Source: an uncultured Acidimicrobiales bacterium
Lineage (GTDB): Bacteria; Actinomycetota; Acidimicrobiia; Acidimicrobiales; CADCSY01
Assembly: GCA_902805555.1 (NCBI GenBank)
Contig: CADCSY010000102.1
Location: forward strand, 1 to 44,397
DNA: 44,397 nt
Reading direction: 5' to 3'
The notes below the pieces were generated by a model. That model was not told the DNA's origin, made no database searches, and saw nothing but the letters and a program-made list of their open reading frames with translations. Shown here piece after piece: positions 1 through 44,397 of this stretch (positions within the stretch are counted from its first letter, which is position 1; each line of letters begins with the position of its first letter). Made by a program: the position numbers and the translations under genes.

Positions 1-216
1 ACCGCCCCGTGATCTCGGTGGTCTCCTCGCCCTTCTTGCGGTGCTCCCGCTCCTTGTTGACGACCTCGGTGATGGTGACGGCGGTGCCGCACGCCTCGAT
101 CGTGATGGGCGGGACGCCCTCGACCGCTACGGGCGGATCGGCCGACCCGGCCCCATCCCTGATGCGAATGAGGTGCCGACGACGGCCGTGACGACCGCCC
201 TTGCGAGCTTCCTCAT
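1..216 (-). CDS. Secreted protein, 5' part only, apparent frameshift in signal peptide
   Basis: The gene runs off the left edge of the window. An ATG at 216 follows a GA-GGGGGA ribosome site and opens a signal-peptide-like start (MRKLARAVVTAVVGTSFASG), but this frame stops at 127-129 after 29 codons. The -1 frame then continues to base 1 with excellent GC3 and reads as a mature secreted protein (ADPPVAVEGVPPITIEACG, then TAVTITEVVNKERE). That second frame has no start codon of its own. Adding one G to the GGGG run near 151-154 would fuse the frames to ...SGMGAGSA-DPP, which has a good signal-peptidase site. So this is either a homopolymer sequence error, a real null allele, or frameshifting. 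Function unknown; the mature part resembles small exported actinobacterial proteins. Confidence 0.45.
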
Positions 217-483
217 GATGTCCCCCTCGTCCGTTACCGCAGCACAGCCCTTGTACCTCGGGACGGCGACGCGGCCACCGGCCTCTACTCCTCGAACCGG
301 CCATTCGACGCTGCGGCAGGGGACGGCCGCGGCCGAACGTGACCCCGTCGTGTCCACCTCCATGGTCGTGGGCACCGGGTGGAGGAGGAGGGACGAGGAG
401 TCGGGCAGGTCGGCCGGCGTACCCGTGCGCCCGGAGTCCGCAGCGGAGCCCCCGGGTGCAGCGGTTCCAGGAAGGTGAGCCGG

Positions 484-489
484 TAGGAT
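484..489 (+). promoter_or_regulatory. Candidate -10 box (TAGGAT) for the PBP gene
   Basis: TAGGAT matches TAnnnT and lies ten bases before the GTG at 500, so transcription would start a few bases before or at the start codon. No convincing -35 hexamer is seen. Confidence 0.35.
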
Positions 490-499
490 CGGGCGAACT

Positions 500-2713
500 G
501 TGCGAAGGCTGATCAGGTTCGTCGTCGTCGTGCTGGCCGGAGCGCTGCTCGTGATCTCGTCGCTCGCGCTGCTCGCGCCGCAGGTCGACACGATCCTGGA
601 CGCCAACCGCGTCGACCAGGCCGACGAGATCGACCTCGAGCCCCTGGCGCAGCGATCGGTCGTGCTCGCGGCCGACGGCAGCCTGTTGACCTACCTCCTC
701 GTCGAGGAGAACAGGGTGTCGGTCCCGCTCGAGGAGGTGTCGCCCACCTTCATCGACACGCTGCTCGCCATCGAGGACCAGCGGTTCTACGAGCACGACG
801 GCATCAACGTGCGGGCCACGGCCCGGGCGCTGCTCGAGAACGTCAACGCCGGAGGGGTCGAGCAGGGCGGCTCGACGATCACCCAGCAGCTCGTCAAGAA
901 CGCGCTGGTCGGCTCCGAGCAGAGCCTCGAGCGCAAGGTCGAGGAGGCGGTGCTGGCCCGGCGCCTCGAGGACCAGATGACGAAGGACGAGATCCTCGAG
1001 CGCTACCTGAACACCGTGTACCTCGGCAACAGCACCTACGGCGTCCAGGCGGCCGCCGAGCTGTACTTCGGGGTCTCAGCCAAGGACCTCGACGTCGCCC
1101 AGTCCGCGTTGCTCGTCGGGCTGATCCAGAACCCCGAGGACCGGAACCCCTTCAGGTACCCCGCCGCCGCCCGCTCCCGCCGGGACGACGTCGTGGATCG
1201 GCTCCTCAGCGTCGGCCAGATCGAGGAGCCCGTCGCCCGCTTCATCAAGGCGACGGCGCTCCCGACCGAGGGCTACGTCATCCCGAACCGGCCGAAGGAC
1301 TACTTCGTCGAAGAGGTGAAGGAGCGCCTGCTGCAGGACGAGCGCCTGGGTTCGACCCAGACCGAGCGCTACAACGCCCTGTACCGGGGCGGGCTCACCA
1401 TCCGCACCACGGTCGAGCCACGGCTCCAGCGCCTCGCCGACGAGGCGGTGTCGACCGTCCTGCCGGACACCGGCGGGCAGTTCACCGCCTCCATCGTGAG
1501 CATCGATCCCCGCAGCGGCGCCGTCCGGGCCATGGTGGGTGGCCCGGGCTTCGGCAACGCGCAGTACAACATCGCCACCCAGGGCATCGGCCGCCAGGCC
1601 GGCTCGTCGTTCAAGCCGTTCGTGCTCACGTCGATCCTGGAGCAGGGGAACACGGTGGAGGACACCGTGGACGGGTCCGGGCCCTGCAGCTTCCCGAACC
1701 CGGCCGGCACGCCGGACCCCTACCCGGTGTCGAACTTCGAGCGTGCTCGGGGCGGGGTGGGCGACCTCCGGGCGCAGACGCTGCGGTCGTCGAACTGCGC
1801 GTACGTCAGGTTGGGGATCATCGCCGGGATCGACAAGGTGCTGGAGACGGCGAAGCGGCTCGGCATCACCCGTCAGGACCTCGCGGTCCAGCTGTCCGCT
1901 CCTCTCGGGACGAACGAGGTCCGGCCCATCGACATGGCCTCCGCGTACGGGACCTTCGCCAACGACGGGGTGCACTTCGAGCCGTACTACGTGGAGGAGG
2001 TCACCGACCGGGACGGCAACGTCCTCTTCGAGGGGCCGACGACCGGGAAGCCGGTGCTCGACCCCGGCGTCGCCAGGACCGTCACGTCGGTGCTCGTCGA
2101 CAACGTCCGCAGCGGCACCGGGACGAGGGCGGCCTTCCCCGACGGGCGCCCGGCTGCCGGCAAGACGGGCACCACCCAGGACTCGGCCGACGCCTGGTTC
2201 GTCGGCTACACCCCCGAGCTCTCCACCGCGGTGTGGATGGGGTCGCCGGTCGACCGGACGCCGATGACGAACGTCGGGGGCATCAGGGTCACCGGCGGCA
2301 CCTACCCGGCTCGGATGTGGCAGGCGTACATGGGCCCGACGCTCCAGCCGTACGAGCCGCTCTCGTTCCCCGAGCCCCCTGCACCCGATCCGGCGCGGGT
2401 CTCCCAGCGCCTGAGGTTGCCCACCGAGGCCTGGGCCCAGGCCGTCGCCGACGCCGCCGAGAGGCGAGCACCCCAGCGCCGGGCCACGACCACCAGCCCC
2501 GCCCGCCGCAGCGCCCCCAGCACGACTGCGCCGGAGAGCGGCTCGGCGACCACTGCCACGTCGCCGGCCGCCACCACGCCGCCGGCGACCACGGCCCCCC
2601 CGGCCAGCCAGCCTGCGCCGACGACGGCAGAGGGCGCCAGTGCCGGCGACGGCGGCGGGAACGGCGATGGCGGCGGGAACGGCAACGGGAACGGCAACGG
2701 CTCGTCCGACTGA
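500..2713 (+). CDS. Bifunctional class A penicillin-binding protein
   Basis: Membrane-anchored peptidoglycan synthase of 737 residues that polymerises lipid II and cross-links the stem peptides outside the membrane. One N-terminal helix (about residues 5-25) anchors it. The GT51 glycosyltransferase domain has the EDQRFYEHDG motif with catalytic E92 and a GGSTITQQ motif. The transpeptidase domain carries S369-S-F-K372 (nucleophile Ser369), S430-S-N432 and K555-T-G557. The tail after about residue 650 is low complexity, rich in Pro/Thr/Ala and then Gly/Asn, as in mycobacterial PonA-type proteins. The GTG at 500 is chosen because it gives a short basic stretch before the helix. Both catalytic centres look intact. 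Confidence 0.95.
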   Translation: MRRLIRFVVVVLAGALLVISSLALLAPQVDTILDANRVDQADEIDLEPLAQRSVVLAADGSLLTYLLVEENRVSVPLEEVSPTFIDTLLAIEDQRFYEHDGINVRATARALLENVNAGGVEQGGSTITQQLVKNALVGSEQSLERKVEEAVLARRLEDQMTKDEILERYLNTVYLGNSTYGVQAAAELYFGVSAKDLDVAQSALLVGLIQNPEDRNPFRYPAAARSRRDDVVDRLLSVGQIEEPVARFIKATALPTEGYVIPNRPKDYFVEEVKERLLQDERLGSTQTERYNALYRGGLTIRTTVEPRLQRLADEAVSTVLPDTGGQFTASIVSIDPRSGAVRAMVGGPGFGNAQYNIATQGIGRQAGSSFKPFVLTSILEQGNTVEDTVDGSGPCSFPNPAGTPDPYPVSNFERARGGVGDLRAQTLRSSNCAYVRLGIIAGIDKVLETAKRLGITRQDLAVQLSAPLGTNEVRPIDMASAYGTFANDGVHFEPYYVEEVTDRDGNVLFEGPTTGKPVLDPGVARTVTSVLVDNVRSGTGTRAAFPDGRPAAGKTGTTQDSADAWFVGYTPELSTAVWMGSPVDRTPMTNVGGIRVTGGTYPARMWQAYMGPTLQPYEPLSFPEPPAPDPARVSQRLRLPTEAWAQAVADAAERRAPQRRATTTSPARRSAPSTTAPESGSATTATSPAATTPPATTAPPASQPAPTTAEGASAGDGGGNGDGGGNGNGNGNGSSD

Positions 2714-2749
2714 GCCGCCCCGCTCGGTGGCGGGCCAGACTGTCGGCCG

Positions 2750-3472
2750 ATGGCCGCCGCAGCCCTGCACACCCTCCTCGAGATCCAGGCGCTCGACACC
2801 CGGGCCGACCAGCTCACCCGTCGACGGGTGACCCTTCCCGAGCGGGCGGAGCTGGCCACCGTGGAGGCCCGTCGCTCCCGCCTCGCCGTGGACCGGGCTG
2901 CGACCGGTGCTCGGGTCCACGAGCTCGAGCGGACCCAGAAGCGGCTGGAGGACGAGGTCTCCATGCTCGAGGACAAGGCCACGAGCACCGACCGCCAGCT
3001 CTACAGCGGGACGGTGACGTCGCCACGTGAGCTGCAGGCGCTCCAGGACGAGGCGGCGTCCCTCCGCCGGCGCGTCGGCGCCGCAGAGGACCAGATCCTG
3101 GTCGTGATGGAGGATCTCGAGCCGCTGGTCGCCGAGGCTGGTGCGCAGGCCGCGGCCGGTGGAGCCGCCGACGAGCAGGCCGCGAGCCTCCGGGCGGCCG
3201 TGGCCGCCGAGGAGGGGTCGATCGACGAGGAGCTCCGGCGCGTGGCGGCCTCCCGGGCCGAGCTCCTGGCCGACGTCCCCCCCGCTCTGGTCTCGCAGTA
3301 CGAGCGGATCAGGGAGCGGGCGGGGGGCGTCGGGATCGCCAGGCTGGACGGCCACCGCTGCACGGGCTGCCACCTCGAGCTCCCGAACCGGGAGGTGGAC
3401 GAGCTCCGCCGAGCGCCGGCGGAGCAGGTCGTGCTCCACGAGGAGTGCGGGCGGATCCTGGTGCGGGACTGA
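2750..3472 (+). CDS. Coiled-coil zinc-ribbon protein (zf-RING_7/DUF164 type)
   Basis: 240 residues. Residues 5-180 are almost entirely charged heptad-like helix (long antiparallel coiled coil), followed by a C-terminal zinc ribbon, the layout of the CT398/DUF164 family. The family is widespread, and roles in nucleic-acid or flagellar-chaperone-like binding have been proposed; function here is unknown. The first knuckle is C204-x2-C207. The second is H230-x2-C233 rather than the usual C-x2-C, so one zinc ligand appears to be His. It lies 36 bases after the PBP gene and one base before the next gene, so it is probably co-transcribed with its neighbour. Confidence 0.85.
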   Translation: MAAAALHTLLEIQALDTRADQLTRRRVTLPERAELATVEARRSRLAVDRAATGARVHELERTQKRLEDEVSMLEDKATSTDRQLYSGTVTSPRELQALQDEAASLRRRVGAAEDQILVVMEDLEPLVAEAGAQAAAGGAADEQAASLRAAVAAEEGSIDEELRRVAASRAELLADVPPALVSQYERIRERAGGVGIARLDGHRCTGCHLELPNREVDELRRAPAEQVVLHEECGRILVRD

Positions 3473-3473
3473 C

Positions 3474-3959
3474 GTGCTGCTCTGGTTCGCCGGCGGCTCG
3501 TTCCTGGCCGTCTGGCTGGTGTTCCGCGACCCCGCGATCGACCACCGGCTCGTGGTCGCCGGGGCCGTCCTCCCCGACCTCGTCGACCTCCCCTCGGGCG
3601 GGCCGTGGATCGCGCACACCCTGCTCGCCAGCGTCGTGCTCCTGCTCGGGATCATGCTCGCCACCAGGGGCCGCCGGCTGCTGCGCCGCCAGCTCCTCGC
3701 GCTGCCCATCGGGACCTTCCTGCACCTCGTGCTCGACGGCGCCTGGGCCGACACCGAGACGTTCTGGTGGCCGGCGTTCGGCCTCGACCTCGGGGAGGGG
3801 CGCCTGCCGAGCCTCGAGCGGGGTGCGCTGAACGTCGTGCTGGAGCTCGCCGGTCTCGCCATCCTCGTCTGGGCCTGGCGCCGCTTCCGGCTCGGCGAGC
3901 CCGACCGCCGCCGGCACCTCCTCCGCTCGGGTCGCCTCGGGCGGGACCTCGTCGGCTGA
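3474..3959 (+). CDS. Small integral membrane protein, YdjM/DUF457-like
   Basis: 161 residues with about four hydrophobic segments. The motifs AGAVLPDLVD (about residues 24-33) and FLHLVLDG resemble the paired Asp/His motifs of membrane-bound metal-dependent hydrolases of the YdjM/DUF457 group, but the match is partial. The GTG start at 3474 lies one base after the zinc-ribbon gene's TGA, which argues for translational coupling; the same frame is open further upstream but only as a shadow of the previous gene. The C-terminus is arginine-rich and probably cytoplasmic. Function unknown. Confidence 0.75.
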   Translation: MLLWFAGGSFLAVWLVFRDPAIDHRLVVAGAVLPDLVDLPSGGPWIAHTLLASVVLLLGIMLATRGRRLLRRQLLALPIGTFLHLVLDGAWADTETFWWPAFGLDLGEGRLPSLERGALNVVLELAGLAILVWAWRRFRLGEPDRRRHLLRSGRLGRDLVG

Positions 3960-3973
3960 GCCTCGCCCCCCGG

Positions 3974-3979
3974 TAGCGT
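3974..3979 (+). promoter_or_regulatory. Candidate leaderless -10 box (TAGCGT)
   Basis: TAGCGT lies exactly six bases before the ATG at 3986, so the first transcribed base would be the A of the start codon. There is no Shine-Dalgarno sequence in the 26-base gap, which supports a leaderless transcript. Confidence 0.45.
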
Positions 3980-3985
3980 CCGCGG

Positions 3986-5536
3986 ATGGCCGGGACGGAC
4001 TTCGACAGCCGCATCGCAGCCGCCTACGCGGCGACGGGCGCCACCCTCGACCTCGGGCGGGGGGTGCTGGACGGCGAGGTCCGCCAGGGTGCCGCGGTGC
4101 GGGTGCCGGTCTCGATGATGAACCGCCACGGCCTCATCGCAGGGGCCACCGGGACCGGCAAGACCAGGACGCTCCAGCTGCTGGCCGAGCAGCTGTCGGC
4201 GCTCGGGGTGCCGGTGTTCGCCGCCGACGTGAAGGGCGACCTCTCGGGCATCACGAGGCCGGGCGTCGATGGCGGACGGGTGGCCGAGCGGGTGGCGCAG
4301 CTGGGGGTCGAGTGGGGCCCCGCCGCCAGCCCCGTCAGCTTCCTCTCGCTCGGCGGCATCGGCCCGGGCGTCCCGCTGCGGGCCTCGCTCTCGTCGTTCG
4401 GCCCGGTCCTGCTGGCCAAGGTGCTCGGGTCGAACGAGACCCAGACGTCCTCGTTGGCGCTCGTGTTCCGCTACGCAAAGGACCGGGACCTCGCGCTCGT
4501 CGACCTCGACGACCTCCGGGCGGTCCTCGCCCACCTCACCGGTGACGAGGGCAAGGCGGACCTGAAGGAGCTGGGCGGGCTGTCCCGCGCCACCGCCGGC
4601 GTCCTCCTGCGCGACATCCTCGAGCTCGAGGACCAGGGGGGCGGCGCCCTCTTCGGCGAGCCCGAGCTCGAGGTGGCCGACCTGCTGCGCCGGGACGACG
4701 GGCGCGGCGTCGTCAGCCTGCTCGAGCTCGCGGCCGTGCAGGACAAGCCGAAGCTGTTCAGCACGTTCCTCATGTGGCTCCTCGCCGAGCTGTTCGCCGA
4801 CCTCCCCGAGGAGGGTGACCTCGACCAGCCGAAGCTGGTGTTCTTCTTCGACGAGGCCCACCTGCTGTTCGACGACGCCGACGAGGCGTTCGTCGACCGG
4901 GTGGCGCAGACGGTGCGCCTGATCCGGTCGAAGGGGGTCGGCGTGTTCTTCGTGACCCAGCTCCCCGACGACGTCCCCGAGAAGGTGCTGTCACAGCTCG
5001 GCAACCGGGTGCAGCACGCCCTGCGGGCGTTCACGCCTCGTGACGCGAAGGCGCTGAAGGCGGCGGTGACGACCTATCCGAACACGACGGACTACGACCT
5101 CGAGGAGGACCTGACCCAGCTCGCGACCGGGGACGCGATGGTCACCATCCTGTCCGAGGGCGGTGCCCCGACGCCGGTCGTCTGGACCCGCCTGCGCCCG
5201 CCGGCCTCGCTCATGGACACCATCGGGGACGCTGCGATAAGAGCGGCGGCCGAGGCCGACCCGCTCTTCGCCATGTACGGCCGGCAGGTGGACCGCTCGT
5301 CGGCGGCGGACGCCCTCGCGGCGCGCGAGGCGGACGTCCCCCCGCTCGACCACGAAGCTCCCGCACCGGACGAGGGAGGACCGGTACCGGAGGTGCGCCG
5401 GCCGAGGCGCCGACGGACCCGGGAGCCGGTCGAGGACGAGGGCGCAGTCGTCGGCTACCTCAAGAGCCGGGAGGGCCGCACCATGGTGAACACCGTCGTC
5501 CGGGGCGTGTTCGGCCTCCTCAGGAAGCGGCGCTGA
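3986..5536 (+). CDS. HerA-like ATPase, DUF853 (YjgR) family
   Basis: 516-residue cytoplasmic P-loop ATPase of the HerA/FtsK superfamily. Walker A is GATGTGKT at residues 53-60 (Lys59); Walker B is LVFFFDEAH with D289 and E290. The FFVTQLPDDVP stretch is the family sensor region, and RVQHALRAFTPRD near residue 340 is also typical of DUF853. The C-terminal 60 residues are charged and variable. Family members are predicted DNA-translocating or remodelling ATPases, but the substrate is unknown and no nuclease partner such as NurA is adjacent. It converges on the next gene with a 17-base tail-to-tail overlap. Confidence 0.9.
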   Translation: MAGTDFDSRIAAAYAATGATLDLGRGVLDGEVRQGAAVRVPVSMMNRHGLIAGATGTGKTRTLQLLAEQLSALGVPVFAADVKGDLSGITRPGVDGGRVAERVAQLGVEWGPAASPVSFLSLGGIGPGVPLRASLSSFGPVLLAKVLGSNETQTSSLALVFRYAKDRDLALVDLDDLRAVLAHLTGDEGKADLKELGGLSRATAGVLLRDILELEDQGGGALFGEPELEVADLLRRDDGRGVVSLLELAAVQDKPKLFSTFLMWLLAELFADLPEEGDLDQPKLVFFFDEAHLLFDDADEAFVDRVAQTVRLIRSKGVGVFFVTQLPDDVPEKVLSQLGNRVQHALRAFTPRDAKALKAAVTTYPNTTDYDLEEDLTQLATGDAMVTILSEGGAPTPVVWTRLRPPASLMDTIGDAAIRAAAEADPLFAMYGRQVDRSSAADALAAREADVPPLDHEAPAPDEGGPVPEVRRPRRRRTREPVEDEGAVVGYLKSREGRTMVNTVVRGVFGLLRKRR

Positions 5537-6371
5537 CGTCCTCCACCTGCGACGCGCCCGGGCGTGCGAGGCGGTCCCGGACGTAGCGGTCCAGGAAGAG
5601 CTGCATCTCGGCCGCGCACTGCCGTCCGAACGCCGGCGACGCGTCGAAGGCGTGCAGCTGCTCGGCGTAGAGGTGCAGCTCGGCGGGCACGCGCGCCTCG
5701 GCGAGGGCCTCGTACATCACCAGGCTGGCGTGGACGGGCACGAGCTCGTCCTCGGTGCCGTGGATGAGGAGCGTGGGCGGGAACGACGGGTTCACGTGGG
5801 TGAGCGGGCTCGCCGCCGAGGCCTCCTCGGCGGACCCGGCCTCGATGAGCGCTGCGAGGGTGATGGCGCCCCGCTGCTGCTCGCCGTGGGAGAACAGGGT
5901 CGGTGCGTAGACGCCGATGGCCGCCGCCACGTGCGTCGGCTGGTCGGGGTTGCCGCCCTCACCCTCGAAGTCGGCCCTGCCGGGCGTGCCCGCGGCGAGC
6001 AGGGCGAGGTGGGCCCCGGCCGAGTTGCCCTCGACGGCGATGCGCTCGGGGTCGATGCCGAGCTCGGCCGCGTTCGCCCGCATCCATCGCAGCGCCGCCT
6101 TCACGTCGTGGATCTGCGCGGGCCAGGGGGCCTCAGGCAGCAGGCGGTACTCGGAGGCCACGCACACGTAGCCGGCCCGGCCCAGCAGGATCCCGTAGCC
6201 ACGCAGCTGGGTGCGGTCGCCGTGGCGCCAGCTCCCCCCGTGCACGAGCAGCACGCCGGGTGCCCGCCCGCTCGGTGCCGGCGGCCTGTAGACGTCGCAG
6301 CGCAGCTCGCGGCCGCCGCCCGTCCCGAACACGACGTCCTCCTCGATCTCCACCTGTCCCACGGCTGCCAT
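5520..6371 (-). CDS. Alpha/beta hydrolase, BD-FAE-like esterase
   Basis: 283-residue cytoplasmic serine hydrolase, likely a carboxylesterase. The oxyanion motif HGGSW starts at H44; the nucleophile is S117 in GNSAG; the acid is D208 in GTEDELVP; the base is H240 in QLHAF. This complete triad places it in the BD-FAE/HSL-like esterases. The ATG at 6371 is supported by GGAGGGG about six bases upstream; the frame is open further but with poor coding character. A perfect palindrome sits just upstream of the ribosome site. The gene faces away from the diguanylate cyclase and overlaps the HerA-like gene tail to tail. Substrate cannot be told. Confidence 0.9.
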   Translation of the reverse strand: MAAVGQVEIEEDVVFGTGGGRELRCDVYRPPAPSGRAPGVLLVHGGSWRHGDRTQLRGYGILLGRAGYVCVASEYRLLPEAPWPAQIHDVKAALRWMRANAAELGIDPERIAVEGNSAGAHLALLAAGTPGRADFEGEGGNPDQPTHVAAAIGVYAPTLFSHGEQQRGAITLAALIEAGSAEEASAASPLTHVNPSFPPTLLIHGTEDELVPVHASLVMYEALAEARVPAELHLYAEQLHAFDASPAFGRQCAAEMQLFLDRYVRDRLARPGASQVEDVSAAS

Positions 6372-6387
6372 CGCGTCCCCTCCGAGC

Positions 6388-6405
6388 CCGGGGCGAACGC
6401 CCCGG
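6388..6405. promoter_or_regulatory. 18-bp near-perfect palindrome upstream of esterase gene
   Basis: CCGGGGCG-AA-CGCCCCGG: 8-bp arms with an AA centre, 16 bases upstream of the ATG at 6371 and next to its ribosome site. A TAGGGT box (minus strand, 6413-6418) would start transcription right at its edge, so it could be an operator or a 5' leader hairpin. Confidence 0.4.
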
Positions 6406-6559
6406 AGGGCGACCCTACAAGCGGGCCCGTCCGGCCCACCCGGTCGCCGGCTCGACCGTCGCACGGGCTCCGGCCGCACCAGCGAACCCCGGTGGCAGAC
6501 CGTCCCGGTGCGTGGTGTCGCCTCCGAGCGGTGGCGGAGGCGGAGGCGGGTCCGTCACC

Positions 6560-6565
6560 TAGGGT
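6560..6565 (+). promoter_or_regulatory. Candidate -10 box (TAGGGT) for the cyclase gene
   Basis: TAGGGT lies 12 bases before the ATG at 6578, predicting a very short leader of about six bases. No ribosome site is seen between box and start, and no clear -35. Confidence 0.35.
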
Positions 6566-6577
6566 TCCGCCGACACG

Positions 6578-7915
6578 ATGACGAGCGACGAGACAGTGCC
6601 GATGCGCCCCGGCATGGGTGAGCTGTCCGACGCGAGCCATCGGCTCGTCGTCGACCGGACCGGCGCGCCGTTCATCCTGATCGACCGCCATGGTCAGATC
6701 CGCCACGTGAGCGGCCTGGTCGACGTGGCGGTCGGGGTGGAGGCGGAGGCGCTCCTCGGGAGGAACATCACCGAGTTCCTGCGGGAGGACCAGCTCGACC
6801 TCGCCGACGAGGCCCTGGCCGAGGTCGAGCTGGGTGGCCGGCGGGGGGCCGGGGTGCCGATGGTGTTCGCGCTGCGTCGGCCCGACGGTGGCAGCAGGTG
6901 GGTCGAGATCGCAGGGACGTCGTTCCTCGGCCAGCCGGGGATCGATGCCATCGCCTTGAAGATCACGTCGTGGGAGCCGCAGCACCACCTCGCCGAGTTC
7001 CTCGTGGCCCTGCTCGAGGAGCCCAACCTCCATGCCGTCCTGGGCCCCCTGGTCCGCTCGATCGCGGCTTCCACCGAGGCGGTCGGGGTCGCCGTCCACC
7101 ACGGCTTCGACGGGACGGGCTTCGCCGGCGCCGTCCCCTCCTGGGGCGGGGGCTCCGACCTCCCCACGGGCGGCTCGCCCTGGTGCGACGTGGCCCGAAC
7201 CATGTCGCCGGTCTGGCTGGAGGGCGGGGACGTCCCCGAGGGGCCCGGGGACGCGGCGAGCTGCTGGAGCATGCCGATCCCCGCCAGCGACGCCGTGGCG
7301 CCGGGCGTCCTGACCGTCTGGTGGACCAACCCGGGGCGCCCCCTCCTCGGCCACCGCCACGTCCTCGACCGGACCGCCGGCTACGTGCGCCTGGCCCTCG
7401 TGCGCACCGCCGAGCACCAGCGGCTCCAGCACCTCGCCGGCCACGACGCGCTCACCGGGGTGGCCAACCGCGCCGCGTTCCGCACCCACCTGGCCAGGGC
7501 GCTCGCCATCGGGGAGGACCACCTCGCTGTCGCGTTCTGCGACCTCGACCGCTTCAAGCCGGTGAACGACACCTACGGGCACCGTGCGGGCGACAGGGTC
7601 CTCGTCGAGGTGGCAGCCCGCCTGCGCAGCAGGCTCCGCATGGGCGACGAGCTCGCCCGCATCGGCGGTGACGAGTTCACCGTCCTCCTGCGCAACGTGC
7701 CAGACGCAGCCGTCGCCGCCCAGCTCGCCGACCGGCTCCTCCTCGCTGTCGCCAAGCCCTTCCCGGTGCCCGACGGGGAGGTGAGGGTCGGCATGTCGGT
7801 CGGGATCGCGCTGGCGGGCACCGTGACGAACGCGGACGACCTGCTGTCGGCGGCCGACGAGGCCCTCTACGCCTGCAAGCGCGCGGGCGGCGGGAACCGG
7901 GCGGTCGTGGGCTGA
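6578..7915 (+). CDS. PAS-GGDEF diguanylate cyclase
   Basis: 445 residues. An N-terminal PAS domain (about 20-135: FILIDRHGQIRHVSG, LGRNITEFL) is followed by a GAF-like or divergent sensor stretch (about 140-275) and a C-terminal GGDEF domain (about 285-445) that makes cyclic di-GMP from two GTP. The active-site signature is intact, G363-GDEF367. RMGD (R354-D357) lies exactly five residues upstream and is a complete inhibitory I-site, so product feedback is expected. No transmembrane helix, so it is a cytoplasmic sensor. No EAL or HD-GYP partner is in the window. The following ABC exporter genes run the other way and end 18 bases after this stop. Confidence 0.93.
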   Translation: MTSDETVPMRPGMGELSDASHRLVVDRTGAPFILIDRHGQIRHVSGLVDVAVGVEAEALLGRNITEFLREDQLDLADEALAEVELGGRRGAGVPMVFALRRPDGGSRWVEIAGTSFLGQPGIDAIALKITSWEPQHHLAEFLVALLEEPNLHAVLGPLVRSIAASTEAVGVAVHHGFDGTGFAGAVPSWGGGSDLPTGGSPWCDVARTMSPVWLEGGDVPEGPGDAASCWSMPIPASDAVAPGVLTVWWTNPGRPLLGHRHVLDRTAGYVRLALVRTAEHQRLQHLAGHDALTGVANRAAFRTHLARALAIGEDHLAVAFCDLDRFKPVNDTYGHRAGDRVLVEVAARLRSRLRMGDELARIGGDEFTVLLRNVPDAAVAAQLADRLLLAVAKPFPVPDGEVRVGMSVGIALAGTVTNADDLLSAADEALYACKRAGGGNRAVVG

Positions 7916-7933
7916 CGGTCGGGGCCTGATGGC

Positions 7934-9841
7934 TCAGGCCAGGCTGTCGACCCATGCCTCGTGGAGGGCGGCGTAGCGCCCGGGCCCACCGATCAGGTCG
8001 CCAGGCGGGCCGTCCTCCACCACCCGCCCGCTGTCGAGGACGATCACGCGGTCGGCGATCTCCACCGTCGTCAGGCGGTGGGCGATGATCACCGCCGTCC
8101 GCTCCCTGAGCAGGGTCCGCAGGGCGTGCTGCACGAGCCGTTCGGAGGGGACGTCGAGCGACGACGTCGCCTCGTCGAGGATGAGCACGGCCGGGTCGGC
8201 GAGGAAGGCGCGCGCGAACGACACGAGCTGGCGCTGGCCGGCGGACAGCCGCGCCCCCTTCTGGTGGACGTCGGTGTCGTAGCCGTCGGGCAGCATCCGG
8301 ATGAACGAGTCGGCGCCGATCGCCGCCGCCGCACGCTCGACCTCCTCGGCGGTGGCGCTCGGCCGCCCGAAGCGGATGTTGTCGGCGACGGTGCCCGAGA
8401 ACAAGAAGCCCTCCTGCGTGACGGTGATCACGGCCCGTCGCAGGTCGGTCTCGCTCAGGTCGCGCAGGTCGACGCCGTCGAGGAGCACCCGCCCCTCGGT
8501 CGGGTCCCAGAAGCGTGCAGCCAGGCGGGCGACGGTGGTCTTGCCGGCGCCGGTGGCGCCGACGATGGCCACCGTCTCGCCCGGCGCGACGTCGAGGTCG
8601 AGGTGGTGCAGCACGGTGCGGTCGCGGTAGGCGAAGCGGACGCCCTCGAACCGGAGCCCGCCGCTGGCGTGGGGGAGGGGCACGGGCGAGGTCGGCTCGG
8701 GCACGGTCGACGCCTCGTCCAGCACGCCGGCCAGCTTCTCGAGCGCCGCCGAGGCCGCCTGGAACAGGTTGTAGAACTGGCTGAGCTCCTCCATCGGGGC
8801 GAAGAAGCGCCGCACGTACAGCAGGAACGCGGCGAGCACGCCGATCGTGACGTCGCCGTCGAGCACGAGGTGGCTCCCGTACAGCAGCACGATGGCGGTC
8901 ATCAGCCGACCGACCCCCTGCACGCCGGGCCCGTAGATGGCGCCCAGGCGCTGCGACCAGACGTTGGCGTCCCGGTAGCGCCGGTCGAGGTGCTCGAAGA
9001 TCTCCGAGTTGCGGGGCTCCCGCCGGAACGCGTGGACGGCCTGGATGCCCCCGAGGCTCTCGACGAAGTGGACGATCACGAGGGCGACCGCCTCGCGCGT
9101 CTCCCGGTAGGCCCGCTCCGCGTGGCTCCGGAACCACCTGGTCATGAGGACGAGCACCGGGAAGGCGGCGATCACGACGAGCGCGAGCTCGAGGTCGAGG
9201 AGCAGCAGCGCCACCCCGATGCCGACCATGAGCAGCCCGGACTCGAGCAGGTTGATGAGCCCGTGGCCGAGAAGGTCGGCGATGGCCTCGACGTCGGAGG
9301 TCTGGCGGGAGATGACGCGCCCCGAGGTGTAGCGCTCGTGGAACGAGGTGCTCAGCTGCTGGAAGTGCGCGAAGAGCCGGAGCCGGATCTCGAGCACGAT
9401 GTCCTGGCCCACCCGCCCGAGCAGGATGAGGAAGGCGTTGAAGCTGACGGCCCCGACGACGGTCGCCAGGCCGATCCCTGCGACCACCGTCAGCAGGGGC
9501 CGCAGGCTGCCGCTGCCGCCGTCGAGCAGCGGCGGCAGACCGTCGTCGATGCCCCGCTGGATCAGCCACGGGACCGACAGCTGGCTGAGGATGCTCAAGG
9601 CGATCAGCGCAGCCGAGGCCGCCACCGCCTTCCGGTGCGGTCGCACGAGGTCGCTGAGCAGCGCCCGGCTCCGGCTGCGCAGCAGCCCGGCCAGGCCCCC
9701 GCTCACCTCCTCGGCGTCGTGGAGCTTCACGCCCCGCCAGGCATCGACCTGGTCGTCGCCGGTGAGGTCGAGCGGTGCGTCCGCGTCGACCTCGTGCACC
9801 TGGTCGGGTTCGGGCGCGCTCACGAGATCACCCCGGGCCAT
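7934..9841 (-). CDS. ABC exporter subunit, fused membrane and ATPase domains (catalytic Glu present)
   Basis: 635-residue half-transporter: six-helix exporter domain (about 60-360) then an ATPase. Walker A GATGAGKT (K434), signature LSAGQ (A534 replaces Gly), Walker B followed by E557 (LILDEATS), and H-loop AHR. Second gene of an exporter pair, ten bases behind the partner. The first codon used here is ATG at 9841; an in-frame GTG at 9823 has a better ribosome site (GGGGTGA) and would remove six residues. Together with its partner it should form a heterodimeric drug/lipid-type exporter in the inner membrane; substrate unknown. Confidence 0.93.
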   Translation of the reverse strand: MARGDLVSAPEPDQVHEVDADAPLDLTGDDQVDAWRGVKLHDAEEVSGGLAGLLRSRSRALLSDLVRPHRKAVAASAALIALSILSQLSVPWLIQRGIDDGLPPLLDGGSGSLRPLLTVVAGIGLATVVGAVSFNAFLILLGRVGQDIVLEIRLRLFAHFQQLSTSFHERYTSGRVISRQTSDVEAIADLLGHGLINLLESGLLMVGIGVALLLLDLELALVVIAAFPVLVLMTRWFRSHAERAYRETREAVALVIVHFVESLGGIQAVHAFRREPRNSEIFEHLDRRYRDANVWSQRLGAIYGPGVQGVGRLMTAIVLLYGSHLVLDGDVTIGVLAAFLLYVRRFFAPMEELSQFYNLFQAASAALEKLAGVLDEASTVPEPTSPVPLPHASGGLRFEGVRFAYRDRTVLHHLDLDVAPGETVAIVGATGAGKTTVARLAARFWDPTEGRVLLDGVDLRDLSETDLRRAVITVTQEGFLFSGTVADNIRFGRPSATAEEVERAAAAIGADSFIRMLPDGYDTDVHQKGARLSAGQRQLVSFARAFLADPAVLILDEATSSLDVPSERLVQHALRTLLRERTAVIIAHRLTTVEIADRVIVLDSGRVVEDGPPGDLIGGPGRYAALHEAWVDSLA

Positions 9842-9851
9842 CGGTCGTCTT

Positions 9852-11621
9852 TCACGGGACCGCGACCTCCTCGTCGATGTCCTCGACCGCCTCGCTGAGG
9901 ACGGCCCGGTAGCGGGGCTCCCGGGCCAGGAGGTCGTGGTGGCTGCCGACTGCGACGAGGCGCCCCTCCTCGAGCAGGAGCGCCCGGTCGGCCATGGCCA
10001 CCGTGGAGGGCCGGTGGACGACGAGGAACACCGTGCTGGAGGCGAGCAGGGGACGCAGCGCCTCCTGGACGAGGGCCTCGGTGTGCACGTCGAGGGCCGA
10101 GAGCGGGTCGTCGAGCACGAGGATGGCGGGGCGTCCGATGATCGCCCGGGCCAGGGCCAGGCGCTGGCGCTGCCCGCCCGAGAGCGAGAGGCCCTGCTCG
10201 CCGATCCGCGTGTCTAGGCCCCAGGGCAGGTCGTAGGCGAAGCCGGCCTGGGACACCTCGATGGCCTGGCGGACCTCGTCCTCGTCGGCGTCGGGGGCAC
10301 CCATGAGCAGGTTCTCCCGGACGGAGGCGGAGAACAGCGTCGGCTCCTCGAAGGCGAAGCCGACGTTGCTCCGGAGGCTGCTCACGGTCAGGTCGCGCAG
10401 GTCGTGGCCGTCGAGGGTGATGCGCCCGACGGTGGGGTCGTGGAGTCGGGTGAGGAGGGTCACGAGGGTCGTCTTGCCGCAGCCGGTGGCACCGACGACC
10501 GCCATCGTCTCGCCGGGGTGGACGGTGAGGTCGATGCCGGCCAGGGCCGTCCGCTCCGAGGCCGGGTACGTGAAGCCGACCCCCTCGAAGCGCACCTCGC
10601 CCCGGACCGAGGACAGCTCCACGGCGCCGGGCCCGTCTGCCACCGCCGGCTCGGTGTCGAACACCTCGTACACCCGCACGGCCGCGCTCTCGGCTTCCCC
10701 GGCGAGCGCCATGATCCAGGCGAGCAGCTCGAGCGGGAACACGAGGAGCAGCACGTAGGAGACGAAGGCGACGAGGCCCCCCAGGGTCAGGCCACCGCTG
10801 CCCACGGCGAGGACACCGGCCAGCAGGACGGCCGTGAGCGTCAGGTTCGGCACGGTGCCGAGCAGCCACACGAACTTGGTGTGGAGGCGGATCCGCTCGA
10901 GCTGGCTGTCGTGGATCTCCTGGCAGCGCACCGCGTAGGCGGCGTGGGACTCCCGCCAGCGTCCGAACGCCTTGAGCACCCTGATCCCCCTCGCCCCCTC
11001 CTCGATCGAGGTGGTGAGGTCGCCGGTCTGGTCCTGGATGCGCCTGACCACCTGGTGGTAGTCCCGCTCGAAGCGCCGGCACAGCAGGACGACGGGCACC
11101 GCTGCGACGAAGGTGAGCAGCGCCAGCGGGACGTGCAAGGTCAGCAGCACGCCGAAGATGACCAGGATCTGCACGCTGATGAGGACGAAGAACACGGCTC
11201 CGAAGGCGACGAAGCGGCGGATGATGGCGAGGTCGGTCATGGCCCGGGACAGCAGCTGACCGGACTGCCAACGGTCGTGGAAGCCGACGTCGAGGCGCTG
11301 CAGCTGGGCGTAGAGGTCGTCGCGCAGCGCCGTCTCGAGGCTGGTGGCCACGATCGCCAGCAGCGTCCGACGGGTGAAGGCGAGGACGAGCTCGAGGAGG
11401 GCGAGCGCCCCGACGAGCAGTGCCCACCGGAGCACCCCGGCCCGGTCGCCTTCGCGGAGCGGCCCGTCGATGACCGTCTTCACGATGAGCGGCACCGAGA
11501 CGTAGGCCGAGGTGGAGATGATCGACGAGGTCACGATGGCGAGCAGGTGCCGCCGGTACGGCCGGAGGTAGGGCGCAGTGCGCACGAGCGCGCGCTTGTT
11601 CCACGCTTCGAACCCGGCCAT
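9852..11621 (-). CDS. ABC exporter subunit, degenerate ATP site (Asp for catalytic Glu)
   Basis: 589-residue half-transporter with six membrane helices (about 20-310) and an ATPase domain. Walker A is GATGCGKT (K383), the signature LSGGQ is canonical, but Walker B reads LVLDDPLSALD, so D505 replaces the catalytic glutamate; the H-loop H536 (VHRPST) is kept. Such a swap in one subunit, together with the altered signature LSAGQ in the partner encoded next, is the hallmark of asymmetric heterodimeric exporters such as TM287/288 and BmrCD. First gene of the pair; ATG at 11621 has no obvious ribosome site. Confidence 0.93.
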   Translation of the reverse strand: MAGFEAWNKRALVRTAPYLRPYRRHLLAIVTSSIISTSAYVSVPLIVKTVIDGPLREGDRAGVLRWALLVGALALLELVLAFTRRTLLAIVATSLETALRDDLYAQLQRLDVGFHDRWQSGQLLSRAMTDLAIIRRFVAFGAVFFVLISVQILVIFGVLLTLHVPLALLTFVAAVPVVLLCRRFERDYHQVVRRIQDQTGDLTTSIEEGARGIRVLKAFGRWRESHAAYAVRCQEIHDSQLERIRLHTKFVWLLGTVPNLTLTAVLLAGVLAVGSGGLTLGGLVAFVSYVLLLVFPLELLAWIMALAGEAESAAVRVYEVFDTEPAVADGPGAVELSSVRGEVRFEGVGFTYPASERTALAGIDLTVHPGETMAVVGATGCGKTTLVTLLTRLHDPTVGRITLDGHDLRDLTVSSLRSNVGFAFEEPTLFSASVRENLLMGAPDADEDEVRQAIEVSQAGFAYDLPWGLDTRIGEQGLSLSGGQRQRLALARAIIGRPAILVLDDPLSALDVHTEALVQEALRPLLASSTVFLVVHRPSTVAMADRALLLEEGRLVAVGSHHDLLAREPRYRAVLSEAVEDIDEEVAVP

Positions 11622-11738
11622 GGCGACAGCATCGCGGAGCCACCGTCACGTCGCCTCCCGTTTCCCTTCCCGGAGCCACCCCCGGTCGCCGATCTGACAA
11701 CGTGGCGAGGAGCAGGGGACGCCGAGCGGGAGGTCGAC

Positions 11739-12713
11739 GTGGTCGAGGTGGGAGCGGTGGCGGACGACGACGTGCGGGACGTGCACACCCTCGTGCGACC
11801 CCGCAGGCGCATCACCGGCATGTCGGCCGTCCTCCTGCCCCACACCGCCGAAGGTGCCGTCGACTGGCAGGCGGTCGAGGCCCACGTCGCCCGGACGGTC
11901 GAGGCCGGTCTCACCCCTGCGGTCAACATGGACACCGGCTACGTCCAGCTGCTCGGTGAGGGCGACCGGCGCCGGGTGCTCGACCTCGCCGCCTCCGTGA
12001 CCGGCGGGGACTTCGTCTCCGGCGCCTTCGTGGGCGACCGAGCCGGTGACGCCTTCGACCTGCGGGCCTACGTGGCCGAGGCGTCCGCGGTGGCCGAGCG
12101 GGGTGGCACACCGGTGATCTTCCCCTCGCACGGCCTGAACGGGCGGGACGACGACGGCTGGGTGGCTGCGCTGTCGGAGCTCGGGGGCGAGCTCGACCGG
12201 TTCATCGGCTTCGAGCTCGGGTCCATGTTCGTGCCCTACGGGCGCATCCCCTCGCTCGACGCCTTCGCCGCCATGGTCGAGATCCCGCGGTGCGTCGGCG
12301 CGAAGCACTCTTCGCTCAGCCGGCAGGCGGAGTGGGACCGGCTCCGGGTGCGGGACGCGGTGCGCCCCGACTTCATGCTCCTCACCGGCAACGACCTCGC
12401 CATCGACATGGTCGTCTACGGCTCGGACTACCTCCTCGGGCTGTCCACGTTCGCTCCCGACCTCTTCGCCCGCCGGGACCGGCTGTGGGCCGAGGGGGAC
12501 CCCGCCTTCCACGAGCTGAACGACCTGCTGCAGCACCTGGGCCACCTCACGTTCCGCCCGCCGGTCCCGGCGTACCGCCACGACGCCGCCATCTTCTTCG
12601 AGCTGCGGGGGTGGGCCTCGAGCGACGTCACCCCTCCGGGCGTGCCCCGCCGGCCCGCGTGGGAGCGCGACCTGCTGGTCGGCATCGCCGAGCGCCTCGG
12701 GGTGCTGGCGTGA
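11739..12713 (+). CDS. Dihydrodipicolinate-synthase-like (DapA family) protein
   Basis: 324-residue TIM-barrel of the class I aldolase/lyase DapA family. The presumed Schiff-base lysine is K189 in CVGAKHSS. The usual catalytic Tyr region reads VIFPSHGLN, with no Tyr, so it is probably not a true dihydrodipicolinate synthase; a pyruvate- or keto-acid-dependent lyase or dehydratase is more likely. The GTG at 11739 is chosen for GGGAGG five bases upstream; several further GTGs follow in frame. Its TGA overlaps the GTG of the flavin oxidoreductase (GTGA), so the two are translationally coupled and probably act in one pathway. The exporter operon is divergent. Confidence 0.8.
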   Translation: MVEVGAVADDDVRDVHTLVRPRRRITGMSAVLLPHTAEGAVDWQAVEAHVARTVEAGLTPAVNMDTGYVQLLGEGDRRRVLDLAASVTGGDFVSGAFVGDRAGDAFDLRAYVAEASAVAERGGTPVIFPSHGLNGRDDDGWVAALSELGGELDRFIGFELGSMFVPYGRIPSLDAFAAMVEIPRCVGAKHSSLSRQAEWDRLRVRDAVRPDFMLLTGNDLAIDMVVYGSDYLLGLSTFAPDLFARRDRLWAEGDPAFHELNDLLQHLGHLTFRPPVPAYRHDAAIFFELRGWASSDVTPPGVPRRPAWERDLLVGIAERLGVLA

Positions 12714-14116
12714 GGTTCACGCAGGTGAAGAAGCTCACCTCGGGCGAGGCCCTACAGGCCCACCTCGAGGGCCTCGGGGTGTCCATCCCCGTCGACGCCG
12801 AGGTCGATCCCGGAGGACCCCTGGCCGAGCCGGTCGAGGTGCGGGACGGCTCCGCCGGCGTGCTCCGCAGCGCCAACCGCTTCGCCGTGCTCCCGATGGA
12901 GGGGTGGGACGCCACCACCGACGGTCGCCCGACCGACCTCGTCCGCCGCCGCTGGCACCGCTTCGCAGCCAGCGGGTGCGGCGTGGTGTGGGGGGAGGCG
13001 ACGGCCGTGCGCCCGGACGGCCGGGCCAACCCCAACCAGCTCGTGCTCGACGCCGGCACGGTCGACGACATCGCCGCGCTCCGGGGGGTGCTGCGTCCCG
13101 GCCAGGTGGCGGGGCTGCAGCTCACCCACTCCGGCCGCTACAGCCGCCCCGAGGGCGAGCCCGCCCCCCGCACGGCGTACGAGCACCCTCTCCTCGACGG
13201 GCGCACCGGTGCGGGCGCCGCCGAGGTGCTGAGCGACGACGAGCTCGACGAGCTGGCCGAGCGCTACGTCGAGGCTGCGGTGCTGGCCCGCCAGGCCGGC
13301 TTCGACTTCGTCGACGTCAAGCACTGCCACGGCTACCTCCTCCACGAGCTGCTCAGCGCGCACGACCGCCCGGGTCGCTACGGCGGCGACCTGCGGGGCA
13401 GGACGACGTTCCTCCGCACCGTCGTCGCCGGCATCCGGGCCAGGGTGCCGGACCTGGCGGTGGCCGTGCGGCTGTCGGTCTTCGACCTCGTGCCGCACGT
13501 GGCGGGGGAGGGAGGGGTCGGGGTGCCCGAGGGGCGGGGGTCCTACCGCTACGCCTTCGGCGGTGACGGCTCCGGGCTCGGGGTCGACCTGCGGGAGGCG
13601 CACGAGCTCCTCGACCTGGTCGAGGAGCTCGGCATCGGCCTCGTGAGCACCACCGCCGGGAGCCCGTACTACACCCCCCACGTGCAGCGACCGGCGTACT
13701 TCCCGCCCTCCGACGGCTACCAGCCGCCGGAGGACCCGCTCGTCGGCGTGGCCCGCCAGCTGGCGGCGACCGCCGAGCTGGCGCAGCGCCACCCCGCCCT
13801 CACCATCGTCGGGTCGGGCTACTCGTACCTCCAGGAGTGGCTCCCTGCGGTGGGCCAGGCGGTGGTCCGCACCGGTGGCGCCTCGATGGTCGGCCTCGGG
13901 CGGATGGTGCTGTCGTACCCGGAGCTCGCCGCCGACGTCCTCGCCGGTCGGCCGCTGCAGGGACGCCTCGTGTGCCGGACGTTCAGCGACTGCACCACCG
14001 CACCCCGGAACGGCCTCGTCTCGGGCTGCTTCCCGATCGACCCCTTCTACAAGGACCACCCGCAGCGGGTGGCGCTCACCCGGGCCAAGCAGGCGGCCAA
14101 GGCGCGGCTGCGCTGA
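12710..14116 (+). CDS. NADH:flavin oxidoreductase, Old Yellow Enzyme family
   Basis: 468-residue FMN TIM-barrel protein. Recognisable pieces are QLTHSGRYS, K204-H-C-H-G-Y209 (OYE-type active-site segment), and SGYSYLQEWLP in the C-terminal phosphate-binding part. The C-terminus has a Cys cluster (CRTFSDC-TTAPRNGLVSGC) with spacing C-x5-C-x11-C, reminiscent of the iron-sulfur motif of 2,4-dienoyl-CoA reductase relatives but not matching it exactly, so cluster binding is uncertain. Members reduce activated C=C bonds or oxidatively demethylate. Starts at the GTG overlapping the previous stop. Substrate unknown. Confidence 0.85.
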   Translation: MRFTQVKKLTSGEALQAHLEGLGVSIPVDAEVDPGGPLAEPVEVRDGSAGVLRSANRFAVLPMEGWDATTDGRPTDLVRRRWHRFAASGCGVVWGEATAVRPDGRANPNQLVLDAGTVDDIAALRGVLRPGQVAGLQLTHSGRYSRPEGEPAPRTAYEHPLLDGRTGAGAAEVLSDDELDELAERYVEAAVLARQAGFDFVDVKHCHGYLLHELLSAHDRPGRYGGDLRGRTTFLRTVVAGIRARVPDLAVAVRLSVFDLVPHVAGEGGVGVPEGRGSYRYAFGGDGSGLGVDLREAHELLDLVEELGIGLVSTTAGSPYYTPHVQRPAYFPPSDGYQPPEDPLVGVARQLAATAELAQRHPALTIVGSGYSYLQEWLPAVGQAVVRTGGASMVGLGRMVLSYPELAADVLAGRPLQGRLVCRTFSDCTTAPRNGLVSGCFPIDPFYKDHPQRVALTRAKQAAKARLR

Positions 14117-14143
14117 CCGGGGGGGCGCGGCTGCGCTGACCGG
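14101..14143 (+). repeat. 20-bp tandem duplication spanning a stop codon
   Basis: The 20-mer GGCGCGGCTGCGCTGACCGG occurs at 14101-14120 and again at 14124-14143. The first copy contains the last codons and TGA of the flavin oxidoreductase gene; the second lies directly after it. Confidence 0.8.
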
Positions 14144-14190
14144 GCGGGTGCGGCGGTGCGGCGCAGGCTCCGGCGCTCGCCCCGCCCCGG
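14140..14190. terminator. Possible bidirectional terminator between converging genes
   Basis: CCGGGCGGG (14140-14148) can pair with CCCCGCCCCGG (14180-14190) with one bulge; the 31-base loop is itself GC-rich. It sits between two converging genes. There is no U-tract, so Rho-independent action is uncertain. Confidence 0.3.
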
Positions 14191-14193
14191 CGG

Positions 14194-17100
14194 TCAGGAC
14201 AGCCGGTACGACCAGCGGTAGGTGCCGGGCCCGAGGCGGTGCTCGGGCGCGGTGTCGGGGCCGACCGCGCCCGACCCGACGCCCCGGTGGCGGGCGTCGA
14301 TCCACACGAAGCAGTCGTCCCGGGTCGGCAGGTCCTCGAGGTGGCGGGCGTCGGCCAGCTCGTCGTCGGTCACCCTGGCCACGGTGACGTCGAGGCCGTC
14401 CATGTGGTCGATCGTGAGGAGCACCTGCCCGGCGGCGTCCAGGAGGCGCAGCCACCGCACCCCGGACCGGTTCCCGTTGGCCTGCGGGTGGACGTAGGGG
14501 ACGCTCCAGTCCGTAACGGTGGTGGACCAGCGGCCGACCCGGGCCCCGGCCAGGCGGTCGGAGTAGCACTCGTGCGGCCCCCGGCCGAGCCACTCGACGC
14601 CGTGCACGCCCGGCCCCACGTGCAGGCGCACCCCGACCCTCGGGATGTCGTCGAGGCCGGTCGGCACGACGACGGTGTGGGTCACGAGCCGCCCGCCGGC
14701 AGGGTGCTCCTCCGCTGCGGTCGCCAGGTCGGCCACCGCCGCGCCGTCCCGCAGGCCGAGCTCCCGCCAGCGTCTGGCGTGGTGGGTCGTGAACGTCTCG
14801 TTGTCGATCGGTGCCCGCCACAGTGCGATCGTCGGTTCGAGCCGGTCGAGGAGCGACGTCGGCCCCGAGGTCGTGGGCGGCGCCTCGGACGCACCGGGGG
14901 AGCGGGCCAGCTCGACCTGCTCCCAGGCGACGACGTGCCCCGCGGGCGCCCACGGGAGGTCGGCGGAGGCCAGGAACGACAGCGTGAGGTGCGCCACCTG
15001 GCCGCTCGCGAGCACGGGGGCGGTGACGGGCACGGTGACCACGACCCCCCCGCCCGGCGAGACGTCGAGTGGGGCCAGCTCACCGGCCGCCACCTCGACC
15101 CCGTCGACCTCCACCGCCCAGCACGGCCGCAGCCACGACAGGTCGAGGAAGTCGTGCTCGTTCGTGACCTGCAGCACCCCCCGGGCAGCGTCGAGCGCCG
15201 TCACCTGCACCGGCTGCACCACCTTGGCCAGCTCGACCAGCGACGGGTGCGGGGTGCGGTCGGCGGCCACCACGCCGTTCAGGCAGAACGGACCGTCGTT
15301 GGGGTCGTCGCCGAAGTCGCCGCCGTAGGCGAGCCGCTCGCTCCCGCCGGGCACCACCTGCACCAGCGCCTGGTCCACCCAGTCCCACACGAAGCCGCCC
15401 TGCAGGCCGGGATGGGTGCGGATGGCGGCCCAGTACTCGTCGAGCCCGCCACAGGAGTTGCCCATGGCGTGGCAGTACTCGCACATGACGAGGGGGCGGT
15501 CGGGGACCGAGCGGGTCGCCCACGCCACCAGGTCCTCGACCGACGGGTACATGGGGGCGATCACGTCGGTCTCGCCCCGGGGGCGGGCGAGCACGGCGGC
15601 CAGGTCGGCCTCGACGCCGGCGAAGACGTCCTCGCTGATCCCGCCCTCGTAGTGCAGCGGGCGGGACGGGTCGAACGCCCGCAGCCACGCCGCCGCCGCC
15701 AGGTGGGCGGGCGAGACGCCGCTCTCGTTGCCGAGCGACCACATGATGACGGAGGGGTGGCACTTGTCCCGCTGGGCCATGCGGGTGACCCGGGCCAGGA
15801 TCGCCGGCGCCCACCTCGGGTCCTTGGTGAGGCTGCGCAGGTAGGCGTGCGACTCGATGTTCGCCTCGTCCACCACGTACATGCCGAGCCGGTCGCACAC
15901 GTCGTACAGGTGGACGTCGTTCGGGTAGTGCGAGGTCCGCACGGCGTTCAGGTTGTGCTGCTTCATCAGCACGATGTCGGCCTCGATCGACGCCGGCGTC
16001 ACCGCCTTGCCCAGCCGGGGGTCGTGGTCGTGGCGGTTGACGCCCTTGACGAGCACGGCCCGACCGTTCACCAGCAGCTCGTGGCCTCGCACCTCGACCC
16101 GCCGGAAGCCGACGTCGAGGGACACGGCGTCGACCTCCCGCCCCTCCTGGTCGAGCAACGTGACGGTGAGCTCGTGCAGGAACGGGACCTCCGCCGACCA
16201 CGGCGCCGCGCCGGGGACGTGCAGGCTGAGGGTGGCACCGGGGCCCTCGTAGGCGGCCAGGTTCACGTGGTGCTTCGTCGGGTGGGCGAAGCGGACGTCG
16301 CCGGAGGCGGAGCGGCCCGCCACCTCGACCGCCACCGCCCACCCCCGAGGGCCGTGCGCCGGCGCACCCACGACGACCTGGACGTCGAGGTGCCCGTCGC
16401 CCGTCACCGGGTCGTGGTCGGCCACCGCGTGGACGTCGGCGATGTGGACCCGCGGGGTGGCGTGGAGCACCACGCTGCGGTGGAGCCCGGCGTGGTACCA
16501 GTGGTCCTGGTCCTCGAGGTACGTGGCGTCGGTCCACCGCACGACGGTCAGGGCCAGGTCGAAGGGCGTGCCGGGGACGACGAGGTCGGTGAGGTCGACC
16601 TCGGTGGGCAGGCGCGAGTCCTTGCCCATGCCGACGGGGGCGCCGTCGACGTGCACGTAGAGGACGCTCTCGGCCCCGGCCACGTGGAGCACGATGCGCT
16701 GCCCGCGCCACCCCTCGGGGACCGTCACCTGTCGACGGTGCACCCCGGTCGGGTTGTCGTCGGGGACGTGGGGCGGCGGCCCGGGGAACGGCATGGTGGT
16801 GTTCGTGTAGTGCGGGGTGTCGAAGCCCTGCATCGTCCAGCACCCGGGGACCTCGATCCCTGCCCACCCCCCGGTCGACCCCGTCAGGTCCTCCCGGGTG
16901 ACGTCCTCCGGGCGTCGGCGGAGGACGAAGTCCCACGTGCCGTCGAGCGACAGGGCGTCGCGCCCCCGCAGCGGCGTCGACATCGGGAGTCGGGCGTAGC
17001 CGGTCACCTCGGGTCGCAGCCACGAGCGGGGACCGAAGTCGTCGAGGGGCGGACCGGTGGGACCGCCCCCGCCCGCCGTCGCCGGGCCGTCACCTGCCAC
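14194..17100 (-). CDS. lacZ: Beta-galactosidase, GH2 LacZ type
   Basis: 968-residue glycoside hydrolase family 2 enzyme, close in length to E. coli LacZ (1023). Domain order follows LacZ: jelly-roll sugar-binding domain, immunoglobulin-like domain, TIM barrel, second Ig-like domain, C-terminal beta-sandwich (bgal small N). The acid/base is E459 in MWSLGNESGVS and the nucleophile is E541 in LVMCEYCHAMGNS, nearly the same numbers as in E. coli. No signal peptide, so cytoplasmic. GTG at 17100 is chosen because a TACGGT box lies seven bases upstream, pointing to a leaderless start. Last gene of the 14194-22976 run; no lactose permease is adjacent, so the natural substrate may be another beta-galactoside. 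Confidence 0.93.
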   Translation of the reverse strand: MAGDGPATAGGGGPTGPPLDDFGPRSWLRPEVTGYARLPMSTPLRGRDALSLDGTWDFVLRRRPEDVTREDLTGSTGGWAGIEVPGCWTMQGFDTPHYTNTTMPFPGPPPHVPDDNPTGVHRRQVTVPEGWRGQRIVLHVAGAESVLYVHVDGAPVGMGKDSRLPTEVDLTDLVVPGTPFDLALTVVRWTDATYLEDQDHWYHAGLHRSVVLHATPRVHIADVHAVADHDPVTGDGHLDVQVVVGAPAHGPRGWAVAVEVAGRSASGDVRFAHPTKHHVNLAAYEGPGATLSLHVPGAAPWSAEVPFLHELTVTLLDQEGREVDAVSLDVGFRRVEVRGHELLVNGRAVLVKGVNRHDHDPRLGKAVTPASIEADIVLMKQHNLNAVRTSHYPNDVHLYDVCDRLGMYVVDEANIESHAYLRSLTKDPRWAPAILARVTRMAQRDKCHPSVIMWSLGNESGVSPAHLAAAAWLRAFDPSRPLHYEGGISEDVFAGVEADLAAVLARPRGETDVIAPMYPSVEDLVAWATRSVPDRPLVMCEYCHAMGNSCGGLDEYWAAIRTHPGLQGGFVWDWVDQALVQVVPGGSERLAYGGDFGDDPNDGPFCLNGVVAADRTPHPSLVELAKVVQPVQVTALDAARGVLQVTNEHDFLDLSWLRPCWAVEVDGVEVAAGELAPLDVSPGGGVVVTVPVTAPVLASGQVAHLTLSFLASADLPWAPAGHVVAWEQVELARSPGASEAPPTTSGPTSLLDRLEPTIALWRAPIDNETFTTHHARRWRELGLRDGAAVADLATAAEEHPAGGRLVTHTVVVPTGLDDIPRVGVRLHVGPGVHGVEWLGRGPHECYSDRLAGARVGRWSTTVTDWSVPYVHPQANGNRSGVRWLRLLDAAGQVLLTIDHMDGLDVTVARVTDDELADARHLEDLPTRDDCFVWIDARHRGVGSGAVGPDTAPEHRLGPGTYRWSYRLS

Positions 17101-17107
17101 GCGGCCG

Positions 17108-17113
17108 ACCGTA
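17108..17113 (-). promoter_or_regulatory. Candidate leaderless -10 box (TACGGT) for lacZ
   Basis: Minus-strand TACGGT, seven bases before the GTG at 17100. It is the same hexamer at the same distance as in the strong promoter of the carboxylase operon at 36113, but lacks a TTGACA-like -35. Confidence 0.4.
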
Positions 17114-17140
17114 GCGGCCGCCGGGCGGCGGAGAGGCCGG

Positions 17141-17938
17141 TCAGCCGATCCGCGCCCCCTGGCCGCCGTCGACGAGGAGCAGGACCCCGGTGACGAAGGC
17201 AGCCTCGTCCGAGGCGAGGAACAGCGCGGCGTTGGCAACGTCCCACGCCGTCCCCTGCCGCTGCAGGGGCACGGCGGCGGCCCGCGCCGCGGCCACCGCC
17301 TCGCGGTCGGTGTCGAGGGCCCGGGCGGCTGCGTCCACGGCCATGGGCGTGTCGATGAAGCCGGGGAGGACGGCGTTCGCCCGGACCCCGTGCCTGGCGT
17401 TGGTGAGCGCCAGGTTCTGGGTGAGCGCGTTCACGCCCGCCTTGGAGAGCTTGTAGGCGGTGAGGTTGCCGGCGGCTGCGATGGAGGCGAGCGACGAGAC
17501 GTTCACGATCGCGCCTGCCGAGCTGGCCCGCAGGAGGGGCACGGCCTCGCGGCAGGTGCGCCACATGGCGCGCAGGTTGACGTCCATGATGCGGTCGTAG
17601 ACGTCGTCGTCCAGGTGGTGCGGGGGGCCGTCGCCGGCGCCGATGCCGACGTTGTTGTGGAGGATGTCGATCCCGCCGTGGGCCTCGACGGCGGCGGCGA
17701 CGATCCGGCTCGGGCCGTCGTCGCCCGCCACGTCGGCCACCACGGTGGCGACGGTGGCGCCCTCCTCCCGTGCGAGGGCAGCGGTCTCCTCCAGTGATGC
17801 GGCGTCCCGGTCCACCAGCAGCAGGCGGGCACCCTCCCGGGCGAAGGTGACGGCGGTGGCGCGGCCGTTGCCGGTGGTCTCGCCTGCGGTCTGTCCTGCA
17901 CCCACGACCACCGCCACGCGGTCTGCCAGTCGGTCCAT
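17141..17938 (-). CDS. Short-chain dehydrogenase/reductase
   Basis: 265-residue classical SDR, an NAD(P)-dependent alcohol/ketone oxidoreductase. The cofactor loop GAGQTAGETTGNG is longer than the usual TGxxxGIG. The structural motif is HNNVG, the catalytic residues are S149, Y162 and K166 (YKLSK), and VLPGFIDTPM is the substrate-loop region. ATG at 17938 has a GGGGGGAG ribosome site. A TAGGTT box (17967-17972, minus) could give it its own promoter. Lies 82 bases after the Gfo/Idh gene and 40 before lacZ. Likely oxidises an alcohol in the same catabolic run; substrate not evident. Confidence 0.9.
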   Translation of the reverse strand: MDRLADRVAVVVGAGQTAGETTGNGRATAVTFAREGARLLLVDRDAASLEETAALAREEGATVATVVADVAGDDGPSRIVAAAVEAHGGIDILHNNVGIGAGDGPPHHLDDDVYDRIMDVNLRAMWRTCREAVPLLRASSAGAIVNVSSLASIAAAGNLTAYKLSKAGVNALTQNLALTNARHGVRANAVLPGFIDTPMAVDAAARALDTDREAVAAARAAAVPLQRQGTAWDVANAALFLASDEAAFVTGVLLLVDGGQGARIG

Positions 17939-18020
17939 GCGGGCTCCCCCCGTGGTCAGGGTCGAGAACCTACCGCCGCCCGGCGCCGGCGCTCCGTCCT
18001 CGGAGGGCTCGAGTCGCGAA

Positions 18021-18986
18021 TCAGCCGCCGCCAGTGGCGAGCAGCTGCTGCTCGGCGTCGTGCAGCAGCCGCTGCAGGTGCAGGCCGCGGCGCACGTCGA
18101 GCGGGTGCCCGCCCCCGTCGGCCATGGTCTGCACGAGCTGGCGGCGCAGGGTGGCGAACGCGGACCCATCGACGGCCGCCGTGCAGTCGATCTCGAGCAC
18201 CCCGGCGGGCCCGTAGAGCTCGACGCCGGCGCGGGACGGGTCGATCGGGGTGGTGGCGCACAGCGCCACCGAGCTCGAGGTGCCGCCGCGGTGCTCGAGC
18301 ACGAGGTCGACCCAGCCATGACGGTCTCCGAAGGCGTGGATGGCGGTCACCTGCCCCATGGCGGCGTCGAGCAGGTCCACCACGTGGGGGCCGAGGTCGA
18401 GGAGCGGGCCCCGCTCGAGGCGCCACGGCGTGGCGAAGGGCCCGGCCAGGGCGCCGCCGCTGAGGAAGCGGCCGCTGCCGCCGCTGACCTCCGTCGTCGC
18501 CGCCGCGTCGAGGAACCGCCGGACGGCCGGCGCGTAGCGCCACGACAGGACCACGAGGGAGGCGACACCGGCCTCCTCGACCGCCGTCGCGACCTCCACC
18601 GCCCCGGCGACGTCCCCGGCGATCGGCTTCTCGAGGATCACCGCCAGCCCGGCTCGGGCCGCCCGTGCGGCGAGCGGTGCCTGGACGTCCGGCGGCACCG
18701 CGAAGGCGACGGCGTCGCAGCGCTCGAAGAGCTCGTCGAGGTCGACGATCGCGGGGACGTGGTGGCGGGAGGCCAGACGCTCGGCGGCCTCCGGTCGTCG
18801 CGCCCACACGCCTGCCAGCCTCGTCTCGGGTCCTGCTGCGAACGTCGGCGCGTGCACCATGGCGGCCCAGGGACCTGCCCCGACCACCCCGACCTCGATC
18901 GGCGCACCGGTCACAGCCTCCGGATCCCCGGGCACCTCGTCTGGTGCCGCATCACGGCTGGGACCAGCCGGTGGGTCCGCCGTCAC
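18021..18986 (-). CDS. Gfo/Idh/MocA family oxidoreductase
   Basis: 321-residue NAD(P)-dependent dehydrogenase of the glucose-fructose oxidoreductase/inositol dehydrogenase family. The Rossmann motif is VGVVGAGPWA and the family EKP motif is E119-K120-P121; LDLGPHVVDLLDAAMG matches the C-terminal GGG-H-DL-like signature. The GTG at 18986 forms a GTGA overlap with the preceding stop, with a GTGGAG ribosome site; a GTG at 18914 would begin closer to the Rossmann strand and remove 24 residues, and could be the true start. Probably oxidises a sugar or cyclitol ring alcohol; its neighbour lacZ makes a sugar role plausible. Confidence 0.87.
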   Translation of the reverse strand: MTADPPAGPSRDAAPDEVPGDPEAVTGAPIEVGVVGAGPWAAMVHAPTFAAGPETRLAGVWARRPEAAERLASRHHVPAIVDLDELFERCDAVAFAVPPDVQAPLAARAARAGLAVILEKPIAGDVAGAVEVATAVEEAGVASLVVLSWRYAPAVRRFLDAAATTEVSGGSGRFLSGGALAGPFATPWRLERGPLLDLGPHVVDLLDAAMGQVTAIHAFGDRHGWVDLVLEHRGGTSSSVALCATTPIDPSRAGVELYGPAGVLEIDCTAAVDGSAFATLRRQLVQTMADGGGHPLDVRRGLHLQRLLHDAEQQLLATGGG

Positions 18987-19732
18987 CCGCTCCACCCGGA
19001 GCCCGCGCCCCGGGTCATGGCGAAGGGTCCCGTCGGCCAGCGGAAGCAGTCCACCATCAGCTGGTCCACCTCGGCGTGGTCGGCGATGCCCTCGCGCACG
19101 ACCTGTGCCGCCTCGCGCACCATGGCGAAGTAGACGCGGTTGGCCACGTAGCCCCACGAGGTCGGTGCGTCCTGCACGACGACCGGGTTCTTGCCGGCGG
19201 CCCGGGCCAGCTCGACGACGGCCTCGGTGGTCGCATCCGACGTCGAGGGTGCACGCACGATCTCGGCCAGCCGCATCACCGGCGCCGGGGAGGCCCAGTG
19301 CCAGCCGATCACGCGGTCGGGGCGGTCGGTGGCGGCGGCCAGGGCTGAGATGGGGAAGCCGCTCGAGTTCGAGGCGAGGATCGTCCGCTGCGGGCAGTGG
19401 GCGTCGAGCTCCCGGAACACCGTGACCTTGAGGTCGAGGCGCTCGGGGACGGCCTCCACCACCACGTCGCTCTCGTGCAGGTGCTCCACGTCGCCGGTGA
19501 AGGTCAGCCGGGCGAGGGCGGCGTCCGCCTCCGCAGCGGTCAGCTTGCCCCGCTCGACCGCGCTGCGGACACCGAAGCGGCCGCCGTCGACACCCGCACG
19601 CCCGGCCTCGAGCGCGTCCGCGCTCACGTCGTAGCAGACGACCTCGGACCCGGCGATCGCCAGGACCTGGGCGATGCCCGCCCCCATGACACCGGCGCCC
19701 ATGACGCCGATCCTGCGCTGCTCCACCTTCAC
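18983..19732 (-). CDS. 3-hydroxyacyl-CoA dehydrogenase, short form
   Basis: 249 residues. NAD-binding GAGVMGAG near residue 11 and the catalytic dyad H145 (GWHWASPAP) and E157 (MRLAEIV) of the 3-hydroxyacyl-CoA dehydrogenase family, which oxidises (S)-3-hydroxyacyl-CoA to 3-ketoacyl-CoA. It ends at WPTGPFAMTRGAGSGWSG, so the last 35-40 residues of typical members (the GRKTGRGFYDY end) are missing. GTG at 19732 has GGGAGGG only two bases away; GTG at 19726 has the better spacing and may be the real start. It follows the CoA-transferase gene by 47 bases and overlaps the Gfo/Idh gene. Confidence 0.85.
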   Translation of the reverse strand: MKVEQRRIGVMGAGVMGAGIAQVLAIAGSEVVCYDVSADALEAGRAGVDGGRFGVRSAVERGKLTAAEADAALARLTFTGDVEHLHESDVVVEAVPERLDLKVTVFRELDAHCPQRTILASNSSGFPISALAAATDRPDRVIGWHWASPAPVMRLAEIVRAPSTSDATTEAVVELARAAGKNPVVVQDAPTSWGYVANRVYFAMVREAAQVVREGIADHAEVDQLMVDCFRWPTGPFAMTRGAGSGWSG

Positions 19733-19779
19733 TCCCTCCCGGGCGCGGCTGCGCCCCTCCCATCTCGAGACCGCCCCCG

Positions 19780-20994
19780 TCAGCGGTTGCCGGCCACGAC
19801 CCCCGACTCGTGCAGCTCGGCGATGCGCGCCGGATCGAGGCCGAACCGGCGGAGGATCTCGCCGGTGTGCTCACCGAGCTCGGGGGCCCGACCGCGCACC
19901 TGCACCTCCGAGCGGCCGAGGGTGAACGGGGCCGCCAGGGTCTCGAACGGACCCGCCTCGTGGTCCACCTCGGTGAACATCCCGATGGCCCGTGCCTGGG
20001 GGTCGTCGACCAGGTCCGGCAGCTCGGCCACCGGCGACCAGATCATCCCGGTCCGGTCCAGCAGCGGCGCCCAGTGCGCGAGCGGCGCCGAGGCGAAGAT
20101 GGCGTCCAGCTCGGAGATGATCTCCGCCCGGTTGCGGAACCTGCCGACAGGTGTGGCGAAGCGCTCGTCCTCGGCCAGGTCGGGACGGTCGACCGCCCGG
20201 CAGAACGGGGCCCACCGGCCCTGGTCCTGCGCCGACAGGTTCAACCAGGCCCCGTCGCCGCAGCGGTACTGCGTGTTGATGGGGCTGAAGGCGTCGTCCC
20301 GGGCCCGCTTCGTCGGCTGCGCCCGGTCGACGAGTGCCACCTGCACGTCGCAGCCGATGCTCCACGCCCCGTTGCGGAGCAGCGCCGTCTCCACGATCTG
20401 CCCCTCGCCCGTCCGGTCGCGCCAGCGCAGGGCGGCCAGGACGGCGACGAGCAGGCTGAGGCCGGTCGGGTGGTCGCCCTGGCCCGGGCGGAACGCCGGG
20501 GGAGGGGCTCCCGGCTCGCCGATGAGGCTCATGATGCCGGTCCTGCCGAAGAAGGCGGTGAGGTCGAACGCCCCCCGGTCGGCCTCCTCGCCCACGCTGC
20601 CGTACCCGGTCACGATGGCGACCACGAGCCGGGGGTGGTCGGCCAGCAGCTCCTCGGGCGCCAGCCCGTAGCGGGCGAGCCGGCCGGGGAGGAGGTTCGT
20701 CACGACCACGTCGACCGAGGCGGCGAGCTCCCGCACGAGGGCGGCGCCGCGGACGTCGCCGATGTCGACGGCGATCGACTGCTTGCCCCGGTTGTCGAGC
20801 TGGAACGGGTAGTCGTGGGCGGCCGCCCCCTCCGGGCTCGCCGGCTGCCGCAGCTTGCCCCTCATGCCGTCACCACCGAGCGGTTCGACCTTCACCACGT
20901 CGGCACCCATGTCGGCCATGAGCGCGGCACAGCTGGGCGCAGCCACCCAGCTGGCGATCTCGAGCACCTTGATGTCGTCGAGGGATCCGGGCAC
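19780..20994 (-). CDS. CaiB/BaiF (class III) CoA-transferase
   Basis: 404-residue family III CoA-transferase, moving CoA from an acyl-CoA donor to a carboxylic acid. The N-terminal IKVLEIASWVAAPSCA and MGADVVKVEPLGGD segments are diagnostic; the presumed catalytic Asp is D144 in GAFDLTAFF. GTG at 20994 is chosen because AAGGGAGG lies four bases upstream; the frame is open further to an ATG at 21048 without a comparable site. It follows the Baeyer-Villiger gene after 161 bases. In this context it would activate an acid produced by ring or chain oxidation for beta-oxidation. Confidence 0.92.
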   Translation of the reverse strand: MPGSLDDIKVLEIASWVAAPSCAALMADMGADVVKVEPLGGDGMRGKLRQPASPEGAAAHDYPFQLDNRGKQSIAVDIGDVRGAALVRELAASVDVVVTNLLPGRLARYGLAPEELLADHPRLVVAIVTGYGSVGEEADRGAFDLTAFFGRTGIMSLIGEPGAPPPAFRPGQGDHPTGLSLLVAVLAALRWRDRTGEGQIVETALLRNGAWSIGCDVQVALVDRAQPTKRARDDAFSPINTQYRCGDGAWLNLSAQDQGRWAPFCRAVDRPDLAEDERFATPVGRFRNRAEIISELDAIFASAPLAHWAPLLDRTGMIWSPVAELPDLVDDPQARAIGMFTEVDHEAGPFETLAAPFTLGRSEVQVRGRAPELGEHTGEILRRFGLDPARIAELHESGVVAGNR

Positions 20995-21064
20995 CCTGCC
21001 TCCCTTCGTCAGGTCGGGCTCGTCCGGCAGCCGGGCTGCCCGGGTCATGCTCGACCCGCTCCGG

Positions 21065-21080
21065 TCGGGTCCCGACCCGA
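21065..21080. promoter_or_regulatory. Palindrome between BVMO and CoA-transferase genes
   Basis: TCGGGTC-CC-GACCCGA, a perfect 7-bp-arm palindrome. It lies 76 bases past the BVMO stop and 71 before the CoA-transferase start. It could be a terminator stem or an operator; no U-tract. Confidence 0.3.
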
Positions 21081-21155
21081 GCCCCGGGGGCAGGCTGCCA
21101 CGCGCGGGCGGGGCCGCCGACCGGTCGCAGGACGAAGCGCGACCTGGTCGGCCCG

Positions 21156-22976
<1,821 letters not shown>

Positions 22977-23035
22977 CGGGTGCTCCAGTGGTTCGAGACG
23001 ACGGGCGGCCCGTCCCACGTCGGGCCTGCCCCAGT

Positions 23036-23048
23036 TGACCAAAGGTCA
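23036..23048. promoter_or_regulatory. Operator-like palindrome TGACC-AAA-GGTCA
   Basis: A perfect 5-bp-arm palindrome in the 191-base divergent region between the BVMO (minus) and rhodanese (plus) genes, 60 bases upstream of the BVMO start. It has the look of a homodimeric regulator site. No regulator gene is adjacent. Confidence 0.4.
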
Positions 23049-23167
23049 GGGGCCCGGGGCCAGTCGATGCGGACGCGCGCTCGACGCCGACCCGACCCCT
23101 CGACAGCCGGCGCGAGCGGCGGGATGATCGCGATCTCGTCGGTGTGCGGCACGAGGAGGAGACAGTG

Positions 23168-23548
23168 GTGAGATCAGCAGCCGAGCTCGTCGGAGAGGCG
23201 AAGGCGAAGGTGCAGGGCCTGTCGCCCGAGGAGGTGGCCTCCGAGCTGGAGCGTGGGGACGTGGTCCTCGTGGACCTGCGTGAGGGTCCCGAGCTCGAGG
23301 CGGACGGCCGCATCGCGGGCTCGGTCCACGTGCCACGCGGCATGCTCGAGTTCCGCGCCGATCCGACGAGCCCCTACCACGACGAGGCGCTCGACCCGAG
23401 CAGGCGGGTGATCCTCCACTGCGCGAGCGGCGGTCGCTCCGCCCTGGCCGCAGCCACCCTGCGTGACATGGGATATGAGGACGTCGCCCACCTGGACGGC
23501 GGCATCACGAGGTGGTCCGAGGAGGGTCGACCCGTCGAGCCGGTCTGA
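23168..23548 (+). CDS. Rhodanese-like domain protein
   Basis: 126-residue single rhodanese domain. Presumed sulfur-carrying cysteine C85 sits in the active loop HCASGGRSA; the AG-VHVPRGMLEF segment precedes it and the C-terminal YEDVAHLDGGITRW is typical. Cytoplasmic; it would transfer or carry persulfide sulfur. GTG at 23168 has GGAGGAG six bases upstream; the adjacent GTG at 23165 is equally possible, and an upstream GTG at 23144 is less likely. Divergent from the BVMO gene and converging on the CDF transporter gene 42 bases on. No link to sulfur genes in view. Confidence 0.9.
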   Translation: MRSAAELVGEAKAKVQGLSPEEVASELERGDVVLVDLREGPELEADGRIAGSVHVPRGMLEFRADPTSPYHDEALDPSRRVILHCASGGRSALAAATLRDMGYEDVAHLDGGITRWSEEGRPVEPV

Positions 23549-23590
23549 CGCCGTCGTGGCAGGCGCGCCGGTTGGGGCGGGTGCCGCCGG

Positions 23591-24724
23591 TCAGGACCGC
23601 CCGTCGGAGAAGTGGTGCGACGTCCGCTCGTGCGGGTCCCTGCCGTCGTGGTCGGACGGGCTCACGTGGATGGTGGCCTGGGTCAGCCGGCGGACGTCGT
23701 GGAGGAGGCGGTGGCGGGCCTCCTCGGCGATGTCGTGGGCGTCGCCGATGCTCAGGTCGCTCCTGGTCACGATGTCGGCCTCGGCGCGGAGCTCGTGGCC
23801 GATCCAGCGGACCCGCACGGCATCCACGGCCTCGACCCCCGGCACGGCTGCGACCACCTCCTCGATCTGGTCCACCAGCTCGGGGTCGACGCTGTCCATC
23901 AGCCGCCGGTAGATGTCCCTGGCGGCGCCGCGCAGGACGACGAGGATCGCCGCGGTGATGACCAGGCCGACGACCGGGTCCGCCAGCTCGAAGCCGGTGG
24001 CCGTGCCGATGGCCCCGCCGACCACGGCGAGGGAGGTGAAGCCGTCCGTCCTCGCGTGCAGGCCGTCCGCCACCAGTGCAGCGGACCCGATCCTGCGGCC
24101 GACGCGCATGCGGTACTCGGCCACGGCCTCGTTGCCGACGAAGCCGATCACGCCGGCGGCCGCCACCCAGCCGACGTCGGTGATCGGCCGCGGGTCCATG
24201 AGCCGGCGCACCGACTCGTAGCCCGCGACCGCTGCCGACAGGGCGATCATGGCCACGATGAAGATGCCGGCCAGGTCCTCGGCCCTGCCGTACCCGTAGG
24301 TGTAGCGCCGGGTCGGCAGGCGGCGACCGAGGAGGAAGGCGACCCCGAGGGGGACGGCGGTCAGCGCGTCCGAGAAGTTGTGGATCGTGTCCGCGAGCAG
24401 CGCCACCGACCCGCTGACCGCCACGATCACCACCTGGAACACGGCGGTGACGGCGAGCCCCAGGAGCGACACCTTCAGGGCCCGCATGCCCTCGCGGCTG
24501 GTCTCGAGGGCGGTGTCGATGGACGCCCCTGCGTCGTGGCTGTGCGGGCGGAACAGCGAGGTCAGCAGCCCCCGCAGCCCCCCGGGATGGCCGTGGTCGT
24601 GCGCGCCGTGGTCGTGGTCGTGGTCGTGGTCGGCCTCCCCGGACGCGGCGGCCGGAGCGGGGGGACCGTCGCCCCCGTCCCGGGCCGGTCCGGCCGGTGC
24701 ACCTCTGCGTCCGTGCGTGCTCAC
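23591..24724 (-). CDS. Cation diffusion facilitator, zinc type
   Basis: 377-residue inner-membrane metal/proton antiporter. Six membrane helices lie between about residues 85 and 285, followed by a cytoplasmic ferredoxin-like domain (about 290-360). Metal site A has H115-x3-D119 in helix 2 and H223-x3-D227 in helix 5; the HxxxD pair in both helices is the zinc-selective pattern. The N-terminal 60 residues include an Asp-His repeat (DHDHDHDH, then AHDHGH) likely to bind metal in the cytoplasm. GTG at 24724. No metal-responsive regulator is adjacent; lipase gene lies 37 bases upstream in the same direction. Confidence 0.93.
   Translation of the reverse strand: MSTHGRRGAPAGPARDGGDGPPAPAAASGEADHDHDHDHGAHDHGHPGGLRGLLTSLFRPHSHDAGASIDTALETSREGMRALKVSLLGLAVTAVFQVVIVAVSGSVALLADTIHNFSDALTAVPLGVAFLLGRRLPTRRYTYGYGRAEDLAGIFIVAMIALSAAVAGYESVRRLMDPRPITDVGWVAAAGVIGFVGNEAVAEYRMRVGRRIGSAALVADGLHARTDGFTSLAVVGGAIGTATGFELADPVVGLVITAAILVVLRGAARDIYRRLMDSVDPELVDQIEEVVAAVPGVEAVDAVRVRWIGHELRAEADIVTRSDLSIGDAHDIAEEARHRLLHDVRRLTQATIHVSPSDHDGRDPHERTSHHFSDGRS
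24608..24631 (+). repeat. GTGGTC hexamer repeated four times
   Basis: Four exact tandem copies of GTGGTC, read on the minus strand as Asp-His codons of the CDF metal-binding tail. Such a run can change length by slippage in whole Asp-His units without breaking the frame. Confidence 0.8.
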
Positions 24725-24761
24725 GCCGGACGTCGCTTCCCGGAGGACGTCGGTGGTCCGG

Positions 24762-25583
24762 CTACTGGCTGGCGTAGGCCAGCCCGTTGCCGGACCGGGT
24801 GATCACACTGGAGGTGTGCATGTAGTTGGTGGAGCCGGTGTGGGGGACGCAGCAGTACCGCACCTTGTTGGTCGACGGCAGTGTCATGTAGAGCCCGGAC
24901 GACGTGGGGACCACCCAGTCGCCGTCGGAGGCCACGGTGGTGAACTCGGTGCCGTTGCGGCCCTGCGGGTTCCCGTCCTGGTTCAGCCAGTTGAGGTCGG
25001 TCGAACCAGGCTTCAGGGAGGCGCACTGTCCCCAGAGGCAGGCGTTGGAGTACCAGGCCGCGCCGTTGTGCGGAGAGCCGAGGGTGATCACGTCCTCGAC
25101 GTCGATCGGTGCGGCGAAACCGCTCTCGGCCCTCTGCGTGCCCAACACCGCGCCCCGGGCGATGAGGCCGCCCATCGAGTAGCCCACGACGTCGACGGCG
25201 ATGCCCTTCGAGGTGTACTCCCTCCAGATGTAGGAGGACAGCGCCTTGGAGATCGCCTTCCACGAGCTGCTGTCGCCGAAGCTCCCGTAGGAGCGGAGGT
25301 TGACGTCGCAGTTGACGTCTCCGGAGTAGAAGCCGACCCGCACCATCGAGCCGGTGAAGCCCTGGCTCTGCAGCTGGCCGATCATCTTGTCGAAGTCGCC
25401 GCCGCAGTTCGTCGAGCTCGACGTCGGGTTGTAGCCGTGCACGAAGAGCACCGGCTTCGCCTTGTCGTTCGTCCGGGCGTCGACGGGGCTCGCGCCGAGG
25501 AGGCCGAACAGCAGCAGGGCGAGGAGGGCGGCCGTGCTGAGGCGGCGGGCGGTGGGCGCGACGCCCGGGCGGGTGGTGGACAT
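24762..25583 (-). CDS. Secreted triacylglycerol lipase-like hydrolase
   Basis: 273 residues with a cleavable signal peptide: basic start, hydrophobic core about residues 18-32, cleavage probably near VDA-RT (residue 36). The mature enzyme is an alpha/beta hydrolase of the actinobacterial LipA/class 2 lipase type: VLFVHGYNP oxyanion region, nucleophile S136 in GYSMGG, and likely catalytic His in VPHTGSTNYMH. Several Cys (NCGGD, DVNCDV, NACLWGQC, YCCV) suggest disulfides. It would hydrolyse extracellular esters. ATG at 25583; stands alone, 110 bases downstream of the acyl-CoA ligase stop. Pairs logically with the fatty-acid and ester metabolism around it. Confidence 0.9.
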   Translation of the reverse strand: MSTTRPGVAPTARRLSTAALLALLLFGLLGASPVDARTNDKAKPVLFVHGYNPTSSSTNCGGDFDKMIGQLQSQGFTGSMVRVGFYSGDVNCDVNLRSYGSFGDSSSWKAISKALSSYIWREYTSKGIAVDVVGYSMGGLIARGAVLGTQRAESGFAAPIDVEDVITLGSPHNGAAWYSNACLWGQCASLKPGSTDLNWLNQDGNPQGRNGTEFTTVASDGDWVVPTSSGLYMTLPSTNKVRYCCVPHTGSTNYMHTSSVITRSGNGLAYASQ

Positions 25584-25693
25584 GGGACTCCGATGGGCGA
25601 GGTGGGGGGAGAGGTCTTGCTGGCCGAAGTATGACGCGTGTCACCACGGGACGCACCTGCACGACCGCGCCGGCCTGGACCCCCCGCCCCCGC

Positions 25694-27229
25694 TCAGGAG
25701 GTCGGGGCGTAGCGCTCGCGCAGCTCGAACTTGAGGACCTTGCCGGCCGGGTTGCGGGGCAGCACGTCGGTGCACTCGAGGCGCGTCGGGAGCTTGAAGC
25801 GAGCCAGGGAGCGTCCGCCGAAGTCCCGCAGCTCGTCGAGGGTGAGGGTGTGGTCGGGCTTCACCACGGCCACCGCCACGACGGCCTCACCCCAGCGATC
25901 GTCGGGGAGGCCGATCACCGCGACCTCGCCGATGGCCGGGTGCTCGTAGAGCGCGCTCTCGACCTCGGCGGGATAGACGTTCTCACCCCCGCTGATGACC
26001 ATGTCCTTGACCCGGTCGGCGATGTAGAGGAAGCCGTCCTCGTCCAGGTAGCCGATGTCGCCGGTGTGGAACCAGCCTCGGTCGTCGATCGCGGCGGCCG
26101 TTGCGTCCGGACGGTTCCAGTAGCCCTTCATCACGTTCGGGCCGCGGACGCAGACCTCGCCGCGCTCGCCGGGCTCGGTCACGGCGCCGCCATCCTCGTC
26201 GACGATGCGCACGTCGGTGAACAGCGGTGTCTGCCCTGCGGAGCCGAGCTTCGTGAGGCCGAACTCGGGTGCCAGGAACGACACCGACGGGGCGGTCTCG
26301 GTGAGGCCGTAGCCCTGCTGGATGGGGATGCCCCGGGCGTCGTAGCGCCGCATGAGCGGCTCGGGCACCGGCGCGCCCCCGCAGATCAGCCCGCGCAGGC
26401 TCGCGAGGTCGCCGCCGTCGAAGCCCGGGTGCTGGCTCATGAACAGGAACATCGCCGGCACCCCGAACATCGTGGTGACGCCGTAGCGGGGGATGTCCTC
26501 GAGGCAGGCGCCCGGGTCGAAGGACCGGTGCAGCACCACCTCTGCGCCCTTCTGCCAGGCGATCAGCGTCGTGACGTTCAGCCCCCCGATGTGGAACAGC
26601 GGGGCGACGACGAGGGTGACGTCGTCCTCGAGGGTGTCGAACATGTGGAGCGCGTTGGTGTTGTTCCACCACAGGTTCCCGTGGGTGAGCATCGCCCCCT
26701 TCGGGCGCCCCGTCGTCCCCGACGTGTACATGATGAGGGCGACCTCCTCGGGGTCCACGTCCTCGGCCGCCTCGAGGGGCTCGGTGCCGGCGACGAGCGC
26801 CTCGTAGCCCTCCCAGCCCCCGCCCTCGTGGTCGACGCCGAGGTGCCGGCGCACGGGCAGCTGCGCCCGCACCGAGTCGATCAGCGCTGCGTGCGGCTCG
26901 TCGACGACCAGCGTGTGCACCCCGGCGTCGCCCACGATGAAGACGAGCTCAGGTCCCGTCAGCCGGAAGTTGAGCGGCACGAAGATGGCGCCGAGGCGGG
27001 ACGCGGCCAGCATCGTCTCGAGGAACGCAGGCTGGTTGAGGCCGAGGAAGCCGACCCTGTCGCCGTGGCACACCCCGCCGTCGCGCAGGACGGCGGCCAG
27101 GCGGTCGACCCGGTCGAGGACCTGCCCGTAGGTGAGCGTCGCCCCCTCGAAGGTGAGGGCGCGCCGGTTCGGCGAGCGCACGGCCCGTCGAGCGAACCAG
27201 CCGCCGAGGCTGACGTCCGGGGCCGTCAC
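25694..27229 (-). CDS. Acyl-CoA ligase (AMP-forming)
   Basis: 511-residue ANL-superfamily enzyme that activates a carboxylic acid with ATP and couples it to CoA. Motifs: YTSGTTGRPKG (K177), YGLTETAPSVS, the hinge GWFHTGDIGYLDEDGFLYI, DRVKDMVISGGENVYPAEVE, and catalytic K497 in NPAGKVLKF. All expected residues are present. GTG at 27229 lies 15 bases after the preceding stop, so it is the last gene of the carboxylase operon. Most similar in style to medium/long-chain or branched fatty-acyl-CoA synthetases; the exact acid is unknown, but it probably feeds the operon's acyl-CoA pathway. Confidence 0.93.
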   Translation of the reverse strand: MTAPDVSLGGWFARRAVRSPNRRALTFEGATLTYGQVLDRVDRLAAVLRDGGVCHGDRVGFLGLNQPAFLETMLAASRLGAIFVPLNFRLTGPELVFIVGDAGVHTLVVDEPHAALIDSVRAQLPVRRHLGVDHEGGGWEGYEALVAGTEPLEAAEDVDPEEVALIMYTSGTTGRPKGAMLTHGNLWWNNTNALHMFDTLEDDVTLVVAPLFHIGGLNVTTLIAWQKGAEVVLHRSFDPGACLEDIPRYGVTTMFGVPAMFLFMSQHPGFDGGDLASLRGLICGGAPVPEPLMRRYDARGIPIQQGYGLTETAPSVSFLAPEFGLTKLGSAGQTPLFTDVRIVDEDGGAVTEPGERGEVCVRGPNVMKGYWNRPDATAAAIDDRGWFHTGDIGYLDEDGFLYIADRVKDMVISGGENVYPAEVESALYEHPAIGEVAVIGLPDDRWGEAVVAVAVVKPDHTLTLDELRDFGGRSLARFKLPTRLECTDVLPRNPAGKVLKFELRERYAPTS

Positions 27230-27244
27230 CGCACGGCCTCCCCG

Positions 27245-28393
27245 TCAACCCTCGAGCTGGGCGTTGAGGTGCTGGGTGGCATCGATGAGCTCCTCGATCA
27301 TCTCGTAGACGACCCTGGCGGCCGGCTTGGTCTCGTTCATCGTCCCCACGATCTGGCCGACGAAGTAGTTGGCCAGCTTCTCCGCCCCCGAGCCCGGGCG
27401 GTTCGCGGCCCGGTCGATCCTCCGGAGGGCGGTGTCGACCAGCGCCGGCTGGACCGGCATGCCGAGGGGCATCGGCGTGGCCGGGTCCTCCCACTCCTCG
27501 GTCCAGGCGCTCTTCAGCTGGCGGGCGGGCTTGCCCGTGCGCGAGCGGGATCGGACGGTGTCCGCCGAGCTGGCGGCCAGGAACTTGTCCTTCACCACCG
27601 GCTGGGTCTCCGCCTCGTCGGTCGTGAGCCACACGGACCCGCACCACACCCCCTGTGCGCCGAGGGCCATGGCGGCGGCCATCTGGCGCCCCCGCCCGAT
27701 CCCCCCTGCGCCGAGCACGGGGATGTCGCCGACGGCGTCGACGATCTCGGGGATCAGGACCATCGAGCCGATCTCGCCGGTGTGGCCTCCCGCCTCGTAG
27801 CCCTGGGCCACGATCACGTCGACCCCGGCGTTGACGTGGCGCTCGGCGTGCTGGGCGGCACCGGCGAGTGCGCCGATGAGACGGCCCTGCTCCTTGACCC
27901 GCTCGATCATGTGGGGCGGCGGCGGGCCGAGGGCGTTGACCACGAGCGCGCTGCGGTGGGCGAGCGCGATCTCGAGCTGGGGGTCGGCCCGCTGGGCCGA
28001 GAACATTGCGGCGAAGCCGCTGCCGGTCCCGCTGCCCCGACGGACGCGGTCGTCGTCGTCCGGCAGCTCGGGCACCTCGTAGCGCCGGAGGATGTCCTCG
28101 AGGAACGCCTCGTGCTGGGGCGGGATGAGCTGGCGGACGGCGTCCTGTGTGAGACCGCCGTCGTCGGAGCCGGCGTAGCGGGCGGGGACGATGAGGTCGA
28201 CGCCGAAGGGCAGCTCGCCGACCTCGGCCTCGATCCAGGCGAGGTCGATCTCGAGCTGCTCGGGGGTGTGGGCGACGGCGCCGAGGACCCCCATCCCGCC
28301 CGCCCTCGTCACCGCAGCGACGACGTCCCGGCAGTGGGAGAAGGCGAGGATGGGCACGTCGATCCCGAACATCTCGGTGATGGCGGTCTTCAT
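27245..28393 (-). CDS. Nitronate monooxygenase-like FMN protein
   Basis: 382-residue TIM-barrel flavoprotein of the 2-nitropropane dioxygenase/nitronate monooxygenase family. VIVAQGYEAGGHTGEIG is the active-site strand and VLGAGGIGRGRQMAAAMALGAQGVWCGS is the FMN phosphate-binding part. ATG at 28393 has GAGGAG seven bases upstream and forms an ATGA overlap with the hydratase stop. Many actinobacterial members sit in lipid catabolic operons with no nitro substrate known; a role as an acyl-CoA or quinone oxidoreductase is possible. Specific reaction unknown. Confidence 0.88.
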   Translation of the reverse strand: MKTAITEMFGIDVPILAFSHCRDVVAAVTRAGGMGVLGAVAHTPEQLEIDLAWIEAEVGELPFGVDLIVPARYAGSDDGGLTQDAVRQLIPPQHEAFLEDILRRYEVPELPDDDDRVRRGSGTGSGFAAMFSAQRADPQLEIALAHRSALVVNALGPPPPHMIERVKEQGRLIGALAGAAQHAERHVNAGVDVIVAQGYEAGGHTGEIGSMVLIPEIVDAVGDIPVLGAGGIGRGRQMAAAMALGAQGVWCGSVWLTTDEAETQPVVKDKFLAASSADTVRSRSRTGKPARQLKSAWTEEWEDPATPMPLGMPVQPALVDTALRRIDRAANRPGSGAEKLANYFVGQIVGTMNETKPAARVVYEMIEELIDATQHLNAQLEG

Positions 28394-29175
28394 GGTGTCG
28401 CTCCTCGTGGTGGTGCCGGCCGGACCCAGGCTGCCGGTCTCTTCTCGCGGAAGGCGGTCATGCCTTCCCGCGCCTCGTCGCTCCTGAACAGCTCGGCGGA
28501 GAGCTCCGCCGTCCAGCGGAACGCCTCGTCGAGCGGGGTCCCCGGCACCTCGGCCAGCAGCCGCTTCGACGCAGCGATGGCCGCCGGGCTCCCGGCGAGG
28601 AGGTCGCCCACGACGGCGTCGACCTCGTCGTCGAGGCGCTCCCTCGGCACCGCCGAGTGGATCAGGCCCATCTCCGCCGCCTCGGCAGCAGTGAAGCGGT
28701 TGCCGCGGAGGAAGGCCGCACGGGCGTCCGCCTGCCGGAGCTTCGGGAGGCACACGACCGAGATGACGGCCGGCGCCACGCCGATGCGCACCTCGGTGAA
28801 GCCGAAGCGCGCGTCGTCAGCGGCCACGGCGATGTCGACGGCCGCCGCCAGGCCCATCCCGCCGGCGACGCAGTGGCCGGCGATGCGCCCCACGTAGGGC
28901 TTGGCCGAGCGGGCGAAGCGGCCGAACAGGTCGGCGGGGGCCCGCACCGCCGCCGGGGTGGCCGGACCGCTGCGCTCGGCGAGGTCGGCGCCGGCGCAGA
29001 AGACGCGCCCCCGGTTCGTCAGCACGATCACCCGGACACCGGGGTCGGCCTCGGCTGCGTCGAGTGCGCCGAGGAGCTCCTCGACGAGGCGGGCGCTGAG
29101 GGCGTTGCGGTTCGCCTCGTCGGCGAGGGCGACGGTCAGCACGCCGCCCACGAGGTCGGTCTCGACCACGGCCAT
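28390..29175 (-). CDS. Enoyl-CoA hydratase, LiuC/AtuE-like
   Basis: 261-residue crotonase. The oxyanion-hole segments are RVFCAGADL and GHCVAGGMG. One catalytic Glu is present, E128 in FTEVRIGVAPAVIS; the position of the other Glu in classical hydratases is Gly (GGMGLAAA). The EVRIGVAPAVIS stretch is like methylglutaconyl-CoA (LiuC) and isohexenylglutaconyl-CoA (AtuE) hydratases, which act after biotin-dependent carboxylation; this fits the carboxylase genes upstream. Its ATG shares one base with the previous stop (TGATG) and its stop overlaps the next ATG. Confidence 0.88.
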   Translation of the reverse strand: MAVVETDLVGGVLTVALADEANRNALSARLVEELLGALDAAEADPGVRVIVLTNRGRVFCAGADLAERSGPATPAAVRAPADLFGRFARSAKPYVGRIAGHCVAGGMGLAAAVDIAVAADDARFGFTEVRIGVAPAVISVVCLPKLRQADARAAFLRGNRFTAAEAAEMGLIHSAVPRERLDDEVDAVVGDLLAGSPAAIAASKRLLAEVPGTPLDEAFRWTAELSAELFRSDEAREGMTAFREKRPAAWVRPAPPRGATP

Positions 29176-29957
29176 CAGCGCCCTCGGGGCAGTGGCCCGT
29201 CGGTGGCCGGACCGGCGAACGCCTGCGCCTTCTCGAGCCAGTCGCGGGACGCCGCCCCCGGCGCGAGCAGCGCCGTGTCGTCGACGTGGCGCCGCTGGGT
29301 GACCACGAGGCAGAAGTCCTCCGCAGGGCCGACCACCACCTCGTCGGCGTCGTCCGGGCCGAAGTGCCAGGTGCCGCCGGAGGGCGCCGCCAGCTCGACC
29401 CTGATGGTGGCGGCAGGCGCCTCGACGCCCCGGTTGACGTAGGTCCAGCCGCGGGTGATGAAGCCGATCTGGGCGACGTGGCGGAGCCGGTCCGACGGCG
29501 GTCGCTCGGCGCCGACCGCGTCGACGACGTCCTGGCCGTGGGCCCAGCACTCCATGAGCCGGGCCGTGAGGAACGACTTGCCGCTCATCGAAGGGCCGTA
29601 CCAGGGGACCCGCACGCCCTCCTCGAGCCCGGCAACCGCCCGGTGGAGGCTGGCCCGGTTGGACCGCCACGCCGCCAGCAGCGCACCGGGGTCGAGGTGG
29701 CGGTGCAACGTGAGCCCGTCGACGCCCCCCTCGGCGGCCAGGAGCGCACCGATCGACGCCTGGAAGGCCTCGGGGTCGGTCACGGCGGTGGCGGCCGTGC
29801 CGTCGAAGTACGTCAGGTGGCCGATCTGGTCGGCCACGCTCCACCCGGGGCTCGGGGTCGGCCGCCCCCACTGCTCGGGGGTGAGCCGCGCGACGACCTC
29901 GTCGAGCGCCTCCTGCTCGGCCCGCAGGTCTGCTGCCAGCTCTCGGATGTCGGTCAT
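29175..29957 (-). CDS. TIGR03084-type metal-binding protein (DinB/mycothiol-isomerase fold)
   Basis: 260 residues. N-terminal four-helix DinB-like domain with the metal-ligand pattern GHLTYFD (about residue 46) and MECWAHGQDV (about 140), as in mycothiol-dependent maleylpyruvate isomerases, followed by a C-terminal sterol-carrier-like domain (GTWHFGPDDADEVVVGPAEDF). This layout defines the TIGR03084 actinobacterial family, whose biochemical activity is not established; mycothiol-dependent chemistry is a reasonable guess. ATG at 29957 overlaps the TetR stop as ATGA. Confidence 0.85.
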   Translation of the reverse strand: MTDIRELAADLRAEQEALDEVVARLTPEQWGRPTPSPGWSVADQIGHLTYFDGTAATAVTDPEAFQASIGALLAAEGGVDGLTLHRHLDPGALLAAWRSNRASLHRAVAGLEEGVRVPWYGPSMSGKSFLTARLMECWAHGQDVVDAVGAERPPSDRLRHVAQIGFITRGWTYVNRGVEAPAATIRVELAAPSGGTWHFGPDDADEVVVGPAEDFCLVVTQRRHVDDTALLAPGAASRDWLEKAQAFAGPATDGPLPRGR

Positions 29958-30628
29958 CGGCCAGGTCCTCCCTTCGACGTGCGCAACCCTCGCAGCACGA
30001 GGTCGACGACCTCGTCGGCTGCCTCCTTCGGCGACGACCGCAGCGTCGGGATCACCGCAGGCCGGGAGAAGGAGCTGCCGAGCCCGGCGAGGACGCGTGC
30101 CACTGCCGTGGTGTCGACGTCGCCGATCTCCCCGTGCTCCACGGCCAGGTCGAGCAGCGTCCTCGTCACCTCGAACAGGTACTCGTTGTGGTCGTCGCCG
30201 AGCCGCTGGGCCACCTCCACCGCCGCCAGGTCCCGCGAGAAGGCCTCGGTCATGTGGCTCACGGCCACCGTCGCTGCCTCCAGGTAGGCACGCAGCGCAT
30301 CGAGGGGGGCGAGCTCGGGGCCGATGGCGTCCCGGGCCGCCCGACCCACCTGCCACAGGTTCCGGTCGACCACGATCAGCACGAGCTCGTCCCGGCTCGG
30401 CGCCAGTGCGTACAGCGTGCGCAGCGAGCAGTTCAGGCGCCGGGCGATCTCCGCCATCGTCAGGTCGGCGAAGCCGTCGTCGAACACGTGCCCGAGCTCG
30501 TCGAGGAGCTCGCGCTGGCGACCGGTGAGCGCCCGCTCCCTGGTCCGGTCGAGGAGCGGCCGGGGCCGCCGCACGGCCTCGAGGCGCTGCTGTGCGCCGG
30601 TCCGGTCGGTGACGGTGGCTGCGGTCAC
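29954..30628 (-). CDS. TetR-family transcriptional regulator
   Basis: 224 residues. Helix-turn-helix about residues 40-80 (DLTMAEIARRLNCSLRTLYAL) followed by an all-helical ligand-binding domain. GTG at 30628, 64 bases after the AtuA-like gene; its stop overlaps the next ATG. Being inside the operon, it is likely its local repressor, relieved by an acyl-CoA intermediate; the obvious operator candidate is the inverted repeat at 36128-36159 over the operon promoter. Ligand and operator are inferred, not shown. Confidence 0.9.
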   Translation of the reverse strand: MTAATVTDRTGAQQRLEAVRRPRPLLDRTRERALTGRQRELLDELGHVFDDGFADLTMAEIARRLNCSLRTLYALAPSRDELVLIVVDRNLWQVGRAARDAIGPELAPLDALRAYLEAATVAVSHMTEAFSRDLAAVEVAQRLGDDHNEYLFEVTRTLLDLAVEHGEIGDVDTTAVARVLAGLGSSFSRPAVIPTLRSSPKEAADEVVDLVLRGLRTSKGGPGR

Positions 30629-30692
30629 CGGCCTCCTCCCCCCTGCGCCCGGCGCTGCCGTGGGGTCCGGGCGGACGATGGCTCGACGCCGG

Positions 30693-32489
30693 TCACGGGG
30701 ACCCTCCCGTGGTGGAGGTTGCGACTGGGGCCGCGTCGAGCAGCGAGGACGGGACGTCGACGACCCTGGCCCGCAGCCACTCGCCGAGGCCCTTCGCCTG
30801 CCCGTCCTGGCGCGTCGAGGCGGCCACCCCCTCCTGGAGGAGGCCGTGGACCACGAAGTTCAGGGACCGGATGGCGGGCAGGCGGTGGCGGTCGACGGCC
30901 AGCGGCGCGGTCTCGGGGAGGAGCTGGCGGAAGCGCTCGGTCGTGAGGAAGTCGTCCAGCCAGGCCCACGCCTCGTCGCTGCGGGCGAAGACGCCGAGGT
31001 TGGCGTTGCCACCCTTGTCGCCCGAGCGGGCACCGACGACCCGGCCGAGCGGCACCGGCTCGGTCGGGCCCGCCGGCACGGGTGCCGCCGGCCCTGGCAC
31101 GGGCACCACCTCCACGTTCCCCGCCGGCGCACCCGAGTCGACCGCGGTCGGCTCGCCGCCGACCACGACGTGCTGCGGCACGAGGTCGGCGGGGACGACG
31201 GCTGGCCGGAACACGCCGTAGGGCCTCGCCTCGCCGCCGCCGCCCCCGATGCCGAAGTAGCCGGGGATGGTGGCCAGCGCCAGCTCGACGTTGGCGTTGA
31301 ACACCACCCGCCCCACCTTGCGCTCGTCGGGGTCCTTGAGGGTGAGCCGCCACACGGCGACCGCCTCCTCGTTGGTGGCGGGGTCGACCTTGTCGGTGCG
31401 GGTGAGGTGCGACGTGACGCTCTCGTAGTCCTCCGGGGCGTGGGGGCAGGCCCGCCAGAACGCCTCCTCGACCAGTGCCGCCTTCGCCTCGATGTCGAGC
31501 CCGGTGAGACCCACCCCGACCTCGTTGCGGTAGCCGCCGAGCTCGTTCATGGCGACCTTGAGGGTGGCGGGAGGCGGCTCGCCCCGCGTGCCGCTGATGC
31601 GCACCCGGTCCCGCCCCACCTGCTCGAGGGAGATCGTGTCGAACCGGGCGGTGACGTCGGGTCCGAGGTACGAGGGGCCGCCGATCTCGTAGAGGAGCTG
31701 GGAGGTGACCGTGCCGACCGACACCTCGCCGCCGGTTGCGTCGTGCTTGCCGATCACGGAGGAGCCGTCGCTCGCCACCTCGGCCCAGGGGAAGCCCGTG
31801 CGGGACATGCCGGGGACCTCGGTGAAGAACGAGTAGTTGCCGCCGCTCGCCTGCGTCCCGCACTCGATGACGTGACCGGCGACGACGCCACCCGCCAGCT
31901 CGTCCCAGCTGTCCCGCTCCCAGCCGTGGTGCCAGGCGGCCGGGCCGCACACGATGGCGGCGTCGGTGGTGCGGCCGGTGATGACGATGTCGGCGCCCCG
32001 TCCGAGGGCCTCGACGATGCCCCAGCACCCGAGGTAGGCGTTGGCGCTGACGAAGCGGGAGGTGTCCCCGATCGGCTCACCGGTCTCGAGGTGGGCGAGG
32101 TCGATGCCGGCCGCCTTGAGCTCGTCGAGGCGAGGGAGCAGGTCGTCGCCCTGGACGTAGGCGATCACGGGTGCCAGCCCGAGGCGGCCGGCGACCTCGG
32201 CCACCGCCTCGGCGCAGCCGTCCGGGTCGAGCCCGCCGGCGTTCGACACGACCTTGATGCCCCGGTCCAGGCAGGAGCCCATCACGTGCTCCATCTGCTG
32301 CACGAAGCTGCGGGCGAAGCCGCCACCCGGGCGCTTGGCCCTGGTCCTGGCGAGGATGAGCATCGTGAGCTCGGCCAGCCAGTCGCCGGTGAGCACGTCG
32401 ATCGGGCCGCCCTCGACCATCTCGCGCGCAGCGTCGAGCCGATCGCCGTAGAACCCCGAGCAGTTCGCGATCCGCAGCGGCTCAGCCAT
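30693..32489 (-). CDS. AtuA-family (DUF1446) protein, acyclic terpene utilisation type
   Basis: 598 residues, matching the length of Pseudomonas AtuA. The N-terminal DUF1446 domain (about 5-440) has RIANCSGFYGDR, the DVLTGDWLAELTM segment and ADIVITGRTTDAA; a separate C-terminal domain (about 490-590) begins VVGARSGDKGGNANLGVFA, typical of the two-domain form. AtuA is needed for citronellol/geraniol catabolism but its reaction is unknown. ATG at 32489 has GGAGG five bases upstream and overlaps the biotin carboxylase stop by eight bases; the GTG at 32501 is less likely. Sits directly behind the carboxylase genes, as expected for an Atu-like pathway. Confidence 0.9.
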   Translation of the reverse strand: MAEPLRIANCSGFYGDRLDAAREMVEGGPIDVLTGDWLAELTMLILARTRAKRPGGGFARSFVQQMEHVMGSCLDRGIKVVSNAGGLDPDGCAEAVAEVAGRLGLAPVIAYVQGDDLLPRLDELKAAGIDLAHLETGEPIGDTSRFVSANAYLGCWGIVEALGRGADIVITGRTTDAAIVCGPAAWHHGWERDSWDELAGGVVAGHVIECGTQASGGNYSFFTEVPGMSRTGFPWAEVASDGSSVIGKHDATGGEVSVGTVTSQLLYEIGGPSYLGPDVTARFDTISLEQVGRDRVRISGTRGEPPPATLKVAMNELGGYRNEVGVGLTGLDIEAKAALVEEAFWRACPHAPEDYESVTSHLTRTDKVDPATNEEAVAVWRLTLKDPDERKVGRVVFNANVELALATIPGYFGIGGGGGEARPYGVFRPAVVPADLVPQHVVVGGEPTAVDSGAPAGNVEVVPVPGPAAPVPAGPTEPVPLGRVVGARSGDKGGNANLGVFARSDEAWAWLDDFLTTERFRQLLPETAPLAVDRHRLPAIRSLNFVVHGLLQEGVAASTRQDGQAKGLGEWLRARVVDVPSSLLDAAPVATSTTGGSP

Positions 32490-34473
32490 CGTCCCCTCCA
32501 CCGTCTGTCGGGTCGAGCACGAGCAGGAGCGCCCCGTTCTCGACCTGTTGCCCCGCCGCCACCCGCACCTCCGACACCACGCCCGCCGCCGGGGCCAGGA
32601 CGTGGTGCTCCATCTTCATCGCCTCGAGCACGACGAGCACCTGTCGGGGGCTCACCTGGTCACCGGGGACGCAGCGGACCTCGAGCACCGCGCCCGGCAT
32701 GGGCGCCACCAGGGCCCCCGTCGGCGCCGCCGAGCCCGGCACGTCGAAGCGGGGGAGGATCTCGAAGCTGACCGTGCCCCTCGGGACCTGCACGTGCAGC
32801 AGCTGGCCGACCCGGGTGACCCTGGCCCGGGTCCGCCGCCCGTCGAGCTCGACGTCGACCATGTCGTGCGTGCTGCGGTGGACGACCGCAGAACCCGTCT
32901 CGCCGACCGTGAAGCTCCCGTCACGTCGGGCCCGGTAGCGGACGTCGAGCAGGTCGTCACCCCGAGCCATCGTCACCTGCTGCGCCGGCAGCCGGGCGTT
33001 GCGCCAGCCGCTCGGGAGGTCGCCGAGGACGACCGCCTCCGCCCGGTTGCGCCCCTGGAGCCACAGCGCACCGAGGCGGGCCGCCCGTTCGAGGTCAACG
33101 TCGTCCAGCACGAGGACGGGGCTCGGACCCACCCGTTCGATGAAGTCGGTGGTGGTGTCGCCGGCGAGGAACGCCCCGGTCCGCAGCGTGGCGGCCAGGA
33201 AGTCGCGGTTCGTGGTCACGCCGCCGAGGTGCAGCCGCTCCAGCGCCAGCGCCAGCCGCCCTGCCGCCTCGGCACGGGTCGGGGCGTGCGCCACCACCTT
33301 GGCGAGCATCGGGTCGAAGTCGAGGCCGACGACGGACCCGTCGGTCACGCCGGAGTCCCACCGCACGGCCGGCTCGTCGGCGGGGGAGAAGGCGGCGAGG
33401 GTCCCGGTGGCGGGCAGGAACCCGGCCCCCGGGTCCTCGGCGTAGAGGCGGGCCTCGATGGCGTGGCCCGAGAACGTGATCGCCTCCTGGCCGTAGCCGA
33501 GCGGTTCGCCTGCCGCAACCCGCAGCTGCTCGCGCACGAGGTCGATGCCCGTGACCTCCTCGGTCACCGGGTGCTCGACCTGCAGCCGGGTGTTCACCTC
33601 GAGGAAGGAGAACTCGCCGGTGGTGTCGTCGACGAGGAACTCGACCGTCCCCGCCGACTGGTAGCCGATGGACCGGGCCAACCCCAGCGCCGCCTCGCCC
33701 ATGGCTGCACGGGTCTCGTCGTCGACCGCCGGTGACGGGCACTCCTCGATGATCTTCTGGTGGCGGCGCTGGATGGAGCACTCGCGCTCGCCGAGGTGCA
33801 CGAGCCCCCCGTGCTGGTCGCCGAGGATCTGGATCTCGACGTGGCGGGACCGGGGGACGTATCGCTCGAGGAAGACCCGGTCGTCGCCGAAGGCGCCCGC
33901 CGCCTCCCGCCGGGCAGCGGCGACCGCCTCTCCCAGGTCGGCGGGCCCGGTGACGACCCGCATGCCCTTGCCGCCGCCGCCGCCGGCGGCCTTCACCAGC
34001 AGGGGGTAGCCGACGTCGCTGTCGTCGTCAGGCTGGTCGGAGGACGCCAGCGTGGGCACGCCGGCGGCCACTGCCGCCGCCTTGGCCACCAGCTTGTCTC
34101 CCATCGCCGCGATGACCTGGGGCGGCGGGCCCACCCACACGAGCCCGGCAGCCAGCACGGCTTCGGCGAAGTCGGCGCTCTCGGAGAGGAACCCGTAGCC
34201 GGGGTGGACGGCGTCGGCCCCGGTGGCGAGGGCGGCGGCGACGACCGCCGCGCCGTCGAGGTGCCCGGTCACGAGGCGCACCGCTTCGTCGGCGTCGTGC
34301 ACGTAGGGGGCGTCGGCGTCGGCGTCGACGTACACCGCCACGCAGCGCATGCCCATGGCCCTGGCGGTGCGGAACACGCGCCGGGCGATCTCGCCCCGGT
34401 TGGCGACGAGCACCGAGGAGAACGGCTGCTCCCGGCCTGGGGCCGGGCCGCTCGGGCTCATGCTGTCGCTCAC
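32482..34473 (-). CDS. Acyl-CoA carboxylase alpha subunit (biotin carboxylase + BCCP)
   Basis: 663 residues. Biotin carboxylase domain (about 18-465): VLVANRGEIARRV, glycine loop GGGGGKGM, HVEIQILGD, EVNTRLQVEHPVTE, HAIEARLYAEDP; then a linker domain and a C-terminal biotinyl domain with EAMKM, biotin acceptor K620. It carboxylates biotin with ATP and bicarbonate. Length and layout are those of methylcrotonyl-CoA (LiuD) or geranyl-CoA (AtuF) carboxylase alpha chains. The GTG at 34473 overlaps the preceding stop (GTGA); an ATG at 34461 is also possible. Partner is the carboxyltransferase encoded just upstream. Confidence 0.94.
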   Translation of the reverse strand: MSDSMSPSGPAPGREQPFSSVLVANRGEIARRVFRTARAMGMRCVAVYVDADADAPYVHDADEAVRLVTGHLDGAAVVAAALATGADAVHPGYGFLSESADFAEAVLAAGLVWVGPPPQVIAAMGDKLVAKAAAVAAGVPTLASSDQPDDDSDVGYPLLVKAAGGGGGKGMRVVTGPADLGEAVAAARREAAGAFGDDRVFLERYVPRSRHVEIQILGDQHGGLVHLGERECSIQRRHQKIIEECPSPAVDDETRAAMGEAALGLARSIGYQSAGTVEFLVDDTTGEFSFLEVNTRLQVEHPVTEEVTGIDLVREQLRVAAGEPLGYGQEAITFSGHAIEARLYAEDPGAGFLPATGTLAAFSPADEPAVRWDSGVTDGSVVGLDFDPMLAKVVAHAPTRAEAAGRLALALERLHLGGVTTNRDFLAATLRTGAFLAGDTTTDFIERVGPSPVLVLDDVDLERAARLGALWLQGRNRAEAVVLGDLPSGWRNARLPAQQVTMARGDDLLDVRYRARRDGSFTVGETGSAVVHRSTHDMVDVELDGRRTRARVTRVGQLLHVQVPRGTVSFEILPRFDVPGSAAPTGALVAPMPGAVLEVRCVPGDQVSPRQVLVVLEAMKMEHHVLAPAAGVVSEVRVAAGQQVENGALLLVLDPTDGGGDDG

Positions 34474-36113
34474 AGGCGGAGGACCCCGTAGCCGTGGGTG
34501 CCTTCGACAGCGCGGTTGCGCACGACCGACAGGCACAGGCCGAGGACGGTCCTCGTGTCCCTCGGGTCGATGATGCCGTCGTCGCTGATCGCGCCGGTGG
34601 CCACCAGGGCGAGCGAGCCCTCCTCCTGCGCCTTCTCCACCGCAGCCACGATCTGTGCGTCCTCGGCCTCGTCGAAGGCGGTGCCCCTGCGGGCGGCCTG
34701 GCCCCGGCGGACCTGCGACATCACCCCGGCGATCTGCTTGGGGCCCATCACCGCGATCTTCGCGGTCGGCCACGTGAAGGTGAACCGGTTGCCGAAGGCG
34801 CGTCCGGACATGCCGTAGGTGCCGGCGCCGTAGGAGGAGCCGATGATGACGGTGAGGTGGGGGACGGTGGAGCTCGTCACCGCGTTGAGCATCTGCGAGC
34901 CCTTCTTGATGATCCCGTCGGCCTCGAAGTCCCGACCGACCATGTAGCCGGTGATGTTCTGCAGGAACACGAGGGGCACGTCGATCTGGTTGCAGAGCTG
35001 GATGAAGTGGGCCGCCTTCTGCGCCGAGTCGGGGTGGATCACGCCGTTGTTGCCGAGGATGCCGACCGGGTAGCCGTGGATCGAGGCCCAGCCGCACACC
35101 ATCGTCGGGCCGTACCGCTCCTTGAACGCCTCGAAGCGCGAGCCGTCGACCACCCGCGCGACCACCTCGCGCACGTCCACCGGCTGGCGGAGGTCGCGGC
35201 TCACGATGCCGAGGAGCTCGTCGGGCTCGTGCCGGGGCCGCTCCGCTGCCGGAGCCGGTCCCGGGCCCGCCTTGCGCCAGTTGAGGTGCGAGACGACCTC
35301 CCGGCAGATGCGCAGGGCGTCCATCTCGTCCTCGGCGAAGTAGTCGCCGAGACCGGAGACCTCGGCGTGCAGCCGAGCTCCCCCGAGGGTCTCGTCGTCG
35401 CTCTCCTCGCCCGTGGCCATCTTCACGAGCGGGGGGCCGGCGAGGAAGATCTTCGACTGCTCCTTGACCACGATGACGTAGTCGGAGAGGCCCGGCTGAT
35501 ACGCGCCTCCCGCCGTCGAGGAGCCGAACACGACGCAGACCGTGGGCACCCCGAGCTTCGACAGCTCGATCATCTCGTAGAACGGCCGTCCGCTCTCGGC
35601 GAAGTGGCTGGTCTGCGCCCGCCGGCGGCCGTCGTCCCCGGTCTCCACCCGGAGGTCGGCGCCCGCCGACTCGACGAAGCTCACGTACGGGATCCGGTTG
35701 TCGCGCGCGATCTCGATCGCCCTCGTCCACTTCTTGGCGGCGTAGGGGGTCAGGGCGCCGCCGAGCACGGAGGGGTCGTTGCCCATGACCACGCACTCGG
35801 TCCCGGCGATCACGCCGATGCCGACGATCATGCCCCCGCCCATCGTGTAGTCCGAGCCGTAGCCGGCGAGCGGGCTGATCTCGAGGAACGGGCTGTCGGG
35901 GTCGAGGACGTTGGCGATCCGCTCGCGGATCGGGAGCTTGCCGCGCGACCGCAGCCGGTCCATCGAGGCGGGGCCCCCGCCGGCCTCCGCCTCGTCGAGC
36001 AGCCGGTCGATCACTGCGAGCTGCTCGAGCACGTCGGCGCGGTTGCGCTCGTAGCTCTCGCCGCCCACGTCGAGGTCGGAGCGAAGCGGTGGCGCCAGCC
36101 CCGGACCTGTCAC
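34470..36113 (-). CDS. Acyl-CoA carboxylase beta subunit (carboxyltransferase)
   Basis: 547 residues, carboxyltransferase with paired crotonase-like halves. SRGKLPIRERI, PYVSFVESAGADL, VFGSSTAGGAYQPGLSDY, ITGYMVGRDFEADGIIKKGSQM and YGAGTYGMSGRAFGNRF are those of the methylcrotonyl-/geranyl-CoA carboxylase beta group rather than propionyl-CoA carboxylase. It transfers CO2 from biotin to an alpha,beta-unsaturated branched acyl-CoA. First gene of the operon. The GTG at 36113 is seven bases after the -10 box of a strong promoter, so translation probably begins on a leaderless mRNA; a start further upstream would lie inside the promoter. Choice between a leucine and a terpene substrate cannot be made from sequence. 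Confidence 0.94.
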   Translation of the reverse strand: MTGPGLAPPLRSDLDVGGESYERNRADVLEQLAVIDRLLDEAEAGGGPASMDRLRSRGKLPIRERIANVLDPDSPFLEISPLAGYGSDYTMGGGMIVGIGVIAGTECVVMGNDPSVLGGALTPYAAKKWTRAIEIARDNRIPYVSFVESAGADLRVETGDDGRRRAQTSHFAESGRPFYEMIELSKLGVPTVCVVFGSSTAGGAYQPGLSDYVIVVKEQSKIFLAGPPLVKMATGEESDDETLGGARLHAEVSGLGDYFAEDEMDALRICREVVSHLNWRKAGPGPAPAAERPRHEPDELLGIVSRDLRQPVDVREVVARVVDGSRFEAFKERYGPTMVCGWASIHGYPVGILGNNGVIHPDSAQKAAHFIQLCNQIDVPLVFLQNITGYMVGRDFEADGIIKKGSQMLNAVTSSTVPHLTVIIGSSYGAGTYGMSGRAFGNRFTFTWPTAKIAVMGPKQIAGVMSQVRRGQAARRGTAFDEAEDAQIVAAVEKAQEEGSLALVATGAISDDGIIDPRDTRTVLGLCLSVVRNRAVEGTHGYGVLRL

Positions 36114-36120
36114 GGCCGGG

Positions 36121-36149
36121 ACCGTATGGCGGTAAGCAACCACTGTCAA
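36121..36149 (-). promoter_or_regulatory. Consensus promoter of the carboxylase operon
   Basis: Minus strand: -35 TTGACA at 36149-36144, a 17-base spacer, -10 TACGGT at 36126-36121, then seven bases to the GTG at 36113. The -35 is perfect and the spacing ideal, the best promoter in the window. It predicts transcription starting at the start codon. Confidence 0.8.
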
Positions 36150-36159
36150 CGTTACCGCC
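36128..36159. promoter_or_regulatory. Inverted-repeat operator over the carboxylase promoter
   Basis: GGCGGTAA at 36128-36135 and its exact complement TTACCGCC at 36152-36159, separated by 16 bases. The pair brackets the -35 hexamer and reaches the -10 spacer, so a bound dimer would block RNA polymerase. The TetR gene at 29954-30628 in the same operon is the likely binder. Confidence 0.65.
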
Positions 36160-36196
36160 CGGCCGTGGCAGGAGGCAGCGAGCGCCACCCACTGCC

Positions 36197-36326
36197 GAAC
36201 CGGCGGTCGGATCGGGTCCCAGACCCTGGATCCAGCCGCCAGAACGGAGCGGGCGCGCACCCGTCTCCGAACTGGCGGTCGGATCGGCTGCCAGACCCTG
36301 GATCCAGCCGCCAGAACCGAGCGGGC
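36197..36326. repeat. Two direct copies of a 58-bp element, 72 bp apart
   Basis: Copies at 36197-36254 and 36269-36326 differ at only a few positions. Each has a central palindrome CTGGATCCAG and outer arms CTGGCGG/CCGCCAG (first copy has one mismatch), so each can fold. They fill the divergent region between the carboxylase operon and the VOC gene. Confidence 0.8.
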
Positions 36327-36351
36327 AGGGCGCCTGTCCGACCTGGGCGCC

Positions 36352-36357
36352 TAAGGT
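36352..36357 (+). promoter_or_regulatory. Candidate leaderless -10 box (TAAGGT) for the VOC gene
   Basis: TAAGGT lies six bases before the ATC codon at 36364, the same geometry as TAGCGT before the HerA-like ATG. The TAA is also the in-frame stop that bounds the coding frame on its 5' side. Confidence 0.45.
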
Positions 36358-36363
36358 GCGGCG

Positions 36364-37068
36364 ATCGCCACCGGGATCCGCCTCCGACAGGTCGCCCTGG
36401 TCGCCAGGGACCTCGGCGCCACCACTGACGCCCTCCAGCGGTGCCTGCGCCTCCCGGCGCCGTACGCCGATCCCGGCATCGCCGAGTTCGGGCTCGCCAA
36501 CGCCGTCTTCGCCGCCGGTGACACCTTCCTCGAGGTCGTCTCGCCCGTCCGGCCGGACACGACCGCAGGCCGGTACCTCGACCGAAGGGGCGGCGACGCC
36601 GGCTACATGGCCATCTTCCAGGTCGACGACCTGGTCGCGGCCAGGGACCGGCTGCCCGGGCTCGGCGTGCGGGTCGTCTGGCGCGCCGACCTCACCGACA
36701 TGGCCGGCACCCACCTCCACCCCAAGGACGTGCCGGGCGCCATCGTCTCGCTCGACCGCCCCGAGCCGCCCGGGTCGTGGCGCTGGGCCGGGCCCCGGTG
36801 GATCGGTTCGCCGCCGCAGGATCGCGAGCCCGGGGGGATCAGGGGCATCACCGTGGCGAGTGCCGACCCGGACACCCTGGCGGCGCGGTGGGCGGAGGTC
36901 CTCGGCGTGCAGGCCGACGGGACGACCATCACCCTCGACGACGCGCAGGAGCTGGCGTTCGTGGCGGGGGACGACGAGGGCATCACCGACGTGCGCGTCG
37001 CCCGCCCGGGACCGCCCGGGACGGCGGTGGTCAGCGGCGTCCGCTTCCACCTGGAGGAGGTCCCGTGA
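36364..37068 (+). CDS. VOC/glyoxalase-fold protein, apparent ATC start
   Basis: 234 residues with two vicinal-oxygen-chelate modules: about 5-125 (RQVALVARDLGATTDALQ, DTFLEVVSP) and about 155-230 (IRGITVASADPDTLAARWAEVLGVQ). The frame has no ATG, GTG or TTG between the in-frame TAA at 36352 and an internal ATG at 36607, which would cut off most of the first module. The ATC at 36364 gives an ideal VOC start (ATGIRLRQVALVARDL) and sits six bases after a TAnnnT box, so it is taken as the start. The next gene overlaps as GTGA. Metal ligands are not obvious; function unknown, perhaps an isomerase or dioxygenase-like step in the neighbouring CoA pathway. Confidence 0.75.
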   Translation: MATGIRLRQVALVARDLGATTDALQRCLRLPAPYADPGIAEFGLANAVFAAGDTFLEVVSPVRPDTTAGRYLDRRGGDAGYMAIFQVDDLVAARDRLPGLGVRVVWRADLTDMAGTHLHPKDVPGAIVSLDRPEPPGSWRWAGPRWIGSPPQDREPGGIRGITVASADPDTLAARWAEVLGVQADGTTITLDDAQELAFVAGDDEGITDVRVARPGPPGTAVVSGVRFHLEEVP

Positions 37069-37898
37069 GCGGCACCGGCGAGCGCGACACCGGGACCGAC
37101 CACCTGAGGGCGGTGGTCGAGGACGGCGTCGGGACGATCACGATGGACCGGCCCGAGCGGCGCAACGCCCTCAGCGGGGACATGCTCACCGCCCTGGCCC
37201 GCACGCTCGCCGCCTTCGAGACCGACGACGACGTCGCTTGCGTCGTCCTCACCGGAGCGGGAGGGGCGTTCTGCGCCGGCGGCGACGTCAAGGGGATGGC
37301 GTCGGGGGGCGACGCCGGCGGCTCGGGCGGCTCCTCGATCGACGCCGTGGTCCACCTGCAGCGCCTCTCGCACCGGGCCACGAGTGGCAAGCTCCACGAG
37401 ATGCCGAAGCCGACCCTGGCGGCGATCTCCGGACCGGCCGCGGGGGCGGGCCTGTCGCTGGCCCTGGCGTGCGACCTGCGCTACGCAGCACGAGGCGCGG
37501 TCCTGACCACCGCCTTCGCCAAGGTCGGCTTCGCCGGCGACTACGGGGGGACGTGGTTCCTCACCCGCCTCGTCGGCCCGGCCAAGGCGAGGGAGCTCTA
37601 CTACCTGTCGGAGCGCCTCACCGCTGAAGAAGGCCTCGCCCTCGGGATCGTGAACGCCGTGTTCCCGGTCGAGGCGTTCGAGGCCGAGGTGGCGCAGGTG
37701 GCGAGGCGCCTCGCCGACGGGCCCCGGGTCGCCTACCGGTACATGAAGGAGAACCTCAACCGCGCCATGGACGCCGGGCTGGCCGAGTGCCTCGACCTCG
37801 AGGCGACGCACCACATCCGCACCGGAGGGACCGAGGACCACCGCGAGGCGGCCGCCGCCTTCGTCGAGAAGCGCGCACCGGTCTTCAGGGGTCGCTGA
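37065..37898 (+). CDS. Enoyl-CoA hydratase/isomerase family protein, PaaG-like
   Basis: 277-residue crotonase. Oxyanion-hole segments GAFCAGGDV and GPAAGAGLS are present, but both hydratase glutamates are missing (Ser and Ala/Phe region at the equivalent positions). Instead FAKVGFAGDYGGTWFLTRLVG carries D159 in the place of the catalytic Asp of PaaG (1,2-epoxyphenylacetyl-CoA isomerase: PDSGGTW). An isomerase role is therefore more likely than hydration. GTG at 37065 overlaps the VOC stop and has GGAGGAGG four bases upstream. Two-gene unit with the VOC protein. Confidence 0.88.
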   Translation: MSGTGERDTGTDHLRAVVEDGVGTITMDRPERRNALSGDMLTALARTLAAFETDDDVACVVLTGAGGAFCAGGDVKGMASGGDAGGSGGSSIDAVVHLQRLSHRATSGKLHEMPKPTLAAISGPAAGAGLSLALACDLRYAARGAVLTTAFAKVGFAGDYGGTWFLTRLVGPAKARELYYLSERLTAEEGLALGIVNAVFPVEAFEAEVAQVARRLADGPRVAYRYMKENLNRAMDAGLAECLDLEATHHIRTGGTEDHREAAAAFVEKRAPVFRGR

Positions 37899-38006
37899 GC
37901 ATCCGCCGGGCCGAGGCGCACCTGCGGCGGACCTCCTGCGGCCGGGGATCGTGGGAGGATGCCGAGCGGGGTGACGAGGCCGTCAGCCCCGGTGAGGGGA
38001 GCGCAC

Positions 38007-40592
<2,586 letters not shown>

Positions 40593-40593
40593 G

Positions 40594-40609
40594 GGACGCG
40601 GGGGCGTCC
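40594..40609. terminator. Hairpin after the fusion gene
   Basis: GGACGC-GGGG-GCGTCC, a 6-bp stem with a four-base loop starting two bases after the stop at 40592. No U-tract follows, so a terminator role is only suggested by position. Confidence 0.35.
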
Positions 40610-40756
40610 GTCCACCACGCCCCTCTGCGCGCATCGGCCGCCAGTCGACGACGCGGCTGCGCCACCCGGCGGGCCGAGGTGGTAGGACGGAGCACCCTGA
40701 CCGTCGCCGAACGGGGGAGGACCGATGCCGTTCCCGAGCACGTCACACCGGGGCCC

Positions 40757-41704
40757 ATGAGCCCGAGCGAGGGGTCGTCCCGGGCAGGCGTGCCGTTGAC
40801 GAACCTCGACGACCCCCTCTTCGACGGGTCCGGGGCCACGAAGCGGGATCTGGTCGACTACCTCGACGCCGTGGCCGACGCCATCCTCCCGGAGCTCGAG
40901 GACAGGCCCCTCTCGGTCATCCGTGCCCGACCCGGCCAGAAGCCGTTCATGCAGAAGAACGTCCCGAAGTCGACGCCGGACTGGGTGCGCACCACCACGA
41001 TGTGGGCCGAGGCGTCCCACCGCGACGTCACCTACGCGCTCTGCGACGACCGACGGACGCTGCTGTGGTTCGCGAACCAGCGCGCCGTCGAGTACCACCC
41101 TGCGCTCGTGCCCGTGGACCGGGACGCCGCGACGCACCTCGTGCTCGACCTCGACCCACCTGAGGGCGGCCCCTTCGCCGACGTGGTCCGGGTTGCCGAG
41201 CTCGTGCGCCAGGCCCTGGCCGAGGCGGGCCTCGCAGGTGCCCTGAAGACGAGCGGCTCGAAGGGCGTGCACGTGTTCGTGCCGCTCGACGAGGGGACCA
41301 CCCTCGAGGACACCGCGGCTGCCACGAGGGCGCTGGCGGCCCGCGCCGAGCGCCTCGACCCCGAGATCGCCACGACGGCCTTCGTCCGAGCGGAGCGGGC
41401 CGGCAAGGTGTTCGTCGACTCGACCCGGACCGGCGGCGCCACCGTCGTCGCCGCCTACAGCCCCAGGATCCGGCCCGCGGCGCCCGTGTCGTTCCCGCTG
41501 GCCTGGGAGGAGCTGGCCGAGGTGGTGCCGTCGGAGCTGACCATCCTCACCGCCGTGGAGCGCCTGGCGGGACGGGACCCGTGGAGGGAGGCGATGCCCG
41601 CCCCCGAGGTGCTTCCCCCCGACCTCGTCGAGGAGGGCCGGGAGATCCCCCTGGCCCGGGTGCAGGCCATGCACGAGGGGAAGCGCCGCGCCCGCCGCCC
41701 GTAG
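40757..41704 (+). CDS. LigD-type primase-polymerase domain protein, stand-alone
   Basis: 315-residue archaeo-eukaryotic primase (AEP) polymerase like the PolDom of LigD, used in non-homologous end joining to fill gaps with NTPs. Metal-binding D131 and D133 (LVLDLDPPEG) and D221 (FVDSTRT) are intact; KTSGSKGVHVFVPL and AAYSPRIRPAAPVSFPLAWEEL are family blocks. There is no ligase or nuclease domain in the same frame, and no ku gene in the window. ATG at 40757 has a weak ribosome site; the same frame is open to a GTG at 40679. Cytoplasmic, DNA-repair role inferred. Confidence 0.9.
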   Translation: MSPSEGSSRAGVPLTNLDDPLFDGSGATKRDLVDYLDAVADAILPELEDRPLSVIRARPGQKPFMQKNVPKSTPDWVRTTTMWAEASHRDVTYALCDDRRTLLWFANQRAVEYHPALVPVDRDAATHLVLDLDPPEGGPFADVVRVAELVRQALAEAGLAGALKTSGSKGVHVFVPLDEGTTLEDTAAATRALAARAERLDPEIATTAFVRAERAGKVFVDSTRTGGATVVAAYSPRIRPAAPVSFPLAWEELAEVVPSELTILTAVERLAGRDPWREAMPAPEVLPPDLVEEGREIPLARVQAMHEGKRRARRP

Positions 41705-41751
41705 GCGACGAGCGCGACGCCGAGCGCCATCCGGCTCGTGGCTGTGCCACC

Positions 41752-41767
41752 CGCCCGTCGGCGGGCG
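41752..41767. terminator. Small hairpin between converging genes
   Basis: CGCCCG-TCGG-CGGGCG, 6-bp stem with a four-base loop, 48 bases after the primase-polymerase stop and just before the larger hairpin. Confidence 0.35.
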
Positions 41768-41774
41768 ACCCGGC

Positions 41775-41811
41775 GGCCCGGGCCGGTGGCGCCGCGCCAC
41801 CAACCCGGGCC
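41775..41811. terminator. Long bipartite hairpin, probable bidirectional terminator
   Basis: Outer arms GGCCCGGG (41775-41782) and CCCGGGCC (41804-41811), a 2x2 internal loop (CC/AA), then inner arms GGTGGCG (41785-41791) and CGCCACC (41795-41801) around CCG. All 15 base pairs are perfect. It lies between two converging genes and reads equally from both strands. Confidence 0.6.
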
Positions 41812-41819
41812 ACCAGGGA

Positions 41820-42347
41820 TCAGCTGTCGGACTCCTCGGTCGCGACGGCGCTCAGGTAGGGCTGGCCCTCGAACTCCTCGAGCCCGGCGGTGTCGACGTC
41901 GCCGAGGTCGTCGATTCGGAGCTGCTCCTCGATCGTCCCCTCGACGCCGTACCCGGTGCCCTCCTCGACCTCGACGCCCTCGGCGTCCTCTGACCGCACG
42001 ACGACGATCGGGTCTCCGCCCTCGGTGGCCACCAGGAAGGCATCGGGGCTCAGCACCCGCTCGACAGGCCCGACGATCGCGACCTCGCAGCCGAAGAACG
42101 GCTCTGCGTCGCTGGCGACCTCGACGGTCTCGTCCTTGCCCTCCTTGCCTGCGTACTCGGGGCACTCCTGGCCGCTCAGCCCGACCCCCTCGGGGTCGTC
42201 GTCACCGGCGTTGCGGATGAGGAGGAAGGCGAGGGCTGCGAGCAGGAGGAGGCCGAGCAGCGCCCACAGCCAGCCCAGGCCCCTCTTCTTCTTCGTGTCG
42301 TTCCGTCCGCCGGCGCTCACCGAGCCGACGTTGCGTCCCTCTGCCAT
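41820..42347 (-). CDS. Single-pass membrane protein with external OB-like domain
   Basis: 175 residues. A basic N-terminus (NDTKKKRGLG) precedes one membrane helix (about 25-44, WLWALLGLLLLAALAFLLI), leaving the acidic C-terminal part outside. Residues 80-165 show alternating beta-strand pattern (CEVAIVGPVERVLSPDAFLV, VEEGTGYGVEGTIEEQL) that looks like a small OB-type barrel, similar in pattern to the C-terminal domain of the divergent sigma-factor fusion. Two Cys may form a disulfide. ATG at 42347 with GAGGAG eight bases upstream. Not recognised as a named family; function unknown. Confidence 0.8.
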   Translation of the reverse strand: MAEGRNVGSVSAGGRNDTKKKRGLGWLWALLGLLLLAALAFLLIRNAGDDDPEGVGLSGQECPEYAGKEGKDETVEVASDAEPFFGCEVAIVGPVERVLSPDAFLVATEGGDPIVVVRSEDAEGVEVEEGTGYGVEGTIEEQLRIDDLGDVDTAGLEEFEGQPYLSAVATEESDS

Positions 42348-42396
42348 GCTGTCTCTCCTCCTCCTGGTGTGACGACCGCCACGGAACACCCGGGCT

Positions 42397-42569
42397 GGTC
42401 GCACGGCAGGCGCATCTCGCCGAGCCTGGTGGGAGGAACGCCGCTGCCAGCCGGCCATTAGGTACGACCCCGGCGGCCTCGCACTCCGGTCGCACGGCAG
42501 GAGCATCTCGCCGAGCCTGGTAGGAGGTGCCCCGCCGCCGGGTGGCCATGAGGTAGGGCCCAGGCGGCC
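42397..42569. repeat. Two direct copies of an 82-bp intergenic element, 91 bp apart
   Basis: Copies at 42397-42478 and 42488-42569 share GGTCGCACGGCAG, GCATCTCGCCGAGCCTGGT and a final GGCGGCC, with divergence in the middle. They fill most of the 284-base region between two divergent genes. No coding capacity of convincing codon use is seen in them. Confidence 0.75.
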
Positions 42570-42619
42570 CTGCGGCGGGGCGGGAGCGCCGGGGATCGGG
42601 TGCGCCACGCCGATGTGGG

Positions 42620-42625
42620 TAACAC
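42620..42625 (+). promoter_or_regulatory. Weak leaderless -10-like box (TAACAC) for the sigma-factor fusion
   Basis: TAACAC lies exactly six bases before the GTG at 42632, the same spacing as the other TAnnnT boxes here, but the last T is C. There is no ribosome site, which supports a leaderless message. Confidence 0.3.
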
Positions 42626-42631
42626 CGCGAG

Positions 42632-43861
42632 GTGAAGACGCCCACATCACGAGCTCGGCCGCTCGACGTGGAGGAGGTGGACGAGCTCACGGCCGTGGTG
42701 CGGCGAGTCGTGCGGGCCAGGGTTCGCGACCCGCACCTCGTCGACGACATCGTGCAGGAGACGCTGACCCGCGTCCTGGCCCAGGGCGACGAGGTCGATC
42801 CGGTCGCCCGCCGACCGTATGCGATCGTCACCGCCACCAACCTGGTCTCGTCCACGTTCCGGGCCGAGGGCAGGCGCGCCCGCGGCATGCACCGTCTCGT
42901 CGATCCTGCAGCATCGGACCTCCCGGAGGACGAGCTGGTGCGGGGGGACGAGCGCGAGTCGATGAGCCACGCGATCACCCGGTTGAACGAGCGGGACCGC
43001 GAGGTGCTGATCTCCCACGAGGTGCACGACGTCTCGACCAAGGCGCTCGCCTCCGGCGCCGGCACGTCGGCGGGGGCCATCGCCGTGCGCCTGGCAGCGG
43101 CACGGGCGAAGCTCCGGCTCGAGTACGTGCTGGCGCACAGGCGGGAGGACCCGCTTCCCGCCCACTGCCGCTCCGTCCTCCTGGCCCTCTCCGCCGGCGA
43201 CCGCAGGCGCCAGTCTGCGCTCGACGCCGAGGGCCACGTCGGTTCGTGCGACCGGTGCTCCGAGCTGAGCAAGCCCCTGCTGGCCAGGAGCAGGGCCACG
43301 GTGGCGCTCGTCCCGCTCCTCGCCGTCCGCTGGGTGCTCGAGCACGGATCGTCGGCGGTGCGCCGCCACCCGAAGGCCTCCGCAGCCGGAGCCGCTGCCG
43401 CTGCCGCCGTGCTGGTCGTGGGACAGGCCGTCGTCACGGCGCCTCCGGAGGGAGGCGAGCCGCCGCCCGTGGAGGCAGCCGCCCCCCGGTCGGAGCGTCC
43501 GCCGGAGGACGCAGCCGGACCCGTGGCGGTCGACGGCGCCGATGTCCGCTCCCTCCCGGCCGACCAGCTCGCCGGTCGGCCGGTCCAGGTCCGCTCGGCG
43601 GTGATCGAGTCCGTGCCCGCCGACGAGGGCTTCTGGATCCAGGACGGCTCGGGTGGGCGGATCTGGGTGCAGCTCACGACCCACGACGAGTCGGCGATCG
43701 AGATCCGAGCCGGCGAGCGGGTGACCTTCGACGGGGTCCTCGTGGAGACACCCGAGGCGTTCCCGACGCAGGTCGGGGCGGAGCCGCCGGAGGGGGCGGC
43801 GGAGCTCGTCCCCGGGGGCGCCCACATCGAGGTGCCGGCAGCAGGGGTCGAGCCCGGCTGA
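42632..43861 (+). CDS. Sigma factor fused to zinc anti-sigma motif, membrane helix and external OB-like domain
   Basis: 409 residues in one frame. An ECF-type sigma factor spans about 10-170: region 2 (LVDDIVQETLTRVL, AIVTATNLVSSTFRAEGRR) and region 4 (LNERDREVLISHEV, AGAIAVRLAAARAKLRL). A zinc anti-sigma motif follows: H178-C179, then H202-x3-C206-x2-C209. A helix at about 249-268 (ASAAGAAAAAAVLVVGQAVV) crosses the membrane, followed by a Pro/Glu linker and an external beta-rich OB-like domain (about 305-395). The protein should be a membrane-tethered sigma factor needing cleavage or a shape change to act. Related sigma/anti-sigma fusions (for example ECF52-like groups) are known in actinobacteria; this external domain is unusual. 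Confidence 0.88.
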   Translation: MKTPTSRARPLDVEEVDELTAVVRRVVRARVRDPHLVDDIVQETLTRVLAQGDEVDPVARRPYAIVTATNLVSSTFRAEGRRARGMHRLVDPAASDLPEDELVRGDERESMSHAITRLNERDREVLISHEVHDVSTKALASGAGTSAGAIAVRLAAARAKLRLEYVLAHRREDPLPAHCRSVLLALSAGDRRRQSALDAEGHVGSCDRCSELSKPLLARSRATVALVPLLAVRWVLEHGSSAVRRHPKASAAGAAAAAAVLVVGQAVVTAPPEGGEPPPVEAAAPRSERPPEDAAGPVAVDGADVRSLPADQLAGRPVQVRSAVIESVPADEGFWIQDGSGGRIWVQLTTHDESAIEIRAGERVTFDGVLVETPEAFPTQVGAEPPEGAAELVPGGAHIEVPAAGVEPG

Positions 43862-43966
43862 CAGGCCGTCCTCGTCGGCGGCCCCGGACATCCGTCCACC
43901 GGTGCCTAATGCGCATCCGCCGAGGGCGTTCCAGCCAGTACGAGCGGAAGTCCCATCCAACAGAGC

Positions 43967-43981
43967 CGGCGCGAGGCGCCG
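43967..43981. promoter_or_regulatory. Hairpin just upstream of the PRC-barrel ribosome site
   Basis: CGGCGC-GAG-GCGCCG, a 6-bp stem with a three-base loop, immediately followed by AGAAGGAG, the ribosome site of the next gene. It could modulate access to that site or end transcription from the sigma gene. Confidence 0.35.
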
Positions 43982-43998
43982 AGAAGGAGCGCACCACC

Positions 43999-44397
43999 AT
44001 GGCAAGCGACATGACACTCGAGAGGCTCGACGGGCGGCCCGTGATCGGCAGCGACGGCAGCAAGATCGGGACGGTCGACGACATCTACTTCGACCAGGAC
44101 ACCCGTGAGCCGGAGTGGGCGCTGGTCAAGACCGGCCTGTTCGGCAGCAAGAGCACGTTCGTCCCGATCACCAACGCCACGGTGCAGGGCGACGAGCTGC
44201 AGGTCCCGTTCAGCAAGGACCAGGTGAAGGGCGCCCCCAACCTCGACGACGACGGGGAGCTCAGCCAGGACGAGGAGGCCATGCTCGCCCAGTACTACGG
44301 GATGTCCTACAGCGAGGCCCCGTCGGACAGCGGCCTCCCCCAGGGTGGTGGCCAGGCGACCCAGACCACCCAGGCCGCCCAGCCGACCGTCGGTCGC
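43999..44397 (+). CDS. PRC-barrel domain protein, 3' end outside window
   Basis: 133 codons, no stop before the window ends. Residues 5-75 form a PRC-barrel (GRPVIGSDGSKIGTVDDIYF, then WALVKTGLFGSKSTFVPI), a small beta-barrel found in ribosome maturation and photosynthetic proteins and in stand-alone stress-type actinobacterial proteins. An acidic segment (LSQDEEAMLAQYYGM) and a Gln/Thr/Ala-rich linker follow, so a second domain is probably cut off. ATG at 43999 with AAGGAG nine bases upstream. It follows the sigma-factor fusion and may be one of its targets, which is only a guess. Confidence 0.85.
   Translation, partial: MASDMTLERLDGRPVIGSDGSKIGTVDDIYFDQDTREPEWALVKTGLFGSKSTFVPITNATVQGDELQVPFSKDQVKGAPNLDDDGELSQDEEAMLAQYYGMSYSEAPSDSGLPQGGGQATQTTQAAQPTVGR

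Follow-up and report, generated by a model that had tools for sequence, protein, structure and literature searches.

A putative self-inhibited ECF sigma factor fused to a zinc anti-sigma-like segment, a membrane helix and a predicted extracytoplasmic OB domain in Actinomycetota

The window that we analyzed (the whole stretch of 44,397 nucleotides; contig C102 of a 2.9-Mb genome in 135 contigs) carries a gene (42632..43861, plus strand) whose 409-residue product joins an ECF sigma factor, a zinc anti-sigma-like (ZAS) segment, a predicted membrane helix (TM) and a predicted OB domain in a single polypeptide. Judged from its sequence and from structural models, this protein is probably a self-inhibited, membrane-tethered sigma/anti-sigma fusion that takes its input through the extracytoplasmic OB domain, and the CmpX-like genes that usually adjoin its relatives in other families suggest that it may report the state of the cell envelope. 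The frame begins with a GTG codon (the one at 42632 or another in-frame GTG up to about 42680, the choice being uncertain), has no internal stops, and shows a high third-position GC content with an unbroken coding signal over its entire length. It is one intact open reading frame, and because 16 OB-type proteins align with it end to end, colinear at 34-43% identity, it must have evolved as one unit and is no artefact. The first-pass annotation of this DNA had named the same domains, all of which are indeed present in the protein; it had also taken sigma/anti-sigma fusions to be a known kind, for which ECF48, ECF52 and ECF53, SCO4117 and IutY are precedents, and had expected no separate anti-sigma gene, and none adjoins the fusion in the window.

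A search for the same architecture in related genomes, which that annotation had proposed, was rewarding. From 59 relatives it gave full-length homologues at 40-45% identity, and a profile built from eight homologues (A1, threshold E <= 1e-20) found matches in 13 of the 397 genomes from the order and in 15 of the 396 from a sample of the phylum. Sorted by their C-terminal domain, the fusions amount to 20 sigma-ZAS-TM-OB genes, including that of the window, and 7 sigma-ZAS-kinase genes; the former are spread over 18 genomes and 8 families of Actinomycetota, and one of them (L117) has a broken frame. The single-protein scan of genome contigs returned no match, and the alignment-based scan mostly plain ECF sigma factors, with L038 and L039 as two further loci of use. 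The broken gene L117 (4770-5960, in genome G170, where CmpX-like genes are absent) runs over several frames, being either a pseudogene or the product of sequencing errors. At L037 (3112-5271) an OB fragment whose frame changes abuts a remnant of sigma region 4 on the opposite strand, and this broken relative adjoins intact TM-OB, CmpX-like and PRC-barrel genes.

The sigma part (residues ~14-164; 42671..43123, plus strand) holds regions 2 and 4 only, as ECF sigma-70 factors do, and both regions claimed at first reading are firmly recognized: the Pfam cut-offs are exceeded by Sigma70_r2 (residues 22-82, E 9.5e-7) and by Sigma70_r4_2 (residues 110-161, E 3.5e-6), TIGR02937 (sigma70-ECF, E 3.7e-15) exceeds that of NCBIfam, and the family profile matches with E 2e-63. 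AlphaFold, with a pLDDT mostly above 90 over the sigma domains, and Foldseek agree. By sequence the closest solved chains are SigL and SigE of Mycobacterium tuberculosis, with SigL as the best match in the PDB (E 0.0025). Compared with 28 other ECF factors, the sigma domains of the OB-type and kinase-type fusions form one clade (SH-aLRT 100), within which the two types are not cleanly separated and few changes between them are needed; from this mixture it follows that the same sigma-ZAS core has received different C-terminal inputs.

Next to the sigma part lies the ZAS segment (43145..43297, plus strand), which resembles class I anti-sigma domains (ASD). Its four putative zinc ligands, C179, H202, C206 and C209 in the arrangement C179-x22-H202-x3-C206-x2-C209, are invariant in all 24 aligned fusions of the OB and kinase types. 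In a PDB profile search with E values up to 10, this segment found two chains only, both of them anti-sigma factors and both weak matches: 3hug (E 0.023), deposited as a conserved membrane protein, which we take to be RslA, and DdvA (E 2.1). The motif Hx3Cx2C is the signature of zinc-containing class I anti-sigma domains (PMC7406223); here it stands with its upstream ligand in every aligned fusion, within a helical stretch of residues 177-245 that AlphaFold resolves with moderate confidence into helices at 177-189, 191-199 and 206-245. The original claim of a ZAS domain is thus upheld as far as the HxxxCxxC motif (H202-C206-C209), its conservation and the exclusively anti-sigma PDB matches go, though none of the 24 family members reaches the Pfam zf-HC2 cut-off, the best being one member with E 0.11.

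Further along the protein there is one hydrophobic, alanine-rich segment (residues ~250-270, mean Kyte-Doolittle value 1.89; 43379..43441, plus strand), the single membrane helix of the first reading. Its charges, with the greater positive charge on the N-terminal flank in 16 of 17 members, predict that the N-terminus is inside and the C-terminus outside, and AlphaFold models it as well. A flexible linker rich in proline and glutamate (43442..43516, plus strand; pLDDT below 50 at residues 269-294) leads to the predicted extracytoplasmic OB-fold domain (43517..43855, plus strand), with the motif VPADEGFW...R.WVQL...ES...G.R..F.G, in which the EGFW and ES positions are conserved across the 8 families. 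This domain is modeled as five strands in OB order, and the top Foldseek matches of the model are nearly all OB folds (the anticodon domain of AspRS, RPA, Ten1, YgiW, IF1). The fold is therefore supported by prediction, strong in pattern and weak in score: the best Foldseek E value is 0.014, with none below 1e-3, and the model confidence is low (54 when the domain is modeled by itself, and about 80 at residues 300-370 when the whole protein is), the prediction having drawn on the window sequence and its related loci, which gave the alignment two OB rows only. None of the Pfam families fits, the BOF family being approached by one member only (E 0.044), so that the domain is an OB-like family without a name. 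Of the 17 aligned proteins, 13 lack cysteines past the membrane helix, and the other four (L113, L121, L122, L123) have two there and no more, the first shortly ahead of the OB domain and the second within it; the same pair is visible by eye in L117. Cysteines that come both or not at all, never singly, fit an extracytoplasmic disulfide. Stand-alone TM-OB proteins with the same OB domain are encoded at L118, L037 and L159, within the same clusters. A more distant OB-like module ends the proline-rich membrane or secreted-looking proteins of L175, L177, L178 and L180, which have no sigma domain, and apparently represents an extracytoplasmic domain that is more widely spread in Actinomycetota and has no name. 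The external module had been called unusual, but the fusion does not have it to itself: the TM-OB genes and other membrane proteins carry it too.

Of immediate interest for the function of the fusion are its neighbors. Within 6 kb of 12 of the 20 OB-type fusions, and often divergent from them, there is a gene for a CmpX-like protein with the conserved helix of mechanosensitive channels (PF05552). Their products match PF05552 and remain below the cut-off of the NCBIfam msc model, so that channel activity is only putative. With only one or two such genes per genome (none in G170), the chance that random placement would give 11 linked loci out of 19 is about 3e-20, a figure to be read with the fact that related loci are not independent. 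A gene for a PRC-barrel protein, mostly with DUF2382, lies near 15 of the 20 fusions in the stretches fetched, including that of the window, where the PRC-barrel gene (43999..44397, plus strand; PRC E 4.7e-14) is cut by the contig end. The genome of the window has three PRC genes and two CmpX-like genes; neither of the latter is linked to the fusion in the assembly as it stands, in which the contig ends 0.5 kb downstream of the fusion.

A split version is found at L158 (genome G896, 548-4188), where an ECF sigma gene (548-1078), an anti-sigma gene, a CmpX-like gene and a PRC-barrel/DUF2382 gene follow each other on the same strand. The stop of the sigma gene is 1 nt from the start of the anti-sigma gene, whose 465-residue product contains RHLDGCSQC, a membrane helix, a region without assignment, and at its end the OB domain (E 8e-26). 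This sigma factor belongs to another ECF lineage than those of the fusions. The OB module here forms the sensor end of a sigma/anti-sigma gene pair of conventional layout, beside the same two neighboring genes.

On its other side the fusion of the window has a divergent neighbor (41820..42347, minus strand) of 175 residues, with a membrane helix and an external domain that is weakly BOF/OB-like (BOF E 0.087). That this protein carries the same OB domain was considered and could not be established (hhalign E 0.045, probability 1.2), and among 98 relatives it has no full-length homologue, the matches being confined to the membrane helix. Between the two divergent genes there are two direct repeats of 82 nt (42397..42569, plus strand; 84% identical, spacing 91), which contain inverted repeats and have no copies elsewhere in their own genome. 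Farther upstream the window encodes an 861-residue protein (38007-40592, plus strand) composed of a flavin monooxygenase-like half and an alpha/beta hydrolase (Abhydrolase_3, E 8e-73), and a stand-alone LigD primase-polymerase domain (40679-41704, plus strand; PF21686, E 4e-79).

By k-mer enumeration, a promoter-like element, TGAAACG-N17-(A/G)TTACGC, was found to recur 51-142 nt before the start of several fusion genes, which suggests autoregulation. Scored against shuffled sequences it reaches p <= 0.015 in 10 of the 20 OB-type fusions, among them L117 with a variant -10 and five lineages outside genus g3 (L113, L124, L148, L149, L152). The consensus used for scoring is that of g3, so that the other lineages are a partial hold-out, the seed having already been seen in all. 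At this threshold it is absent from the 13 CmpX and 14 PRC upstream regions, and before the kinase fusions it is not convincing; upstream of the fusion in the window there is no significant copy (p 0.215). The standard ECF motif, tried as well, occurs before the fusions at about chance level.

The seven kinase fusions (L029 4864-5943, on contig C92 of the genome of the window; L116; L119; L154; L155; L156; and L039, from Humibacillus xanthopallidus) append to the sigma-ZAS core a HATPase_c_2 domain that is nearest to SpoIIAB/RsbW by profile (RsbW/RsbT-like). In all seven loci the fusion is followed by RsbR-like and RsbS-like STAS genes, and in none, within the stretches fetched, is there a CmpX-like or PRC gene beside it. 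In these loci an ECF sigma factor is possibly held directly by a stressosome. A more general notion, to which we give just short of an even chance, is that of a plug-in core: an ECF sigma-ZAS unit wired either to the surface (TM and OB, CmpX-like, PRC) or to a stressosome (kinase, RsbR/RsbS-like). The surface version would then be a one-protein sigma factor for membrane tension or envelope stress, and the kinase version a stressosome with a direct hold on its sigma factor.

For the fusion of the window we propose that the zinc segment would fold as an anti-sigma domain and clamp sigma2 and sigma4 in cis, the clamped factor being held at the membrane, while the OB domain outside, alone or docked to a CmpX-like protein or a TM-OB partner, would sense a change of the envelope such as membrane tension, cell-wall stress or envelope stress. 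This signal would loosen the clamp by a conformational change or set off stepwise proteolysis, and the freed sigma factor would transcribe its own gene and others. Both routes have been proposed for the release of ECF52-type fusions (PMC5826349, PMC8999054), and regulated proteolysis was shown for IutY and proposed for ECF48, ECF52 and ECF53 (PMC8999054); we rate proteolytic release here as evenly balanced. The first-pass annotation saw in the OB domain a sensor of stress or of a ligand. A sensor role agrees with the split homologue, whose membrane anti-sigma ends in the same OB domain, but the linkage of CmpX-like genes in relatives points to an envelope or membrane-tension signal rather than a small ligand; membrane tension in particular is a tentative choice, to which we incline somewhat less than to its alternatives taken together.

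Among other readings, the one that fares best, although we think it improbable by a fair measure, leaves the fusion self-inhibited and makes the OB domain a docking module that binds a TM-OB partner, a component of the cell wall or the CmpX-like protein, the last being the tension sensor. The CmpX-like genes close to 12 of the fusions and the stand-alone TM-OB genes in the same clusters would fit this, as would the role of proposed sensor that CmpX has in the SigX-CfrX-CmpX system of Pseudomonas aeruginosa (PMC7641640). It accounts poorly, however, for the fusions without a linked CmpX-like gene, above all in G170, which has none, and for the presence of the OB domain in proteins without a link to sigma factors. 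Unlikely, in our view, is a sensory zinc segment, in which thiol oxidation or loss of zinc would free the sigma factor, with the OB domain only anchoring the protein or binding the envelope: the ligand set is fully conserved, in the kinase-fused paralogues too, and resembles the redox ZAS set of RsrA (RsrA/ChrR-type domains), but this leaves the conservation of the EGFW and ES positions and the retention of the OB domain in the split anti-sigma without a reason, and in membrane-bound anti-sigma factors the zinc domains may have a structural role and not one in sensing (PMC7406223). Still less credit is due to the view that the C-terminal part merely tethers a constitutively active sigma factor under transcriptional control; the promoter-like element would be in its favor, whereas the invariant zinc ligands, the split version laid out as a classic sigma/anti-sigma operon, and the activation of the fused IutY by removal of its extension (PMC8999054) speak for self-inhibition. 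Finally, draft contigs do carry errors that join two genes, as the broken frame of L117 may recall, but a frameshift or assembly error is ruled out here by the continuous coding signal and by the full-length colinear homologues from several families.

Little is understood of how bacteria convert membrane tension or damage to the envelope into gene expression, and Pseudomonas offers the sole studied case in which an ECF sigma factor is linked to a CmpX channel. The self-inhibited fusion would bring such a link to another phylum in compact form, with the genes side by side and a promoter predicted, which makes the idea testable with one protein, and the split homologue L158 tells the anti-sigma sensor apart from the rest. 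The kinase-fused paralogues would in turn couple ECF sigma factors to stressosome signaling, a pairing deemed non-interacting in a coevolution study that used RsbW as its control (PMC7406223). A full-text literature search gave neither an OB-domain sigma/anti-sigma fusion nor an ECF-CmpX-PRC cluster in Actinobacteria, and neither the split form nor paralogues with a kinase in place of the OB input turned up in the literature searched, although the 2021 ECF reclassification could already contain the clade.

Fusions of a sigma and an anti-sigma factor with a membrane helix and an external domain are already known as ECF48, ECF52, ECF53 and IutY. Close in plan is ECF52 (SCO4117 of Streptomyces coelicolor; likewise ECF48 and ECF53), also from Actinomycetota, where a single protein combines a sigma factor, a zinc finger or ZAS, a membrane helix and an extracytoplasmic domain (PMC5826349, PMC8999054). 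In SCO4117 the zinc finger is of the pfam13490 family and is accompanied by a long proline-rich stretch and a carbohydrate-binding module; in the window protein the membrane helix and the zinc motif are present, and an OB domain was found in place of the carbohydrate module. Compared by description, the family of the window further differs in its zf-HC2 scores below the cut-off, its short linker, and the CmpX and PRC neighbors in relatives. IutY of Pseudomonas putida (ECF243) is likewise an ECF sigma factor fused to its own membrane anti-sigma (PMC8999054), but it serves Gram-negative cell-surface signaling for iron, with another external part and without OB, CmpX or PRC. The RslA-SigL pair of M. 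tuberculosis provides the best, if weak, PDB matches of the zinc segment (E 0.023) and the sigma part (E 0.0025), there as two separate proteins. To YgiW/BOF and other OB folds the likeness is one of the model (YgiW 1nnx, TM-score 0.62 normalized to the target), with no significant sequence match to the OB domain. In SigX-CfrX-CmpX of P. aeruginosa (ECF102) an ECF sigma gene stands beside a CmpX/MscS-type gene, as do 12 of the 20 OB-type fusions though not that of the window, and a membrane-tension or envelope signal has been proposed (PMC7641640, PMC10965496); the candidate anti-sigma factor CfrX is small and separate, whereas in the family of the window the anti-sigma-like domain is fused to the sigma factor and continues into a membrane helix and an OB domain.
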